DNA from: Frankia sp. RB7
GTDB taxonomy: Bacteria > Pseudomonadota > Alphaproteobacteria > Rhizobiales > Xanthobacteraceae
DNA: 64,000 bases
Assembly (NCBI GenBank): GCA_030403585.1
Contig: JAUEPE010000008.1
Coordinates: 62,001 to 126,000, forward strand
Direction of reading: 5' to 3'
A program made the position numbers and the translations under genes. How positions within the stretch are numbered: the stretch's first letter is position 1; each line of letters opens with the position of its first letter. Positions 1-64,000 of the stretch are shown in pieces. The notes under the pieces are model-generated. The model was not told the DNA's origin. It ran no database searches and saw only the letters and a program-made list of their open reading frames with translations.

Positions 1-1
1 C

Positions 2-484
2 TTCGTGATCCGGCTGTCCAACGTCCAGATCGTGGTGGTCATCACCACCATCGTGTTGCTGGCGATCTTCACCTGGCTGGTCTCGCGCACACGGCTCGGG
101 CGCGACATGCGCGCCTGCGAGCAGGACCAGACCATGGCGGCGCTGCTCGGCGTCGACGTCGACCGCACCATCTCCATGACCTTCGTGATCGGCGCTGCGC
201 TCGCCGCGGTCGCCGGCCTGATGTACCTGCTCTACTACGGCCTGGTCGATTTCTTCATGGGCTTCGTCGCCGGCATCAAGGCCTTCACCGCCGCCGTGCT
301 CGGCGGCATCGGCTCGCTGCCCGGCGCCATGCTCGGCGGCCTCGCGATCGGCCTGATCGAGACGTTCTGGTCGGCCTATTTCTCGGTGGAGTACAAGGAC
401 GTCGCCGCGTTCTCGATCCTGATCGTCGTGCTGATCTTCATGCCGACCGGCCTGCTCGGCCGTCCCGAAGTCGAAAAAGTCTGA
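2..484 (+). CDS. livH: LivH, branched-chain amino acid ABC transporter permease (C-terminal part)
   Basis: The gene enters from outside the window, so only the last 160 codons are seen; the GTG at position 5 is an internal codon. The fragment has about four membrane segments and the cytoplasmic loop RDMRACEQDQTMAALLGVDV, typical of LivH permeases, which couples the permease to the ATPases. It ends with the family-like sequence FMPTGLLGRP. LivH and LivM form the inner-membrane channel of the high-affinity branched-chain amino acid importer. livM follows after 13 bases on the same strand, so the genes are cotranscribed. The amino acid specificity cannot be read from the sequence, and related HAAT transporters can take other amino acids or amides. 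Confidence 0.93.
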   Translation, partial: FVIRLSNVQIVVVITTIVLLAIFTWLVSRTRLGRDMRACEQDQTMAALLGVDVDRTISMTFVIGAALAAVAGLMYLLYYGLVDFFMGFVAGIKAFTAAVLGGIGSLPGAMLGGLAIGLIETFWSAYFSVEYKDVAAFSILIVVLIFMPTGLLGRPEVEKV

Positions 485-497
485 CGGATCGCCACGC

Positions 498-1823
498 GTG
501 ACAGTCACCCCGCACGAGACCACCAAAGCAAGTCGCACCGCCGACATCCCCTTCCTTCTGAAGACCGCTTTCATCAACGCGCTGATCGCGCTGGTGCTGT
601 TCTCGCTGATGATCGGCATTCGTACCGAGGCGGGCTCCGACGGCCAGCTCACTTATTGGACGCGCTTCGGCGACCTCGCTTCGATCGTCGCCGCGGTGTT
701 CGGCGGATCGATCGTGATCGAGCTGCTCAGGCAATGGATCGGCCCGACCGGCGCCGAGAAGCTGGTGCCGCCGGCCGTGCAGAGCGGGATATCGTTCATC
801 GGCCACTACCTCGCGCCGGCGCTCCTGATCTTCACGCTGCTGGTGCCCGTGATCTTCTATAACCAGCGCTACATCCTCGACCTCGCGATCCTCGTGCTCA
901 CCTATGTGATGCTGGGCTGGGGCCTCAACGTCGTGGTCGGGCTCGCGGGCCTGCTCGATCTCGGCTACGTCGCCTTCTACGCGGTCGGCGCCTATTCCTA
1001 CGGGCTGCTCGCCACCAGTTTCGGCTGGTCGTTCTGGATCTGCCTGCCGCTCGCCGGCATCCTTGCCGCGTTCTGGGGCGTGCTGCTCGGCTTCCCCGTA
1101 CTGCGCCTGCGCGGCGACTATCTCGCGATCGTGACGCTCGCCTTCGGCGAGATCATCCGTCTCGTCATCATCAACTGGCAGGATCTGACCGGTGGCCCGA
1201 ACGGCGTCTCCGGCATTCCCCGCCCCACCTTCTTCGGCATTCCGCTCGACAACAGCGACGACGGGTTGGCTGCAAAACTCGGCATCGAATACTCGCCGAC
1301 CCATCGCATCGTCTTCCTGTTCTATCTGATCCTGGCGCTGGCGCTGCTGACCAACTGGGTCACGATCCGCCTGCGCCGCCTGCCGATCGGCCGCGCCTGG
1401 GAGGCGCTGCGCGAGGACGAGGTCGCTTGCCGCGCGCTCGGGATCAACACCACGACTACCAAGCTCACGGCGTTCGCGACCGGCGCCATGTTCGGCGGCT
1501 TTGCCGGCGCGTTCTTCGCGACCCGCCAGGGTTTCATCAGCCCGGAATCCTTCACCTTCCAGGAATCGGCACTGGTGCTTGCCATCGTCGTGCTCGGCGG
1601 CATGGGTTCGCAGCTCGGCGTCGCGCTTGCGGCACTCACAATGATCGGCGGCTTCGAGCTGTTCCGCAGCCTCGAGAACTACCGCATGCTGGTGTTCGGC
1701 ATGGCGATGGTGCTGATCATGATCTGGCGGCCGCGCGGCATCATCGGCCATCGTGCTCCAACCGTGTATCTGACCAAGGCGCAGGCCATCTCCTCCGACC
1801 TCGTCAAGGAGGGGCACGGATGA
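498..1823 (+). CDS. livM: LivM, branched-chain amino acid ABC transporter permease
   Basis: This 441-residue protein starts at GTG and is the second channel subunit of the Liv importer. Residues 15-115 are a membrane-embedded N-terminal extension of the DUF3382 type, as in full-length LivM of E. coli and absent from shorter homologues. Residues 125-420 carry the permease core, including GWGLNVVVGLAGLLDLGYVAFYAVGAY-like sequence and the coupling loop around WEALREDEVACRALGI. The stop overlaps the livG start in an ATGA, so translation is coupled. The length and all family landmarks are intact. Confidence 0.95.
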   Translation: MTVTPHETTKASRTADIPFLLKTAFINALIALVLFSLMIGIRTEAGSDGQLTYWTRFGDLASIVAAVFGGSIVIELLRQWIGPTGAEKLVPPAVQSGISFIGHYLAPALLIFTLLVPVIFYNQRYILDLAILVLTYVMLGWGLNVVVGLAGLLDLGYVAFYAVGAYSYGLLATSFGWSFWICLPLAGILAAFWGVLLGFPVLRLRGDYLAIVTLAFGEIIRLVIINWQDLTGGPNGVSGIPRPTFFGIPLDNSDDGLAAKLGIEYSPTHRIVFLFYLILALALLTNWVTIRLRRLPIGRAWEALREDEVACRALGINTTTTKLTAFATGAMFGGFAGAFFATRQGFISPESFTFQESALVLAIVVLGGMGSQLGVALAALTMIGGFELFRSLENYRMLVFGMAMVLIMIWRPRGIIGHRAPTVYLTKAQAISSDLVKEGHG

Positions 1824-2653
1824 GCGGCGAGCCAATTCTCAGCGTCGAGCAACTCACCATGCGTTTCGGCGGCATCGTCGCCGTGCAGGACCTGTCGTTC
1901 GCGGCCGAGCGGAAAAAGATCACCGCGCTGATCGGGCCGAACGGCGCCGGCAAGACCACCGTCTTCAACTGCATCACCGGCTTCTACAAGCCGAGCGGCG
2001 GCGCCATCCGCCTCACCCATGACGATAGCCGGCAAATCGCGCTGGAGCGGCTCAACGATTTCCGCATCGCCAAGCAGGCCAAGGTCGCCCGCACCTTCCA
2101 GAACATCCGGCTGTTTCCCGGCATGACGGCGCTCGAGAACCTGATGGTGGCGCAGCACAATGCCCTGATGCGCGCCTCGGGCTTTACGTTTCTCGGCCTG
2201 ATCGGCGTCCCCACCTATCGCGACGCCGAGAAGCAGGCGATCGCGCTCGCCACCGACTGGCTCAAGCGGATCAATCTGCTCGACCGCGCCGATGACGCCG
2301 CCGGCAATCTTGCTTATGGCGACCAGCGCCGGCTCGAGATCGCGCGCGCGATGTGCACCGGGCCCGCGCTGCTCTGCCTGGACGAGCCGGCCGCCGGCCT
2401 CAATGCGCGCGAGAGCGCCGCGCTCAGCGAGCTTTTGCTGTCGATCCGCAACGAGCTCGGTACCTCGATCCTCCTGATCGAACACGACATGTCGGTGGTC
2501 ATGGAAATCTCCGACCACATCGTGGTGATGGACCATGGCGTGAAGATCGCGGAAGGATCGCCCCGCGCGGTCCGCGACGATCCCAAGGTGATTGCCGCCT
2601 ATCTCGGCACCGACGAGGAAGAGGCTGTGGCCGTGATGGAGAGCGGGTCGTGA
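1820..2653 (+). CDS. livG: LivG, branched-chain amino acid ABC transporter ATPase
   Basis: This 277-residue cytoplasmic ABC ATPase helps power the LivHM channel. It has Walker A GPNGAGKT at about residues 39-46, a Q-loop region RTFQNIRLF, the LivG-type signature AYGDQRRLEIARAM in place of canonical LSGGQ, Walker B LLCLDEP, and the switch region IEHDM. The extended C-terminus after VMDHGVKIAEG is the LivG-specific tail. The gene overlaps livM at its start, and its stop overlaps the GTG start of livF, so all three are translationally coupled. Confidence 0.96.
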   Translation: MSGEPILSVEQLTMRFGGIVAVQDLSFAAERKKITALIGPNGAGKTTVFNCITGFYKPSGGAIRLTHDDSRQIALERLNDFRIAKQAKVARTFQNIRLFPGMTALENLMVAQHNALMRASGFTFLGLIGVPTYRDAEKQAIALATDWLKRINLLDRADDAAGNLAYGDQRRLEIARAMCTGPALLCLDEPAAGLNARESAALSELLLSIRNELGTSILLIEHDMSVVMEISDHIVVMDHGVKIAEGSPRAVRDDPKVIAAYLGTDEEEAVAVMESGS

Positions 2654-3393
2654 CGTCCGCCCCCACTCCCCTGCTCGCAATTCGCAGCTTGCGCGCCGCC
2701 TACGGCAAGATCGAGGCGCTGAAGGGCGTCGACGTCGAGATCAATGCCGGTGAGATCGTGGCGCTGATCGGCGCCAACGGCGCCGGCAAATCCACGCTGA
2801 TGATGACGATCTTCGGCAAGCCACGCGCCCGCGCCGGCCAGATCCTGTACGAAGGCCGCGACATCACCGACGTCCCCACCCACGAGATCGCGCACTTGCG
2901 CATCGCGCAGTCACCGGAAGGCCGCCGCATCTTTCCGCGCATGAGCGTGGCGGAAAACCTCCAGATGGGCGCGGACGCCACCGAATGCACCGATGCGGAG
3001 CGCGAGGCGACGCTGGAGCGCGTGTTCACGCTATTTCCGCGGCTGAAGGAGCGATACGTCCAGCGCGGCGGCACGCTGTCCGGCGGCGAGCAGCAGATGC
3101 TGGCGATCGGGCGCGCCCTGATGAGCCGCCCGCGCCTGCTCCTGCTCGACGAACCCTCGCTCGGGCTGGCGCCACTGATCGCCCGCCAGATATTCGACGC
3201 CATCCGCACTTTGAACCGGCAGGATGGACTGACCGTCCTGATCGTCGAGCAGAACGCCAACCATGCGCTGAAGCTCGCCCATCGCGGCTATGTCATGGTC
3301 AATGGCCTGATCACGCTGGCCGGAACCGGCACCGAGTTGCTGCAGCGCCCCGAGATTCGTGCCGCCTATCTCGAAGGCGGCCGACACGGCTGA
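2650..3393 (+). CDS. livF: LivF, branched-chain amino acid ABC transporter ATPase
   Basis: This 247-residue ATPase is the partner of LivG. The start is the GTG overlapping the livG stop in GTGA, because the protein then begins just before the first beta strand of the nucleotide-binding domain. It has Walker A GANGAGKST, the Q-loop and PEGRRIFPRMSV stretch diagnostic of LivF, a canonical signature LSGGEQQML, and Walker B LLLLDEPSLGLAP. Together with LivG it forms the heterodimeric motor. The binding protein gene follows 148 bases downstream. Confidence 0.96.
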   Translation: MTSAPTPLLAIRSLRAAYGKIEALKGVDVEINAGEIVALIGANGAGKSTLMMTIFGKPRARAGQILYEGRDITDVPTHEIAHLRIAQSPEGRRIFPRMSVAENLQMGADATECTDAEREATLERVFTLFPRLKERYVQRGGTLSGGEQQMLAIGRALMSRPRLLLLDEPSLGLAPLIARQIFDAIRTLNRQDGLTVLIVEQNANHALKLAHRGYVMVNGLITLAGTGTELLQRPEIRAAYLEGGRHG

Positions 3394-3483
3394 CCGGGCC
3401 GAAGTGCGGTCGAATGTGGCGAATTTCGCCGCAGTGCCCGTATTTTGCCGGTGACTTCTCCCGGGATTCATTCAAGAATGGCG

Positions 3484-3497
3484 CCGGTTTGAACCGG
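3484..3497. promoter_or_regulatory. Palindrome in the livF - binding protein gap
   Basis: The 148-base gap between livF and the binding protein gene holds a short palindrome with arms CCGGTT and AACCGG around TG. It lies about 45 bases before the ATG, so it could be an operator or a small mRNA structure that adjusts expression of the abundant binding protein relative to the permease genes. No convincing -35/-10 pair is visible. Its function is inferred from position only. Confidence 0.25.
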
Positions 3498-3541
3498 GCC
3501 AACCCGGCAACTTCCACAGGCGATCACCCACGAGGTATCTC

Positions 3542-4660
3542 ATGAAATCACTGAAGCTCATCGGTCTGGCATTCGGCGCTTCGATCGCGCTGTCGAGCGC
3601 GGCATTCGCGCAGGATGTCACCATCGCAGTCGCAGGCCCGATGACAGGCACGGAGTCCGCATTCGGCCGGCAGATGAAGAACGGCGCCGAGATGGCCGTG
3701 GCTGATATCAACGCCGCCGGCGGCGTCAACGGCAAGAAGCTCGCGCTCAACGTCGAGGACGATGCCTGCGATCCCAAGCAGGCGCGCTCGGTCGCCGAGA
3801 AGATCGCTGGGGCCAAGATCCCGTTCGTGGCCGGGCATTATTGCTCGTCGTCGTCGATCCCGGCGTCGGAAGCCTATGCCGACGGCAACGTGCTCGAGAT
3901 TACACCTGCGTCGACCAACCCGCTCTTCACCGAGCGCAAGCTCTGGAACGTGGCGCGCGTCTGCGGCCGTGACGATCAGCAGGGCCTGATCGCGGCGCAG
4001 TACATCGCCAAGAACTTCAAGGGCAAGAACATCGCGATCCTCAACGACAAGACCACCTACGGCAAGGGTCTGGCGGACGAGACCAAGAAGGCCCTCAACA
4101 AGGCGGGCGTCACCGAGAAGATGTACGAGTCCTACAACAAGGGCGACAAGGACTTCAACGCGATCGTCTCGCGCCTGAAGCGTGACAACATCGATCTCGT
4201 CTATGTCGGCGGCTACCACCAGGAAAGCGGCTTGATCCTGCGCCAGATGCGCGACCAGGGCCTCAAGACGATCCTGATGGCCGGCGACGCGCTTGCCGAC
4301 AAGGAGTACGCCTCCATCACCGGCCCTGCCGGCGAAGGCACGCTTTTCACCTTCGGTCCCGATCCGCGCAACAAGCCGACCGCGAAGAAGATCGTCGATG
4401 CCTTCAAGGCCAAGAACATCGACCCCGAGGGCTACACGCTCTACACCTACGCAGCGATGCAGGTCTGGACGCAGGCAGCCAAGAAGGCCGGCACCACCGA
4501 CGCCAAGAAGGTCATGGAAGCGATGAAGGCCGGCAAGTGGGACACCGTGATCGGCCCGATCGAGTATGACGCCAAGGGCGACATCAAGCAGCTCGACTAC
4601 GTCGTCTACAAGTGGGACGCCAAGGGCAACTACGCCGAGATCAAGGGCAACGGCACCTGA
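3542..4660 (+). CDS. livK: Periplasmic branched-chain amino acid binding protein (LivK/LivJ family)
   Basis: This 372-residue protein has a Sec signal peptide, with a hydrophobic stretch at residues 8-20 and probable cleavage after AFA at about residue 23. The mature part is a type I periplasmic binding protein of the Leu/Ile/Val family: it opens with VTIAVAGPMTG, then NGAEMAVADINAAGG, the loop around HYCSSSSIPAS that contacts the ligand, and DKTTYGKGLADE. A good ribosome site (GAGG) precedes the ATG. It delivers substrate to LivHMGF and is the last gene before a strong terminator. The exact ligand (leucine, isoleucine, valine or another amino acid) is not readable. Confidence 0.93.
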   Translation: MKSLKLIGLAFGASIALSSAAFAQDVTIAVAGPMTGTESAFGRQMKNGAEMAVADINAAGGVNGKKLALNVEDDACDPKQARSVAEKIAGAKIPFVAGHYCSSSSIPASEAYADGNVLEITPASTNPLFTERKLWNVARVCGRDDQQGLIAAQYIAKNFKGKNIAILNDKTTYGKGLADETKKALNKAGVTEKMYESYNKGDKDFNAIVSRLKRDNIDLVYVGGYHQESGLILRQMRDQGLKTILMAGDALADKEYASITGPAGEGTLFTFGPDPRNKPTAKKIVDAFKAKNIDPEGYTLYTYAAMQVWTQAAKKAGTTDAKKVMEAMKAGKWDTVIGPIEYDAKGDIKQLDYVVYKWDAKGNYAEIKGNGT

Positions 4661-4695
4661 GACAGGACGCCTGACCCTTTAACCAGACAGACGTC

Positions 4696-4726
4696 AACGC
4701 CCCGGTTCGCCGGGGCGTTTTCTTTT
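4696..4726 (+). terminator. Rho-independent terminator of the liv operon
   Basis: A perfect 10-bp stem (AACGCCCCGG with CCGGGGCGTT) closes a stable TTCG tetraloop and runs into TTTCTTTT. It begins 36 bases after the binding protein stop and ends just before the convergent response regulator gene. It is the clearest intrinsic terminator in the window. Confidence 0.93.
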
Positions 4727-4735
4727 GCAGTCCGA

Positions 4736-5122
4736 TCAAACGGCTGCGGACAATTCGCCGCCCGCAGCCTCTTGCGCCTTCCGGAGCGCTTGCAGCAGGT
4801 CGTTCGGCCGAAACGGCTTTTGCAGACAGACCACGCCGTCAAGGCCGGGCGCCTCGCCGATGAAGTCCAGCGCCGTCATGCCTGATACCGCCACGATCGG
4901 AAATCCGGGGACCCGCTCGCGGATAGCGGCCATGACCTCGATACCGCTGGTGTCAGCCAGGAAAATGTCGACCATCGCTGCGTCGAAAACGTTCTCGTCG
5001 AAGGCCTTCAGGCCGGCCGCGCCGCTCTCCGCTTCAACTACGTCATAACGGTTGACCCGAAGGACGATCGAGACCATGGCGCGGACGTCCTTCTGGTCGT
5101 CGACAACAAGGACACGGGGCAT
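4736..5122 (-). CDS. Single-domain response regulator (CheY-like receiver)
   Basis: This 128-residue protein is a receiver domain with no output domain. The acidic pair follows VLVVDD, the phospho-acceptor aspartate is in AMVDIFL, the threonine/serine switch is in IVAVSG, and the conserved lysine is in LQKPF. I chose the ATG at 5122 because GGGAG sits 7-8 bases upstream; an in-frame ATG at 5143 has no ribosome site. The gene is divergent from the hybrid kinase at 5317, with about 195 bases between them. It probably acts as a phosphorelay intermediate or regulates by protein contact, possibly with that kinase; this pairing is inferred from position. Confidence 0.88.
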   Translation of the reverse strand: MPRVLVVDDQKDVRAMVSIVLRVNRYDVVEAESGAAGLKAFDENVFDAAMVDIFLADTSGIEVMAAIRERVPGFPIVAVSGMTALDFIGEAPGLDGVVCLQKPFRPNDLLQALRKAQEAAGGELSAAV

Positions 5123-5316
5123 GGGAACAACTCCCGGATTCATATCATTAATTGGTTCAATTCAACGGCGACGTGCGCCAAGGCAGTATGGGTCGATCCA
5201 GTAAAGCCAACCTTACCGATTCCCTATTCCGATTTCCTGTCCAAGTTAAGTAAGCTGTAACCCTCGGTTGAGTCGCGGGCGAGTGCCCCCAAGACACGCG
5301 CCCGGAGCCGGCTACC

Positions 5317-8166
5317 ATGAAGACCAAGGCCAGCCGGCTAACGAAGTCATGTGGACTGCCCATGCCGACCCAGCGAGAGGTCAACGTGCACGCAAAGACC
5401 GACCGAAGCACCTTCCTTTCGACCTTACCGGCCACGCACAGCGATCGCACTGCAGCATTGGCAATCGTCGCCATCTCCGCGATCCTGTTCGCGCTGGCTG
5501 TCCCCTTCGCAGGCAAGCCGCTGATCGAGGTGCCGGCCTTCGTGGCCAGCTACCAATCGGCGCTCGCCGTCAGTGATATCATCACCGCGGTTCTGCTGCT
5601 GTCGCAATTCGCAGTGCTGCGAAGCCGTGCGCTGTTGCTGCTGTCGACCGGGTATCTGTTCACCGCGGCAGCCGCGGTAACCCACGCCCTCACCTTCCCA
5701 GGGCTGTTCGCACCGACCGGGCTGTTGGGCGCGAGCTCGCAGACCACGGTCTGGCTCTACATGATCTGGCACGGGGGGTTCCCGCTGTTCGTGCTGGCCT
5801 ATGGCTGGCTCAAGGACGGCAACGGCGGCAACAGGATCGAAGGACCGACCGGGCGTCCCATCGTGCTCGCCGTCCTCGGCGTGATCGTCGCGATGGTCGT
5901 CATCGCCTGGATCGTCACGGCGCAGCACGATCTGCTGCCGGTCCTGCTCAGGGACGGCCGCTACACCAACACCATGATCGGCGTGGTGTCGTTCGTCTGG
6001 TCCTTGAGTTTCGCCGCGCTGATCACGCTTTGGTTCCGCAAGCCGCATACGGTGATCGACGTCTGGCTGATGGTCACGATGTGCGCCTGGCTGTTCGACA
6101 TCGCGCTGTCGGCGATCGTCAACGTGGCCCGCTACGATCTCGGATTCTATGTCGGCCGGTTCTATGGCCTCTGCGCCGCGAGCTTCGTGCTCGCCGTGCT
6201 CCTGATCGAGAATGTCCGCCTCCAGGCGCACACGGTGGGCCTCGTCGGTCGGTTGCGCGAACAGTCGGCGTCCGACCGCGACTACTACGGCAAACGCCTC
6301 GCGCTCTACGGCGCCGTCGTCGAATCCTCCAACGATGCGATCATCACCGAGTCGCTCGACGGTATCATTACCGGCTGGAACAAGGCTGCCGAGCACCTGT
6401 TCGGCTATTCGGCCGCCGAGGCCGTCGGCCAGTCGATCTACCTCGTGGTGCCGGAGGACCGGCGGGCCGAAGCCAGAGGCATTCTCAACCGCATCAGCAG
6501 CAACGAGTCGATCGCGCAGCACGAGACGGTGCGCATCTGCAAGGACGGCCGTCGGCTCGACGTCGTCCTGAACGTCTCGCCGCTACGATCGGACAGCGGG
6601 CAGATCATCGGCGCATCCAAGATCGCCCACGACATCACCGAGGAAAAGCAAGCGCGCGAGAAGCTGCGCCGCGAGACCGAGGAACGCCAGCGCATCTTCG
6701 AAACCTCGCGCGACCTGATCCTTGTCACCGACGGTTTTGGCAATTTCATCCAGGTCAGCCCAAGCGTGAAGGACATTCTCGGCTTGAGCCCGGAGGACAT
6801 GATCGGGCACAGCGCGACCGACTTCATCCATCCCGACGACCTCGAGAATACGCGCAGCGAGATGCGCGCCGCGCGCCGCGGCCAGACCAAGCGCAGCTTC
6901 GAGGCGCGCTACTATCATGATGACGGCCACGAGGTCACGCTGAACTGGATGGGCACCTGGTCGGAGCCGGTAAAGCGCCATTTCTTCATCGGCCGCGACC
7001 TCACCGAGAAGCAGGCTGCGGAGGCCCAGTTCCGGCAAGTCCAGAAGATGGACTCGATCGGCCAGCTGACCGGCGGCGTCGCCCACGATTTCAACAATGT
7101 GCTCACCGTCATCACCGGCACGATCGGCATCTTGGCGGATGCGGTCGCCGACCGGCCCGACCTCGCCGCCATCACCAAGCTGATCGACGATGCCGCCGAG
7201 CGCGGCGCGCAACTGACCAAGCATCTGCTCGCCTTCGCCCGCAAGCAGCCGCTTCAGCCGCGCGAGATCGACGTCAATGCGCTGACGCTCGAGGCGGCCA
7301 AGCTGCTGCACCCGACACTCGGCGAGCAGATCTCCATCATGCCGCAGCTCACGGAGGATGCCTGGCCCGCTCTGATCGATCCGGGCCAGCTCTCCACCGC
7401 GATCCTCAATCTTGCGCTGAACGCGCGCGATGCCATGCCCGACGGCGGCACGCTGGTGCTTGAGACTCGCAACATCTTTCTCGACGACGGCTATGCCAGC
7501 ATGAATCCCGACGTCGTCGCCGGCAATTACGTGATGATCGCGGTAAGCGACACCGGCTCGGGCATTCCGGCGGCCCTGATCGAGCGGGTGTTCGATCCCT
7601 TCTTCACTACCAAGGAAGTCGGCAAGGGCACCGGCCTCGGTCTCAGCATGGTGTTCGGCTTCGTCAAGCAATCCGGAGGCCACATCAAGATCTACAGCGA
7701 GGAAGGCCACGGCACGAGCGTGAAGATCTACCTGCCGCGCTCCACCGGTGTGCAGGAGACCGAGTACGAGGCGCTCCAGAACGTGCCCATCACAGGTGGC
7801 GACGAGAGAATCCTCGTCGTCGAGGACGACGCGCTGGTGCGGCAGTATGTCATGACCCAGGTCAAGAGCCTCGGCTATACCGCGCTCGAAGCGGCCAACG
7901 CCGCCGAAGCCCTCGTCATCATCGATGCCGACAAGGACATCGACCTGCTCTTCACCGACGTCATCATGCCCGGCAACATGAACGGCCGCCAGCTCGCCGA
8001 CGAGGCGGCGCGGCGGCGCCCCGACCTGAAGACGCTGTTCACCTCGGGCTACACCGAAAACGCCATCGTCCATCACGGCCGGCTCGATTCCGGCGTGCTG
8101 CTGCTGGCAAAGCCCTACCGCAAGTCGGAGCTCGCCAAGATGCTCAGGACGGCGCTGGCGAGTTGA
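5317..8166 (+). CDS. MASE4-PAS-PAS hybrid histidine kinase
   Basis: This 949-residue inner-membrane sensor begins with about eight hydrophobic segments (residues 45-300) that resemble the MASE4 membrane sensor domain. Two PAS domains follow, starting near residues 331 and 458. The HisKA phosphorylation site is His590 in GGVAHDFNN, a subclass typical of rhizobial hybrid kinases. The ATPase domain has an N box near residue 697 and DTGSGIP near 743. A C-terminal receiver has its phospho-acceptor at Asp881 in FTDVIMPG. The start has GGAG 10 bases upstream, and an in-frame ATG at 5362 is possible. A single-domain receiver gene lies divergently upstream and may share the relay. The signal is unknown. 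Confidence 0.92.
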   Translation: MKTKASRLTKSCGLPMPTQREVNVHAKTDRSTFLSTLPATHSDRTAALAIVAISAILFALAVPFAGKPLIEVPAFVASYQSALAVSDIITAVLLLSQFAVLRSRALLLLSTGYLFTAAAAVTHALTFPGLFAPTGLLGASSQTTVWLYMIWHGGFPLFVLAYGWLKDGNGGNRIEGPTGRPIVLAVLGVIVAMVVIAWIVTAQHDLLPVLLRDGRYTNTMIGVVSFVWSLSFAALITLWFRKPHTVIDVWLMVTMCAWLFDIALSAIVNVARYDLGFYVGRFYGLCAASFVLAVLLIENVRLQAHTVGLVGRLREQSASDRDYYGKRLALYGAVVESSNDAIITESLDGIITGWNKAAEHLFGYSAAEAVGQSIYLVVPEDRRAEARGILNRISSNESIAQHETVRICKDGRRLDVVLNVSPLRSDSGQIIGASKIAHDITEEKQAREKLRRETEERQRIFETSRDLILVTDGFGNFIQVSPSVKDILGLSPEDMIGHSATDFIHPDDLENTRSEMRAARRGQTKRSFEARYYHDDGHEVTLNWMGTWSEPVKRHFFIGRDLTEKQAAEAQFRQVQKMDSIGQLTGGVAHDFNNVLTVITGTIGILADAVADRPDLAAITKLIDDAAERGAQLTKHLLAFARKQPLQPREIDVNALTLEAAKLLHPTLGEQISIMPQLTEDAWPALIDPGQLSTAILNLALNARDAMPDGGTLVLETRNIFLDDGYASMNPDVVAGNYVMIAVSDTGSGIPAALIERVFDPFFTTKEVGKGTGLGLSMVFGFVKQSGGHIKIYSEEGHGTSVKIYLPRSTGVQETEYEALQNVPITGGDERILVVEDDALVRQYVMTQVKSLGYTALEAANAAEALVIIDADKDIDLLFTDVIMPGNMNGRQLADEAARRRPDLKTLFTSGYTENAIVHHGRLDSGVLLLAKPYRKSELAKMLRTALAS

Positions 8167-8217
8167 GCGTACGGCTCGCCTGCGCTATCGCTGAGGCGAT
8201 GCAGCGGAGTGCCGTCC

Positions 8218-9213
8218 TTGAAAAACCTCCTCACCGATATCGCCGGCGTCCGCGTCGGCCACGCCCATGACGCAAAACTCGCTTCGGGCACGACGGCGAT
8301 CGTGTTCGACCAGCCGGCGGTGGCGGCGATCGACGTTCGCGGCGGCGGTCCCGGCACGCGCGAGGACACGTTGCTGGACCTTGCGAGCACACAGGATCGC
8401 GTCGATGCGATCGCGCTGTCCGGCGGTTCCGCCTTCGGGATCGAGGCCGGCGGCGGCGTGCAAGCCTGGCTCGTCGAACAAGGCCGCGGTCTCAATATCC
8501 GCGGCGCGCTGATCCCACTGGTGCCGGGTGCGATCCTGTTCGACCTGCTCAACGGCGGCGACAAGGCGTGGGGCCGCTTCGCGCCCTATCGCGATCTCGG
8601 CTACGCAGCTGCTGTCTCCGCCGGCACAGAGTTCGCGCTCGGCAGCGTTGGCGCCGGCTTCGGTGCCACCACCGCGACGTTCAAGGGCGGGCTCGGCTCG
8701 GCGTCCGCCGTCACCAGCAGCGGGATCACAGTCGCGGCGCTCATCGCCGTCAATGCGGTTGGCAGCGCCACCGTCGGCGACGGACTGTGGTTCTGGGCAG
8801 CGCCGTTCGAGGTCGACGGCGAGTTCGGCGGCCGCGGACTGCCTGACAAATTCACCAACGACATGCTCAGGATGCGCATCAAGGGTGGTCCCGCCGTAAC
8901 CGAGCGCGAAAACACCACGATCGGCGCCGTCGTCACAGACGCGGTGCTGACCAGGCCCCAGGCCAAGCGGCTGGCGATGATCGCGCATACCGGCTTCGCG
9001 CGCGCGATCTATCCGGTGCATGCCCCGACCGATGGTGATGTACTGTTTGCCGCCGCGACATGCGCGAAGCCAATCGATCCGATCGTCGGCCTCACCGAGC
9101 TCGGCATGGTCGCCGCCAACGTCGTCGCGCGCGCGATCGCACGCGGCATCTACAGCGCGACCGCGCTGCCGTTCCCGGGCGCGCAGCCGGCGTGGAAGGA
9201 CCGGTTTGGCTAG
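8218..9213 (+). CDS. P1-family self-processing N-terminal nucleophile peptidase (DmpA/NylC type)
   Basis: Members of this family are aminopeptidases or amidases that mature by cutting themselves before a catalytic Ser or Thr. The protein opens with the family sequence LTDIAGVRVGHA and carries GGGPGTRED and SGGSAFG. The predicted cleavage is between Asn232 and Thr233 in ERENTTIGAVVTDA, where the new N-terminal Thr becomes the nucleophile as in NylC. I favour the TTG at 8218, which has GCGGAG 8 bases upstream; a GTG at 8209 would add three residues but overlaps that ribosome site. It lies 51 bases after the hybrid kinase, so cotranscription is possible. The natural substrate is unknown. Confidence 0.85.
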   Translation: MKNLLTDIAGVRVGHAHDAKLASGTTAIVFDQPAVAAIDVRGGGPGTREDTLLDLASTQDRVDAIALSGGSAFGIEAGGGVQAWLVEQGRGLNIRGALIPLVPGAILFDLLNGGDKAWGRFAPYRDLGYAAAVSAGTEFALGSVGAGFGATTATFKGGLGSASAVTSSGITVAALIAVNAVGSATVGDGLWFWAAPFEVDGEFGGRGLPDKFTNDMLRMRIKGGPAVTERENTTIGAVVTDAVLTRPQAKRLAMIAHTGFARAIYPVHAPTDGDVLFAAATCAKPIDPIVGLTELGMVAANVVARAIARGIYSATALPFPGAQPAWKDRFG

Positions 9214-9228
9214 GGCTTCTGAGCGCGC

Positions 9229-10056
9229 TTACACGCTCATCGACATTGAGGAAGATGCCGAGGCGGCGGATGATCCCTGCCCTTGGCGCTGCATCATCTG
9301 CGCAAACCAGTCATAGGGCGAATTGCCTGCGCCCGATCCATTCGAGGAACTGGAAGCGCCCGGCACTGTCGTCGTCATCTTGAAGCCGTCGGCATAGGTG
9401 ACGGTGGTGGTGGAGGAGCCGTCGGCGCCGGTCGTCGTGGTCGAGGTCGACCCGCCGCTCGACGATGACGACGAGGAATCGGAGTCGCTGCCGGACGCAT
9501 CGTCCGAACTGCTCGCGGCCTGCGCGTGATGGTGGCCGCCATGATGGCCGCCGGCGCTCTTCAGCGCCTTCGACATCTCGTCGAGGCTGACGCTGCCGTC
9601 GGAATTGCTGTCGAGCTTGGAGAACACATCGTCGGCCTGCGCCGTGTTAGTGCCGCCGGCGCCAAGCGCGTTCTCGAATTCCGACTTGGTGATCTGGCCG
9701 TCGCCATTGGCGTCGATCTGCGAAAACAAGTCCTTCAGCGCGTCGTCCTGACTCGTCGATGTCGACGATGTCGAGCTCGATGACGTGGAACTGCTGGCGG
9801 CGCTCGTGCTGTCGGACGACTGGCTTTGCGCGGCGATCAACGCGCTCATCGTCTCCGGCGAGATCTGCGCGCAATTGCCGGAATTGACCGATGAGGTCGC
9901 ACCACTGCTGGTGCTGTTGCTGCTGGTGTCGATCGCGAACGGATCGGTCGCACCTTGCGACGATCCGGTCTTCTGGGTCGACGATGACGATTTCGAATTC
10001 GTCAGCGATTGAATGGCATCGAGCGCACTCGAGACGGCGCCAAGCGCAAACAACAT
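9229..10056 (-). CDS. EF-hand calcium-binding protein, serine-rich
   Basis: This 275-residue protein has two adjacent EF-hand loops, DANGDGQITKSE and DSNSDGSVSLDE, both with acidic residues at the calcium-coordinating positions. A histidine-rich stretch (GGHHGGHHHA) and a long Ser/Thr/Gly/Asp low-complexity segment follow. The N-terminal half is also serine-rich, with SALDAIQSLTNS near the start. I chose the ATG at 10056 because GGAG sits 7 bases upstream; an in-frame start at 10092 has no such site. No classical signal peptide is clear, yet the composition suggests an extracytoplasmic or envelope protein. The gene is convergent with the P1 peptidase. Calcium binding is strongly predicted; its role is unknown. 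Confidence 0.85.
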   Translation of the reverse strand: MLFALGAVSSALDAIQSLTNSKSSSSTQKTGSSQGATDPFAIDTSSNSTSSGATSSVNSGNCAQISPETMSALIAAQSQSSDSTSAASSSTSSSSTSSTSTSQDDALKDLFSQIDANGDGQITKSEFENALGAGGTNTAQADDVFSKLDSNSDGSVSLDEMSKALKSAGGHHGGHHHAQAASSSDDASGSDSDSSSSSSSGGSTSTTTTGADGSSTTTVTYADGFKMTTTVPGASSSSNGSGAGNSPYDWFAQMMQRQGQGSSAASASSSMSMSV

Positions 10057-10310
10057 TGCACAACTCCAACCCATGCGGCATGCCGCAGCCAATGTTCTGG
10101 CTGTAAGGTCAGCAAGCGACGTGCCAGCGCGAAAAGCTCAATGAAATCCGTGTCGGCCGCACTTTGCGGGACCAGGGAACATCGGCAATTCATGCCGCCG
10201 GCGGCAGAATTTTCCGCCCACAGGAAGCTCGCCCTCCCTGCATTGCCCGGCTGAGAAGCCCATGTTAGGCGAGGCCATTCGTCCCTTCGGCCGCCACGGG
10301 AAACAGCGCC

Positions 10311-11012
10311 ATGACCCAAGCCTTCGCCCCCCGCCCCCTGGCAATCGCGCCCTCGATCCTGGCCTCGGATTTCTCGAAGCTCGGCGAGGAGGTTCGCGCG
10401 GTGGACGCCGCGGGCGCCGACTGGATCCATCTCGACGTGATGGACGGGCACTTCGTTCCCAATATTTCCTACGGCCCCGACGTCATCAAGGCGATGCGCC
10501 CACACACCAAGAAGCTGTTCGACGCGCATCTGATGATCTCGCCCTGTGATCCCTATCTCGAGGCCTTTGCCAAGGCCGGCTGTGACCACATCACCGTGCA
10601 TGCCGAGGCGGGTCCGCATTTGCACCGCTCGCTGCAGGCGATCCGCGCGCTCGGCAAGAAGGCCGGCGTCTCGCTCAATCCGGGCACGCCAATCAATGTG
10701 CTGGAATACGTGCTCGAGCTGGTCGACCTCGTGCTGGTGATGTCGGTCAATCCAGGCTTCGGCGGCCAGGCTTTCATCCACTCGGCGATCGGCAAGATCC
10801 GCGACATCCGCGCGATGACGGCCGGCCGGCCGATCGACATCGAGGTCGACGGCGGCGTCGGCCCCGACAATGCGGGCGCGCTGGCGGCCGCTGGCGCCAA
10901 TGCCTTCGTCGCCGGCACCTCGGTGTTCAAAGGCGGCACGCAGGACGCCTACAGGACCAACATCGCGGCGATCCGCAACGCGGCGCTCGGGGCCCGCGGC
11001 GAAGCGATCTGA
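10311..11012 (+). CDS. rpe: Ribulose-phosphate 3-epimerase
   Basis: This 233-residue TIM-barrel enzyme interconverts D-ribulose 5-phosphate and D-xylulose 5-phosphate in the pentose phosphate pathway and, where present, the Calvin cycle. Family landmarks are [28 protein letters not shown] with metal-binding His and Asp, [16 protein letters not shown], and DGGVGPDNA near the C-terminal phosphate site. Length and motifs are complete. It has no calvin-cycle neighbours here, so it is most likely the housekeeping copy. Confidence 0.97.
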
Positions 11013-11163
11013 AGCACCGGGACGCGCCCGCAGATCTGCGGTACTTACGGGTGTTGCGACGCGCAACGCCTAAAATTGCAACCATGACCCGTACTCCTCC
11101 GGGCTTCCCTGATTCGTGCAAATCACCGCTAGTGATTCCTGCCTGATTGGACAGGAGCACATC

Positions 11164-11304
11164 ATGACGACGACCCTGGTTTGGACTGGCGTGGCGTTGT
11201 GGATCGGTTTTTGTGCGTTCGTTGTGTTCGGCCCGTCGGCCGGACCGGTAAGGGTCCCGGCGCGTTCGACCCGCATCATCGGTCGCGACCGCTATCCGGC
11301 CTGA
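11164..11304 (+). CDS. Small single-membrane-span protein, unknown function
   Basis: This is a 46-residue ORF whose start has AGGAG 7 bases upstream. Residues 5-23 form one hydrophobic helix (LVWTGVALWIGFCAFVVFG), followed by a basic tail containing VRVPARSTRIIGRDR. That topology is common in small inner-membrane proteins. It lies 151 bases after rpe and may have its own promoter. I do not recognise a family, and the ribosome site is the main support for it being real. Confidence 0.55.
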   Translation: MTTTLVWTGVALWIGFCAFVVFGPSAGPVRVPARSTRIIGRDRYPA

Positions 11305-11510
11305 TGCCATGCAGATATCCCTCGTGAAGCGTCAGCCGAAACGCAGGTGCCGCATCCCGCGCCGCCCGCATCCGAACCTCGACTATTTCTTCGGCCGGCT
11401 CGAACACACCGAAGGCGAGATGCACGATGATCCCGGCGCCGAGACGGCGGACCTGGATCACCCGTTCCGGTCACCTCGCCGGCATTGAAATCTTTTCTGG
11501 ACCAAGCCTG

Positions 11511-11702
11511 ATGAAACCGCACTGCCCCAACTGCCTGAAGGAAATGACCAAGGCGTCAGCGTCGCGTAACCTCTTCAACTGCGAACCCTGCCGCGAGATC
11601 ATTCAGTACTTCGGCGGCAGTGCGGATCACGGCGAGCCGGGGCCCCAGTTCTCCTGGCCGATCCGCCGCAAGCGCTCGGTCCACACCGCGCACGCGGCCT
11701 GA
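11511..11702 (+). CDS. Small zinc-ribbon-like protein, unknown function
   Basis: This 63-residue ORF has two cysteine knuckles, CPNC at residues 5-8 and CEPC near residue 27, spaced as in a minimal zinc ribbon. The rest is a basic tail rich in Arg and His. No clear ribosome site precedes the ATG at 11511. It is convergent with the kinase gene, with only six bases between stops. I cannot assign a function; similar small zinc-ribbon proteins often bind nucleic acid or act as protein adaptors. Confidence 0.5.
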   Translation: MKPHCPNCLKEMTKASASRNLFNCEPCREIIQYFGGSADHGEPGPQFSWPIRRKRSVHTAHAA

Positions 11703-11708
11703 TCTTTC

Positions 11709-13142
11709 CTAGCCCCACACCACGCCGGCGTCTGGTTTCGCAGCAGCCATCCGCGGCGGCCGCACCACGGTGACGGTGCAGGTGGCCTCGGCAGCCACCT
11801 TGGCCGAGACGCTGCCGAGCCAGGTACGCCTGAACGAATTTTGCCGCGCCCCGATGATGAGATGGTCGACCGAGTTCATCTCGGCGAATTCCAGCAGCGC
11901 CGTGGCGGGATCGACCGCCTCAAGCACATGAACCGACAGCCGGCTCTCGTCGAGCTTTAGCGGCGTGGCCCAATGCCGGAGCGCTACCAGACGGTCGATG
12001 TGCTTGTTGGAACCCTGCTCGTCCAGCGTCTTGTCGACGGCAATGCGATTGAGCTTCAGCACGTTGACACAGGCGAGCCGTGCTGACGGCAGGGTCGCTA
12101 GGATGCGTTCGGTCGTCACACGTAGCGCCTCGTTCAGCTCCGGCTCACCTTCCACCGTATCGAGCGCAACCGCGAGGATCGGGCTCGAAGCGATCTGCTC
12201 GGCGACATCCGACTTTGCCCGCGGCTGCATGGCGTCCTGGTTGAAGCGGCGCCGCCACGCCACGCTCCAGGGATCGCGCTTCATCCGCTCCGAACGCGCG
12301 GTCAGCCTGACCTGGTTCGGATGGGCGAGATCGAAGGCGAGCTGCGCCGCGGTCGGATAGCGCCGGACCGGCTCGATCTCCAGGCACCGCAACACCACCT
12401 CCTGCAACCAGGGCGGATAGTCGGCGCGCAAGCCTCGCGGCGGATGCGGATCGCGCCACAGCCTCCGCCGCATCGCGCGCAGCGTTTCGCCCTCACCGAA
12501 GGGGCGTTCGCCGGTGGTGAAGAAATAAAGCAGCACGCCGAGCGAAAACAGGTCGCTGCGCGGATCGTCGCGCACACCCAAAAGCCGCTCCGGCGCCATG
12601 TAAGGCGCCGTGCCGTAAGGCAGGCGGAACTCTGCCTGCAACAGGTCGGGCAGATGATCGTGGTGCGACAGGCCATAGTCGATCAACACCGCTTCGCCGC
12701 TCTCGCGGAACATGATGCTGCTCGGCTTGAGGTCGTGATGGATCACATTCTGCCGGTGCAGATCGGCGAGCGCGGCCGCGATCTTCGCCACCAGCAGCCG
12801 CGCCTCCTCGTAAGGCAGCGGCAGGTCAGGCAGCCGCTTGTAGAGGGTTGTCCCGGAAATGCGCTCGATCACCGCATAGGCCTGATGCGCGAAATCGCCG
12901 GTGCCATAGCAGTGCGGCACATGGGGTCCTGTCAGCCGGGGCAGGATCATCATCTCCATCTCGAAGGAGACGATCGCCGCCGGGTCCTCACCCTCGGACG
13001 CCTTCGGAATCTTCATCAGCAGCGGCGTGTCGATATCGGCATGGGTGACGGTCCAGAGCGTCGCCATGCCGCCGGCATGCACGCATTCGCCGATGGTGTA
13101 GCCATCGACGACGGCGCCGGGTTTGACCAGGGGTTTCGGCAT
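11709..13142 (-). CDS. Ser/Thr protein kinase fused to a universal stress (UspA) domain
   Basis: This 477-residue cytoplasmic protein has an N-terminal Hanks-type kinase domain (about residues 10-280): glycine-rich loop HAGGMATLW, catalytic Lys in LLMKIPKA, catalytic loop HHDLKPSS, metal motif DYG in place of DFG, and the APE-like MAPERLLG. Residues 310-465 are a UspA fold with the nucleotide-binding signature GAR...LGSVS and VTVVRPP at the end. No membrane segment or extracellular sensor is present. It starts 6 bases after the metallophosphatase stop, so the two form an operon, probably an opposing kinase/phosphatase pair. The substrate is unknown; the membrane proteins encoded upstream on the same strand are candidates. 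Confidence 0.87.
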   Translation of the reverse strand: MPKPLVKPGAVVDGYTIGECVHAGGMATLWTVTHADIDTPLLMKIPKASEGEDPAAIVSFEMEMMILPRLTGPHVPHCYGTGDFAHQAYAVIERISGTTLYKRLPDLPLPYEEARLLVAKIAAALADLHRQNVIHHDLKPSSIMFRESGEAVLIDYGLSHHDHLPDLLQAEFRLPYGTAPYMAPERLLGVRDDPRSDLFSLGVLLYFFTTGERPFGEGETLRAMRRRLWRDPHPPRGLRADYPPWLQEVVLRCLEIEPVRRYPTAAQLAFDLAHPNQVRLTARSERMKRDPWSVAWRRRFNQDAMQPRAKSDVAEQIASSPILAVALDTVEGEPELNEALRVTTERILATLPSARLACVNVLKLNRIAVDKTLDEQGSNKHIDRLVALRHWATPLKLDESRLSVHVLEAVDPATALLEFAEMNSVDHLIIGARQNSFRRTWLGSVSAKVAAEATCTVTVVRPPRMAAAKPDAGVVWG

Positions 13143-13148
13143 CGGCCT

Positions 13149-13889
13149 CTAGCGCCCTTCCGACAGCCGGTCGGCAAGCCAGTGCGGCAGGCCGTTCTCG
13201 CGAATCCGGTTCGCCGCGCTCGCGACGTCATAGGGGGCACGGCAATAGGTGATCTGGCACGAGACCGTATCGAACAGCACGAACGCCGCCGACGGATCAC
13301 CGTCACGCGGCTGGCCGACCGCACCGAGCACGGCCAGCCATTGCCGCCCGCGCAGGAGCGGCACGGAAACATCGGTCTTGGGCACGAGGCCCGTCATCTT
13401 CGCCGTCACCGACATCGAATAGAGTGCGGGACGGTGAATGTGTCCGCAGAAGGTCACGTGGGCGGGGGTCGATATCAGGCTCTTGGCAGCGTCCGCCGTC
13501 GAGCGAATGTAGTGCCAGCGCTGGGGTTGAGAGGCTTCCGAGTGCACGAACAGACGGTCGCCGTCCTCGACGATCATCGGCAGTTCCGCAAGAAACCGGC
13601 GCTGCGCGACGTCGAGCCGTCCGCGCGTCCATTCGATCGCAATCTGGGCCTCATTGTTCATGGTCTCGGACGAGGAGTTCACCGCCTGGTCGTGATTGCC
13701 GCGGACGGCGACGGCGCCCTGAGCGACCAGCTCCATCGCGGTATCCACGACCCATTCCGGATCGGCGCCATAGCCGACGAAATCGCCGAGCATGACGAAC
13801 CGCGCCGCGCCCTTGGCGCGGGCCGCCTTCAGGCAGGCCTCGAACGCCTGCCGGTTGCCGTGGATATCCGAGAAGACAGCGAGAAGCAC
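13149..13889 (-). CDS. Metallophosphoesterase (PPP-like phosphatase)
   Basis: This 246-residue calcineurin-type enzyme shows the dimetal motifs FSDIHGN at the N-terminus, GDFVGYG near residue 36, RGNHD near residue 79, and GHIHRPA. These match the YfcE/PrpE-like group that includes small protein phosphatases. The start is a GTG with GGAGG about 4 bases upstream. The kinase-UspA gene follows after 6 bases, which suggests that it dephosphorylates the same proteins; a small-molecule phosphodiester substrate is an alternative. A long inverted repeat lies just upstream at 13900-13941. Confidence 0.88.
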   Translation of the reverse strand: MLLAVFSDIHGNRQAFEACLKAARAKGAARFVMLGDFVGYGADPEWVVDTAMELVAQGAVAVRGNHDQAVNSSSETMNNEAQIAIEWTRGRLDVAQRRFLAELPMIVEDGDRLFVHSEASQPQRWHYIRSTADAAKSLISTPAHVTFCGHIHRPALYSMSVTAKMTGLVPKTDVSVPLLRGRQWLAVLGAVGQPRDGDPSAAFVLFDTVSCQITYCRAPYDVASAANRIRENGLPHWLADRLSEGR

Positions 13890-13899
13890 AGACCCTCCA

Positions 13900-13941
13900 C
13901 CCTCAAATTCTTAATTGACGCCGATAAAGCCAATTTGAGGG
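13900..13941 (-). promoter_or_regulatory. Inverted repeat ahead of the phosphatase-kinase genes
   Basis: Ten-base arms CCCTCAAATT and AATTTGAGGG are separated by 22 bases. The arm nearest the phosphatase gene ends next to its GGAGGG ribosome site, so the element could be an operator for a dimeric regulator, or a hairpin in the mRNA that limits access to the ribosome site. It sits in the 117-base gap between the 2-TM protein gene and the phosphatase gene, so it may let the last two genes of the locus be controlled separately. Confidence 0.4.
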
Positions 13942-14006
13942 AGGCGGGCAAGATGCGCCAGCGCAGGGCGGTTGGCCAGCGCCGCGCTTGCGCAATGGTG
14001 AAGAGC

Positions 14007-14612
14007 CTATTGCTCGTCCTTGGGCGGCATCCGGGGCGGCGGCAGCGGCGTGAACACGGCGCTTTGTGCGCCGGCCGGCGGGGCATTGAACTCGCCGGTC
14101 GAGGAATCGCCGCCGCTGGTCTCAAGGATGACCTTGGGCGTCACATATTCCCGCACCATGTCGATCAGGCTGCCCTCGCCGCCGCCAAAGTCCGCCGCGC
14201 GTCCGCCTTGCGGGTGGCCTGCAGCGATCTCATTCTCGGCCGCATGGGTCTTGTCGGCCAGGGTGTCGTTGTAGGGGACGCGGAAGGCGCGCGGGATGCC
14301 GCTCGGACGGTGATCCTCGTCGAGTTCCTCGACCCACAGATAGATCGAGCCGGGATCGCCCTCCAGCGAGTGCGGCTCGACGATGCGCGCCTTGAGCAGC
14401 TTGAACGCGGTGGGAAGCCGATCCGTGCTGGCCCAGCCGAGCAGCCCGCGCATTTCCGTGAAGCTGACGATATAGAAGGCGCTGGTCACGACCACCGCGA
14501 CCGCCTTCAGCGACCAGTGCAGCCGCGCATAGACCAGCACGACCAGCAGAAGCGCGCCAATCACGGCATAGGCGACCGAGAGCGTGAGGATGACCGTTTG
14601 CAGATTAATCAC
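14007..14612 (-). CDS. Two-span membrane protein of unknown function, ExbB-like locus
   Basis: This 201-residue protein has two N-terminal membrane helices (about residues 5-28 and 34-52) followed by a mostly hydrophilic domain of about 140 residues and a proline-rich tail ending PPPRMPPKDEQ. I recognise no family. Its start overlaps the end of the upstream gene by 8 bases, so it is translationally coupled to the other two membrane proteins of the locus. It may be a third component of the channel complex; that role is inferred from gene order only. Confidence 0.75.
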   Translation of the reverse strand: MINLQTVILTLSVAYAVIGALLLVVLVYARLHWSLKAVAVVVTSAFYIVSFTEMRGLLGWASTDRLPTAFKLLKARIVEPHSLEGDPGSIYLWVEELDEDHRPSGIPRAFRVPYNDTLADKTHAAENEIAAGHPQGGRAADFGGGEGSLIDMVREYVTPKVILETSGGDSSTGEFNAPPAGAQSAVFTPLPPPRMPPKDEQ

Positions 14613-15291
14613 GGCGGATCCTCGTGGCGTTCTTGCTCACGCCGGTCCTCGGATCGAGATCGGCCCCGTTGCGCCAAGTGCTGCGGAAGGTCTCCATCAG
14701 CGATTTCGGCCTTTGGCTGACATCGATGACCTTGCCCTCGCCATCGAGCCGGAACCGCACCGCGGTCTTCTCATCGCCGGTATGGTCGAGCGTGAATTTG
14801 TTGTCGAAGACCACCTGCGCCGTCGGATTGAGCTTTTGCACCTTCACATTGGCGGTCACGGGCTCGCCGGTCGTGGCGACGAAATGCGAGACGTTGACGG
14901 TGTATTCGCCGGGGACGATACCGCGCAGCGTGACGATCTCCTCGCGAATGGGAGAAGCGATCTTCTTGCCGTTGACCATGATGAAGTCATTGGCCCCGCC
15001 CCTATCGTCGCGATCGAGCGTGAGGAAGCCGGCCTCGCGGTGTCGATACCAGGCGATGTTGCCGGCTGGATCCTGCACGAACAGGTCGAGATCGTCAGGG
15101 TGATTGTCCGGCCAGTCCAGCGTGATCATGAACTCGGCCTTGGAGTCGATCTTGCCCTCCTTGGCGTCGGGAGAGACCGCGAGCAGCGCGAGGAAGAACA
15201 GGAAGGCGACCACTTGGAGCGCCTTGAACAGCATCACGCCCAAGGGATCGAACGGCTCCTCGCGCGGATAGAGACCGAAATCATCCATCAT
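14605..15291 (-). CDS. Single-span protein with predicted periplasmic beta-sandwich domain, ExbB-like locus
   Basis: This 228-residue protein has one membrane helix (about residues 18-40) and a large domain beyond it. The domain carries a stretch like DDLDLFVQDPAGNIAWY followed by LDRDDRGGAND, a pattern seen in beta-sandwich domains of the DUF2135 kind and in some phage structural proteins. Unlike ExbD, TolR or MotB, the membrane helix has no aspartate in its centre; Asp15 lies just before it. Its ATGA start overlaps the end of the ExbB-like gene. It occupies the position of the ExbD subunit in the operon, but I do not claim it is ExbD. Confidence 0.75.
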   Translation of the reverse strand: MMDDFGLYPREEPFDPLGVMLFKALQVVAFLFFLALLAVSPDAKEGKIDSKAEFMITLDWPDNHPDDLDLFVQDPAGNIAWYRHREAGFLTLDRDDRGGANDFIMVNGKKIASPIREEIVTLRGIVPGEYTVNVSHFVATTGEPVTANVKVQKLNPTAQVVFDNKFTLDHTGDEKTAVRFRLDGEGKVIDVSQRPKSLMETFRSTWRNGADLDPRTGVSKNATRIRRD

Positions 15292-16058
15292 GACGGCGTT
15301 CCAGCGCCTTTGCGCTCGAGAACCGGCGTCACATAGGTCTCGGTCAGCACCACGGCATCGGAGAACACCCGCTGGGTCGCAGAATCGAGCATGTAATACT
15401 GGATGCGAACCAGGATGGAACCGACGAGACCCGCCAGCGTCGTGTACATCGCAACCGCCATGCCGTCGCTCATCAGCCCCATCGAGGAGCGCATCGCGAC
15501 CTTGTCGGCGGCATCCAGTCCGGCAATCGGCGCCAGCATGATGATGAAGCCGATGATGGTGCCGAGCAGGCCTAGCTTCATCAGCGTGTCGGAGACGAAT
15601 GCGCCGAACCCGTTGGAGCCGCGCAGGCGGTCGGCAAGCGTCCGCAGCAAGAGCGTCTGATCGACCGGGCGGTAATCCTGCGCGGCCGCTTTCGTCACGA
15701 GGCTGTCGATGTGGTCGCGCACCAGCCCGTGCGGCAGCGTGGTCGTGCTTGCGTCGAGCACCTTGCCGCCGTCTGGCGCCGCCAGCACCGCGCGGCAGCG
15801 CCGCGCGGCGGCACCTTCACGCGCGATCGCCCGTGTGCGCAGGAAGCAATGACCGCAGGTCAGGATATAGAGCACCGCGATCACGCTCGAAATATAGGTC
15901 CGGTCCGAGGTCAGCATCAGATGGATCAGGCCGAACCGCCACAGCAGTACGACCGCGAAGATCGATAGCCCCGTAAAAATCATCCAAAACAGCAGCGCGC
16001 TGCGCTCGGATGGGTCGGTCGCGGTGTTCGCGATCGGTCCAATCGTTATCGAACTCAT
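15288..16058 (-). CDS. MotA/TolQ/ExbB-family proton channel protein
   Basis: This 256-residue inner-membrane protein has four predicted helices. The last two match the MotA/TolQ/ExbB core: LGLLGTIIGFIIML followed, after a short loop, by SDGMAVAMYTTLAGLVGSILVRIQ. ExbB-type subunits form pentamers around a two-copy partner and use proton flow to do mechanical work across the envelope. The usual ExbD/TonB or TolR/TolA genes are not nearby. The start lies about 180 bases from the divergent histidine kinase gene. It leads a leftward run of five collinear genes ending with a phosphatase and a kinase. Confidence 0.86.
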   Translation of the reverse strand: MSSITIGPIANTATDPSERSALLFWMIFTGLSIFAVVLLWRFGLIHLMLTSDRTYISSVIAVLYILTCGHCFLRTRAIAREGAAARRCRAVLAAPDGGKVLDASTTTLPHGLVRDHIDSLVTKAAAQDYRPVDQTLLLRTLADRLRGSNGFGAFVSDTLMKLGLLGTIIGFIIMLAPIAGLDAADKVAMRSSMGLMSDGMAVAMYTTLAGLVGSILVRIQYYMLDSATQRVFSDAVVLTETYVTPVLERKGAGTPS

Positions 16059-16238
16059 GCTGCACTGCTCCTGACCTGCGATTCCACCCCAATTAGATCA
16101 AAGCCGCCGCGCCCGGTCCAAAGACCCATGCCCAATCCGGCTTGGGAAAATTGCCCGAGCTGCATTCCTGCCATTCCCTGCAATTGGCAAGGCGCGGCTG
16201 CGTTGTTAGGCTGAGCTTATCAAACTTTGGGTGATCGT

Positions 16239-17606
16239 ATGCGCCTCGTGCTTCAGCTTGTCGCCCGTCTGCTTCTCATCGTTGCGCTGTGCCTGGGCGC
16301 GGCGACCGTTTGGGCCACGTTCGATGCCTATCGCAGCGTCGACCGGGCGACTGCAGCCTCCGCGCAGCGGGTCGCGCAGGCTCTTCAAGCGCTGTATTGG
16401 CACGAGCTCTTGCTGCGCAGCAGCAGGATGCGCGAGCATCTCGTGCCGGTTCCGGAGTGGCGGACGCTGGAGACGATGAAGCTGATCTCGCCCGGCGTCT
16501 GCGTCGAGTTCCAACCGGCGACCGCGTTCGAAAGGCCGCTTTGCGGCCAGAGCCAGGGAATCGGCAGTACACCGCCGCGCTGGTTCGCGTCCATCGTTCC
16601 GACCTTCCTCGGCAGCCACGCCGAGGTGGTGCGGCCGGTCAGCCCCCGCGCCGCCGCTGCCGGAACGGTTGTCGCGACGCCGGATGAAGCAGCCGCAATC
16701 TCGCTCGCCTGGGAGTACATTCTCAACGTGATCGACGTTGCACTGCTGATGGCGGCGGCGATCGCGCTGCTGGCTTCGCTCGCGATCGCGCACACGCTGG
16801 CGCCGGCGCGGGCCATCGTGACGGCATTGCAACGCATGGCGCGCGGCCAGTATCGCACAAAACTGCCGCGCTTCCGCTCCATGGAGCTTGAGATGATCGG
16901 CGGCGCCGTCGAGAAACTCGGCAGCCGATTGGAAGAATCCGTCGAACAACGCGCGGCGCTCACGCGGCGCCTGATCGAGATCCGCGACGACGAGCGGCGC
17001 GCGCTCGCCCGCGAGCTGCACGACGAGTTCGGGCAAAATCTCTCCGCCATCCTCGCTTTCGCCAACACGATCGAGACGGCGAGTACCAAAGACAAGGATA
17101 ACGGCATCGCGCAGGACGCGCGCATGATCTCGCAGGCCACGCACCATTTGATGGCCTCGCTGCGCGACGCGCTGAAGCGCCTGCGCAATCCCCTGCCCGA
17201 GGAGTTTGGGCTGGAAGCGAGCCTCGTCAACCTCGTCGACAGCTGGCGCTCGCAGAGCGCGACCCAGCCGACGATCCAGCTCGACCTCAAGGGCGATCTC
17301 ACCGACATCCGCGGTGCGGCCGCCACGACCGCCTATCGCGTCGCCCAGGAATGCCTGACCAATGCGCTGCGCCACGGCGCGGCCCGCGAAATCTCGTTAC
17401 ACGTCGAGCGGTGCGCGGGCGGGGACGATGCGCTTCTCATCCGCGTCGAGGACGACGGCGGCGGCGATGCGGCGCGTGTGGCGCGCTCGACCGGCTTCGG
17501 CCTCACCGGCATCCGCGAGCGTGTCGCGGCCGCCGGCGGATCGTTGTCGATCCTGCCCGCGAGCCGCGGGCTCAGCGTCGCCGCGACCATCCCGCTTGCT
17601 GCGTGA
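16239..17606 (+). CDS. NarX/DegS-type membrane histidine kinase
   Basis: This 455-residue sensor kinase has a membrane helix at residues 3-27, a periplasmic domain of about 130 residues, a second helix near residues 165-188, a HAMP-like linker, and a HisKA_3 domain with phospho-acceptor His261 in RELHDEFGQ. The ATPase domain has RVAQECLTNALRHG as N box and VEDDGGGD plus GFGLTGIRERV as G boxes. I place the start at the ATG at 16239 rather than TTG 16227, since it begins directly with the basic-hydrophobic MRLVLQLV. The response regulator gene follows after 7 bases. The stimulus is unknown. Confidence 0.92.
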   Translation: MRLVLQLVARLLLIVALCLGAATVWATFDAYRSVDRATAASAQRVAQALQALYWHELLLRSSRMREHLVPVPEWRTLETMKLISPGVCVEFQPATAFERPLCGQSQGIGSTPPRWFASIVPTFLGSHAEVVRPVSPRAAAAGTVVATPDEAAAISLAWEYILNVIDVALLMAAAIALLASLAIAHTLAPARAIVTALQRMARGQYRTKLPRFRSMELEMIGGAVEKLGSRLEESVEQRAALTRRLIEIRDDERRALARELHDEFGQNLSAILAFANTIETASTKDKDNGIAQDARMISQATHHLMASLRDALKRLRNPLPEEFGLEASLVNLVDSWRSQSATQPTIQLDLKGDLTDIRGAAATTAYRVAQECLTNALRHGAAREISLHVERCAGGDDALLIRVEDDGGGDAARVARSTGFGLTGIRERVAAAGGSLSILPASRGLSVAATIPLAA

Positions 17607-17613
17607 GGCCGTC

Positions 17614-18264
17614 ATGAGCGATGTCGCAGCAACAGGCATCTCGGTGCTGCTGGTCGACGACCATCCGATCGTCCGTCAGGGCTACCGGCGCGTGCTGGAG
17701 AGCCAGGGCGATCTCCACGTCGTGGCGGAAGCCGACAATGCCGCGGATGCCTACGGCGCCTTCAAGAAGCATGATCCCGACGTCGTGCTGATGGACATTT
17801 CGATGCCCGGCGCCAGCGGCCTCGAGGCGATCCGCAATATCCGCGCTCGTAGTCCCCGCGCGCGCATCCTCGTCTTCACCATGCACAACGAGGCCGTGCT
17901 GGTGAAAGCCGCTTTCAATGCCGGCGCCTCCGGCTTCGTCACCAAGAGCAGCGCCCCCTCCGCCGTCGTCAACGCCATCCGCAGCGTCGCCCGCGGCGAG
18001 CGGGCCATGAGCGACGACATCGCGCACGTGCTGGCCGAGGACAGCCTGTCGACAGGCTCAGCGCTGGATCAACTGGGTGAGCGCGAGATCGAGATTTTGC
18101 GCCAGTTCGCCGGCGGCGCCACCACCGAAGAGATCGCCGCGCATCTCAATCTGAGCGTCAAGACGGTCCAGAATTATCACTATCTGATCAAGACCAAGAC
18201 CGGCACACGCACGGACGCGCAGCTCGTTCGGCTGGCGGCGAGTTGCGGGTTGACGAAGATTTAG
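17614..18264 (+). CDS. NarL/FixJ-family response regulator
   Basis: This 216-residue regulator pairs with the histidine kinase directly upstream. The receiver domain (residues 8-125) has DDHP at the acidic pocket, phospho-acceptor Asp61 in LMDISMPG, and Lys in VTKSS. The C-terminal LuxR-type helix-turn-helix lies at residues 150-210 (REIEILRQFAGGATTEEIA and LSVKTVQNY). The ATG has GAGG 5 bases upstream. Target genes are unknown; the divergent ExbB-like locus is the nearest candidate. Confidence 0.94.
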   Translation: MSDVAATGISVLLVDDHPIVRQGYRRVLESQGDLHVVAEADNAADAYGAFKKHDPDVVLMDISMPGASGLEAIRNIRARSPRARILVFTMHNEAVLVKAAFNAGASGFVTKSSAPSAVVNAIRSVARGERAMSDDIAHVLAEDSLSTGSALDQLGEREIEILRQFAGGATTEEIAAHLNLSVKTVQNYHYLIKTKTGTRTDAQLVRLAASCGLTKI

Positions 18265-18292
18265 ATCGGCGTAGTCAAGGGCCTTCTAGGCG

Positions 18293-18880
18293 TTAGGCGG
18301 CCTTCAACCCGCGCAGCAACAGCGCGAGCGTGGCATCGACGCGCGCGGGCAAATCCGCATCCTTCCACTCGTCGGCATGGGCCGGATGATGGAAGCGGAC
18401 GGTCGCATCGAAAATCGCGCGTGCGGTAATCTTGACGTCGTCCACGGCGAACACGCCCTGCTTCACGCCGTCGGTCAGGATAGCCGCGATCTGGTCGATC
18501 ATGGTGTCCTTGTGACACTTGACCGCCGCGCAGGCCTCGCGGGCCAGCGTCAGATAGGTCTCGAACATCTCGGGATCGTCGAGCACGCGCGAACGCTTCG
18601 CCGCGAACAGCGTGCGGAGCCAGCGGTCGAGCCGCACAGGCGCAGGGCCCTGCTCCCGGGCGATCGCCAGAAGCGGCGCATCGATACGGTCGAGCCAGCG
18701 TTTGGCGACGGCCTCGCGGAGCGAAGCCTTGCTCGGAAAATGACGATAGACGCTGCCGTGGCTCACATCGAGCGCGCGGGCAACATCGACCACTGTGGCC
18801 TTGGCAAGTCCGTAGCGCCGCAAGACGTCCTCGGTGACTTCGAGGATCCGCTCCGGCGTCAAGACAACGGCTTCGTTCAT
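18293..18880 (-). CDS. TetR-family transcriptional regulator
   Basis: This 195-residue regulator has an N-terminal helix-turn-helix (residues 10-56): EDVLRRYGLAKATVVDVARALDVSHGSVYRHFPSKASL, described here by its YRHF signature at about residues 45-48. The C-terminal part is the ligand-binding dimerisation domain and resembles regulators near efflux or lipid genes. It is convergent with the NarL-type regulator. A TetR-like palindrome lies at 19209-19232, about 330 bases upstream of the start. The ligand and targets cannot be read from the sequence. Confidence 0.92.
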   Translation of the reverse strand: MNEAVVLTPERILEVTEDVLRRYGLAKATVVDVARALDVSHGSVYRHFPSKASLREAVAKRWLDRIDAPLLAIAREQGPAPVRLDRWLRTLFAAKRSRVLDDPEMFETYLTLAREACAAVKCHKDTMIDQIAAILTDGVKQGVFAVDDVKITARAIFDATVRFHHPAHADEWKDADLPARVDATLALLLRGLKAA

Positions 18881-18971
18881 GCCAGCACCATGTTCCCTTT
18901 AGGGGCTCAGTTACCCGGCGATTGGGCTGCTTCCGAAGCGCCCGTGCCGGCCGTTTCGGAAAGCTCTCGCC

Positions 18972-19073
18972 TCAATGAGGCAGTTTTGCAGCCTGCGCCG
19001 CGATCTGGCGCGCAACCAGTAAATTGAGCCAATGCCCAATCGTCCCGGTGAGATGGATGATTTCGGTCGTCAT
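18972..19073 (-). CDS. Possible 33-residue small protein upstream of tetR
   Basis: The ORF begins MTTEIIHLTGTIGHWLNLL and ends AAKLPH. GGAG lies 10 bases before the ATG. The sequence could form a short amphipathic or membrane helix. It is leftward and ends 91 bases before the tetR start, so it could be in the same transcript, as a leader peptide or small partner. Only the ribosome site and codon content support it. Confidence 0.3.
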   Translation of the reverse strand: MTTEIIHLTGTIGHWLNLLVARQIAAQAAKLPH

Positions 19074-19208
19074 TGTCGTAAGTCTCCAATCATTGGCGGT
19101 CCCCATTGTTCAATTTCGACCCTCGATCCCCATTTGCTAGGACGTAGGGCTTCCGGGAAGCCGCCAGACGCCCAATCGGAGCGTCCGACAACGGATATAC
19201 ACGTCTCG

Positions 19209-19232
19209 CTGACAGATTTCAATATCTGTCAG
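19209..19232. promoter_or_regulatory. TetR-like operator palindrome
   Basis: Perfect 9-base arms CTGACAGAT and ATCTGTCAG flank a 6-base AT-rich spacer (TTCAAT). The size and the TGACA/TGTCA half sites are usual for TetR-family operators. It lies between the leftward tetR gene and the rightward amidohydrolase gene, so autoregulation by the TetR protein is the simplest reading. Confidence 0.5.
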
Positions 19233-19480
19233 TCAATGATCCGTGATTGACAGTTAATAGTTGAAGCGCCCCCCTAGGTCGCCGGGCCATCACCCGTCAG
19301 GTCCCGGCGGGCGATGATACCTTTCAGCCCGATCATCCCCCACCACGTTGCCCCGCCGCTTGTTTCGCGCTCCCCCTTCGCCAAATCACGGCGTAAAAAG
19401 CATTTTGGCCCGCGCGCCCCACCTCCTCGGCGGGTCACGCTACGCTCACCCGCCCTACGAAGAAGAAACGGATCCTCCCC

Positions 19481-20653
19481 ATGCCCATCGTCAATCGCAT
19501 CGCCGCCCTCTCCGACGAAATGGCCGCCTGGCGCCATGACTTCCACGAGAATCCGGAGCTGCTCTACGAAGTCCACCGCACCGCCGGCATCGTCGCCAAC
19601 AAGCTTCGCGAGTTCGGCTGCGACGAGGTGGTGACGGGCATCGGACGCACCGGCGTGGTCGGCGTGATCCGCGGCCGCAAGTCCGACTCCGGCAAGGCGA
19701 TCGGGCTCCGCGCCGACATGGACGCGCTGCCGATCGTGGAGACCGCCGATGTGCCCTACGCCTCGAAGATCCCAGGCAAGATGCACGCCTGCGGCCATGA
19801 CGGCCACACCGCGATGCTGCTGGGCGCCGCAAAGTACCTCGCCGAGACGCGCAATTTCGACGGCACCGCGGTCGTGATCTTCCAGCCCGCCGAGGAAGGT
19901 GGCGGCGGCGGCAAGGCCATGGTCGAGGACGGGCTGATGACGCGCTGGAACATCGACCAGGTCTACGGCATGCACAACATGCCGGGCCTCGCCGAGGGCC
20001 ACTTCGCGACCACGCCGGGTCCGCTGCTCGCCTCCTCCGACAACATCCGCATCACCGTCCACGGCAAAGGCGGCCATGCCGGCGCCACCCCGCACCAGGC
20101 GATCGACAGCGTCCTGATCGGCTCGCAGATCGTCAACGCACTGCAATCGATCGTCGCGCGCAACGTCAACCCGCTGCAGTCGGCGGTGATCTCGATCACG
20201 CAATTCCACGCCGGCACCGCCTTCAACATCATCCCCGAGACCGCCGAGCTCGGCGGCACCGTGCGCACGCTCGATCCCGACGTGCGCGATCTCGTCGAAC
20301 GCCGGATCGGCGAAGTCGCCGAGAGCGTCGCCCGCGCCTATGGCGGCTCGGCGGAGACGCAATACACGCGGATGTATCCGGTGACCCTGAATCATGCGCG
20401 CGAAGCCGGCGTCGCCGCCGACGTCGCCCGTGACATCGTCGGCCCCGAGCGCGTCAACGACAAACTCATCCCGATGATGGGCGCGGAGGATTTCTCGTTC
20501 ATGCTGGAAGCACGCCCCGGCGCAATGATTCTGGTCGGCATGGGCGACAGCCCGGCGTGCCATCACCCGGCCTATGTCTTCAACGACAACATCCTCGGCC
20601 ACGGCGCCTCGTTCTGGGTGCGCCTGATCGAAACCGCGATGCCGTTGGGCTAA
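19481..20653 (+). CDS. M20-family amidohydrolase (hippurate hydrolase / N-acyl amino acid deacylase type)
   Basis: This 390-residue dinuclear metallohydrolase cleaves amide bonds of N-acylated amino acids or related compounds. Metal ligands are visible in HACGHDGH at about residues 104-111, the acidic pair in QPAEEGG with the general-base glutamate, and the His in YGMHNMP. The dimerisation (lid) domain spans about residues 185-300 and the last metal histidine is in CHHPAYVFND. The length is normal for the hippuricase/IAA-amino acid hydrolase group. The substrate is not defined by the sequence. Confidence 0.93.
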   Translation: MPIVNRIAALSDEMAAWRHDFHENPELLYEVHRTAGIVANKLREFGCDEVVTGIGRTGVVGVIRGRKSDSGKAIGLRADMDALPIVETADVPYASKIPGKMHACGHDGHTAMLLGAAKYLAETRNFDGTAVVIFQPAEEGGGGGKAMVEDGLMTRWNIDQVYGMHNMPGLAEGHFATTPGPLLASSDNIRITVHGKGGHAGATPHQAIDSVLIGSQIVNALQSIVARNVNPLQSAVISITQFHAGTAFNIIPETAELGGTVRTLDPDVRDLVERRIGEVAESVARAYGGSAETQYTRMYPVTLNHAREAGVAADVARDIVGPERVNDKLIPMMGAEDFSFMLEARPGAMILVGMGDSPACHHPAYVFNDNILGHGASFWVRLIETAMPLG

Positions 20654-20669
20654 CGTAGATCTCGGTCTC

Positions 20670-20795
20670 GTGGGCAGAGCGACTTGTCCGCCATAGCTCG
20701 AAGAGCGACGGCGGAAGCGCGCCCACCACAACGACCGCACCTGCGAACGGTGGGCACGGCGCTCCGCGCCTTTGCGCACCCTACGCGCTTGTTCT
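20670..20795. repeat. Bradyrhizobium-type palindromic intergenic repeat
   Basis: The gap between the convergent amidohydrolase and acyl-CoA synthetase genes holds nested palindromes: TCCGCC with GGCGGA around a short segment, and a GGGCACGGCGC / GCGCCTTTGCGCACCC pair. The words GTCTCGTGGGC and GGTGGGCAC recur in the repeat at 55682-55799. It probably acts as a transcript end or is a mobile palindromic element. Confidence 0.55.
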
Positions 20796-20805
20796 CGCCC
20801 CTCAG

Positions 20806-22713
20806 CTACGCCTGCACCACCTCGTGCCGCATCACGAACGGTGCGAGCAGCGTGTGCACCTCGCCGGCGACGCTTTCGCGCTGGTCCGCCGGAAGCCCTG
20901 CAAGCGTGACGGTTGCGATCGAACCGTGGCTGCCGTGGGCGCCGACCTTCACCTTGCAGTCGATGCCGCGCGCGATCAGCGGCGTCAGCACCTTGGTGAA
21001 CACACGCTGCGCCGCATCCCAGCGCAGTTGCGGCTTGAACACCTTGCCGACGCCGGTCACCGGCATCGGGTCGATCGGAATGACCTGCACCGGAACGGCG
21101 GCGCGCTCCGGCGTACGCTCGCGCACCCACGTCTCGAGCTCGCCGGGCTCGACGGACGCGCCCGGCTTCAACTGCACGTAACCGACCGGCAGCTCGCCGG
21201 CGTAAGCGTCGGGCTGGCCGACCACCGCAGCGAAACCGACGGCGGGATGACGGAACATGATCTCCTCGATCGGCGCCGGATCGATGTTGTGACCGCCGCG
21301 GATCACGAGGTCCTTGGCGCGGCCGGTGATCCAGAGATAACCATCGGCATCGAGCCGGCCGAGATCGCCGGAATTGACCCAGACCTCGTCGACGAAAGCC
21401 CCCTTGTTGTGGGCGTCGTTGAGATAGCCGCCGAACACGCCGGGGCCGGCCATGATGACGACGCCGATCTCATCGGGCTTGCAGTCGCGGATCAGGTTGC
21501 CATCCGTATCGAGCTGCACGATGCGGACACGCGCGTAAGGCATGGGCAGGCCGACCGAGCCGAGCCGGATCGGCCGGCTGGGATAGGCGAGCGTGTGCAC
21601 GCTCGAGGTCTCGGTCATGCCGTAGACCTCGACCACCGGAAGCTTGAGTTTTTCCTGGATCGCAGATCCCACCGCGACTGGAATCGCCGAGCCGCCGCCG
21701 GCTGCATATTTCAGGCTGGAGATTTCGGCATTCCCAAGCGGCACCGCGAGCGTTGCGGCGAGCACCGTCGGCACGCTCGACAGCGCCTCCGGCTTGAAGC
21801 GCTCGACCAGGCCCCAGATGTTCTTCACGGAGTTCGGATTGCGCCAGCCGCTCGGCGAGAGCACGACCAGCGAGCCGCCCGCGGACAGCGTCAGCAGCAC
21901 CTGCGTCAACGATCCCCCGACGTGAAACAACGGCATCCCGAACAGCATGTTGGCGCCGGGCTTCGGCTTCAGCAGCAGATTGAGCGCCCAGGCCTGGTAG
22001 ACCTGGTTGGCGTGGGTGTGCCGCACCAGCTTCGGCGTGCCGGTGGTGCCGCCGGTATGGAAATAGGCGGCGATGTCGCTGCCCAAAATCTTGCGCCCGC
22101 TGATAAGCCGGTCGGACGGCTGCTGCTTGATCAGGTCGTTGAACGCGAAAATTCCGTTGGCGGGATCGCCGCCGCCGGCCACCTGCACGATCGCCTTGAG
22201 GTGCTTGAGTGAGGGGCGGATCTGCTCGACCTTCTGCCAGATGTCGGTGCCCGGCATCGGCCCGAGCGCCACCAGGATCTTCGTGTTCGCCGCTTCCAGA
22301 ATTTCCGCGATCTGGTGCGGCTCGAGCAGCGGATTGACGGGATTGGCGATGCCGGCGGCCTCCGCACCGAACAGCGTCGCGAAGGCATCGGGCAGCAGCG
22401 GCAACATGAAGGAGATGACGTCGCCCTTTTCCGCGCCGAGCGCGTGAAACATGTTGGCGGCCTGCGTCACGCGCGCGATGAAGTCGCGGTAGGTGACCAC
22501 GAGCGGCGTATCCGCCGGATCGGCATTTTGCAGAAACTGGATCGCCGCCCCGTCGGGGTTGCGCGCAGCCCCGAGCTTGATGGCATCATAGGTGCTCTCT
22601 GCCGCGACACGGTCCGCGTAAGGGACCCGCTCGAAAGCCCGGACCTCCTCGTCCGTCAAAAGCTGGGGATAGTCGCTGCCGATGAGCCGATCGAGCGCGT
22701 GGATGCCCGCCAT
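20806..22713 (-). CDS. Acyl-CoA synthetase (AMP-forming, class I adenylate-forming enzyme)
   Basis: This 635-residue enzyme activates a carboxylic acid with ATP and transfers it to CoA. The phosphate loop is FHTGGTTGTPKLVRHTH at about residue 220, the A5 motif is YGMTETS, and GRAKDLVIRGGHNIDP is the hinge and A8 region. The C-terminal catalytic lysine would be in GKVFKPQLR. I chose the ATG at 22713, preceded by GAGGGAGGACGG; the open frame extends 56 codons further with no similarity. Length and order resemble the long acyl-CoA synthetases of Bradyrhizobium. The acid substrate is unknown. Confidence 0.9.
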   Translation of the reverse strand: MAGIHALDRLIGSDYPQLLTDEEVRAFERVPYADRVAAESTYDAIKLGAARNPDGAAIQFLQNADPADTPLVVTYRDFIARVTQAANMFHALGAEKGDVISFMLPLLPDAFATLFGAEAAGIANPVNPLLEPHQIAEILEAANTKILVALGPMPGTDIWQKVEQIRPSLKHLKAIVQVAGGGDPANGIFAFNDLIKQQPSDRLISGRKILGSDIAAYFHTGGTTGTPKLVRHTHANQVYQAWALNLLLKPKPGANMLFGMPLFHVGGSLTQVLLTLSAGGSLVVLSPSGWRNPNSVKNIWGLVERFKPEALSSVPTVLAATLAVPLGNAEISSLKYAAGGGSAIPVAVGSAIQEKLKLPVVEVYGMTETSSVHTLAYPSRPIRLGSVGLPMPYARVRIVQLDTDGNLIRDCKPDEIGVVIMAGPGVFGGYLNDAHNKGAFVDEVWVNSGDLGRLDADGYLWITGRAKDLVIRGGHNIDPAPIEEIMFRHPAVGFAAVVGQPDAYAGELPVGYVQLKPGASVEPGELETWVRERTPERAAVPVQVIPIDPMPVTGVGKVFKPQLRWDAAQRVFTKVLTPLIARGIDCKVKVGAHGSHGSIATVTLAGLPADQRESVAGEVHTLLAPFVMRHEVVQA

Positions 22714-22888
22714 GGAATTCCGTCCTCCCTCAGATGCATTTCCTCGCCGCCTGTCTTTTGACATTTTGGTTCGGCGAGACCTCGACCGGTGGCCGGTCGA
22801 GCGCGGACAGAATGATGGATGATTGGGCGTTCGTCCATGGCCGGATGCAACCGACCGCTTGCGGCAAGGCGCTGTTGGCACGACCGAC

Positions 22889-23710
22889 TTATGGGCGATC
22901 CGGCGTCCACCCTATCGCGTTGAAATCGGTTGGTGCTGGCATCACCTCAGGCTCCGCAGTTGCCTTTCGCAGGATTGCGTGTGCACGATTTGAAGCCGTG
23001 ACCTCGATCGGCACGCTCGTCCCGCTCACGGCAAGTATGCCTGTCAACGCCGACGGTGCAGCCATCACATAGCTGCTGGCCGAATCGATCAGCCGCAGGG
23101 CCTCATCGCGAATGAAAGCCGCTGTCCATTCAAGTGGTAGTCCCCTCACCGCAGCAAACTCCTCGGCCGGGATCGACAGCGCATGGCGGCGGATTTCGTC
23201 GAGGGTTCGCCCCGGGGAGAAATTTGGCGGTTTGCCGGCAGCGGCAAGCACGAGCGGTCCGAGCGGACAATAGTCGCGCCCAATGGCCACGAGGTCGGCG
23301 ATATCGCGCGCCTTCGAGCGGCCGGCTGCCGCCAGCACCTTGTTGACGGCCAGATCCGCCTGATGGAGCCGCGCCCCCCACTGCTTGTCCTTGACGAGCG
23401 GAAAGAACCGAAGTCGTGTTTCGGCAAACCACTGGATGATCGTCGTTTCAGAGTCGCGCGAGATCGTGGCGTCGACGCAGCCATAGATGATGTAGTCCCG
23501 ATGCGTCTTGAAACCGGCAGCATCGAGGACGGCGAGATCAGCCTTTGCGCTCTCGGTTACCTCTTCGTCGGTGTCGTGAAAAATGTCGATGTCGTCGGAT
23601 CGTCGCTCCCAGTCCTTGTTGAGCATCAAGCCGCCGGCAAGATAGCTGCTGTCCGACCGGTTCTGGGCGAGCAGCCGGAGAATCTCGCTCTGCAATTTGC
23701 TAAGAGCCAT
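22889..23710 (-). CDS. Nucleotidyltransferase toxin-like protein (AbiEii/MNT type)
   Basis: This 273-residue protein has a nucleotidyltransferase core: LAGGLML at residues 21-27 followed by RRSDDIDIFHD, which gives the GG...DxD pattern of polymerase-beta-like transferases including AbiEii toxins. The ATG lies one base after the upstream small gene's stop, so the two are translationally coupled. Toxins of this fold modify tRNA or proteins by adding nucleotides. The C-terminal 100 residues are helical and unassigned. Toxin activity is inferred from fold, size and partner, and a DNA-repair or metabolic nucleotidyltransferase is possible. Confidence 0.7.
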   Translation of the reverse strand: MALSKLQSEILRLLAQNRSDSSYLAGGLMLNKDWERRSDDIDIFHDTDEEVTESAKADLAVLDAAGFKTHRDYIIYGCVDATISRDSETTIIQWFAETRLRFFPLVKDKQWGARLHQADLAVNKVLAAAGRSKARDIADLVAIGRDYCPLGPLVLAAAGKPPNFSPGRTLDEIRRHALSIPAEEFAAVRGLPLEWTAAFIRDEALRLIDSASSYVMAAPSALTGILAVSGTSVPIEVTASNRAHAILRKATAEPEVMPAPTDFNAIGWTPDRP

Positions 23711-23711
23711 C

Positions 23712-24056
23712 TCAGTTCTCCGCCGCGCTAACGCGATCCAACATCTTCTTGCCCATCGCAAAGGCTCTGGCGTCGCCACGATCGATCATGGCACGGGCCG
23801 CAACTGCGGCGCGCGAGCGCAGATCGGGAAGTCGATCGAGATCGACATTGTCGAGGATGCGCGGTCCGTAGAGACGGAGTGCATTGTCGAGCAGCAATTG
23901 CAGCTCCTTGGTCCGCCGGTGCTCCGCGCGTATGCGCGAGGCGAGGGCCAATATCTCGCCGCGCGCCGCCGGTGGAATCAGCACCTCGACGCGCACGAGA
24001 TCAGCCGCACCACCTTGATTTCGATATTTCCTGACGCGCTTGTTCGCAGGGATCAT
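23712..24056 (-). CDS. Probable antitoxin partner of the nucleotidyltransferase
   Basis: This 114-residue basic protein starts at the ATG at 24056, which has AGGTGG upstream; an earlier in-frame start at 24092 lacks one. After a basic leader (PANKRVRKYRNQ), the segment VRVEVLIPPAARGEILALA looks like the beta strand and first helix of a ribbon-helix-helix fold, which would suit a DNA-binding antitoxin. The rest is helical. It ends one base before the nucleotidyltransferase start, and two 14-base direct repeats lie upstream of it, as expected for autoregulation. Confidence 0.6.
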   Translation of the reverse strand: MIPANKRVRKYRNQGGAADLVRVEVLIPPAARGEILALASRIRAEHRRTKELQLLLDNALRLYGPRILDNVDLDRLPDLRSRAAVAARAMIDRGDARAFAMGKKMLDRVSAAEN

Positions 24057-24094
24057 TGGCCACCTCGCTCCGCGAGGCACTAACCTTATCACGC

Positions 24095-24129
24095 GTATCC
24101 CGGTTACGCAAATTTGTATCCCGGTTACG
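24095..24129. promoter_or_regulatory. Tandem operator repeats upstream of the toxin-antitoxin pair
   Basis: Two identical 14-base copies of GTATCCCGGTTACG start at 24095 and 24116, exactly 21 bases (two helical turns) apart, so a protein could bind both on the same DNA face. They lie 39-73 bases upstream of the antitoxin ATG. The second copy also covers the -35 position of a rightward promoter. Confidence 0.6.
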
Positions 24130-24134
24130 GATTT

Positions 24135-24162
24135 AAGATACTGATATAATAGTACTTTTCAA
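24135..24162 (-). promoter_or_regulatory. Predicted bidirectional promoter region
   Basis: On the minus strand TTGAAA (24157-24162) and TATCTT (24135-24140) are 16 bases apart and would drive the antitoxin-toxin genes, with transcription starting at the operator repeats. On the plus strand a perfect TATAAT lies at 24145-24150, with no good -35 but with the second repeat covering that place; it would drive the SecD-like gene at 24264. The region is strikingly AT-rich against its neighbours. Confidence 0.5.
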
Positions 24163-24263
24163 AACATCCATAGGGCGGAATGAACCTCTTTGCATGAGTG
24201 GCGGACCAAGGACTGGCAGCGGCTTAACGCGACAGCGCCGCGCCACCACAAGCGAGGACACCC

Positions 24264-25343
24264 ATGACCAAGGCACTGAGGAAGCGAACCGGACGGCTCC
24301 CTCTCATGCTTTCGATCGTCATCGCGATCGCCATTCCGCGCGCCGCGCTCGCCGATGGTCCGATCGACAAGATGCGGGCCAAGATCGCGGCCTTCGTCGG
24401 CGACAAGATGCAGACACTGGGCGGGTCGCGCATCATCTACCAGGTGGACAGCTCTGGCCTGCGCGAGAGCGTCGCCACGGATCTGCGCGACGACGTCTAC
24501 AGGAATTTGCACGACGGCCATATCGCCTTCTCCAATCTTGCGATCCGCGACGGCGGCGTCGACGTCAAGATCGCGGACGCCAAAGGCCGCGATCAGCTCG
24601 CGCGCAAGCTCGCCTCAGCCGCGGACGGACTGCCCTCGCATGCGCTCGCCGTGACCGACGGTAGCGATGGAGCGGTCAGGCTCGCGCCGACCGATGCCGC
24701 ATCCGCGGCACGGCTGAATGAGCTCGTCGAAGATTCCATCGCCATGATCGAACAGCGCCTCAAGGATTCCGGCGTCAAGCTTGTCAGCGTCGTCCCTGAC
24801 GGGACCGACCGCATCCGCATCTTCCTGCCTGGTGTGACCGACCCCGAGCGCATCACCGCGATCTTCGACCGGAAGGTTAAGGTCAGCTTCCGCCCGATCG
24901 ATGCTTCAATGTCGCCGGAGCAGGCGCAATCCGGCACACCGCCCGAAGGCACCGAAGTCCTGCTCGGCTTCAAGGACAAGCGGCCCTATCTGGTCGCCAA
25001 GGACAGTGTGCTGGACGGCGAGGACATCAACTATGCGGCGCCCGGCTTTGGGGCCGGCACCAAGGACCCGGTCGCCTCGTTCCGCTTCAACGGACGCGGC
25101 ACGCGGCGCCTTGCCCACGTCACGGAAGAGAACGTCGGCAGATCCTTCGCCATCGTGCTCGACGACAAGGTGATCGCCTCCCCCGTGATCCGCGAGCCCA
25201 TCACCGGCGGCTCGGTCCAGATCTCCGGTAATTTCACCCTTGAGGAGGCCAACAGCGTCGCCATGCCGCTGCGTGCCGGGGCGCTGCCGGGACACCTGAC
25301 CCTCGTCGAGCAGCAGGTCATCCAGCCCACCGCCAAGCCCTGA
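24264..25343 (+). CDS. Stand-alone SecD-like periplasmic (P1 head) protein
   Basis: This 359-residue protein has a signal peptide (basic start, hydrophobic residues 13-26, cleavage near ALA-DG at about residue 31). The mature part matches the large periplasmic region of SecD: SRIIYQVD, then a segment DSIAMIEQRLKDSGVKLVSV, RIRIFLPGVTDPERI, and FAIVLDDKVIASPVI with GGSVQISGNFTLEEAN near the end. It stops before the place where SecD's five C-terminal membrane helices would begin, so it cannot be the SecDF motor itself. It may be a paralogue that acts on exported proteins or binds SecDF. It is divergent from the toxin-antitoxin pair. Confidence 0.8.
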   Translation: MTKALRKRTGRLPLMLSIVIAIAIPRAALADGPIDKMRAKIAAFVGDKMQTLGGSRIIYQVDSSGLRESVATDLRDDVYRNLHDGHIAFSNLAIRDGGVDVKIADAKGRDQLARKLASAADGLPSHALAVTDGSDGAVRLAPTDAASAARLNELVEDSIAMIEQRLKDSGVKLVSVVPDGTDRIRIFLPGVTDPERITAIFDRKVKVSFRPIDASMSPEQAQSGTPPEGTEVLLGFKDKRPYLVAKDSVLDGEDINYAAPGFGAGTKDPVASFRFNGRGTRRLAHVTEENVGRSFAIVLDDKVIASPVIREPITGGSVQISGNFTLEEANSVAMPLRAGALPGHLTLVEQQVIQPTAKP

Positions 25344-25625
25344 GGCGGAGATCACCCCGCGCCCCCGCCACGTCGGGGCGCCCAGGTCCGTCCAAAGTTC
25401 GTCCAAAGTCCATCCACGACGCCCAAGCCCGCGCCCCGGCGGCCCCGAATCACGGGCCGCACAGAGGCCATACGCGCAACCAACGGGCAATTGCCGAAAT
25501 GCCCGATCAGGCTAAAATTTGCCTCTTGCAGCATGACGGCCGAAGGCTTCATTCAAGCGGTCGTCATTCGATTTCGGCTATACGAATACCAACCAGGACT
25601 GAAGGCCTTACGCAGGGATAGTACC
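25344..25625. other. Intergenic region with a short tandem repeat
   Basis: This 282-base gap between the SecD-like and cNMP-domain genes shows two tandem copies of CGTCCAAAGT (25389-25398 and 25400-25409). I see no gene or terminator in it; the promoter of the cNMP-domain gene probably lies in its right half. Confidence 0.4.
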
Positions 25626-26432
25626 ATGCCGTCCGGCAGCGCAGACATTTCCTCGATCCTCGACCGCATTCTGGATGCGGCGACGGATAACCTCAGGATC
25701 GCGAAGATCCTGGTCCAGATGGGCCTCGATCCCAACAACGTCACCTACGACTCGATCTTCAACCGGTTGCTGGAGATCTTCGTCCATAACATCACGCTGG
25801 CCAACATGTTCGCTACGGTTGGCGCCGGCTTCTTCGTCGCAACCTTGCTGATGCGGACGATGGTTCCGCTGCGCGTCGCCAACATGATCGGCTGTGCGTT
25901 CTTCGCCATTTTCGGTGCGCTCTCCGCAAATGTCTCGACGTTCGTCCTGTATCTGCTGCTGCTGCCGATCAACGCCATCCGCCTGCGGCAGATGCTCAAG
26001 CTGGTCAAGAAGGCGCGCCATGCGGCCGAAGGCGACATGTCGATCGAGTGGCTCAAGCCGTTCATGACCGAGCGGAAATATCGCCACGGCGACACGCTGT
26101 TCAAACTGGGGGATCCGGCCAAGGACATGCTCCTCACCGTCACCGGCAAGTTCCTGGTCAAGGAGATCAACGTCGAGATCGGGCCCGGCGCACTGATGGG
26201 CGAGCTCGGCTTCTTGACGCCGGACAACCGGCGCACCGGAACGATCGAATGCGTCGAAGACGGCCAGGTGCTGACGATCACCTATGACCGGCTGCTCGAG
26301 ATCTACTTCCAGGATCCGCAGTTCGGCTATTATTTCCTCGTGCTGACCAGCCAGCGCCTGCTGCAAAACATCGATCGGTTGCAAAAGCAGCTGGCCACGG
26401 CGCGGGCGCCGACCACGAACAGGACCGCGTGA
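25626..26432 (+). CDS. Membrane-anchored cyclic-nucleotide-binding-domain protein
   Basis: This 268-residue protein has two or three membrane helices at about residues 55-120 and a cNMP-binding fold from about residue 150. The phosphate cassette reads GELGFLTPDNRRTGT, where classical cAMP/cGMP sites have an Arg followed by Ala or Thr-Ala; the arrangement is degenerate, so the ligand may differ or be lost. No helix-turn-helix is present, so it is not a Crp-type regulator. The topology (short membrane part followed by a cNMP domain) recalls Popeye-like proteins. The start is the ATG with AGGG 9 bases upstream. Confidence 0.8.
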   Translation: MPSGSADISSILDRILDAATDNLRIAKILVQMGLDPNNVTYDSIFNRLLEIFVHNITLANMFATVGAGFFVATLLMRTMVPLRVANMIGCAFFAIFGALSANVSTFVLYLLLLPINAIRLRQMLKLVKKARHAAEGDMSIEWLKPFMTERKYRHGDTLFKLGDPAKDMLLTVTGKFLVKEINVEIGPGALMGELGFLTPDNRRTGTIECVEDGQVLTITYDRLLEIYFQDPQFGYYFLVLTSQRLLQNIDRLQKQLATARAPTTNRTA

Positions 26433-26439
26433 TCACGGC

Positions 26440-27081
26440 TCAACTCAGCAGCAGCGCCATGCCGGGATCGCCCTTTTCCATCGCGCGCCGGTAGGCCGGA
26501 CGCGCACCGATGCGGCCGAGATATTTGACCACGTTCGGGCTGCGCGCGAGATCATAAGGCTGGAAATAGCGCATCGTGGTGAGCGAGAAGCCCATCATGA
26601 TGTCGGCCGTGGTGAAGGTCCCGCCCGCCAGATATTCGGCATCGCGCACGCGCGCATCGACCAGGTCGAATGCGCGATCGACACGCGCTTTGCTCGCGGC
26701 CAGCATCGGATTGTCATCGGCGAGCTTGAGCCGGTTCAAGAGCATCAGCCGGCCCATGCCGGCTTGCAGTGTGCCGTTGGCGAAATGAAACCAGTACAGG
26801 AATTGCGCGAAGTCGGGCGCGTCCGGGCCAAGCGCGAGGCGGCCGTTGCCGTATTTGGCCATGATGTAATCGACGATGGCTCCGGACTCGGCGAGCACGA
26901 GATCGCCGTCGGCGACGACGGGCGCAGCCCCGATCGGATGCAGCGCCTTGTAGTTGGGCGGCGCCAGCATGGTGACGGAATCGCGCGCATAGCGCTTCAG
27001 CTCATAGGGAATCCCAAGCTCCTCGCAGAGCCAGACGATACGTTCGGATTGCGATTTGCCGAGGTGATGAACGGTGAGCAT
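26440..27081 (-). CDS. Glutathione S-transferase family protein
   Basis: This 213-residue protein has the thioredoxin-like N-terminal domain (residues 1-80: LTVHHLGKSQSERIVWLCEELG, followed by the cis-proline in GAAPVV and the glutathione-contacting ESGAIVDYI) and the helical C-terminal domain. The serine of QSER is the likely catalytic residue. I chose the ATG at 27081, which has AGGAGG just upstream. It is convergent with the cNMP-domain gene, with seven bases between the stops. The electrophilic substrate is unknown. Confidence 0.92.
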   Translation of the reverse strand: MLTVHHLGKSQSERIVWLCEELGIPYELKRYARDSVTMLAPPNYKALHPIGAAPVVADGDLVLAESGAIVDYIMAKYGNGRLALGPDAPDFAQFLYWFHFANGTLQAGMGRLMLLNRLKLADDNPMLAASKARVDRAFDLVDARVRDAEYLAGGTFTTADIMMGFSLTTMRYFQPYDLARSPNVVKYLGRIGARPAYRRAMEKGDPGMALLLS

Positions 27082-27128
27082 GCGGCCTCCTGACGAGATA
27101 AAGCAAAACTGACGCCACATCATACTCC

Positions 27129-27206
27129 GTCATTGCGAGCGTAACGAGGCAATCCAGACTATCGCCGCGGAGAGATTCTGGATTGCCTCGCTGCGCTCGC
27201 AATGAC
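27129..27206. repeat. Large imperfect palindrome, Bradyrhizobium interspersed repeat
   Basis: Thirty-base arms (27129-27158 and 27177-27206) match at 28 of 30 positions around an 18-base loop. The outer words are GTCATTGCGAGCG and CGCTCGCAATGAC. This sequence type is scattered through Bradyrhizobium genomes, mostly at gene ends. Here it lies between the GST and cytochrome b561 genes. Confidence 0.85.
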
Positions 27207-27228
27207 CGTATGGAGAGTGTGCCGCGCC

Positions 27229-27780
27229 CTACCGCGCTTCGTCGGTCACCATGCGCGCCACGACGCGGTCGCGGCGAACGAAGTGGTGCCAGAGCGCCGC
27301 GACCACATGAACCGCGATCAGCGCCAGCAGCACATAGGCAAAGAAGATGTGGCGGTCCTCATAGGCGCCCGCCGCCGCTTTGTCCGGAGTGGTGAATTGC
27401 GGCACGTTGAACAGGCCAAAGAAGTCCGAGTAGTTCGGCGTGCGCGCGCCGGAATGCGCCCAGCCCAGCATCGCGACAAGGATCACGACGAGATAGAGCG
27501 CGCCGTGGCTGACATGGGCTGCGATCTTCTGCCAGCGCGACGTCTCAGGCGGCAGCGCCGGTGTCGGGTTGAGGGCGCGCCAGACCAGGCGCAGCACCGT
27601 CAGCAGCAGGATCAAATAGCCGATGTCGGCATGGATCGAACGGTAGAAGAACCGATCGGGCCGCGCGGGAAAATGGTTCATCCACCAGCCAAAGGCGATC
27701 ATGCCGATGATCGCCAGTGCCAAGCCCCAGTGAAACCACCGGGCGACGCTCCCCCATCCGGTCGTCGTGTTTCTGATCAT
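27229..27780 (-). CDS. Cytochrome b561 family protein
   Basis: This 183-residue inner-membrane protein has four helices and belongs to the bacterial b561/YodB group, di-heme cytochromes that shuttle electrons from quinol. Heme-ligand histidines are visible in WFHWGLA, RSIHADIGY, VSHGALY and AVHVVAALWHH. The ATG at 27780 has GGGAG 5 bases upstream; a longer frame upstream lacks membrane character. It is divergent from murI. The electron acceptor is not evident. Confidence 0.92.
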   Translation of the reverse strand: MIRNTTTGWGSVARWFHWGLALAIIGMIAFGWWMNHFPARPDRFFYRSIHADIGYLILLLTVLRLVWRALNPTPALPPETSRWQKIAAHVSHGALYLVVILVAMLGWAHSGARTPNYSDFFGLFNVPQFTTPDKAAAGAYEDRHIFFAYVLLALIAVHVVAALWHHFVRRDRVVARMVTDEAR

Positions 27781-27950
27781 GTCGGCTCCCGAAAATTTGC
27801 GGATGTCCCAACCGCAGCGCAGCACGGCTGCAAATAGCGGGAACATGCGGCAAAGGTGAAATTGAATCGTTCCAAACTGCGCGCCGGCCATCCCCGCCGC
27901 AAAACCGCCCAAAAAACCGAATGGTAACCATGGCGCCTTAAGGTAACGAC

Positions 27951-28748
27951 GTGACCAATTCTCCGACGATCCTGGTATTCGACTCCGGCCTCGGTGGCCT
28001 CACCGTGCTGCGTGAAGTCGTGGCCGCGCGCCCGGACGCCCATTTTGTCTACGTCGCCGACGACGCCTTCTTCCCCTATGGCCATCACAGCGAGGACGAG
28101 ATCATCGCCCGCGTGGTGCCGCTGATGGGGGAGCTGATCGGCACCCATGATCCTGACCTCGTCGTCATCGCCTGCAACACGGCTTCCACCCTGGTCCTAT
28201 CGTATCTGCGCGCCGTTTATTCCGTGCCCTTCGTCGGCACGGTGCCGGCGATCAAGCCGGCCTGCGCACGGTCGAAGACCCGCCGCGTCTCGGTGCTCGG
28301 CACCAAAGGCACCGTGAAGCGCGAATACACCAAGGCTTTGATCCGTGATTTCGCGCAAGGCTGTGAGGTCACGCTGGTCGGCTCGCCCGAGCTGGCCTCG
28401 CTTGCGGAGCGCGAGCTCAGCGGCCACCCGATCAGCGACGGCGATATCCTCACTGAACTCACCCCCTGTTTCGTCGGCGATGCCGCAGACGCGGGCACGC
28501 GCACCGACACGATTGTCCTCGCCTGCACGCATTATCCGCTGCTGCTCGACCGGATGAAAAAGCTCGCGCCATGGCCGGTCGAATGGATCGACCCGGCGCC
28601 CGCCATCGCGCGCCGGGTCTCGGATCTGCTCGGCTCGCACAACGGTGACATCGTGCAGTCCGGCGCCGAGATGATCTTTACGTCTAACCGCGCGCATGGG
28701 CTCGGGGCGACCCTGACGCCGTTCTTCGGCGGCCGCGCGCTGGCCTGA
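27951..28748 (+). CDS. murI: Glutamate racemase
   Basis: This 265-residue enzyme interconverts L- and D-glutamate and supplies D-glutamate for peptidoglycan. The first catalytic cysteine is in ACNTAS and the second in ACTHYP, both intact, and the N-terminal DSGLGGLTVL motif binds substrate. The start is GTG, with AAGGT just upstream. Length is normal. A paralogous hydantoin racemase is excluded by the DSGxGG and THYP motifs. Confidence 0.96.
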   Translation: MTNSPTILVFDSGLGGLTVLREVVAARPDAHFVYVADDAFFPYGHHSEDEIIARVVPLMGELIGTHDPDLVVIACNTASTLVLSYLRAVYSVPFVGTVPAIKPACARSKTRRVSVLGTKGTVKREYTKALIRDFAQGCEVTLVGSPELASLAERELSGHPISDGDILTELTPCFVGDAADAGTRTDTIVLACTHYPLLLDRMKKLAPWPVEWIDPAPAIARRVSDLLGSHNGDIVQSGAEMIFTSNRAHGLGATLTPFFGGRALA

Positions 28749-28809
28749 CTTTTCGCAGACACGGCGCGCTGCTAGGCTTCGCCGTCGTCATCTCGCGCAA
28801 GGTCATCAC

Positions 28810-29583
28810 ATGCCGGTCCCCGCAACGCCGCTCAATCGCCTCCGCCAATTGTGGAACGAAGGCCGCCCCGCCTTCGGCGCCATCGCAACGATGCCGAGCG
28901 TGCAGCTGGTGCAGATCATGGCGCGCTCGCTCGACTGGATCATCGTCGATCTCGAGCACGGCCCGATTGGACTGACCGAAGCGCATGCGATGATTGCCGC
29001 GACAACGGGCACGCCGTGCACGCCGCTGGTGCGGATCGCGGCGAACGAGCCGTGGCTTGCCAAAGCGCCGATGGACATCGGCGCCTTCGGCATCAATTTC
29101 CCGATGATCACGAACCGCAGCGAGGCAGAGAAGGCCGTGCGCAGCGTCCGCTATCCGCCGCGCGGCGATCGTCTGTGGGGTCCTTTCCACGCGCCGTTCC
29201 GCTGGGGCCAGTCGATGCCGGACTACATGGCGTCAGCCGACGACGAGATGATCTGCATGATCACCATCGAGCATGTCGATGCCGTCAACCGCATCGACGA
29301 GATCATGGCAACGCCGGGCATCGACGTCGCCGTCATCGGCCCCGGCGATCTCGCCACGTCGATCAACAAGCGCGGCCAGATGGACGATCCCGAACTGCTC
29401 GAACTGGTCGCCCGCGCGGAAGCCGGCATCCTCAGAAGCGGGGTGCCGATCGGCGGCGTGGCCCGAACCGCGGACCAGGCCAACGCCCTGGTCGACCGCG
29501 GCTACCGCGCGATCGCGCTCGGCTTCGACTGGTCGCTGTTCCAGCGCGGCATCATGGCGGCCTTCGACGGTATCAAGCGCTGA
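28810..29583 (+). CDS. HpcH/HpaI-type aldolase
   Basis: This 257-residue class II aldolase resembles 4-hydroxy-2-oxoheptanedioate and 2-keto-3-deoxy-rhamnonate aldolases. Metal and substrate residues are in IIVDLEHGPIG, in ITIEHVDAVNRIDEI with the metal-binding Glu, and in VIGPGDLATSI with the metal-binding Asp. It would split a 2-oxo-4-hydroxy acid into pyruvate and an aldehyde. It follows murI by 61 bases on the same strand. The physiological substrate is unknown. Confidence 0.9.
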   Translation: MPVPATPLNRLRQLWNEGRPAFGAIATMPSVQLVQIMARSLDWIIVDLEHGPIGLTEAHAMIAATTGTPCTPLVRIAANEPWLAKAPMDIGAFGINFPMITNRSEAEKAVRSVRYPPRGDRLWGPFHAPFRWGQSMPDYMASADDEMICMITIEHVDAVNRIDEIMATPGIDVAVIGPGDLATSINKRGQMDDPELLELVARAEAGILRSGVPIGGVARTADQANALVDRGYRAIALGFDWSLFQRGIMAAFDGIKR

Positions 29584-29832
29584 GGCCCACCTTGCCCGGC
29601 ACGGCAAATCCCGGCAGGGGTCGCGCAGCGCACATCGCCAAGGCTCATGGTGATAAATAATTGAAAATACTTATAATTTTCGTCATCAACAAGATCGAGC
29701 CGCTGACCTCGCCGGCACTTTGATAGGGCCGAACCGATCGGGTCCCAAGCGGGTTGGTTCGTGCTAGAGCAGCAAACGGCGAGCGGCGCCCCCTCGCTGT
29801 CGTCCAATTCAGTCCTCGGGAACCGGAGAACG

Positions 29833-30600
29833 ATGCGCGGTCAACCTAAGAACATTTCGCTGCCGCGCCGCCTGATTATCGACCTCATGCGCGCCTCGAT
29901 GGGCGTGCCGTTCGTCTCGCTGTCCCGCTCGCTCAATATCCGGCCCCTGCTGGAGGCCCGCGCGGGCGCGATGGCGCCGGCCGGCTGGGCCGCGATGTTC
30001 GTCAAGGCGTTCGCTCTGGTCGCCAGGGACGAGCCGGTCCTGCGCACCGTCTACGCAAAATGGCCACGGCCGTCGCTCTACGAGCTGCCCAATAGCGTGG
30101 CGTCGGTGGCGATCGCCCGGGTCGAGGACGGCGAGGAATGCGTGATGCCCCAGCGAATCGCGGCCCCGGAGGCCATGACGCTGGCGGCGGTCGATGTCGA
30201 GATCAGGCGCGCCAAGACGGCCCCGGTCCAGGACGTTGCCATGTTCCGCAAGATCATGCGGGTGACCCGGCTGCCGCTGCCGCTGCGGCGGCTGTCCTGG
30301 GCTGTGGGCTTAAATTTCGGCCGGCAGCGGGGCAATTGGTTCGGCAGTTTCGCGGTGAGTTCGGTGGCCGCCTACGGCGGCGGCGAACTCAACCCCATCA
30401 CGCCGGGCCCATTCATCGTCAGCTATGGCCTGGTCGCGCCCGACCAGACCATCCATGTCGTGATCCGCTGGGATCACCGGGTCACCGACGCCGCCCCAAT
30501 TGCCCGGGTCCTGACCCGGCTGGAACAGGTGCTGAACACTGAAATCGCTGCCGAATTACGCTCAGCCGGCGCCAAACCAATCCGGGCCGTCGGGACCTGA
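29833..30600 (+). CDS. Stand-alone 2-oxoacid dehydrogenase acyltransferase-like domain
   Basis: This 255-residue protein resembles the catalytic domain of E2 acyltransferases but has no lipoyl or E1/E3-binding domain. Family traits are SLSRSLNIRPL near residue 35, FVKAFALVARDEPVLR, and the end motif RWDHRVTDAAPIARVLTRLE. The E2 active site HxxxDG is seen as HRVTDA, with the catalytic His and Asp kept and Gly replaced by Ala. The ATG at 29833 has GGAG 4 bases upstream, and upstream codons show no similarity. It may transfer an acyl group from CoA to an unknown acceptor or have lost catalysis. Confidence 0.78.
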   Translation: MRGQPKNISLPRRLIIDLMRASMGVPFVSLSRSLNIRPLLEARAGAMAPAGWAAMFVKAFALVARDEPVLRTVYAKWPRPSLYELPNSVASVAIARVEDGEECVMPQRIAAPEAMTLAAVDVEIRRAKTAPVQDVAMFRKIMRVTRLPLPLRRLSWAVGLNFGRQRGNWFGSFAVSSVAAYGGGELNPITPGPFIVSYGLVAPDQTIHVVIRWDHRVTDAAPIARVLTRLEQVLNTEIAAELRSAGAKPIRAVGT

Positions 30601-30617
30601 TTCCGGGGCCATTCGCA

Positions 30618-30646
30618 TTGACAAATCGGCCCAAACTCTCCTAAAA
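30618..30646 (+). promoter_or_regulatory. Predicted housekeeping promoter of rpsD
   Basis: TTGACA at 30618-30623 and CTAAAA at 30641-30646 are 17 bases apart. The -35 is perfect and the -10 is modest. It would give a leader of about 145 bases before the rpsD ATG. Confidence 0.55.
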
Positions 30647-30656
30647 GCCACCTGCT

Positions 30657-30678
30657 CGCGGGCCGATTTCGGCCCGCG
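30657..30678 (+). promoter_or_regulatory. Hairpin in the rpsD leader
   Basis: A perfect 9-bp stem CGCGGGCCG / CGGCCCGCG with an ATTT loop starts a few bases after the expected transcription start. It has no T-run, so it is not a terminator. It may stabilise the leader or be part of an S4 autoregulatory structure, since S4 represses its own operon in enterobacteria; here that is conjecture. Confidence 0.4.
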
Positions 30679-30798
30679 AAGCGTTTCGCGACCCGTGGTC
30701 CTCTCCCTTAAGCTTTGGGGATCGGACCTGTCAGTGCCGGGCTAGCCCGTCACCCAGGAGGGCGCGTTTCCTCAAACCATGCAACCGAAGAGGACGCG

Positions 30799-31416
30799 AT
30801 GACTAAGCGCAGTGAGGCGAAGTACAAACTCGATCGCCGTATGGGCCAGAACATCTGGGGCCGCCCGAAGAGCCCCGTCAACCGCCGCGAATACGGCCCC
30901 GGCCAGCACGGCCAGCGCCGTAAAGGCAAGCTCTCCGACTTCGGCGTGCAGCTGCGCGCCAAGCAGAAGCTGAAGGGCTACTACGCCAACATTTCCGAGC
31001 GTCAGTTCCACGGCGTCTACGTCGAGGCGAGCCGTCTCAAGGGCGACACCGGTGAGAACCTCATCGGCCTGCTCGAGCGTCGTCTCGACGCGGTGGTCTA
31101 CCGCGCCAAGTTCGTCTCGACGATCTTCGCCGCGCGCCAGTTCATCAACCACGGCCACATCAAGGTGAACGGCCGCAAGGTCAACATCTCGAGCTACCAG
31201 GTCAAGGTCGGCGACGTGATCGAGGTCAAGGAAGCCTCCAGGCAGCTCGCTCACGTGCTGGAAGCCAGCCAGCTCCCCGAGCGCGACACCCCCGACTATC
31301 TCGAAGTCGACCACGGCAAGATGACCGCAAAGTACGTGCGCATCCCGCACCTTTCCGACGTGCCGTTCCCGGTGCAGATGGAGCCCCATCTGGTCGTCGA
31401 ATTCTATTCGCGCTGA
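30799..31416 (+). CDS. rpsD: 30S ribosomal protein S4
   Basis: This 205-residue primary 16S rRNA-binding protein nucleates assembly of the 30S body. It has the alphaproteobacterial N-terminus [14 protein letters not shown], the S4 domain (about residues 93-155, [12 protein letters not shown] and [13 protein letters not shown]), and the end VEFYSR. I chose ATG 30799 with AGAGGA upstream. It stands alone, away from the alpha operon, as usual in rhizobia, and is followed by a strong terminator. Confidence 0.98.
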
Positions 31417-31438
31417 TAGCTCGGCGGATCAATCGCTC

Positions 31439-31465
31439 AAAGGCCCCGGTTTCCGGGGCCTTTTT
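31439..31465 (+). terminator. Rho-independent terminator after rpsD
   Basis: An 11-bp perfect stem AAAGGCCCCGG / CCGGGGCCTTT with a TTT loop continues into a T-run (TTTTTGTTG). It lies 23 bases after the rpsD stop and separates it from the toxin-antitoxin pair. Confidence 0.92.
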
Positions 31466-31486
31466 GTTGTGGTAACATCTCTGCCG

Positions 31487-31702
31487 ATGTCCCAGACGAC
31501 CGATCAGCTCGCCAATATCGCCCCCTCGGCAACGCCAACCGAAGCCGAGCTTGAGGCATGGGCCAAACTGCCTCGCGACGAGCAGGTGCGCCGATATCAA
31601 GCGTTGTTCGCTCAGCCTGATTGCAACACCTTCACCTCGGACACGCCAGACGACATCCTCGCCGCCGCGCGCCAACGCGTCGCTCAGCGCCGCCATGGCT
31701 GA
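31487..31702 (+). CDS. Antitoxin of a ParDE-type pair
   Basis: This 71-residue acidic protein overlaps the ParE-like toxin start by 8 bases, the usual coupling in type II systems. It has helical, charged sequence (TEAELEAWAKLPRDEQVRRYQ) and no recognised DNA-binding motif; it may belong to a small antitoxin family typical of Rhizobiales. I use the ATG at 31487, although a GTG at 31469 is in frame. The assignment rests on the neighbour. Confidence 0.72.
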   Translation: MSQTTDQLANIAPSATPTEAELEAWAKLPRDEQVRRYQALFAQPDCNTFTSDTPDDILAAARQRVAQRRHG

Positions 31703-31991
31703 GTACCGGTTATCGGAGCGTACCCGAGCCGATTTGATCGATATCTACGACTTCAGCGCGAGCCGATTCGGCAAATATCAGGCTGAAGCCTACTACGCCG
31801 GCCTGATCCGATCCTTCGGGCTTCTCGCGGATTTCCCCCTGATCGGCCAGCAAGTAGATGAGCTCGCGGCAAGTTATCGGCGTTTCCGCTTCCAATCCCA
31901 TCTGATTTTCTACACGGTGCAACCCGACCACGTCGAAATCCGTGCCATTCTTCACGGCGCGCAAGACATTCGACCGCAATTGTTCGACTAG
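31695..31991 (+). CDS. parE: ParE/RelE-family toxin
   Basis: This 98-residue protein fits the ParE family: ERTRADLIDIYDFSASRFG at the N-terminus, then YYAGLIRSFGLLADFPLIGQQ, YRRFRFQSHLIFYTV, and EIRAILHGAQDI at the end. ParE toxins inhibit gyrase, and the RelE relatives cut mRNA; the sequence favours ParE. It is complete, and its gene overlaps the antitoxin gene. It sits directly downstream of the rpsD terminator. Confidence 0.86.
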   Translation: MAEYRLSERTRADLIDIYDFSASRFGKYQAEAYYAGLIRSFGLLADFPLIGQQVDELAASYRRFRFQSHLIFYTVQPDHVEIRAILHGAQDIRPQLFD

Positions 31992-32006
31992 ATAATGAGA
32001 CCTACC

Positions 32007-33074
32007 ATGCTCTACACCCCTCCCCCGATCGATCCCAAGGCGCCGACGGTGCGCATCAATCTGCTCTCGGACACGCAGACCAAGCCGACGGCTGCGATGC
32101 GCGAGGCGATGGCGCGGGCCGAGGTCGGCGACGAGCAGGTCGGCGACGATCCGACCGTGAACGCGCTGTGCGAGCGCGTGGCCGAGTTGATGGGCAAGGA
32201 GGCGGCCGTCTATATGCCGTCGGGCACGATGTGCAATGTCACCGCAACGCTGGTGCATTGCCGTCCCGGCGACGAGATCCTGGCGCACGAGACCGCGCAC
32301 ATCATCGCCCGCGAAGGCGGCGCGCATGCCGCGATTGGCGGCTTCCAGGTGACGCAGCTCAAGGGCGCCGACGGCCAGTTCACGCCGGAGACGTTCCGCA
32401 AGGCGTTGCATCCGCGCACGCGCTACCAGCCGACGCAGACGGTCGTCAGCGTCGAGCAGACCGCCAATATCGGCGGCGGCACCATCTGGAAGAAGGCCGC
32501 GCTCGACGAGATCGTCGCAATCGCCAAGCAACACGGCCTCGTCACCCACATGGACGGCGCGCGCCTGCTCAACGCTACCGTGGCGAGCGGCATCTCCCCG
32601 CGCGACATGACCGCAGGCTGGGATTCAGCCTGGATCGATTTCTCCAAGGGGCTGGGCGCGCCGATCGGCGGCGTGCTCGCGGGCTCCCGCGCCTTCATCG
32701 ACGCAGTGTGGCAGTGGAAGCAGCGCCTCGGCGGCTCGATGCGGCAGGCCGGCGTCTGCGCCGCGGCCTGCATCTACGCGCTCGATCACCACGTCGACCG
32801 CCTCGCCGACGATCACGCCAATGCACGGGCTCTGGCCCGCGGCCTGTCGCAGATATCAGGCGTCGAGGTGCAGCAGCCCGAGACCAATCTCGTGTTCTTC
32901 AAGCCCGACGGCGCCGGCGTCGCCGGCGACAAGATGGTCGCCGCACTGCGCCAGCGCGGCGTGACGCTCGCGATGATGGACGGCCGCATCCGCGCCTGCA
33001 CCCATCTCGACGTCAATGCGAGCCAGATCGAGGAAACGATCGGCTTTGTGCGCGAGATCGTGCGCGGGGCGTAG
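32007..33074 (+). CDS. ltaE: Low-specificity L-threonine aldolase
   Basis: This PLP enzyme (fold type I) splits L-threonine or allo-threonine into glycine and acetaldehyde. Family landmarks are NLLSDTQTKPT at the N-terminus, MPSGTMCNVTATLVH, the His stacking on PLP in AHETAHI, HMDGARLLNA with the cofactor-binding Asp, and the PLP lysine in DFSKGLGAPIGG. I use the ATG at 32007 (355 residues); an earlier ATG at 31995 has no ribosome site either. It begins a few bases after parE but is probably independent of it. Confidence 0.92.
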   Translation: MLYTPPPIDPKAPTVRINLLSDTQTKPTAAMREAMARAEVGDEQVGDDPTVNALCERVAELMGKEAAVYMPSGTMCNVTATLVHCRPGDEILAHETAHIIAREGGAHAAIGGFQVTQLKGADGQFTPETFRKALHPRTRYQPTQTVVSVEQTANIGGGTIWKKAALDEIVAIAKQHGLVTHMDGARLLNATVASGISPRDMTAGWDSAWIDFSKGLGAPIGGVLAGSRAFIDAVWQWKQRLGGSMRQAGVCAAACIYALDHHVDRLADDHANARALARGLSQISGVEVQQPETNLVFFKPDGAGVAGDKMVAALRQRGVTLAMMDGRIRACTHLDVNASQIEETIGFVREIVRGA

Positions 33075-33079
33075 GTCCC

Positions 33080-33114
33080 GTAGCCCGGATGGAGCGCAGC
33101 GAAATCCGGGCTAC
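33080..33114. repeat. Palindromic repeat unit (Bradyrhizobium REP-like)
   Basis: Eleven-base arms GTAGCCCGGAT and ATCCGGGCTAC surround the loop GGAGCGCAGCGAA. It lies between the convergent threonine aldolase and serine hydrolase genes and can serve as a terminator for both. This word is a well-known interspersed palindrome in Bradyrhizobium and Rhodopseudomonas. Confidence 0.85.
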
Positions 33115-33133
33115 GCAGATCAAACGTCAGTGC

Positions 33134-34396
33134 TCACCGCCCCATCGCCTGATAGATCAGCGTCTTCAGCGCGAGCTGAATCCGGCCGCGCTGTGACGGG
33201 GTCTGCACCATGAAAATCCCGAACAGATCATCCTCGGGATCGATGAAGAAGAAGGTGCCACCGACGCCGTCCCAGCGATATTCGCCGAGCGGCCACGACG
33301 TGCCAGGCGGCACCGAGGTGCGCACGGCGAGGCCGAGGCCGTAGCCGGAGTTCTCCCCCGGATAAAAGTTTTTGTCGCGCTCGACGTGGGTTTCGGGACC
33401 GACGTGATCCGACGCCATCAAGGCGATGGTCTCCGGCTTGAGATAGCGCCGGCCGTCGAGCGTGCCGCCGTTGAGCAGCATCTGCGAGAAGCGCGCATAG
33501 TCGCCGACGGTGCCGACCAAACCGCCGCCGCCCGATTCCCACCTCAGCGGTTTCCGGGGATCACGGACCTTTGTCATCGGGCTGATCGCGCGATCCTCCG
33601 GCATCGGCTCGGCGAGCCGCGGCCACTTGGCGGGATCGGCGACATAGAACGCGGTGTCCTTCATTCCGAGCGGATCAAGCAGCCGCTCCTTCGCGAACTG
33701 GAACAGCGATTTCCCCGATATCACCTCGATGACACGGCCGAGCACGTCGGTGGAGTGGCCGTAATCCCAGATCGTGCCGGGCTGTTCGGCGAGCGGCAGC
33801 GCGGTGATCTTCTCGACGAGTTCGGCGTTGGTCGAATCCTTGTTGTCGAACAGACCGGCGTCGGCATAGACCTTGTTCACCAGGCCCCCGCCGTAATAGC
33901 CGTAGGGGATCCCGGCGGTATGGCGCATCAAATCCTCGATCGTCACCGGACGGTTGAGTGGCTCCAGCTCCAGCGAGACCTTGTTGTCCTCGGCCTTCTT
34001 CTCGACGCCGACCTTCATGCCGGCGAAGGCCGGAATGTACTTCGAGACGGGATCGTTGATCGCGAGCCTGCCCTCCTCGACCAGCATCATCGCCAGAACA
34101 GAAGTGATTGGCTTCGACATCGAATAGAGCCGGAAGATCGTGTCCGCGCTCATCGAGATTTCGGTCGCGACGTCGCGGACGCCGAAATTTTCGTAGTAGA
34201 CCGGCGTGCCGTGCTGCTGGAGCAGCAGGATCGCGCCCGGAATCTTGCCCGTCGCGATCTCGTTCCTGATGTAATCGGAGACTTTCGCCAGGCCCTCGGG
34301 CGTAAAGTTGTGCGCGCGGCCTTCGGAGCCTGCTTGCGCCCCGACGACGCCGAACAAAAGCACAAACGCCGCAATCAGTCCGCGGCGCCCGCGCAT
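33134..34396 (-). CDS. Secreted serine hydrolase, beta-lactamase class C family
   Basis: This 420-residue protein has a signal peptide (MRGRRGLIAAFVLLFGVVGAQA, cleaved near residue 22). The beta-lactamase/esterase fold has the nucleophile in SMSK, the second motif in YGHST, and a third region with a GGGLVGT loop. These proteins act as esterases, D-aminopeptidases or carboxypeptidases more often than as lactamases. The ATG at 34396 has GGAG 7 bases upstream and lies one base after the stop of the paralogue, so they form an operon of two related genes. Confidence 0.88.
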   Translation of the reverse strand: MRGRRGLIAAFVLLFGVVGAQAGSEGRAHNFTPEGLAKVSDYIRNEIATGKIPGAILLLQQHGTPVYYENFGVRDVATEISMSADTIFRLYSMSKPITSVLAMMLVEEGRLAINDPVSKYIPAFAGMKVGVEKKAEDNKVSLELEPLNRPVTIEDLMRHTAGIPYGYYGGGLVNKVYADAGLFDNKDSTNAELVEKITALPLAEQPGTIWDYGHSTDVLGRVIEVISGKSLFQFAKERLLDPLGMKDTAFYVADPAKWPRLAEPMPEDRAISPMTKVRDPRKPLRWESGGGGLVGTVGDYARFSQMLLNGGTLDGRRYLKPETIALMASDHVGPETHVERDKNFYPGENSGYGLGLAVRTSVPPGTSWPLGEYRWDGVGGTFFFIDPEDDLFGIFMVQTPSQRGRIQLALKTLIYQAMGR

Positions 34397-34397
34397 G

Positions 34398-35684
34398 TCA
34401 GTTCTCCATGGCTTCATAGACCAGTTGCTTCAATGTCCGTTGGATGCGCTGGCGCTCGGTCGGGGTCTGTTCCAGCAGCACAAAGAACATGTCCTGCTTG
34501 GGGTCGATCACGAAATAACAGCCGGAGGCGCCGTCCCACTTCAATTCCCCGAGATCGCCGGGCGGCGGCGGTTTTGCGTTGCCGGGATCGGTGCGGATGG
34601 CAAGCCCGAGTCCGAAGCCGAAACCGTCGCCGGGGAAGTAGAAATAGTCGCGATCGACGCCAGAGCCGGGGCCGACCTGGTCGGTCGTCATCAGCTTGAA
34701 CGTCTCGGGCTTGAGGATGGTCTTGCCGTCGAGCGTGCCGCCGTTGAGCAGCATCTGGGCGAAGCGCTCGTAATCGGCCATCGTCGTCACCATGCCGCCG
34801 CTGGCGAACTGGATCTTCTTGACGACCGTCGGATCGTTGATGCGGCCAACCCGGAAATCGCTGTCGTTCGGCACCGGCTGGGCGAGAAGCTTTTGTTTCT
34901 CGGGGTCCGTGACGAGGAAGCCGGTGTCGACCATGCCGAGCGGACCGAGCAGCGTCTCCCGCTCGATATCGAGCAGCGGCTTGCCCGCCGCGACTTCCAT
35001 CACGCGCGCCAGAATGTCGGTGGAATGGCCGTATTGCCAGAGCGCGCCAGGCTGATTGTGCAGCGGCAGTTTTGCGATGCGCTCGGCGAACTCGGCGAGG
35101 TCGAAATCGCCGGCATAGATATTGGCGTCGCGATAGGCCTTGCGGACCAGGGTGTCGCCATAAAAGCCGTAGGTGACGCCGGACGTGTGCGTCATCAGAT
35201 CCTTCACCGTCATCGGCCGGTTTGGCGGCACGAGCTCGAGCGACTTGGTGCCGTCGTCGGCCTTCTTCTCGACGCCGACCTTCACATTGGCGAAGGACGG
35301 GATGTATTTCGAGACCGGGTCGTCGAGCTTGATCTTGCCGTCCTCGATCAGTTGCATCGCGGCCACCGAGGTGATCGCCTTGCTCATCGAGAATAGGCGG
35401 AAGATCGTCTTGTCGGTGATCGGCGCCTTGCTGACCACGTCTTGCACGCCAAAGGCTTCATGGTACACCGGCTTGCCATGCTGCCTGATCAGCACGGTTG
35501 CGCCCGCGATCTTGCCGGTCGCGACCTCGTTCTTGAAGAACTCGCTGATCTTGCCGAGCTTGTCCCGATTGAAATGCGCGCCGGCCGGAATCTCGTAGGT
35601 GCCTTCCGCGCGCGCGAGCGACATCGTGCCAAACGATAAAAGCGCGCCGCAGATGAACGCGCGTAGTCCAAAACGTAAAATCAT
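34398..35684 (-). CDS. Secreted serine hydrolase, beta-lactamase class C family (paralogue)
   Basis: This 428-residue paralogue of the downstream gene has a signal peptide (hydrophobic residues 5-22, cleavage near ARA). Motifs are SMSK for the nucleophile, YGHSTD for the second element, and SGGMVTTMADY. Much of the sequence aligns with its neighbour, so the pair arose by tandem duplication. The ATG at 35684 follows GGAGGGG. The substrate is unknown; cell-wall or ester hydrolysis are both possible. Confidence 0.88.
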   Translation of the reverse strand: MILRFGLRAFICGALLSFGTMSLARAEGTYEIPAGAHFNRDKLGKISEFFKNEVATGKIAGATVLIRQHGKPVYHEAFGVQDVVSKAPITDKTIFRLFSMSKAITSVAAMQLIEDGKIKLDDPVSKYIPSFANVKVGVEKKADDGTKSLELVPPNRPMTVKDLMTHTSGVTYGFYGDTLVRKAYRDANIYAGDFDLAEFAERIAKLPLHNQPGALWQYGHSTDILARVMEVAAGKPLLDIERETLLGPLGMVDTGFLVTDPEKQKLLAQPVPNDSDFRVGRINDPTVVKKIQFASGGMVTTMADYERFAQMLLNGGTLDGKTILKPETFKLMTTDQVGPGSGVDRDYFYFPGDGFGFGLGLAIRTDPGNAKPPPPGDLGELKWDGASGCYFVIDPKQDMFFVLLEQTPTERQRIQRTLKQLVYEAMEN

Positions 35685-35730
35685 ATCCCCTCCCCGGAGC
35701 ATGGCCGGGCGGAGTTTACTGACCGCGTCA

Positions 35731-35931
35731 TCAGGCACAAGGGCTGCCGTACCGCGCCAAAACGTCCGTATGGAGGGCAGCGCTTCTGACGCGGATGGCA
35801 CCGTCCACGTCGGCCCCGCCAACGGGCGACGTGTTCGCGGCGTTGACGATGGCGTCAACGCCGCGGGGCGCGATGTCAGCAGTCATGATTTCGAGCCGAA
35901 CGCTGCCGATCCGGCGCGTCGGCACCGTCAC
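35731..35931 (-). pseudogene. Truncated macrodomain (ADP-ribose-binding) gene remnant
   Basis: The frame carries the start of a macrodomain: VRLEIMTADIAPRGVDAIV and then NAANTSPVGGADVDGAI, which match the GDI, NAAN and GGGGVDGAI motifs of ADP-ribose hydrolases. After GAI the sequence turns to unrelated residues and stops, so about 45 of the usual 170 residues remain. GGG is already altered to GGAD. The possible GTG start lies three bases after the grxD stop. It is probably a decaying gene once cotranscribed with grxD. Confidence 0.65.
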
Positions 35932-35933
35932 GG

Positions 35934-36260
35934 TCAGGCCGCGACCGCGACGCCCTTCTCGGAGAGAAGCTGCTGCAATTCGCCGGCCTGGAACATCTCG
36001 CGGATGATGTCGCAACCGCCGATGAATTCACCCTTCACATAGAGCTGCGGGATGGTCGGCCAGTTCGAGAATTCCTTGATGCCGTTGCGCAGCTCGGCGG
36101 ATTCAAGGACGTTGAGGCCCTTATAGCCGACGCCGATATGGTCGAGGATCTGGACGACTTGGCCGGAGAATCCGCACTGCGGAAATTGCGGCGTACCCTT
36201 CATGAACAAAACCACGTCGTTCGACTTCACTTCGTTGGCGATGAATTCCGCGATGTTCAT
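35934..36260 (-). CDS. grxD: Monothiol glutaredoxin (Grx4/GrxD type)
   Basis: This 108-residue protein has the monothiol CGFS active site in [18 protein letters not shown] before it, TIPQLY with the cis-proline, and GGCDI for the glutathione site. Such proteins bind a [2Fe-2S] cluster with glutathione and help deliver it, often with BolA; a BolA gene is found 4 kb away at 40246. I chose ATG 36260, which has AAGG 8 bases upstream. The divergent gene is egtB. Confidence 0.95.
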
Positions 36261-36501
36261 ATCCATGTCCTTCTGGGGCAGAGCCCTCACCTATCATTCC
36301 GGGCCGGCTCAGCCGATCTAACCCGATACCTGGCTATATATGTAGCCCAAACCGTTGTGCATCCAAAGTAAAATGGCGGCGAACAGCCACGGACCGCCGG
36401 TCTGGGCAGCCCTGAACCCATTGCATGATGGCACGAATATCATCGCCGGGGAGGACTTTCATACCGTAACGGAGCCCCTATCTAGGACGAACCTTGGTTT
36501 T

Positions 36502-36526
36502 GGAACCGGGTATCGCCAACAACGTT
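36502..36526 (+). promoter_or_regulatory. Sigma-EcfG (general stress) promoter of egtB-egtD
   Basis: GGAACC at 36502-36507 and CGTT at 36523-36526 give the rhizobial EcfG pattern GGAAC-N16-CGTT with perfect spacing. Transcription would start near 36533, about 18 bases before the GTG of egtB and just ahead of its GGAG ribosome site. It supports the short egtB start, since longer frames would begin upstream of the promoter. Confidence 0.75.
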
Positions 36527-36550
36527 CTCTTGTTCTGTCTGGAGAAAAAC

Positions 36551-37798
36551 GTGACGAAACAAGCCTCCGCAACGGCCAGTCCGCCGCTTTCGTCACCCTC
36601 TCCCGACCAGGGCAGCCTGGCCCAGCGGCTTGAGGCCGCTTTTGTCACGGTCCGCAACGAGACCGAGCGCCGGGCCGCACCGCTCTCGCCCGAGGACCAG
36701 CAGATCCAGTCCATGCCGGACGCAAGTCCGGCGAAATGGCACCGGGCCCACACCACCTGGTTCTGGGAGCAGTTCTTGCTCGGCGAGCACGCCCCTGGCT
36801 ATCGGCCCTTCCACCCCGACTTCGCTTTCCTGTTCAATTCCTATTACGTCAGCGCCGGCCCGCGCCATGCCCGGAATCATCGCGGCGACATCACCCGGCC
36901 CAGCGCCAACGAGGTTGGCGCCTATCGCAGCCATGTCGATGCGGCGGTCGTCAAATTCTTCCGCGAGGCCGGCGAAGACAAGGTCCGCGCTGTGGCGCCA
37001 CTGGTCGAGGTCGGGCTGAACCACGAGCAGCAACATCAGGAATTGATGTTCACCGACATCCTGCACGCCTTTGCACAGAACCCGATCTATCCGGCCTACG
37101 ACAAGGACTGGCACTTTCCGTCCGCGGCGCGCACGGGTGAGGATTGGCTGACGCTGAACGAAGGCATCCACACCGTCGGCCATGTCGACGACAGCTTTCA
37201 TTTCGACAACGAAAAGCCCGCGCATCGCGCCCTCGTCGGCCCCGTCAAGATCGCCCGCAATCTCGTCACCAATCGTGAATGGCTCGCCTTCATGCGCGAC
37301 GGCGGCTACCGAACCGCAACGCTGTGGCTGATGGACGGCTTCGCAGCGGCCAGCAAGGAAGACTGGCAGGCTCCCGGCCATTGGCGCGAGGTCGATGGCG
37401 CGTGGCAGGTGATGACGCTCGCCGGCCTCAAGCCGGTCGATCCCGACGCCCCGGTCTGCCACATCGGCTATTACGAGGCTGACGCGTTCGCGCGCTGGAC
37501 CGGAAAACACCTGCCGACCGAGATGGAATGGGAGGTCGCCGCGCGCGCCGGCCAGCTCAACGACGCCTTTGGCATCGTCTGGCAGTGGACGCGTTCTTCG
37601 TATTCACCCTACCCCGGCTACCGCGCCATCGAGGGTGCGCTCGGCGAGTACAACGGCAAGTTCATGGTCAACCAGCTAGTGCTGCGCGGCTCCTCGCTCG
37701 CGACGCCGGACGGTCACAGCCGTGTCACATATCGCAACTTCTTCTATCCGCATCACCGCTGGCAGTTCACGGGATTGCGGCTCGCCGACTACGTCTGA
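36551..37798 (+). CDS. egtB: Ergothioneine biosynthesis protein EgtB
   Basis: This 415-residue non-heme iron enzyme joins hercynine (trimethyl-histidine) to a thiol donor, gamma-glutamylcysteine or cysteine, with O2, giving the sulfoxide precursor of ergothioneine. The N-terminal DinB-like bundle has the iron-binding histidines in VGLNHEQQHQELMFTD, together with the HRAHTTWFWEQ stretch. The C-terminal part is a formylglycine-generating-enzyme-type domain (LPTEMEWEVAARAG and GLRLADYV). The GTG at 36551 has GGAG 6 bases upstream, just after the EcfG promoter. egtD follows after 51 bases. Confidence 0.94.
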   Translation: MTKQASATASPPLSSPSPDQGSLAQRLEAAFVTVRNETERRAAPLSPEDQQIQSMPDASPAKWHRAHTTWFWEQFLLGEHAPGYRPFHPDFAFLFNSYYVSAGPRHARNHRGDITRPSANEVGAYRSHVDAAVVKFFREAGEDKVRAVAPLVEVGLNHEQQHQELMFTDILHAFAQNPIYPAYDKDWHFPSAARTGEDWLTLNEGIHTVGHVDDSFHFDNEKPAHRALVGPVKIARNLVTNREWLAFMRDGGYRTATLWLMDGFAAASKEDWQAPGHWREVDGAWQVMTLAGLKPVDPDAPVCHIGYYEADAFARWTGKHLPTEMEWEVAARAGQLNDAFGIVWQWTRSSYSPYPGYRAIEGALGEYNGKFMVNQLVLRGSSLATPDGHSRVTYRNFFYPHHRWQFTGLRLADYV

Positions 37799-37849
37799 AG
37801 TTTCATCCGACGACAAATGCGCGCCGGACAGCGCGTTCAGGAGAGTATC

Positions 37850-38821
37850 ATGAATGTGCACGCCAGCGCTTTGGCCGAAGCCCATCTCCCCGACGAGCAG
37901 ACGACTGCCTTCGCCCGCGAGGCCATCGAGGACCTCTCGCAGCAGCCGAAAAAACTGTCGCCGAAATACTTTTATGACGCGACCGGATCGGAGCTGTTCG
38001 AGGCGATCACGCGCCTGCCGGAATATTATCCGACGCGCACCGAGCTTGCGATCCTGAAGGAGCGCGGCAGCGAGATCGCAAAGATCATTCCCGAAAACGC
38101 CGCGCTGGTCGAGTTCGGCGCCGGCGCGACCACAAAAGTCCGCCTGCTGCTCAACCACTGCAAGTTCGCGGCCTATGTCCCCGTCGATATCTCCGGCGAC
38201 TTCCTGAAGGCACAGGCCAACGGGCTGAAGCGGGATTTCCCCTCGCTCGGCATCTATCCGGTGGCCGCCGACTTCACCACGCCGTTCGAGCTGCCCAAGG
38301 CGGTGGCGTCCATGCCCAAGGTCGGCTTCTTCCCAGGCTCGACCATCGGCAATTTCGAGCCGCATGAGGCGCAGGCCTTCCTGAAGAGTGCCCGCCAAAT
38401 TCTGGGCCGGGGCGCACAGATGATCATCGGCGCAGACCTGGAGAAAGAGGAGCGCGTCCTCCACGCTGCCTATAACGACGCGGCCGGCGTCACCGCGCGT
38501 TTCAACCTCAATGTGCTAGTCCGGATCAACCGCGAGCTCGGCGGCAATTTCGATCTCTCCGCCTTCACCCATGGCGCGATCTACAATCACGACCGCCATC
38601 GGATCGAGATGCATCTGATCAGCCGGAAGAGCCAGACCGTGCGCCTGCTCGGCACCAGCTTCTCGTTCCGCCCGGGCGAGAGCATTCATACCGAGAACAG
38701 CTACAAATACAGCATCGAGCGTTTTGCTGCGCTGGCCCAAGGCGCCGGCTGGCGGGTGCGCGAGAGCTGGACGGATACGGCCAAGATGTTCTCGGTGCAT
38801 GCGCTGGAGGCAGCGGAGTAA
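37850..38821 (+). CDS. egtD: L-histidine N-alpha-methyltransferase EgtD
   Basis: This 323-residue SAM-dependent enzyme trimethylates histidine to hercynine, the first step of ergothioneine synthesis. Family landmarks are LSPKYFYDATGSELFEAITRLPEYYPTR-type N-terminus (visible around residues 33-60), the SAM motif VEFGAGATTKVRLLL, and FFPGSTIGNF. The ATG has AGGAG 6 bases upstream. Together with egtB it forms a minimal two-gene pathway; egtC and egtE are not adjacent. Confidence 0.95.
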   Translation: MNVHASALAEAHLPDEQTTAFAREAIEDLSQQPKKLSPKYFYDATGSELFEAITRLPEYYPTRTELAILKERGSEIAKIIPENAALVEFGAGATTKVRLLLNHCKFAAYVPVDISGDFLKAQANGLKRDFPSLGIYPVAADFTTPFELPKAVASMPKVGFFPGSTIGNFEPHEAQAFLKSARQILGRGAQMIIGADLEKEERVLHAAYNDAAGVTARFNLNVLVRINRELGGNFDLSAFTHGAIYNHDRHRIEMHLISRKSQTVRLLGTSFSFRPGESIHTENSYKYSIERFAALAQGAGWRVRESWTDTAKMFSVHALEAAE

Positions 38822-38846
38822 TCACTCCAGCGCTGCATGCGGCGCA

Positions 38847-38972
38847 TCCTTCGAGACGCCCGCTTAGGCGGGCTCCTCAGGATGAGGACGGAGTGCGCGG
38901 CAGCAGCTTCAACGAGCACCGGTGCTGATGAGCCTCATCGTGAGGAAACTGCGGAGCGGTCGTCTCGAAGGA
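38847..38972. repeat. Palindromic repeat (Bradyrhizobium interspersed type)
   Basis: Outer 12-base arms TCCTTCGAGACG (38847-38858) and CGTCTCGAAGGA (38961-38972) enclose a GCCCGC / GCGGGC hairpin and CCTCAGGATGAGG / CCTCATCGTGAGG pairs. It fills the space between the convergent egtD and ltrA genes. This repeat word is frequent in Bradyrhizobium and Rhodopseudomonas. Confidence 0.85.
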
Positions 38973-39012
38973 CGAGGCGCGCGCTCCGATTGCGCTCTGG
39001 CTAGCCGGCGGC

Positions 39013-40209
39013 TCAGTGCTCCCCGGCCTCTTCCGGCTTCGACCCCAGCGACACCGATTCCCACACCGCCACCACGATCATGATCACGCTCGTCGCGACC
39101 GACAGCCAGAGTGGCGAGAGATCGGCGGCGAACCACCACAGCGCCAGCAGCAGGATGATGCCGATGCCGTGGGAGAGCTGCAGGAAGCCGCGGATCGAGT
39201 GCTTGAACAGGACGGTGCCGACCAGAAACACCAACGGCCCGCCGATCGTGCTGACGATGGTGCGGATGTCGGAATGGCCGGTCGGATGTTTCAGCACCAG
39301 TTCGTCCGAGACCGCGGTCAGGATGATGCCGGCGACGATCGGCATGTGCAGATAGGTGTAGGCGAGCCGCGCCAGCCGGCCGGATTCGGCGCTCTTCGAT
39401 ATCCGTTCGGAGCCGGCCTCCGCGCCCTTGTGGAAATAGACCCACCACATCGCGATGGCGCCGACCAGGCATGAGAGGAAGGCCAGGATGTTGTCCGCGG
39501 TCCAGTCCAGTTCGGCAAAGGTCGCGCCGTTGACGACGACGGCTTCACCGAGGGCGATGATGATGAAGCCGGCGCAGCGCTCGGCCATGTGGTTGCCTTC
39601 GACCGCCCAGGCCTCGACCGACGAGAAGCCCAGCTTCGGCACCCAGAAGCGCACCGCGGGCGAGACGTATTCGATCGTCAGCGCCACGATCCAGAACCAG
39701 AGCCTCTCCTCGCCATGGGCCAGGCCGCCGAGGATCCAGAAGATCGCGGAACAGGAGAGCCAGGCCAGAATGCGGATCGCATTGTGGCGCACGGCGGTGC
39801 GATGGCGCGGGGTCGCAAACAGCCAGAACGCGGTGCGTCCGACCTGCATCGTTGCGTAGGCGATCGCAAACCAGAGGCCGCGCCCCTCGAAGGCGCCCGG
39901 GATGGTCGTCGACAGCACGAGGCCGCCGAGCATCATCAGGAAGATCAGGATGCGGACCGGCGTCAGCTCGGGGTTGAGCCAGTTGGTGACCCAGGCTGTG
40001 TAGACCCACACCCACCACACCGCCAGGAACAGCAGCGTGACCTCGACCGCGCCGAGCGGCGTGAAATGGTGCAGCAGCGCATGCGAAATCTGGGTGACGG
40101 CGAAGACGAAGACGAGGTCGAAGAACAGCTCGGCATTGGTGACGCGGTTGGCCTGGTTCGGCACGATCACACGAAACATCGCGCCGCGCGGATTGTCCGC
40201 CGCCATCAT
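39013..40209 (-). CDS. ltrA: Low temperature requirement A family membrane protein
   Basis: This 398-residue protein has about ten membrane helices and opens with the LtrA signature ELFFDLVFVFAVTQISH. Later landmarks are FWIVALTIEYVSPAV, HMAERCAGFIIIALGEAVVV and MWWVYFHKGAE. LtrA proteins were named in Listeria for growth at low temperature, but their biochemical activity is unknown. The gene is convergent with egtD and is followed upstream by bolA on the same strand with a 36-base gap. Confidence 0.92.
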   Translation of the reverse strand: MMAADNPRGAMFRVIVPNQANRVTNAELFFDLVFVFAVTQISHALLHHFTPLGAVEVTLLFLAVWWVWVYTAWVTNWLNPELTPVRILIFLMMLGGLVLSTTIPGAFEGRGLWFAIAYATMQVGRTAFWLFATPRHRTAVRHNAIRILAWLSCSAIFWILGGLAHGEERLWFWIVALTIEYVSPAVRFWVPKLGFSSVEAWAVEGNHMAERCAGFIIIALGEAVVVNGATFAELDWTADNILAFLSCLVGAIAMWWVYFHKGAEAGSERISKSAESGRLARLAYTYLHMPIVAGIILTAVSDELVLKHPTGHSDIRTIVSTIGGPLVFLVGTVLFKHSIRGFLQLSHGIGIILLLALWWFAADLSPLWLSVATSVIMIVVAVWESVSLGSKPEEAGEH

Positions 40210-40245
40210 CGTCCCCGTCGCGCGATCAGGTCAGGTGCAATTTCT

Positions 40246-40482
40246 TCAAGGACTTGGTACGCCGGTTTGCAGCGCCAGCGCATGCAGCACGCCGCCCATC
40301 TGGCCCTGCAGGGACCGATAGACGATCTGGTGTTGCTGGACGCGGGATTTGCCGCGGAAGGATTCCGAGATCACGGTCGCGGCATAGTGGTCGCCATCGC
40401 CGGCGAGGTCACGGATGGTCACCTCGGCATCGGGGATCGCTGCCTTGATCATCGCCTCGATATCGTGGGCGTCCATAGGCAT
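40246..40482 (-). CDS. bolA: BolA-family protein
   Basis: This 78-residue protein has the BolA fold: EAMIKAAIPDAEVTIRDLAGDGDHYAATVIS and then F-G-K-S-x-V-QQH (SRVQQHQIVYRSL), with the conserved C-terminal histidine region. BolA partners with monothiol glutaredoxins in iron-sulfur handling, and a grxD lies at 35934. The ATG has GGAG about 10 bases upstream. It is complete and typical. Confidence 0.94.
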   Translation of the reverse strand: MPMDAHDIEAMIKAAIPDAEVTIRDLAGDGDHYAATVISESFRGKSRVQQHQIVYRSLQGQMGGVLHALALQTGVPSP

Positions 40483-40662
40483 TCTGGTCTTGCTCCTGTC
40501 TCGGCGTCGAATCGCTTTGCCGGGGTCCCCTCGCCAGCAAGGCCAAACTTAGCGTGAACAGTCTTCTACGTCACGCCTCCAGGCACTATATCCCTGATCC
40601 CATCAGGATAAAGGCACGACAAAGTGCCGCGCGCGGTAGATTGAACGAAAAGGCGTGAAATC

Positions 40663-41022
40663 ATGAAACTTCCCGGGCCGGACCACCCCATCACCATCAC
40701 CCAGAACCCCCGGCGCGTCCGGGTCACGGCGGGCGATATCGTGATTGCCGAGAGCACCAGGGCGCTGACGCTGAAAGAGGCCAAATATCCGGCGGTGCAA
40801 TATGTGCCACGAGCGGACGCCAACATGGCGCTGCTGGAGCGCACCGAGCGCACCACCCACTGCCCCTACAAGGGGGACGCCAGCTATTACAGCATCAAGG
40901 CCAACGGCAAGACGCTCGACAACGCGATCTGGACCTACGAGACGCCATTCCCCGCGATGACCGAGATATCAGGCCATCTTGCCTTCTATCCGGACAAGGT
41001 GAAGATCGAGGAAGTCGGCTAA
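40663..41022 (+). CDS. DUF427 domain protein
   Basis: This 119-residue protein matches the DUF427 family: ITITQNPRRVRVTAGDIVIAEST at the N-terminus, ERTERTTHCPYKGDASYYSI in the middle, and HLAFYPDKVKIE at the end. Family members adopt a double-psi-like beta fold with an unknown role, perhaps in nucleotide-related enzymes. The start is an ATG in a clear upstream gap. It stands alone and is divergent from bolA. Confidence 0.9.
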   Translation: MKLPGPDHPITITQNPRRVRVTAGDIVIAESTRALTLKEAKYPAVQYVPRADANMALLERTERTTHCPYKGDASYYSIKANGKTLDNAIWTYETPFPAMTEISGHLAFYPDKVKIEEVG

Positions 41023-41089
41023 GCTCACTGGCGCTGTGATGCCGGGGCGATCGTCAGGTCGCCTGCTCCCAGTCGACACAAAGCACGAG

Positions 41090-42193
41090 ATGCCGCGCAA
41101 GGCCGCAAGACTGATTGGGGTCTCGTTGCTGGGATTGGCCGGCGTCCTCATTGTTGTGGCGGCTGCCGGTCTGGGCTTTCGCACCTATCGCCAGCATCTT
41201 GCCGCCGAAACTCTCGCGATCCGCTCCCCCAACGGCGTGCAGGAGGGCGCGTTTGTCGATATCGGCGGCATCAAGCAATGGATTCAGATCCGCGGCGAGG
41301 ATCGGGATAACCCGGTTCTGCTGTTCGTCCATGGCGGGCCCGGAGGCTCAACCTTGGCCATCTCGTCGGGCTGGCGCGGCTGGGAGAAGCATTTCACCGT
41401 GGTTCAATGGGACCAGCGCGGCACCGGCCGCACCTATGGCGCCACCGGAGACGAACTCGCGCCAACCATGACGCTGGAGCGCATGATTCAGGATGGCATC
41501 GAGCTCGCCGAATATCTGCGCACGCATTTGCACAAGGACAGAATTGTCCTGGTCGGGCATTCCTGGGGCTCGTTTCTGGGAATTCACATGGTGAAGCAAC
41601 GCCCGGATCTGTTCTTGGCCTATGTCGGCACGGGACAGGTGGTCGGCAGGGCGACGTTCGAGAAAGCTTTCGCGCTCACTATCGCACGCCTGCAGCAGCT
41701 GGCGACAACCGCCCATAATCGCGAGACCTTGGTGGAATTGGCACCGATCGCGTCACAACCGACCCTCACCCCGGACAATCGCCTGATTGCAGACAAATGG
41801 AGCAAGGCGCTGGGTCTGCCCCCCGCCGACGGTTTCCAGTTCGCGGGTCCCGTCCCGCCGCTCTTCATGCCGGATGTCTCGCTGCTCGATCTCTTCAATT
41901 GGCGGAGGGGTGCTGCCTTCTCGGCCAAATATTTGACCGGACGGAACGGGCCGATGTTTCAAAGCGACATGGCCTCGATCGGGTTCGAATTTTCGATCCC
42001 GATGTTCTTCATCCAGGGCGATGCGGATGGTGTGACGCCGGGCGAACCCGCCGAGCAATATTTCAAGGAGATCACCGCCCCGCATAAGGAATTCGTCTGG
42101 ATTCGCGGCGGCGATCATTTCATTCCGTTCGATCGTCCCGACGAGTTCCTGGCGGAGCTGGTGGCCCGCGTCATGCCGTTCACGCGCAATTGA
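41090..42193 (+). CDS. Membrane-anchored alpha/beta hydrolase (proline iminopeptidase-like)
   Basis: This 367-residue protein has an N-terminal anchor (residues 7-31) and an alpha/beta hydrolase domain of the peptidase S33 type. The oxyanion motif is HGGPGGS, the nucleophile is in GHSWGS, and DQRGTGRT lies between. The acidic and histidine members fall in the C-terminal region around IQGDADGVTPG and GGDHFIPFD. A cap domain spans about residues 190-280. Starts at 41036 or 41039 would only lengthen the N-terminus. The substrate is unknown. Confidence 0.85.
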   Translation: MPRKAARLIGVSLLGLAGVLIVVAAAGLGFRTYRQHLAAETLAIRSPNGVQEGAFVDIGGIKQWIQIRGEDRDNPVLLFVHGGPGGSTLAISSGWRGWEKHFTVVQWDQRGTGRTYGATGDELAPTMTLERMIQDGIELAEYLRTHLHKDRIVLVGHSWGSFLGIHMVKQRPDLFLAYVGTGQVVGRATFEKAFALTIARLQQLATTAHNRETLVELAPIASQPTLTPDNRLIADKWSKALGLPPADGFQFAGPVPPLFMPDVSLLDLFNWRRGAAFSAKYLTGRNGPMFQSDMASIGFEFSIPMFFIQGDADGVTPGEPAEQYFKEITAPHKEFVWIRGGDHFIPFDRPDEFLAELVARVMPFTRN

Positions 42194-42211
42194 GCGAAGC
42201 GCTACGGCCCG

Positions 42212-42385
42212 CTACGCCCGGAAGATCGTGAGCCCGAGTATCAGCAACACCAGGAAAATCACGACGAAGATGTAGAACAGGAAGCGGGCGACATCGGCGG
42301 AGGCGGCCGAGATACCTGTAAATCCGAGCACGCCCGCCACGATCGAAATCAGCAGGAAGATCAGTGCCCATTTCAAGATTGTCAT
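42212..42385 (-). CDS. DUF1328 small membrane protein (YtjA family)
   Basis: This 57-residue protein has two membrane helices and the family pattern [19 protein letters not shown] followed by [16 protein letters not shown]. The ATG at 42385 has GGAG 6 bases upstream. An EcfG-type promoter sits 60 bases upstream, so it is likely part of the general stress response. The biochemical role is unknown; related proteins are induced by stress in several bacteria. Confidence 0.88.
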
Positions 42386-42444
42386 CGCCAGCTCCGCGAC
42401 AGCGGCCACCGCAATCAGTGGCCCTCACCTGTTTCGGAAACGCT

Positions 42445-42469
42445 AACCGCGTTGCGCGGAACTGGTTCC
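42445..42469 (-). promoter_or_regulatory. Sigma-EcfG promoter of the DUF1328 gene
   Basis: On the minus strand GGAACC (42469-42464) and GTT (42447-42445) are 16 bases apart, fitting GGAACC-N16-GTT. It lies 60 bases upstream of the ATG. The base before GTT is G rather than C, which makes it weaker than the egtB site. Confidence 0.6.
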
Positions 42470-42569
42470 TAAACGCACAACGGAAGGTTTTCGTGGCACA
42501 AACTGCCCTTGCTGAATCGGGTTCCCGGCGGCAGAGTCCGGCAGCGACAAAGGCACAACCGGGGCAACC

Positions 42570-43760
42570 ATGAGCACGATCTCACAGTCAGCGACGATTG
42601 GCGCCGAAGCGCGTGCTGCGCCAAAAAGCAAGACGCGCAACCTGTCGCTCGATCGCGCCCGCACCTTCCTGACGCTGGTGGTGCTGCTGCACCATGCTGT
42701 CATCCCCTACACTTATTTCGGCCACACCGACCCAACCTCCTGGATCGGCTTCGACATGATCGTGCTGGCGACCGACAGCTTCTTCATGGCGATGTTCTTC
42801 TTCCTGTCGGGACTGTTCGCGTGGTCGGGAATCGCTCGCAAGGGGTCGGCGAGCTATCTGGCCGACCGCGTCCGTCGGCTCGGCATCCCGTTCGTGATCT
42901 GCGCATTCACGGTTATTCCGCTCGCGTATTACGCCATCTCGCTGCGGCTCAATCCCGAGATCGGATTTTCGCAGTTCTGGTGGACCACGATCACGAAAGG
43001 CCCGTGGCCAAGCGGGCCGATCTGGTTCCTCTGGGTCTTGTTCGCCTTCGACCTGATCGCATGCCTCCTGTACCGCCTGTCGCCCAATCTGCTCGACCCT
43101 ATCAACCGCCTCTCGCTGCGCGGGCGACGCCGACCCACGGAGTTCTTCGCGGTCATGTTGGCCGTCAGCGCCGCGTTCTATGTACCCGGGCTGATGTATT
43201 TCGGACCAAGCAACTGGTTCGAGTTCGGGCCGTTTTCGGTCCAGCATGGGCGGGTGATGCTCTACGCGACCTACTTCTTTTTCGGCGCCGGCATCGGCGT
43301 TGCAAGTATGGATCGCGGACTGCTCTCGGCTGACGGCAGGATGGCGAAGGTGAGCTGGGAGTGGTTGGTCCTGACAATCGTTCCGTATTGCCTGCTCTGG
43401 GTGCTGATCTTCATCAAGCGAGAGATACTGGGGAATCCGTCGCCGCTGCCGAACTGGTATGAAGGAATTTACGCGCTCTGCGTCACCATCTTCAGCGTGG
43501 CCATCATGTTTCTCATCCTGGCCTTCTTCCAGAGGTTCAAACAATCGGGTTCGGCCAGACTCCTCGATCCGATGCAGGCGGATGCCTTTGGCATATTTTT
43601 GGTGCACTACCCGATCGCCCTTTGGCTGCAATACTGGCTGTTCGATTATGACCTGCCAGCGATCGTCAAGGCGACGATGGTATTCGTGCTGACCGTCGCG
43701 TTCAGCTGGGCGCTGACGCGCGCCTTGCGCCAAATCCCAGGGGCAACGAAGGTGCTATGA
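42570..43760 (+). CDS. Acyltransferase 3 family membrane protein
   Basis: This 396-residue inner-membrane protein has about ten helices and the acyltransferase-3 N-terminus LSLDRARTFLTLVVLLHHAVIPY with the catalytic His. Later landmarks are FFLSGLFAWSGIARKG and RLGIPFVICAF. Such enzymes O-acetylate or succinylate extracellular glycans and lipids, and OpgC is a member. The acceptor cannot be told. It is divergent from the DUF1328 gene and convergent with purL. Confidence 0.9.
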   Translation: MSTISQSATIGAEARAAPKSKTRNLSLDRARTFLTLVVLLHHAVIPYTYFGHTDPTSWIGFDMIVLATDSFFMAMFFFLSGLFAWSGIARKGSASYLADRVRRLGIPFVICAFTVIPLAYYAISLRLNPEIGFSQFWWTTITKGPWPSGPIWFLWVLFAFDLIACLLYRLSPNLLDPINRLSLRGRRRPTEFFAVMLAVSAAFYVPGLMYFGPSNWFEFGPFSVQHGRVMLYATYFFFGAGIGVASMDRGLLSADGRMAKVSWEWLVLTIVPYCLLWVLIFIKREILGNPSPLPNWYEGIYALCVTIFSVAIMFLILAFFQRFKQSGSARLLDPMQADAFGIFLVHYPIALWLQYWLFDYDLPAIVKATMVFVLTVAFSWALTRALRQIPGATKVL

Positions 43761-43767
43761 GTTTGTG

Positions 43768-43787
43768 AAGGCGGCTTACGCCGCCTT
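43768..43787. terminator. Bidirectional hairpin between the acyltransferase gene and purL
   Basis: A perfect 8-bp stem AAGGCGGC / GCCGCCTT with a TTAC loop spans the end of purL. It has no strong T-run on either side, so termination would be weak; it lies eight bases after the acyltransferase stop. Confidence 0.45.
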
Positions 43788-45986
43788 CCCGCCCATATAA
43801 TCCGGCAACCAACGCTCGTGCGACGTCCGCAGAGCGTCGATCGACACCGGCGCCTCGCCCGCGATCGCGATCGCATCGCCACCGGTGGTGCCGATGCGCA
43901 CGCAGGGCACCTCGCAGCCGCGCATCTTGGCGAGGACGCGGCCGGCTTCCGTTTCCGGTACGGTGACGAGATAGCGCGCCTGGTCCTCACCGAACCAATA
44001 GGCCTGCGAAACAAGCGAGGTCGGCGCCGCCAGCAGCTTTGCACCGATGCCGCTCGCCATCGCCATTTCGGCGAGCGCGATCACCAGGCCACCGTCGGAG
44101 AGATCGTGCACGGCGGTGGCGGTGCCCGCATGGATCATGCCGCGCACGCAGTCGCCGTTGCGCTTCTCGGCCGCAAGATCGACCGGCGGCGGCGCGCCCT
44201 CCTCGCGACCGCAGATGTCGCGCAGATAAACCGACTGGCCGAGCCAGCCATGGGTGTCGCCGATCAGCAGGATCGCCTCGCCCTCGGCCTTGAAGGCGAG
44301 CGACGCAGACTTGGTGAAATCGTCGAGCAGGCCGACACCACCGATCGAGGGCGTCGGCAGGATCGCGCGGCCGTTGGTCTCGTTGTAGAGCGAGACGTTG
44401 CCGGACACGACCGGGAAGTCGAGCGCGCGGCAGGCTTCCGAAATGCCCTTCAGGCAGCCGACGAACTGGCCCATGATCTCGGGCCGCTCCGGATTGCCGA
44501 AATTGAGATTGTCGGTGATTGCGAGCGGCCTGCCGCCGACCGCGGTGATGTTGCGCCAGGCTTCCGCCACCGCCTGCATACCGCCCTGATAAGGATCGGC
44601 CTCGCAATAGCGCGGCGTGACGTCGACGGTCAGCGCCAGCCCCTTCGGCCCGTCCTGCACGCGCACGACCGCGGCATCGCCACCGGGACGCTGCATGGTA
44701 TTGCCCAGGATGACGTGATCGTACTGCTCCCAGACCCAGCGCTTGCTGCACATGTCGGGCGTGCCGATCAGTTTTTCCAGCGCGGCTCCGACGCCCATCG
44801 GTGCCGGCACCTCGCGCGCATGCACGACCGGCAGCGCGGCAGAGGGAACATGCGGACGGTCATAGAGCGGCGCTTCGTCGCCGAGCTCCTTGATCGGCAG
44901 ATCGGCCATGACGTCACCGCCATGCTTGACCACGAAGCGCTTGCTCGGCGTGGTGTAGCCGACAACGGCGAAATCGAGGCCCCATTTCTTGAAGATCGCC
45001 TCGGCTTCCTTTTCCTTCTCGGGCTTGAGCACCATGAGCATGCGCTCCTGGCTCTCCGAGAGCATCATCTCGTAGGCGCTCATGCCGATCTCACGGGTCG
45101 GCACCGCATCGAGATCGAGGTCGACGCCGAGATCGCCCTTGGCGCCCATCTCGACCGCCGAGCAGGTCAGGCCCGCCGCGCCCATGTCCTGGATCGCGAT
45201 TACGCAATCGGCTTCCATGATCTCGAGGCAGGCCTCTAACAGCAGCTTCTCGGCGAAGGGATCTCCGACCTGCACCGTCGGGCGCTTCTCCTCGGATTTG
45301 TCGTCGAATTCGGCGGACGCCATCGAAGCGCCGTGGATGCCGTCGCGGCCCGTCTTGGAGCCGAGATAGACGATCGGCATGTTCACGCCGGAGGCGGCCG
45401 CATAGAAGATCTTGTCGGTGTCGGCGAGGCCGACCGCCATCGCGTTGACGAGGATGTTGCCATCGTAGCGGGTGTGAAAGCGCACCTGGCCGCCGACCGT
45501 CGGCACGCCAAAGGAATTGCCATAGCCGCCGACACCGGCGACGACGCCGGAGACGAGATGCCGCGTCCTGGCATGTTCGGGCGCGCCAAAACTCAGCGCG
45601 TTGAGGCAGGCGATCGGGCGCGCGCCCATGGTGAAGACGTCGCGCAAAATGCCGCCGACGCCGGTGGTCGCGCCCTGATAGGGCTCGATGTAGCTCGGAT
45701 GGTTGTGGCTCTCCATCTTGAAGACCACGGCCTGGCCGTCGCCGATGTCGATCACGCCGGCATTCTCGCCGGGGCCCTGGATCACCCACGGCGCCTTGGT
45801 CGGCAGGCCTTTCAGATGGATGCGCGAGGATTTGTACGAGCAGTGCTCGTTCCACATCGCCGAGAAGATGCCGAGCTCGGTGAAGGTCGGCTCCCGCCCG
45901 ATCAGCTTCAGGATGCGCTCGTACTCGTCGGGCTTGAGCCCGTGGGCGGCGACCAGTTCGGGGGTGATCTTGGGTTCGTTCTTCAT
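43776..45986 (-). CDS. purL: Phosphoribosylformylglycinamidine synthase subunit PurL
   Basis: This 736-residue small-type PurL acts with PurQ and PurS in the fourth step of purine synthesis, turning FGAR to FGAM with ATP and ammonia. Landmarks are [26 protein letters not shown] near the start, [31 protein letters not shown] and the C-terminal HDLSDGGL. The ATG at 45986 gives the standard length; the open frame extends about 43 codons further upstream with no conserved sequence. purQ and purS lie on the same strand but are separated by a thioesterase gene. Confidence 0.97.
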
Positions 45987-46170
45987 GGATACGGGGCTTT
46001 CGGCGGGCGTTTGGCCGTTCTTAGGAACATCGGGGGCTGACGAAAAGCCCTTTATGGCGCATTTTCCCGCTGTCCCACGTTTTGCAAGGAGGGACGGCGG
46101 GAACAGGAATTGCAACGCGCTGACGGATCGGATTTAAGGGCTAAAGACCCGTAATTGAAGGCCCATTTCC

Positions 46171-46650
46171 TTGCATGAATTGACCAAAGTCGCCGCCACC
46201 CGCCGTCCCGACCTGCACGTCGCCACCGAGGGCGAGTTCAGCGGTTGGCGGACCTGGATTCGCGACAGTTTTGAGAGCCATATCGGCCCGTTCTGGCACA
46301 AGATCGAGGACGACGGCAGCGTCCGCTCGGCGTTCCGGGTCGAGAAAAAGCACCTCAACGGCTCCGGCAACGTCCATGGCGGCTGCTTCATGGCGTTCGC
46401 GGACTATTGCCTGTTCGCAATCGCCACCCACGAGCTGGACGGCCCGGCCGTGACCACCAATTTCGCCTGCGATTTCCTCGACGCAGCGCGCGAGGGCGAG
46501 CTGGTCGAATGCACGGGTGAAGTGTCCCGCGCGGGCGGCTCGCTGATCTTCCTGCGCGGCAAGCTGACTTCGGCCGGCCGGCCGCTGTTCACGTTCTCCG
46601 GGACGATCAAGCGGGTGAAGCGGAAGCCGGCGCCGCAGGCCAACGCATAG
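46171..46650 (+). CDS. PaaI-type hotdog thioesterase
   Basis: This 159-residue hotdog protein likely hydrolyses acyl-CoA. The active-site region is NVHGGCFMAFADYC, with Asp in the second helix, followed by TTNFACDFLDAAREGELVECTG. The start is TTG at 46171, with GAAGG 9 bases upstream; no ATG is in frame nearby. The gene is inserted in the opposite direction between purL and the purQS genes. The substrate is unknown. Confidence 0.85.
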   Translation: MHELTKVAATRRPDLHVATEGEFSGWRTWIRDSFESHIGPFWHKIEDDGSVRSAFRVEKKHLNGSGNVHGGCFMAFADYCLFAIATHELDGPAVTTNFACDFLDAAREGELVECTGEVSRAGGSLIFLRGKLTSAGRPLFTFSGTIKRVKRKPAPQANA

Positions 46651-46671
46651 CTCCGCTAGCGCGAACCGCTA

Positions 46672-46872
46672 CTACTTGGCGTCGTCCGCCAGCAGCTTCC
46701 GGTATTTCTCGACGTCGCGCGTCACGAGCTTTTGCAGAACCTCAGGCGTGTGCTCGTCGGGATCGGGCGCGACGGTCGAGAGCTCGGCAAAACGCTTCTT
46801 CACCGCGTCGGTTTCCACCGCCGTGCGCGCCGCCGCGTTCAGCCTGGCGATGATGGCCGGCGGCGTGCGCTT
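46672..46872 (-). pseudogene. Remnant of a tripartite tricarboxylate transporter receptor (TctC/Bug)
   Basis: The minus strand encodes about 66 residues ending KYRKLLADDAK that match the C-terminus of TctC-type periplasmic receptors: TPPAIIARLNAAARTAV, then KKRFAEL and TPEVLQKLVTRDVEKY. It lacks the signal peptide and about 260 upstream residues; the frame upstream runs into the purQ stop with no similarity. The fragment begins directly downstream of purQ. It is a deletion relic. Confidence 0.65.
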
Positions 46873-46887
46873 AGGCCACGAACGAAA

Positions 46888-47589
46888 TCACGCGGCCTTT
46901 TCCAGATGCGCTGTGAGGCCCGCGAACAGGCCGCGGCCATCGGTGCAGCCCATGATGTCTTCGACGTGGTTTTCCGGGTGCGGCATCATGCCGAGCACGT
47001 TGCCCTTGTCGTTGACGAGGCCGGCGATGGAATGCGCCGCACCGTTGATGTTGTGGCTCTCATCGACCGCACCGTCGGCCGAGCAGTAGCGATAGAGCAC
47101 GCGCCCCTCGCCCTCGATCCGCTTGATGGTCTCTTCGTCCGCCTCGTAATTGCCCTCGCCATGCGCAACGGGCACGCGGATCACCTGGCCGGCATTGTAG
47201 CCGCGAGTGAACGGCGTATCCGAGCGCTCGACGCGCAGGTGCACGTCCTTGCAGATGAATTTCAGCCGCGCATTGCGCATCAGCACGCCCGGCAGCAGGC
47301 CGGATTCGCACAGGATCTGGAAACCGTTGCAGACGCCGAGCACGAGGCCGCCCTTGGCCGCATAGTCGCGCACCGCATCCATCACCGGCGCCCGCGCCGC
47401 AATCGCCCCACAGCGCAGATAATCGCCGTAGGAGAAGCCGCCGGGCACGACCACGAGATCGGTACCTGCAGGCAGCGACGTCTCGGCGTGCCACACCATC
47501 GCCGGCTCATGGCCCGAGATGAGTTTCAGCGCGCGAGCCATGTCGCGCTCACGATTGATTCCGGGGAAGACGAGGATGGCGGCTTTCAT
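46888..47589 (-). CDS. purQ: Phosphoribosylformylglycinamidine synthase subunit PurQ
   Basis: This 233-residue class I glutamine amidotransferase feeds ammonia to PurL. It has [14 protein letters not shown] at the N-terminus, the oxyanion segment [13 protein letters not shown], the nucleophile cysteine in [10 protein letters not shown], and the catalytic His and Glu in MMPHPENH. The ATG overlaps the purS stop by one base. It is complete. Confidence 0.97.
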
Positions 47590-47828
47590 CAGAGCAGTTC
47601 GACCCGATAATTCTCGATCACGGTGTTCGCCAACAGCTTGTCGGCGGCATCCTTCAATGCCGCCTCCGCCTTGGCCTTGTCGGCGCCGGCGAGCTCGATG
47701 TCGAACACCTTGCCCTGCCGGACGCTGGCGACGCCGTCGACGCCGAGCGACTTCAGCGCGCCTTCGATGGCCTTGCCCTGCGGATCGAGGATGCCCGTTT
47801 TCAGGGTAACGGTGACACGTGCCTTCAC
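47589..47828 (-). CDS. purS: Phosphoribosylformylglycinamidine synthase subunit PurS
   Basis: This 79-residue small subunit bridges PurL and PurQ. Landmarks are [23 protein letters not shown] and [11 protein letters not shown], followed by the C-terminal helix and strand. It follows purC by 12 bases and overlaps purQ. The gene length is normal. Confidence 0.95.
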
Positions 47829-47840
47829 GTCGAAATCCCC

Positions 47841-48608
47841 TTAGCTCTTCACCAGCACCGGGCCGGAGCCCTGCGGACGCTCGTTCTCCATCAGGATGCC
47901 GAGGCGTTTTGCAACTTCCGTGTAAGCCTCGAGCAGGCCGCCGAGATCCCTGCGGAAACGATCCTTGTCGAGCTTCTCGTTCGACTTGATGTCCCACAGC
48001 CGGCAGCTGTCCGGCGAGATCTCGTCCGCGACGATGATGCGCATCATCTCGTTCTCGAACAGCCGGCCGCACTCCATCTTGAAATCGACGAGACGGATGC
48101 CGATGCCGAGAAAGAGCCCGGTGAGGAAGTCGTTGACGCGGATGGCGAGCGCCATGATGTCGTCGATCTCCTGCGGCGTGGCCCAGCCGAAGGCTGTGAT
48201 GTGCTCTTCCGACACCATGGGGTCGTTGAGCTGGTCGTTCTTGTAGTAGAATTCGATGATCGAACGGGGCAGCTGGGTGCCCTCCTCGATGCCGAGGCGC
48301 TGCGACAGCGAGCCGGCGGCGACGTTCCGCACCACCACTTCGAGCGGCACGATCTCGACCTCGCGAATCAACTGCTCGCGCATGTTGAGCCGGCGGATGA
48401 AGTGGGTCGGCACCCCTATGTCGTTGAGGTGCTGAAACAGGTACTCCGAGATCCGGTTGTTGAGGACACCCTTGCCCTCGATGACCTGATGCTTCTTCGC
48501 ATTGAACGCGGTCGCGTCATCCTTGAAGTGCTGGATCAGGGTGCCGGGCTCCGGACCTTCATAGAGAACCTTTGCCTTGCCTTCGTAAATGCGACGCCGA
48601 CGGCTCAT
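47841..48608 (-). CDS. purC: SAICAR synthetase (phosphoribosylaminoimidazole-succinocarboxamide synthase)
   Basis: This 255-residue enzyme joins aspartate to CAIR in purine synthesis. It has [15 protein letters not shown] at the N-terminus, [10 protein letters not shown], and the motif [10 protein letters not shown] with the ATP and substrate sites. I use the ATG at 48608, which fits the usual start [13 protein letters not shown]; an in-frame ATG at 48638 has GGAG but 12 bases away. It heads the purC-purS-purQ operon. Confidence 0.96.
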
Positions 48609-48940
48609 TGGGATGTACCGTGTTTTGTTGAAATCCATGTATTTGGTGTGCTCCGGTTACCAGGTTACGACCCACAGCGGAGCTGCCGTGAACGACCTGG
48701 AACCCCATCCGAATCCAAGAAAAACGCCAAGGAAACAGAACGGGAACCAAGCCTTTAGGCAACCTATCCGATTGGCTGTCCCAGCACAATCGATCCGGCC
48801 CATCCGACGCCGACTTATACCACCTTGCCTGCGGCTTTACGGCTCGTTGTTTCGCCGATTCGTGCTCCCTATCTAGGCATGCGCAGGGGCCCTCGCAACG
48901 AGGCCCTCACATCGGCAGCCCCAGGGGAATTGGAAGACGC
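48609..48940. other. Divergent regulatory region between purC and the DUF1476 gene
   Basis: This 332-base gap has no recognisable gene. It contains the rightward promoter at 48847-48875 and, on the minus strand, a possible -10 TATAAG (48814-48819) without a good -35 for purC. Its leader for purC is long, but I see no riboswitch-like structure. Confidence 0.45.
48847..48875 (+). promoter_or_regulatory. Predicted promoter of the DUF1476 gene
   Basis: TTGTTT (48847-48852) and TATCTA (48870-48875) are 17 bases apart. The leader would be about 60 bases long. It is a fair match to the housekeeping consensus. Confidence 0.5.
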
Positions 48941-49264
48941 ATGAGCGAATTCAACAAGCGCGAGGAAGGCTTTGAGAAGAAGTTTGCCCTCGACGAGGAG
49001 CAGAAATTCAGGGCGGAAGCCCGCCGTAACCGGCTGCTGGGGCTATGGGCCGCCGAAAAGCTCGGAATCACCGGCGAAGCCGCCACCGCTTACGCCAAGG
49101 AGGTCGTCGCGGCCGATTTCGAGGAGGCCGGCGACGGCGACGTCCTGCGCAAGGTCATGACCGATTTCGCCGCCAGGAACGTCGCCCTCACCGAACAGGC
49201 GATTCGCGGCAAGATGAGCGAGCTGATCGCGGTCGCGGCCGCGGAGGTGAAGGCCGGAAAATAG
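48941..49264 (+). CDS. DUF1476 protein, F1-ATPase inhibitor zeta subunit family
   Basis: This 107-residue helical protein opens with FNKREEGFEKKFALDEEQKFRAEARRN, the inhibitory N-terminal region of the alphaproteobacterial zeta subunit described in Paracoccus. That protein binds F1 and blocks wasteful ATP hydrolysis. A role in ATPase control follows from the family; potency varies between species, and some members inhibit weakly. It stands alone between purC and purB. Confidence 0.9.
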   Translation: MSEFNKREEGFEKKFALDEEQKFRAEARRNRLLGLWAAEKLGITGEAATAYAKEVVAADFEEAGDGDVLRKVMTDFAARNVALTEQAIRGKMSELIAVAAAEVKAGK

Positions 49265-49349
49265 GCCCGCTGGGAGCGGCGAATGGCGCGGTCAACCCCG
49301 TTCGCCGCTCGCTCCATGACGGCTTGCGGCGGGCCCCCGGCAATGCCAA

Positions 49350-50801
49350 ATGAGCGGCATGTCCCAAGATCACGCCCAAGATCACATCTCCAACGTCCTC
49401 GCCCAACGCTATGCCTCGCCCGCCATGCGCGCCATCTGGAGCGGCGAAGGCAAGGTTCGCCTCGAACGCGACTACTGGATTGCCGTGCTGAAAGGTCAGC
49501 GCGATCTCGGCATTCCCGTACCCGATGGCGTGATCGAGGCCTACGAGCGGGTGAAGGACCAGGTCGACCTGGCCTCCATCATGCGGCGCGAGCGCATCAC
49601 CCGCCACGACGTCAAGGCTCGGATCGAGGAGTTCTGCGATCTGGCCGGTCACGAGCACCTGCACAAGGGCATGACCAGCCGCGACCTCACCGAGAACGTG
49701 GAGCAGTTGCAGGTCTACCGCGGGCTGCAGCTGATCGAGACCAAGAGCATCGCCGCGCTGATCCGTTTTGCCAAACACGCAAAACAATTGCGCGACATGC
49801 CGTTCACGGCGCGCACGCACAACGTGGCCGCGCAGGTCACGACGCTCGGCAAGCGCATCGCCATGTTCGGCGAGGAGATGCTGGTTTCGCATCAGAGCCT
49901 GGTCAACGTGCTCGACACCTATCCCGCGCGCGGCCTGAAGGGCGCGGTCGGCACAAGGCTCGATCAGATCACGCTGTTCAATGGCGATGCCGGCAAGGCC
50001 CGCGCGCTCGAACAGCAAATCCTCAAGCACCTCGGTCTGCCCAAGAGCTTCGATGCGGTTGGCCAGGTTTATCCGCGCAGCCTCGACTTCCGCGCGGTCA
50101 GCGTCCTCACCGAGCTCGCCAGCGGTCCCGGTAATTTCGCCAAGACCATTCGGCTGATGGCGGGCCACGAGCTCGCCAGCGAAGGATTTGCCAAGGGCCA
50201 GGTCGGCTCGTCCGCGATGCCGCACAAGATGAACAGCCGCTCCTGCGAGCGCATCAACGGCCTGCATGTCGTGCTGAAGGGTTATCTCGCGATGGCCGCA
50301 GGGCTTGCCGGCGATCAGTGGAACGAAGGCGACGTCTCCTGCTCGGTCGTCCGCCGCGTCATGCTGCCCGATGCCTTCCTCGCCATGGACGGCCTGCTCG
50401 AAACGCTGCTGTCCGTGCTCGACCAGATGGAAGTGTTCGACGCCGTCGTCGCGACCGAACTCAACCGTTATTTGCCTTTCCTGCTCACCACCACGGTGAT
50501 GATGGAAGCGGTGAAGAAGGGCTCGGGGCGCGAAGGCGCGCATGAGGCGATCAAGGAGCATGCGGTCGCGGCCATCCGCGACCTGCGCACCGGCAAGATC
50601 GTGCAGAACGATTTGCTGCAGCGTCTCGCCGCCGATCAGCGCCTCGGCCTCAGCGAAGCCGAACTGCAGCGCGTGCTAGATCACGGCCGCGCCAATTCCG
50701 GCGATGCCGGCGCCCAGGTCGATTACTTCGCCGAGCAAGTCGATGCGCTGGCGAAGGCGAAGCCTGAGGCGGCCAGGTACACGCCGGGCGCGATCCTGTA
50801 A
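49350..50801 (+). CDS. purB: Adenylosuccinate lyase
   Basis: This 483-residue fumarase-superfamily enzyme removes fumarate from SAICAR and adenylosuccinate in purine synthesis. The signature is GSSAMPHKMNSR near residue 290, and the catalytic histidine region is GMTSRDLTEN. The N-terminus begins MSGMSQDHAQDH; a second ATG at 49359 is possible. It is the last of the purine genes and runs rightward, opposite to the purC-purS-purQ genes. Confidence 0.96.
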   Translation: MSGMSQDHAQDHISNVLAQRYASPAMRAIWSGEGKVRLERDYWIAVLKGQRDLGIPVPDGVIEAYERVKDQVDLASIMRRERITRHDVKARIEEFCDLAGHEHLHKGMTSRDLTENVEQLQVYRGLQLIETKSIAALIRFAKHAKQLRDMPFTARTHNVAAQVTTLGKRIAMFGEEMLVSHQSLVNVLDTYPARGLKGAVGTRLDQITLFNGDAGKARALEQQILKHLGLPKSFDAVGQVYPRSLDFRAVSVLTELASGPGNFAKTIRLMAGHELASEGFAKGQVGSSAMPHKMNSRSCERINGLHVVLKGYLAMAAGLAGDQWNEGDVSCSVVRRVMLPDAFLAMDGLLETLLSVLDQMEVFDAVVATELNRYLPFLLTTTVMMEAVKKGSGREGAHEAIKEHAVAAIRDLRTGKIVQNDLLQRLAADQRLGLSEAELQRVLDHGRANSGDAGAQVDYFAEQVDALAKAKPEAARYTPGAIL

Positions 50802-50810
50802 GCGAATAGT

Positions 50811-50857
50811 GAGTGGCGAGTAGCGAGTGGAAAGACTCCATTCGCTATTCGCCATTC
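50811..50857. repeat. Imperfect palindrome at the purB - cynS convergence
   Basis: Arms of 21 bases (50811-50831 and 50837-50857) built from GAGTGGCGAGTAGCGAGT and ATTCGCTATTCGCCATT repeat the unit CGAATAG with purine changes. It lies between two convergent genes and could act as a transcript end. Similar strings occur at gene ends in Bradyrhizobium. Confidence 0.65.
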
Positions 50858-50863
50858 GCCCCC

Positions 50864-51346
50864 TCACTCTTCCTTGAACCCATACTCCGGCACATTGCCG
50901 CTGGCGCCGTAATATTTGTACGGCAGGAACTTGCCTGACATCGTGATCTTGACGCGGTCGCCCTTCGGGTTCGGCAGGCGCTCCATCACCATGTCGAAGT
51001 CGATCGCCGACATGATGCCGTCGCCGTACTCCTCCTCGATCAGCGCCTTCCAGGCCGGTCCGTTCACCATGACCAGTTCGTAGAAGCGATAGATCAAGGG
51101 ATCGGTCGGCGGCATCGGCATGCCGCGCATCGGCGTCTCGTTGAGCATGGTAGTCTCGGATTTCGACAGGCCGAACAGTTCAGCCGCGTTCGCGGCTTGC
51201 GGCTTTGTCAATTTCATCTGGCCGAGGATCGCGCCTGTGATCAGCACCTCGGAATAACCGCCGATCTTTTCGCAGATGTATTTCCAGCTCCAGCCCTTCT
51301 CGCGCTTGATGTCGAGCAGCTTTTCGGTGAGGTCTTCGCGTTTCAT
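50864..51346 (-). CDS. cynS: Cyanate hydratase (cyanase)
   Basis: This 160-residue cytoplasmic enzyme decomposes cyanate with bicarbonate to ammonia and carbon dioxide. The catalytic residues Arg87, Glu90 and Ser113 match the known R96, E99 and S122 of E. coli with a constant offset; they lie in YRFYEL and MSAIDF. The N-terminal helical domain and the C-terminal KYYGASGNVPEYGFKE are also intact. It has no adjacent cyanate transporter or carbonic anhydrase. A SARP-type regulator gene lies 76 bases upstream on the same strand. Confidence 0.96.
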   Translation of the reverse strand: MKREDLTEKLLDIKREKGWSWKYICEKIGGYSEVLITGAILGQMKLTKPQAANAAELFGLSKSETTMLNETPMRGMPMPPTDPLIYRFYELVMVNGPAWKALIEEEYGDGIMSAIDFDMVMERLPNPKGDRVKITMSGKFLPYKYYGASGNVPEYGFKEE

Positions 51347-51422
51347 GTCGGGGTCTCCCTTGGCCAGGTACCGTGTCGGTCCTGCCGCTTTGGGAGGCAC
51401 GAAACGTGCCAAAAAATGAGGC

Positions 51423-52982
51423 TTAAGGCTTCGCCCCACTGTGCGGCAAAACCTCCATGAATCGCCTGACCGCCTCCAGCACCGGCTGCTGATCGCCGGC
51501 AAAGAACCAGTGATCATGGCCGTCGAGCTCGACGAATTGCGCACCATTGATGCGGCTCGCCACATCGCGGCCGGCCGCGATGCGCACGGCCTTGTCGTCG
51601 CGCCGGTGCAGCACGAGCGTCGGCACGGCGATTTGCGGCAGCAGGTCTCGCACGTCGGCGTCGCGAAACGCCCCCAGCACGGCCGAGATGCCGCCGGGAC
51701 TGGACGCCGCGCGCAACAGCCCCGCCCACCAGGCGCGCGCCTGCGGATCGCCCGCAAGGCTCGGCGCAAAGGTTTCGATCCCGACCGGGCCGCCCCATTG
51801 TGCGATGAGGTGCTTGCTCCAGGCATCATACTGGCTGGCCCGCAGCGCATGCGGATAGTCCTCCGCCCAGCAGCCTTTTGCGAGTGCGCCAAACAGGATG
51901 AGCCCGGCGACACGGCGGTGGTCATCGACTGCAAATTTGACGCAGGCCGGCCCGCATTCAGAGGCGCCGAACAGCACGACGCGGCGCGAATCTACAGCGC
52001 GCAGCACGGTGCCGATATCCTCCGCGGTGACATCGATGCTCGGCGCCGAGCCGACGCGGTCGGACAGCCCGATGCCGCGGCGGTCAAACACAATGAGGCG
52101 CCCGAGCTTCATCAATGACGTGAGAAAAGCCCGGCTCGCGGGATGCTCCCAGGCGCGCTCCACATGCGAGACGAAACCGGGCATCACCAGGATATCGAGC
52201 GGGCCGCTACCATAGGTCTGATACGCCAGATGCACGCCCGCGCCCTTGACGTAGCGCGTCGTCGGAAGCGGATGCGGTGCGGCGGCGGGGCTCATCAGTG
52301 CTTCGGTCTCAACTTCCGGCGCAACACCAAGCTCGTCGCGCAGCCGCCGCGCCAAGGCCGCGTGGTGCCGTTCCGCGCCGCTGCGATCGCCTGATAGCAG
52401 CAGGCTGCGGATCAAATGCCGGCCATAGACTTCGCTGAGCGGATCGAGCTCGACCAGACGCCCCGCATGCGCGGTCGCGGCAAAATGATCACCGGCGGCA
52501 TTCTTGTCCTGCACCAGCCGTTCCAGCGCATGCACGAGCCGCCCCCGCAGCGCCTCGCGGCGAAAGAACGCCCAATCGTCGAATTCGGGAGAGCCCTCCG
52601 GCGAGAAGCCCGCCAGGAAGTCGCCGTGATAAATCCGGCAGGCGTCTTCAAACGCGCCGCGGTCGCAGGCGCTCTCGAACAGATGTGTATCGACCTGCAG
52701 TTCGATGTCCGGCGACCATCGCACGCTGGTGCGGTCGGTCTCGAACACCGGCTCGCCAAGCGCGAGCTCGATGCGATGAAGCAGGCGCCGCAAGCGCGCG
52801 AGCCCGGTCTCGCGGTCGGCCTCGGGCCACAATTGCGTCGCGATCACGTCCCGCGCGACGGCGCCCCTGACCTCCGCGAGATAGACCAGCAACGCGAGCC
52901 CCTTGCGCAAGGCGAGCTTGATCGGGCGGCCGTCGGCATGGACCTCGGGGAACCCGAACGTCCCGAGCGAGAAAGCCGTCAT
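51423..52982 (-). CDS. SARP-type (winged helix + BTAD) regulator fused to an alpha/beta hydrolase
   Basis: This 519-residue protein has three parts. Residues 1-95 are a winged helix (LALRKGLALLVYLAEVRG and QLWPEADRETGLARLRRLLHRI). Residues 100-240 are a bacterial transcriptional activator domain with TPR-like repeats (YGRHLIRSLLLSGDRSGAERHH). Residues 250-515 are an alpha/beta hydrolase whose nucleophile is in GASECGP, with the acid in VLHRRDDKAV and the His in GHDHWF. The GxSExGP nucleophile elbow is typical of hydrolase domains linked to adenylate cyclases. The fusion suggests a regulator whose activity depends on a small hydrolysable ligand. The start has GGAGG upstream. Confidence 0.86.
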   Translation of the reverse strand: MTAFSLGTFGFPEVHADGRPIKLALRKGLALLVYLAEVRGAVARDVIATQLWPEADRETGLARLRRLLHRIELALGEPVFETDRTSVRWSPDIELQVDTHLFESACDRGAFEDACRIYHGDFLAGFSPEGSPEFDDWAFFRREALRGRLVHALERLVQDKNAAGDHFAATAHAGRLVELDPLSEVYGRHLIRSLLLSGDRSGAERHHAALARRLRDELGVAPEVETEALMSPAAAPHPLPTTRYVKGAGVHLAYQTYGSGPLDILVMPGFVSHVERAWEHPASRAFLTSLMKLGRLIVFDRRGIGLSDRVGSAPSIDVTAEDIGTVLRAVDSRRVVLFGASECGPACVKFAVDDHRRVAGLILFGALAKGCWAEDYPHALRASQYDAWSKHLIAQWGGPVGIETFAPSLAGDPQARAWWAGLLRAASSPGGISAVLGAFRDADVRDLLPQIAVPTLVLHRRDDKAVRIAAGRDVASRINGAQFVELDGHDHWFFAGDQQPVLEAVRRFMEVLPHSGAKP

Positions 52983-53130
52983 AGGCACCCTTCCTCCCCT
53001 CGCCACGTCCCCGGGGGACGCACAGGGGACGGTCGCGCTGTAGCCATCGGGCCAGATCGAGCCCCCTCGCCTGCGAGCGATTCAGGCTCCTGCATGCGGC
53101 CCCGCTGGTGCTGGCACAATAGGAAAAAAC

Positions 53131-53898
53131 ATGGTCTCGCGCGTCCTGATCCTGCTCTACGCCCTCGTGAGCTACGCCCTGTTCACGGTCTCATTTCTCT
53201 ATGCGCTCGGTTTCGTCGGCAATTATGTCGTGCCCAAATCAATCGACAAATCGATCGAATTCGGCATCTCCTCGAGTTTGAGCGAGGCCATCGTTGTCAA
53301 CCTGCTGCTGATGAGCCTGTTTGCGATCCAGCACAGCGTGATGGCGCGCACCGGCTTCAAACGATGGTCGGCCAAATTCCTTGCCCCAGCCTGCCAGCGC
53401 AGCACCTATGTGCTGCTCTCCGGCTTGATTCTCCTGTTGCTGTTCTGGCAATGGCGTCCGATCCCGACAGTGATCTGGCAAACGGACGGACTGGCAGCCT
53501 GGTTGCTCATCGGCGCGTATTGGCTCGGCTGGCTGATCGCGTTCGCCTCCACCCACATGATCGATCATTTCGATCTGTTCGGCTTGCGGCAGGCTCTTGT
53601 CGCGTTTCGCGGGGCCGAGATATCAGGTCAATCCTTCAGGACGCCGCTGCTCTACAAGATCGTGCGGCATCCGCTCATGCTCGGCTTCCTGCTTGCGTTC
53701 TGGGCGACGCCCGTGATGACCACCGGTCATTTGCTGTTCGCGCTCGCGAATACCGCCTACATCCTGGTCGCGTTGCAGTTCGAAGAGCGGGATCTGATCG
53801 CCGAGTTCGGCGCGACTTACCAGCAATATCGCCAACGTGTTCCCATGCTGGTGCCGCGTCTGTTCGTGCGCCGCCAGACAGAAGGAGCACGGCGATGA
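53131..53898 (+). CDS. mddA: Methanethiol S-methyltransferase-like protein (MddA, NnrU/ICMT family)
   Basis: This 255-residue protein has about six membrane helices and the MddA/NnrU pattern: LMSLFAIQHSVMARTGFKRW, then STYVLLSGLILLLLFWQWRP, WLGWLIAFASTHMIDHFDLFGL, and YKIVRHPLMLGFLLAFWATP. MddA methylates methanethiol to dimethyl sulfide with SAM, and Bradyrhizobium homologues have been reported active. The next gene overlaps its stop, so the oxidoreductase is cotranscribed. NnrU-type or other isoprenylcysteine-methyltransferase-like activity is the alternative. Confidence 0.78.
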   Translation: MVSRVLILLYALVSYALFTVSFLYALGFVGNYVVPKSIDKSIEFGISSSLSEAIVVNLLLMSLFAIQHSVMARTGFKRWSAKFLAPACQRSTYVLLSGLILLLLFWQWRPIPTVIWQTDGLAAWLLIGAYWLGWLIAFASTHMIDHFDLFGLRQALVAFRGAEISGQSFRTPLLYKIVRHPLMLGFLLAFWATPVMTTGHLLFALANTAYILVALQFEERDLIAEFGATYQQYRQRVPMLVPRLFVRRQTEGARR

Positions 53899-54872
53899 GA
53901 GCCGTGCTTTGCAATTCTTTCACCGGACCGCAGGATTTGCGCCTCGGTGAGATCGCGGAGCCGAAGCCGGCCGATGACGCGATTCTCATCGATGTCCATG
54001 CGGCCTCGGTGAGTTTTATGGACCAGTTGCTGGTCTCGGGCCTCTACCAGATGCGGCCATCTCTGCCCTTCGTGCCTGGCACGGAGGCCTCTGGTGTCGT
54101 CGTCGCCATCGGCGACAAGGTCACACAATTCGCCCCCGGCGATCGCGTCGCCTGCAGCAGTTGGACCGGCGGCTACGCCGAACGGATGATTGCCAAGGAA
54201 TCGAAGAGCGTGCGCCTGCCTGATGGGGTGGCCTTTGAGGCGGCGGCCACGGTGCTGCACAATTACGGCACCGCCTATTATGCGCTGGTCGAGCGGGCGC
54301 GGGCGCAACGCGGCGAAATCGTTCTTATTACGGGCGCCGCTGGCGGTGTCGGGCTCGCTGCCGTCGACCTCGGCCGCCATCTGGGCCTGCGCGTCGTCGC
54401 GGGTGTCGGCTCCGACGACAAGGCCGCGCTGGTGCGACGTTACGGCGCCAGCGAAGTCATCAATTATCGCAGCGAGGATCTGCGCGACCGGATCAAGTCG
54501 ATCACGTCAGGCCAAGGCATCGATATCGGCTTCGACAATATCGGCGGCGCGATCTTCGAGCAGATGGCCCGGCTGATGAACTGGGGCGGGCGGCTGATGC
54601 CGATCGGCTTCACCAGTGGCGCTATTCCATCGGTCCCGATGAATCTGCCGCTATTGAAGAACTACTCTATCATCGGTGTCTTCGCCGGCGCCTGGGCAGA
54701 GAAATTCTCCGCAGAGGCCACGCGCATGAACGACACGCTGATGCAATTGCTGGCTGACGGAAATATCCGCCCGCATATCGATCGCATCCTCCCTTTGGAT
54801 GACGCCGGCGAAGCCATGCAAGCGATAGCTAATCGGACGGTTCAGGGAAGAATTGTTCTCAAGATCCGATAG
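53895..54872 (+). CDS. NADPH:quinone oxidoreductase-like MDR protein
   Basis: This 325-residue zinc-free medium-chain dehydrogenase has PFVPGTEASGVVVAIG in the N-terminal domain and the NAD(P) site VLITGAAGGVGLAAVDLGRHLG at about residue 145. It has no zinc-binding cysteines. ATG overlaps the mddA stop as ATGA, with AAGGAG upstream. It may reduce a quinone or alkene formed near the mddA product; no substrate is evident. Confidence 0.92.
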   Translation: MRAVLCNSFTGPQDLRLGEIAEPKPADDAILIDVHAASVSFMDQLLVSGLYQMRPSLPFVPGTEASGVVVAIGDKVTQFAPGDRVACSSWTGGYAERMIAKESKSVRLPDGVAFEAAATVLHNYGTAYYALVERARAQRGEIVLITGAAGGVGLAAVDLGRHLGLRVVAGVGSDDKAALVRRYGASEVINYRSEDLRDRIKSITSGQGIDIGFDNIGGAIFEQMARLMNWGGRLMPIGFTSGAIPSVPMNLPLLKNYSIIGVFAGAWAEKFSAEATRMNDTLMQLLADGNIRPHIDRILPLDDAGEAMQAIANRTVQGRIVLKIR

Positions 54873-54907
54873 AGTGCGCGTGCACTGGCAAGACAGGAAG
54901 ACAAGTT

Positions 54908-55660
54908 TTGACCGAGATCATCATCGACAAACGCTATTGCGGTCCTCCGAACTCCGGCAACGGCGGCTATGTCTGCGGCCGGCTGGCCCAGCACATTCCC
55001 GGCGGCGCCGAGGTGACACTGCGCGCGCCGCCGCCTTTGGATGCGCCGCTCGCCGCGATCGCGGCGGGCGACGGCACATGGGAGCTTCGCGACAGCGCCA
55101 AGGCTGTTGCGACGGGGCGCGCGGCAAGCATCGAGCTCGCACGGCTGGAGACCGCCACTTTTGAGGAAGCCTGCGCCGCAGAGTTGCTGACGCCGGTCAA
55201 GCCGCACGAGCATCCGCTGCCGACCTGCTTCGTCTGTGGCCCCGCCAGGGCGAAAGGCGACGGCCTGCGCATTTTCGCCGGACCGCTCGGACGTCACACG
55301 CACACTCCCGTTCTCGCAGCGAGCTGGACACCGGATCCAAATCTCGCCGCCGAGGACGGCCTGGTCGCGCCCGAATTTCTCTGGTCAGCGCTCGACTGTC
55401 CCACCGGCTTCGCCTGCAATTGCGATCCGCAAAGCAACGCCGTCGACAAGACGCCGCTGCTGCTGGGCCGGATGTCAGCGCGGATCGAATCCCGGCCGCG
55501 CCCCGGCACGCGCTGCATCATCACGGCATGGCCCACCAGCCGCGACGGCCGCAAGCGCATGGCCGAGGCCGCGCTGCATGATGAGGATGGAAAATTGCTG
55601 GCCGTGGCCAAGACGACATGGATTGCGGTGGAGCGCGAGGTGCAGCTCGGGCGCGGATGA
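54908..55660 (+). CDS. Hotdog-fold thioesterase-like protein with Cys-rich motif
   Basis: This 250-residue protein begins with YCGPPNSGNGGYVCGRLA and carries HPLPTCFVCGPAR near residue 105 and GFACNCDPQ near 170. These motifs mark a family of tandem hotdog, thioesterase-like proteins without known activity. The start is TTG at 54908, with AGGAAG about 10 bases upstream. It follows the oxidoreductase after 35 bases in the same direction, so the three genes form one operon. Confidence 0.78.
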   Translation: MTEIIIDKRYCGPPNSGNGGYVCGRLAQHIPGGAEVTLRAPPPLDAPLAAIAAGDGTWELRDSAKAVATGRAASIELARLETATFEEACAAELLTPVKPHEHPLPTCFVCGPARAKGDGLRIFAGPLGRHTHTPVLAASWTPDPNLAAEDGLVAPEFLWSALDCPTGFACNCDPQSNAVDKTPLLLGRMSARIESRPRPGTRCIITAWPTSRDGRKRMAEAALHDEDGKLLAVAKTTWIAVEREVQLGRG

Positions 55661-55681
55661 CGGTCTCGTGGCGTGGGTGAC

Positions 55682-55799
55682 GGTCTCGTAGCTTGGACAA
55701 AGGCGCGTAGCGCCGTGCCCACGACTCCTGCCTCAGCTTCGTTGATCGACATGGTGGGCACGCTTCGCTTTGCCCACGAGACCTGTGCGCTACGAGACC
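55682..55799. repeat. Palindromic repeat after the hotdog gene
   Basis: Arms GGTCTCGTAGC (55682-55692) and GCTACGAGACC (55789-55799) enclose inner GTGCCCAC / GGTGGGCAC elements. The word GGTGGGCACGCTTCGC is a common Bradyrhizobium repeat, and parts recur at 20670-20795. The outer arm ends on the stop codon of the TrmJ-DUF559 gene. Confidence 0.75.
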
Positions 55800-56998
55800 T
55801 ACGCGCCTTGCTCGATCATCGCCTGCAGCCGCACCAGCTCCGCCTCGATATCACGCTCAACATCCGCAGCACGAATGTCGATCACGCGATAGTCGCGCGC
55901 CTCCAGCCACGCGCGCCGCCCTGCGCGATCCGCCGCGATGGTGTCGCCCTCGCCCGGGTTGACCAGCTCGATCGCGATCCGGTGCGGGAACGAGACGAAG
56001 TCAGGGATGTGGCGGCCGACCGGGGTCTGGCGCTTGAACCCTCCTGCGAAGCGGCGATCGCGGGTCAGGGCCTGCCAGAGCAGGCGCTCGGCATCGGTCG
56101 GGTTGCGGCGGAGCAGGCGCGCCAGCCCGCGCACGGTCGAGCCGCTGTCGGGCACGCCGCCGCCCTGGCCGTGCTCGGCCAGCAGCGCGCGCAGGCGCGT
56201 GGCCTGCTCGCCGTCGAGCACGCCGCCCTTGGCTGGACCCTTGCGCCCTTCCGCGATCGCCATCACCACCCCGTGGAGGGTGTGCATGTCCTGCTTGGTC
56301 GGCTCCATCCGGCTGAAAATGTTGCGCAGATTGACCAGCATGGTGTCGCGCTTCTCGGCCGGGCGCAAAAATTCGACGCGGTCGAGCTCGCGGATAAGGT
56401 TGTCGAAGAAGGCCTGCATCTGGTGCTGCGAGGCGCGCTCGGAGCGCTCCGGCATGGCGTGCGGCAGCTCGCCCGAGGTCGCGCGCTTGAACCATTCATA
56501 GCCGACCAGCAGCACGGCCTGGGCGAGGTTGAGCGAGGCGAAGCCCGGATTGACCGGGAAGGTGATGATGCGGTTGGAGAGCCCGACCTCCTCGTTGGTC
56601 AGGCCCCAGCGCTCCCGGCCGAACAGGATGCCGGCCTTGCCGCCTGTGGCGACGTGCCCCGAAATCTCGCTCGCGGCGGCTTCCGGCCCCACCACAGGCT
56701 TGGCCTGGTCATGGGGGCGCGCGGTGGTGGCGAACAGCAGGTCGAGGTCGGCGACGGCCTCGCCGACCGTGCCGAACAATTCGGCCTTTTCCAGAATGTG
56801 GTCGGCGCCTGCGGCCGCGCGCTGGGCGGCGATGTTCGGCCAGCCGTCACGGGGGTTGACGATCCGCAAGCGGCCCAGGGCAAAATTGCCCATGGCGCGC
56901 GCGGCCATGCCGATGTTTTCCCCGAGCTGCGGCTCGACCAGGATCACGATGGGACCGTCGAGGGCGAGCCCTGCCTTGGTCTTGTCGGTGCCGGACAT
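55799..56998 (-). CDS. trmJ: TrmJ-family tRNA methyltransferase fused to a DUF559 (Vsr-like) domain
   Basis: This 399-residue protein has a SpoU-type methyltransferase domain at residues 10-170: VILVEPQLGENIGMAARAM, LLFATTARPHDQ, GKAGILFGRERWGLTNEEV and ITFPVNPGFASLNLAQA, matching TrmJ, which 2'-O-methylates tRNA position 32. A helical linker follows. Residues 285-395 resemble DUF559 (ARLLRRNPTDAERLLWQAL, then GFKRQTPVGRHIPDFVSF, and AWLEARDYRVIDI), an endonuclease-like domain; its usual IELDGGQH is changed to IELVNPGE. I use the ATG at 56998. The fusion could target methylation to damaged RNA or be inactive. Confidence 0.85.
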   Translation of the reverse strand: MSGTDKTKAGLALDGPIVILVEPQLGENIGMAARAMGNFALGRLRIVNPRDGWPNIAAQRAAAGADHILEKAELFGTVGEAVADLDLLFATTARPHDQAKPVVGPEAAASEISGHVATGGKAGILFGRERWGLTNEEVGLSNRIITFPVNPGFASLNLAQAVLLVGYEWFKRATSGELPHAMPERSERASQHQMQAFFDNLIRELDRVEFLRPAEKRDTMLVNLRNIFSRMEPTKQDMHTLHGVVMAIAEGRKGPAKGGVLDGEQATRLRALLAEHGQGGGVPDSGSTVRGLARLLRRNPTDAERLLWQALTRDRRFAGGFKRQTPVGRHIPDFVSFPHRIAIELVNPGEGDTIAADRAGRRAWLEARDYRVIDIRAADVERDIEAELVRLQAMIEQGA

Positions 56999-57142
56999 CT
57001 CATTCAACTTTCTGAGTCAGCGTTCTTCTCGTTCAGCTTCCGAAGAGTTTGAACTCCTGTCTGAAGACGCTGATCCAAGCCTTCATCCACGCGGCCGGCC
57101 CGCCTTCCGTGCAGACCAATTTCTGCAACGGAGATAACAGGG

Positions 57143-57159
57143 TTAGCAGCATTTGCTAA
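57143..57159. promoter_or_regulatory. Palindrome in the trmJ - hydrolase divergent gap
   Basis: TTAGCA and TGCTAA flank GCATT. It lies in the 287-base divergent region between the TrmJ fusion and the membrane hydrolase and may be an operator for either gene. The gap shows no other clear element. Confidence 0.3.
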
Positions 57160-57294
57160 TCCGCAATCGGCATCTCAATTGGGGACGATTTCTTTCGCCA
57201 GCTTGTGCGCGCTTTGCTTTCGGTTATGGCTATCAACCACAACTAAAGCGAAGCCGAAAGGGCGGAGCTAAAAACGCAATTCAGGGGGGTGGTG

Positions 57295-59022
57295 ATGCGC
57301 GGTCGATGGACGTTGGCAATTCTCGGAGCGGTCTTGATCGTGGTGGGCGGGCTCATCGCCCATCTGACGCAGACCGCCGGCGGCATCCGGATCCAGGATG
57401 TCAGGTTCAAGGGCGCCAAGGGCAACACCATGAGTGCCCTGCTCTACGTCCCTGCCAATGCCACCGCGCAGACCCCGGCACCGGGCATCCTCGCCGTCCA
57501 CGGCTACATCAACTCGCGCGAGACCCAGGACGGCTTCGCCATCGAATTCGCCCGCCGCGGCTATGTCGTGCTGGCGCTGGACCAGACCGGCCACGGCTAT
57601 AGTGACCCGCCCGCCTTTGCCAACGGCTTTGGCGGTCCTGACGGCCTCGCCTATCTCCGCAGCCTCGACATCGTCGACAAGGCCAATATCGGCCTCGAGG
57701 GTCATTCGATGGGCGGCTGGACGGTGCTGGCCGCAGCCACCGCGATGCCGAATGACTACAAGTCGATGGTGCTGGAGGGCTCCTCGACCGGTAAGCCGTT
57801 CGCAGCCGACGGCACCCCCGGATGGCCGCGCAACACCGCTTTGGTGTTTGCCCAGTACGAGGAATTCTCCACGTTGATGTGGGGCGTCGATCTCGCCCGC
57901 GATGTCACCAAGAGCCCCAAGCTGTGGGCGATGTTCGGCACACAGGAGCCGGTCGAGCCGGGCAAGGTCTACGGCGACCCGGCGGCCGGGACCGCCCGGG
58001 TGCTGTACACGCCGGCTATAACTCACCCGGCCGAACACATCTCGCATGAGGCTATCGGCTACAGCCTCGACTGGTTCGCCAAGACGCTGCAGGGCGGCAC
58101 GCCGCGGCCGGCCGACGACCAGATCTGGTTCCGCAAGGAGCTCGGCACGCTGATCGCGTTTGCCGGTTTCGTCGCGCTGTTGATCGGCACTTTCGACGGC
58201 CTGCTCGAGGCGCAAATGTTCTCCCGTCTGCGCCTGCCGGCGGTCCCCGACGGCACCATGCCGCCGCATCACGCCGCCACCGGCCAGCGTTGGACCGCGG
58301 CGTTCATCCTGTCCGCCTTCATCCCGGCGCTGACCTACTATCCGGCCTTTGCGCTGGCTGGCACCTTCGTGACGCCGACGGCGTTCCTGCCGCAGGGCAT
58401 CACCAACCAGATCCTGGTCTGGGCCATCATCAATGGCCTGATCACGCTGGCGCTGATGCGCCTCGCCCCGAAGCGCACCGCCCGGACCGGACTGGTTGGC
58501 CAATCCGTGGCGATCGCGGTCGCTTCGGTCGCAGTCGGCTATGCTGCGCTATGGCTCGCCGACCTCGCCTTCAAGATCGACTTCCGGTTCTGGATCGTCG
58601 CCTTGAAGCTGATGAACCCGAAGCAGTTTGTGATCTTCCTGATCTACTTGATTCCGTTCACGGCGTTTTTCGTCGTGGCCCTGCACGTGCTGCACCGGAA
58701 TTTCTCGACCATGGAGGCGCCGCGGCTCGCGCTCTATCTGACCAATATCCTGGCGCTGACGTTCGGCTTCATCGTGCTGCTGGTCCTGCAATATGGCACG
58801 CTCTGGCTGACCGGAAAACTTTTCAACCCGCTGCCCGATCCCGGCTTCGTACCGCTCTCGACCATCGTCGCCATCCAGTTTGTGCCGCTGCTCGCGATCG
58901 TCGCCGTGATCGCGACCTTCACCTGGCGACGGACCGGATCGAGCCTGCCGGGCGCCCTGATCTCCGGCCTGTTCGTGACCTGGTACATCGTGGCCGGCAC
59001 GGCCACGCAGGCCGCCTTTTAG
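57295..59022 (+). CDS. Alpha/beta hydrolase with a C-terminal multi-span membrane domain
   Basis: This 575-residue protein has an N-terminal anchor (residues 5-27), an alpha/beta hydrolase domain (residues 35-285: GILAVHGYINSRE, nucleophile in EGHSMGGW, DQTGHGYSD, and a C-terminal His in THPAEHISHE), and at least seven membrane helices in residues 290-575. The ATG at 57295 follows AGGGGGG. The membrane part resembles no transporter family that I recognise. An esterase acting on membrane-delivered substrates is one reading. Confidence 0.8.
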   Translation: MRGRWTLAILGAVLIVVGGLIAHLTQTAGGIRIQDVRFKGAKGNTMSALLYVPANATAQTPAPGILAVHGYINSRETQDGFAIEFARRGYVVLALDQTGHGYSDPPAFANGFGGPDGLAYLRSLDIVDKANIGLEGHSMGGWTVLAAATAMPNDYKSMVLEGSSTGKPFAADGTPGWPRNTALVFAQYEEFSTLMWGVDLARDVTKSPKLWAMFGTQEPVEPGKVYGDPAAGTARVLYTPAITHPAEHISHEAIGYSLDWFAKTLQGGTPRPADDQIWFRKELGTLIAFAGFVALLIGTFDGLLEAQMFSRLRLPAVPDGTMPPHHAATGQRWTAAFILSAFIPALTYYPAFALAGTFVTPTAFLPQGITNQILVWAIINGLITLALMRLAPKRTARTGLVGQSVAIAVASVAVGYAALWLADLAFKIDFRFWIVALKLMNPKQFVIFLIYLIPFTAFFVVALHVLHRNFSTMEAPRLALYLTNILALTFGFIVLLVLQYGTLWLTGKLFNPLPDPGFVPLSTIVAIQFVPLLAIVAVIATFTWRRTGSSLPGALISGLFVTWYIVAGTATQAAF

Positions 59023-59241
59023 AGGTGTTCTTGAACGGCATTGGATCGCCCGAGGGACAGGTGCCCAAACAAGGTGCGGCAGCCGTCATTCCGACCTCGT
59101 CGGAATGGCGGTTCTCGGCGAAAAGATGGGCTGAAACTGCATAACCGCTCCGCTTCCGCCCGCCCCCGGGCGGTGCTATAGCGCGGGAGATTTCCACCGC
59201 GGCCGCCAAAAGGCGCCGTTCCCAAGAGGGCTTCTCCGATC

Positions 59242-60453
59242 ATGGCAAAAATCAAGGTATCCAATCCCGTCGTCGAACTCGATGGCGACGAGATGACCCG
59301 GATCATCTGGCAGTACATCAAGGACAAGCTGATCAACCCGTTCCTGGATGTCGAGCTGCAGTATTTCGACCTGGGCATGGAGTACCGCGACCACACCAAC
59401 GATCAGGTGACGATCGACGCCGCCGAGGCGATCAAGAAGGTCGGCGTCGGCGTCAAGTGCGCCACCATCACTCCGGACGAGGCCCGGGTGAAGGAGTTCA
59501 ACCTCAAGCAGATGTGGAAGTCGCCGAACGGCACCATCCGCAACATCCTCGGCGGCGTGATCTTCCGCGAGCCGATCATCTGCAAGAACGTGCCGCGCCT
59601 GGTTCCCGGCTGGAGCAAGCCGATCATCATCGGCCGCCACGCCTATGGCGACCAGTACCGCGCCACCGACATCAAGTTCCCGGGCAAGGGCACCCTGACG
59701 ATGAAGTTCGTCGGCGAAGACGGCACCGTGATCGAGAAGGAAGTGTTCAAGACCCCGGGCGCCGGTGTCGCCATGCAGATGTACAATCTCGACGATTCCA
59801 TCATCGACTTCGCCCGCGCCTCACTCAATTACGGCCTGCTGCGCAACTACCCGGTCTATCTCTCGACCAAGAACACGATTCTGAAGGTCTATGACGGCCG
59901 CTTCAAGGACATCTTCCAGGACATCTACGACCGCGAGTTCAAGACCGAATTCGAGGCCAAGGGCCTGACCTACGAGCACCGCCTGATCGACGACATGGTG
60001 GCCTCTGCGCTGAAATGGTCCGGCGGTTACGTCTGGGCCTGTAAGAACTACGACGGCGACGTGCAGTCCGACACCGTCGCGCAGGGCTACGGCTCGCTCG
60101 GCCTGATGACCTCGGTGCTGCTCACCCCGGACGGCAAGACGGTCGAAGCCGAAGCCGCTCACGGCACGGTGACCCGCCACTACCGCGAGCACCAGAAGGG
60201 CAAGGAGACCTCGACCAACTCGATCGCGTCGATCTTCGCCTGGACCCGTGGCCTGTCGCACCGCGCCAAGCTCGACAACAACGCCGAGCTCGCCAAGTTC
60301 GCGAACACCCTGGAGAAGGTCTGCGTCGACACCGTCGAGGAAGGCTACATGACCAAGGACCTCGCGCTCCTGGTCGGCGCCGACCAGCGCTGGCTGTCGA
60401 CCACCGGCTTCCTCGACAAGGTCGCGGAGAATCTCACGAAGGCGTTGGCGTAA
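59242..60453 (+). CDS. icd: Isocitrate dehydrogenase (NADP+)
   Basis: This 403-residue TCA-cycle enzyme oxidises isocitrate to 2-oxoglutarate. It is of the eukaryote-like homodimeric type seen in alphaproteobacteria: [32 protein letters not shown] with the substrate serine, [16 protein letters not shown], and [13 protein letters not shown] for cofactor binding. It is complete and ends at a strong terminator. Confidence 0.98.
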
Positions 60454-60495
60454 GCTCGCCAACCGCAATTTCGCCCGACTGGGCCAGACATCATC

Positions 60496-60530
60496 ACGGG
60501 CCGCGCCTCAAGCGCGGCCCGTTCGCTTTT
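60496..60530 (+). terminator. Rho-independent terminator after icd
   Basis: An 11-bp perfect stem ACGGGCCGCGC / GCGCGGCCCGT with loop CTCAA runs into TCGCTTTT. It lies 43 bases after the icd stop. Confidence 0.9.
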
Positions 60531-60555
60531 GAGAGCCCTTCGCGGAGATGCGACC

Positions 60556-61059
60556 ATGTCGATCAAGCTTGCTGTCCCTTGCCTGCTGCTGCTCGCCGTC
60601 ATGGCCGGGCCCGCCTCCGCAGCGGAGACACTTCCCGCTGCCATCGCCGCACCCGGCGAGACCACGGTGCTGAGCGTCCACGCCGAGGGCGCGCAGGTCT
60701 ATGAGTGCAAGGCCGGCACCGACGGCAAGCTCGTCTGGGCCTTTCGCGAGCCGATCGCGACGCTGCTCTCCGAAGGCAAGACCATCGGCCGTCACTATAC
60801 CGGTCCGAACTGGGAGCTTGCCGACAGCAGTGCGGTCGTCGGCAAAGCCATCGGCAACGCGCCTGGCGCCACGCCCGCCGATATCCCCTGGCTGAAGCTC
60901 GAGGTCGCCTCCCGCCGCGGCAGCGGCGTGCTGACGCCGGTCACCACCGTCCAGCGCATCAACACCCATGGCGGCAAGCTCGACGGCGCTTGCGACAAGG
61001 CCGGCGAGTTCAAAAGCGCGCCCTACTCGGCCGAGTATATTTTCCTGAAGAAGGGCTGA
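60556..61059 (+). CDS. DUF3455 secreted protein
   Basis: This 167-residue protein has a signal peptide (hydrophobic residues 7-19, cleavage near ASA-AE at residue 23) and matches the DUF3455 pattern: VHAEGAQVYECKAG, WAFREPIATLL, GRHYTGPNWELADSSAVVGK, and DIPWLKLEVASRRGSG. The ATG has GGAG 8 bases upstream. Family members are periplasmic or extracellular proteins of unknown function. A conserved Cys pair (ECKAG and GACDKAG) may form a disulfide. Confidence 0.85.
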   Translation: MSIKLAVPCLLLLAVMAGPASAAETLPAAIAAPGETTVLSVHAEGAQVYECKAGTDGKLVWAFREPIATLLSEGKTIGRHYTGPNWELADSSAVVGKAIGNAPGATPADIPWLKLEVASRRGSGVLTPVTTVQRINTHGGKLDGACDKAGEFKSAPYSAEYIFLKKG

Positions 61060-61078
61060 GGAACGAGACACACGGCGC

Positions 61079-63760
<2,682 letters not shown>

Positions 63761-63843
63761 GTTCATCCAATCGGGTGTGCTTGGGCCCGCTATACGCCAT
63801 CCAAACCGCAAGTTTGGGCTGATATCTGCGGGCCAAAGCGCTT

Positions 63844-63984
63844 TTAGACAAGGCCAGCTTCGCTGTCCAGAAACTGTGCAACGTGATCAGTGAGTTGCCG
63901 CAGGTGCGCAATCCCGTTGCAATCCCTTTGGAAAGCCGGAAAGGGCTCGTTGACAGGCTTGGCCGGGCTGTGGTCTTTACCCAT
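63844..63984 (-). CDS. Possible small protein or C-terminal end of a gene outside the window
   Basis: The minus strand has an open frame of 46 codons from an ATG at 63984, reading [16 protein letters not shown] and ending LDSEAGLV. The frame stays open to the window edge at 64000, so it could be the end of a longer gene. No ribosome site is visible for the ATG. I do not recognise it. Confidence 0.3.
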
Positions 63985-64000
63985 CTGTATCGTACGGCCA

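Follow-up and report, generated by a model that had tools for sequence, protein, structure and literature searches.

A conserved, so far unnamed three-gene membrane machine of proton-channel type in Proteobacteria and its possible service to periplasmic PQQ alcohol dehydrogenases

Do five leftward genes in a 64,000-nucleotide stretch of DNA from Frankia sp. RB7 (hereafter the window) encode one envelope machine, and what would such a machine drive? A preliminary description of this DNA had proposed that an ExbB-like channel, two unusual membrane partners, a phosphatase and a kinase form a proton-driven system controlled by reversible phosphorylation. An ORF check of the window found all five minus-strand reading frames, designated A to E, at the following positions.

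Gene A: 15288-16058, minus strand, 256 aa; MotA/TolQ/ExbB-type channel subunit (Pfam, profile matches, hhalign).
Gene B: 14605-15291, minus strand, 228 aa; ExbD/TolR/MotB-like partner, a membrane helix followed by a predicted TerD-like beta-sandwich (AlphaFold2, VIA-align).
V19 codon of B: 15235-15237, minus strand; site of an Asp in 113/136 homologues (family alignment).
Gene C: 14007-14612, minus strand, 201 aa; two predicted membrane helices and a domain (AlphaFold2, alignments).
Gene D: 13149-13889, minus strand, 246 aa; calcineurin-like metallophosphoesterase, a neighbour outside the trio (Pfam).
Gene E: 11709-13142, minus strand, 477 aa; Ser/Thr kinase fused to a Usp domain, paired with D and outside the trio (Pfam).
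Sensor kinase 16239-17606 and NarL-type regulator 17614-18264, plus strand; divergent, adjoining A.

The ORF coordinates confirm that the first three genes overlap (A/B by 4 bp, B/C by 8 bp) and that the last two lie 6 bp apart. They also reveal a gap of 117 bp between C and D that the preliminary description did not mention. Scans of positions 13600-14400 found no promoter or terminator, and an inverted repeat upstream of D (13900-13941) was set aside because it is not conserved in relatives.

The gap bears on whether D and E belong to the machine at all. D matches Pfam Metallophos_2 (3.6e-18), and E matches both Pkinase (2.4e-28) and Usp (1.1e-12). A single five-gene machine under kinase E and phosphatase D would fit the shared strand and the short distance between D and B, which is below 900 bp in 50 of the 83 genomes of the window's genus that have both (1.7-9.8 kb in 26, other contig in 7; D, B and E positions were curated by hand, excluding distant paralogues and short D fragments such as those of genomes G901 and G912). 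Against this, D occurs in only 7 and E in only 6 of 149 B contexts, every one in the window's genus. Within that genus, B is present in 85 of 98 genomes, many genomes carry the trio without a nearby D-E, and D-E is present without B in 6 of the 98. D and E themselves stand side by side in all 84 genus genomes carrying both (the E of genome G858 was joined by hand from three pieces). D-E is a separate kinase-phosphatase pair that neighbours the trio in one genus only. Such independence had been named beforehand as refuting control by phosphorylation; since D-E is conserved apart from A-B-C, that model fails the test set for it, and we consider it highly improbable.

Conservation of A, B and C extends far beyond the strain. 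Among 139 loci from Alpha- and Gammaproteobacteria, 125 have the order A-B-C, which places the arrangement beyond chance, and in 129 of them C adjoins B with both genes on one strand. These loci hold 131 distinct B sequences, with seven sets of loci sharing an identical B. By bit score to the window's B, they divide into a short form (at most 82.8 bits) and a long form (at least 152 bits). The hosts are Proteobacteria that are associated with plants or live in soil or the sea, and MAGs bearing the labels SAR86 and PS1 are among them. No Pfam or NCBIfam model reaches its cut-off on B or C, leaving the two partner proteins without a family name in either collection, and no description of A-B-C was found in the portions of the literature available to the search. 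The three genes encode a membrane machine of proton-channel type that is broadly conserved and has no name as yet. The earlier proposal, that an ExbB-type channel and two atypical partners make up an envelope system not yet described, is therefore borne out for three of its genes, with the conserved gene order stopping short of D and E.

Gene A provides the clearest link to known machines. It has a Pfam MotA_ExbB match (1.1e-8; 35.4 bits vs 22.9), and hhalign aligns it with E. coli ExbB and TolQ (E 8.2e-5 each) over about 155-168 columns that include both channel motifs. These motifs are conserved as GLLGTIIGF (T167) and MYTTLAGL (T206, T207), and residues L164, G166, T167, G170, F171, G199, M200, A203 and T207 are invariant over 24 alignment rows. 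As in the MotA-MotB and PomA-PomB stators, A has four hydrophobic segments, and MotA 8gqy (1.8e-5) is its best sequence match among solved structures, with PomA and ZorA also matched in the PDB profiles. It differs from ExbB and TolQ by an extra N-terminal hydrophobic segment. These sequence features suggest that A may conduct ions.

Gene B resembles the usual channel partners at its N terminus and departs from them in its head. It has a single hydrophobic segment, an N-terminal membrane helix like that of ExbD/TolR/MotB partners, and, as in ExbD, that helix carries P-F-x-D. AlphaFold2, applied to the window's B and C, predicts for B one helix (16-38) and a beta-sandwich (mean pLDDT 87.8). No Pfam ExbD/TolR or MotB/OmpA-like domain was detected in the window's B at E up to 1 or in the B of locus L084 at 0.1, and hhalign of B against ExbD and MotB was not significant. 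The preliminary description had noted the lack of a central membrane aspartate, which holds for the window's B, where V19 occupies the site, but not for the family, where an Asp stands at the start of the membrane helix in 113 of the 136 homologues having position 19. The same column receives Asp32 of MotB in the non-significant hhalign alignment. Judged by sequence, B is an ExbD/MotB-like partner with an aspartate in most of its family.

The valine raises the possibility that the trio is a relic in the window's lineage, with the coupling Asp lost, no ion conduction and the three proteins kept as a scaffold only. V19 is shared by the window and its relatives, and the window's helix also holds K23 and Q26, as this reading would expect. 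However, the reading frames, the channel threonines and the gene order are all retained. Asp15, one helical turn earlier, is likewise kept in the window's B and its relatives, and D or E occupies position 15 in 22 of the 23 Asp19-less proteins, compared with 67 of the 113 that bear Asp19. We find a relic improbable; from the alignment, Asp15 is probably the coupling carboxylate in the window's lineage in place of Asp19.

The predicted head of B (model residues about 52-206) is a beta-sandwich and not an ExbD/TolR fold by family scan. VIA-align places it closest to structures of TerD, a calcium-binding tellurite-resistance protein, with Z of 9.6-11.8 over 127-144 residues, while the next unrelated row has Z 6.3. 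For 2kxt and 3ibz, Z is 9.6 and 11.8 and rmsd 4.1 and 4.5, with 141-144 residues aligned; one of the matched TerD entries is titled as calcium-binding. By Foldseek the resemblance is not significant by E-value (best 0.014). Sequence homology to TerD was not supported: there is no Pfam TerD match to B, and profile comparison gave 0.5% against a TerD/E profile of two rows only. TerD itself lacks an ExbD-like helix, and none of 61 genomes from the order has a member of the TerD family. Four acidic residues, D67, D69, D95 and E118, are invariant in the family alignment of B. The modelled head is probably metal-binding, and its TerD-like fold alone suggests a role for B in metal or cofactor loading.

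Gene C is predicted to consist of two helices (4-28, 33-57) and a small mixed domain (mean pLDDT 85.3). Judged by charge, this domain is predicted to be periplasmic, and it contains a Pro-Arg pair (P107, R108) invariant in two alignments. Its model gave no convincing fold match (Foldseek best E 0.21, VIA-align best Z 7.1). As a third subunit, C sets the trio apart from ExbB-ExbD and TolQ-TolR, as does the lack of a TonB/TolA-like gene.

ExbB/MotA-type channels are known to drive motility, import across the outer membrane, constriction of the envelope and defence against phages. Of these, the flagellar stators differ in that B lacks an OmpA-like peptidoglycan-binding domain, and no flagellar genes adjoin the trio in the contexts listed. 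A gives low-scoring hits to ZorA models of the Zorya system, and membership was ruled out: ZorA scores 16.7 bits vs a cut-off of 500, neither B nor C matches ZorB, A lacks the long cytoplasmic tail, and family scans of the five genes found no ZorB, C, D or E. A general envelope function, with the trio acting as a force transducer of the Tol or Zorya kind and kept near metabolic clusters by chance, would agree with the many roles within the MotA/ExbB family and with the ZorA resemblance. The available part of one report also presents generic ion transporters that carry a variety of extra domains (PMC12505986), which counts in its favour. The genomic neighbourhood and co-occurrence data argue against it, and we regard it as quite unlikely.

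Genes of the PQQ-dependent alcohol dehydrogenase (PQQ-ADH) system (TIGR03075, TIGR03861/63/64/66, pqqBCDE), whose named NCBIfam components do not include A-B-C, lie within 8 kb of 66 of 123 long-form loci and 0 of 16 short-form loci (p 1.6e-5), with neighbours undercounted since 37 of 138 loci span less than 12 kb. Among distinct long-form sequences the count is 59 of 115, and among groups at 80% identity it is 31/52 for the long form vs 0/14 for the short. An automatic motif split had marked 63/121 long-form and 2/18 short-form loci; by score, the two marked short-form loci (L144 and L202) belong to the long form, to which they were reassigned before the final count. All 57 PQQ-dehydrogenase calls in 51 linked loci reach 1e-80 or better against TIGR03075, and the dehydrogenases occur both upstream and downstream of A-B-C and in either orientation. 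At locus L221, A follows pqqB-C-D-E after 2 bp; at L037, pqqB, C and E, a pqqD-like gene and A-B-C all share one strand; and at L214, L215 and L224, from the window's genus, a divergent trio lies inside or beside PQQ clusters. The D-x-D motif is the signature of lanthanide enzymes, and it is present in only 32 of the 57 neighbouring dehydrogenases (taking the Asp that we presume to be catalytic), a mixed result from which we infer no metal. No marker gene lies within 8 kb of the trio in the window or in its nearest relatives (L025-L029), which counts against a quinoprotein reading; the window genome carries four PQQ-ADHs and pqqC, all on other contigs.

Co-occurrence across genomes points the same way, with statistics that ignore kinship. 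PQQ-ADH is present in 18 of 21 long-form genomes and 53 of 268 others (p 1.2e-9; 15/21 vs 49/268 at the curated cut-off), and by family it occurs somewhere in 11 of 11 long-form families. For pqqC, the figures are 11/21 and 37/268 (p 8.8e-5), with weak enrichment in short-form genomes too (6/16, p 0.033). Eight long-form genomes have PQQ-ADH and no pqqC match, which speaks for a connection with the enzyme, or with PQQ acquired from elsewhere, over one with PQQ synthesis. The long form is absent from 53 of the 71 PQQ-ADH genomes and is therefore not generally needed. Within the window's genus, PQQ-ADH occurs in 97 of 98 genomes, including 12 of the 13 that are B-less, and does not separate B-bearing from B-less.

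Together, these data lead us to favor, at a probability of about 0.45 for the whole explanation, an inner-membrane MotA/TolQ/ExbB-type machine that serves periplasmic PQQ alcohol dehydrogenases. That the trio serves quinoprotein systems of some kind seems probable. In the mechanism that we infer, A would form an ion channel, the N-terminal helix of B would bear the coupling carboxylate (Asp19 in most homologues), and the periplasmic head of B would use its TerD-like fold, probably to bind metal. C could anchor the complex or receive its movement through a second periplasmic domain. The periplasm has no ATP; ion flow through A-B would drive a periplasmic step, and the likeliest candidate is a step that loads the dehydrogenase with a metal (Ca2+ or lanthanide) and/or PQQ, or activates it with them. 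Loading as the actual step is doubtful. Unlikely as well, in our estimate, is the broader proposal of a new class of pmf-driven periplasmic machine, in which a stator-type channel with a Ca/Ln-binding TerD-like head loads metal and/or PQQ into quinoproteins and so supplies the missing energised maturation step in Mxa-less bacteria. The Mxa maturation genes mxaRSACKLD encode membrane and periplasmic factors that serve a quinoprotein and rely on a MoxR-type ATPase; the trio is likened to them as an idea only, and it relies on a channel instead.

The genomes with PQQ-ADH and no pqqC match may import PQQ, and the trio could then work like ExbB-ExbD as an engine dedicated to the TonB-dependent import of PQQ or of a metal-chelator, C taking the place of TonB. 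Genes for TonB-dependent receptors, which lie inside PQQ clusters at L208, L216 and L220, lend this some weight, as do weak, sub-cut-off PqqU matches. However, most trios have no adjoining receptor genes, the head of B is unlike ExbD, and a TonB identity for C is not supported, given its two membrane helices (TonB has one) and an hhalign value of 0.4%. We think such an uptake role unlikely.

If the PQQ alcohol dehydrogenase reading is true, the trio would be a fourth family, tied to PQQ enzymes, and hence a new use of the same engine. It would also explain, in a way open to testing, how quinoproteins that depend on calcium or a lanthanide are put together without ATP, and alcohol oxidation is common where trio-bearing Proteobacteria live. 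In Methylomicrobium alcaliphilum, two MotA/TolQ/ExbB genes (MEALZ_3990/3991) are lowered by lanthanum, according to the part of the report available (PMC6277846).

The divergent histidine kinase (HK) and NarL-type pair beside A is likely the regulator of the trio in the window's and related lineages. HK-like matches occur in 11 of 149 B contexts (46-47% at L031, L032 and L222; 34% at L220), and a related HK/RR pair lies in a PQQ cluster of the same genome.

Gene positions at 11709-16058 confirmed the layout of five leftward genes given in the preliminary description, which had read them as possibly one proton-driven envelope machine under reversible phosphorylation. A and B overlap by 4 bp and B and C by 8 bp, D and E are 6 bp apart, and 117 bp separate C from D. 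A Pfam match was obtained for A, D and E, and the same family search gave no match above cut-off for B or C. The source genome measures 7.4 Mb in 124 contigs. The features are:

11709-16058, leftward: an ExbB-like channel gene (A), a beta-sandwich, ExbD-like partner (B), a two-span protein (C), a metallophosphoesterase (D) and a Ser/Thr kinase-Usp fusion (E)
11709-13142, leftward: kinase E, whose catalytic loop reads HHDLKPSS in translation, with Ser where Asn usually follows DLKPx
13900-13941: inverted repeat CCCTCAAATT...AATTTGAGGG ahead of gene D, not conserved in the relatives examined
16239-18264, divergent from and adjoining A: a sensor kinase/NarL-type regulator pair with 46-47% identity in other genera, related to the pair in the same genome's PQQ cluster and to that by the L220 trio

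Among 199 genomes of the order, 22 carry a B homologue; for the class the count is 37 of 289. Eighty loci are the best 80 of at least 469 relatives from named genomes, whose titles are those of Alpha- and Gammaproteobacteria. At 125 of 139 loci the trio keeps the order A-B-C on a single strand, and clustering assigned the remainder to A-B only (7), B-C only (4) or neither (3), several of these incomplete trios sitting at contig ends. D was matched in 7 and E in 6 of 149 contexts of B, every one in the window's genus. Within that genus, B is present in 85 of 98 genomes. The distance between B and D is below 900 bp in 50 genomes and 1.7-9.8 kb in 26; in 7 more, D is on another contig. Every one of the 84 genomes that has both D and E keeps them next to each other (within 40 bp in 83, 123 bp apart in the remaining one), and D-E occurs without B in six. 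A-B-C is one unit and D-E another. Because D and E were matched, among the 149 contexts, in the window's genus alone, are adjacent throughout and occur without B in those six genomes, the kinase-phosphatase pair is an independent element of a single genus, and the proposed control of the channel by this pair was rejected.

The channel subunit A matches Pfam MotA_ExbB. Searched against solved structures, its profile hit MotA, PomA and ZorA (best 1.8e-5), and it aligned to E. coli ExbB and TolQ (8.2e-5 each), where GLLGT aligns with GLFGT and MYTTL with LLATA. The B helix has the family consensus D-P-F-T-D-L-L-F-N-A-L-L-G-F, a motif spaced as T-P-F-I-D-V in ExbD and V-P-L-L-D-V in TolR. B had been described as lacking a central membrane aspartate, which is true of the window's protein at this position but not of its family: of 136 homologues, 113 have Asp at window position 19, and the other 23, including the window's B, have V, A or S. 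Position 15 is D or E in 22 of the 23 proteins without Asp19 versus 67 of the 113 with it. MotB Asp32 falls in the position-19 column of a profile alignment whose score was not significant, and the B profile matched neither ExbD nor MotB significantly. Since most homologues carry the helix Asp at matching spacing, B resembles an ExbD/MotB partner in working outline, and we treat it as a putative member.

The predicted model of B (pLDDT 87.8) compared best with TerD structures (3ibz, Z 11.8; 2qng and 9a6r_B, 9.9; 2qz7, 9.8; 2kxt, 9.6, its title naming calcium-binding properties), the next row scoring Z 6.3. TerD likeness was not significant in a Foldseek search with this model, and sequence profile comparison with TerD returned nothing. 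W60, D67, D69, L92, D95, G98, E118 and G128 are invariant over all 139 B sequences. C is predicted (pLDDT 85.3) to have two helices and one domain, whose model gave no convincing match to known structures.

Recurrent neighbours of long-form B, one of two B types, are PQQ-system genes, identified by NCBIfam (TIGR03075, PQQ-dependent dehydrogenase; TIGR03861/63/64, ABC components; TIGR03866, beta-propeller). At least one member of a fixed marker set was found within 8 kb at 66 of 123 long-form loci versus 0 of 16 short-form loci (21/30 versus 0/14 by 70% identity groups; long form 31/52 by 80% groups), and all 57 dehydrogenase calls, from 51 loci, pass TIGR03075 at 1e-80. As a rough background, about 135 dehydrogenase genes among the matches listed, over 289 genomes of some 3 Mb, put the expectation for a random 16-kb stretch well under 1%. 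Dehydrogenases within 5 kb of the trio are downstream convergent at 37 loci, upstream divergent at 5, and on the same strand upstream at 7 and downstream at 1. L221 has pqqB, C, D and E just ahead of A, with a 2-bp gap; at L037, one strand carries pqqB, C, E and a pqqD-like gene, one other gene, a Sel1 gene and then A-B-C. In the window's genus, divergent trios lie 3.5 and 2.9 kb from a PQQ-dependent alcohol dehydrogenase (PQQ-ADH; L214, L215) or by quinoprotein relay genes TIGR04557/04559/03865/03871 (L224). The window locus and L025-L033 have no PQQ marker within 8 kb, which counts against the quinoprotein link. The window's genome encodes four PQQ-ADHs on another contig, beside a sensor kinase/regulator pair 33% and 40% identical to that of trio loci, and one pqqC on a third.

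In the class sample, 21 genomes carry long-form B, separated from the short form by a clean E-value gap. PQQ-ADH occurs in 18 of these 21 versus 53 of 268 others (p 1.2e-9, in tests that ignore descent; 15/21 versus 49/268 at the curated cut-off), and pqqC in 11 versus 37. For the short form the counts are 5/16 for PQQ-ADH (p 0.55) and 6/16 for pqqC (p 0.033). Counting against the link, the long form is absent from 53 of 71 PQQ-ADH genomes. In eight of the long-form genomes PQQ-ADH is present but pqqC gave no match. Five genomes of this sample (G216, G445, G247, G371, G466; 1.4-1.7 Mb, 95-100% complete) have PQQ-ADH without a pqqC match and a dehydrogenase adjoining the trio; they are possibly PQQ scavengers.

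In ExbB/MotA pentamers, ion flow moves the B subunit. A-B would work likewise, and the metal-binding-like head of B, with C, would deliver or insert a cofactor into a PQQ enzyme, or otherwise activate it. The main rival reading places the trio in uptake with a TonB-dependent receptor. The literature searched held no description of an A-B-C trio; one report names two MotA/TolQ/ExbB genes lowered by lanthanum alongside mxa genes (PMC6277846), a possible lead for the trio.

A single-span Sel1-repeat gene lies immediately 5′ of A on the same strand at ten loci (L036-L045), as if it were a fourth system part in some families. Short-form B (L046, L047, L098-L111) lacks about nine residues; A, and mostly also C, adjoins it at most of these loci, with no PQQ genes nearby, and this form is perhaps the same engine with a different target. 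At L082, L084-L090 and L219-L221, C is followed by a secreted-looking gene of 226-254 aa (cluster c31/c8) with a weak DUF3108-like match. B is identical at L139 and L140, although one MAG is labelled Bauldia and the other Phycisphaeraceae; cross-contamination of a MAG is the suggested cause.
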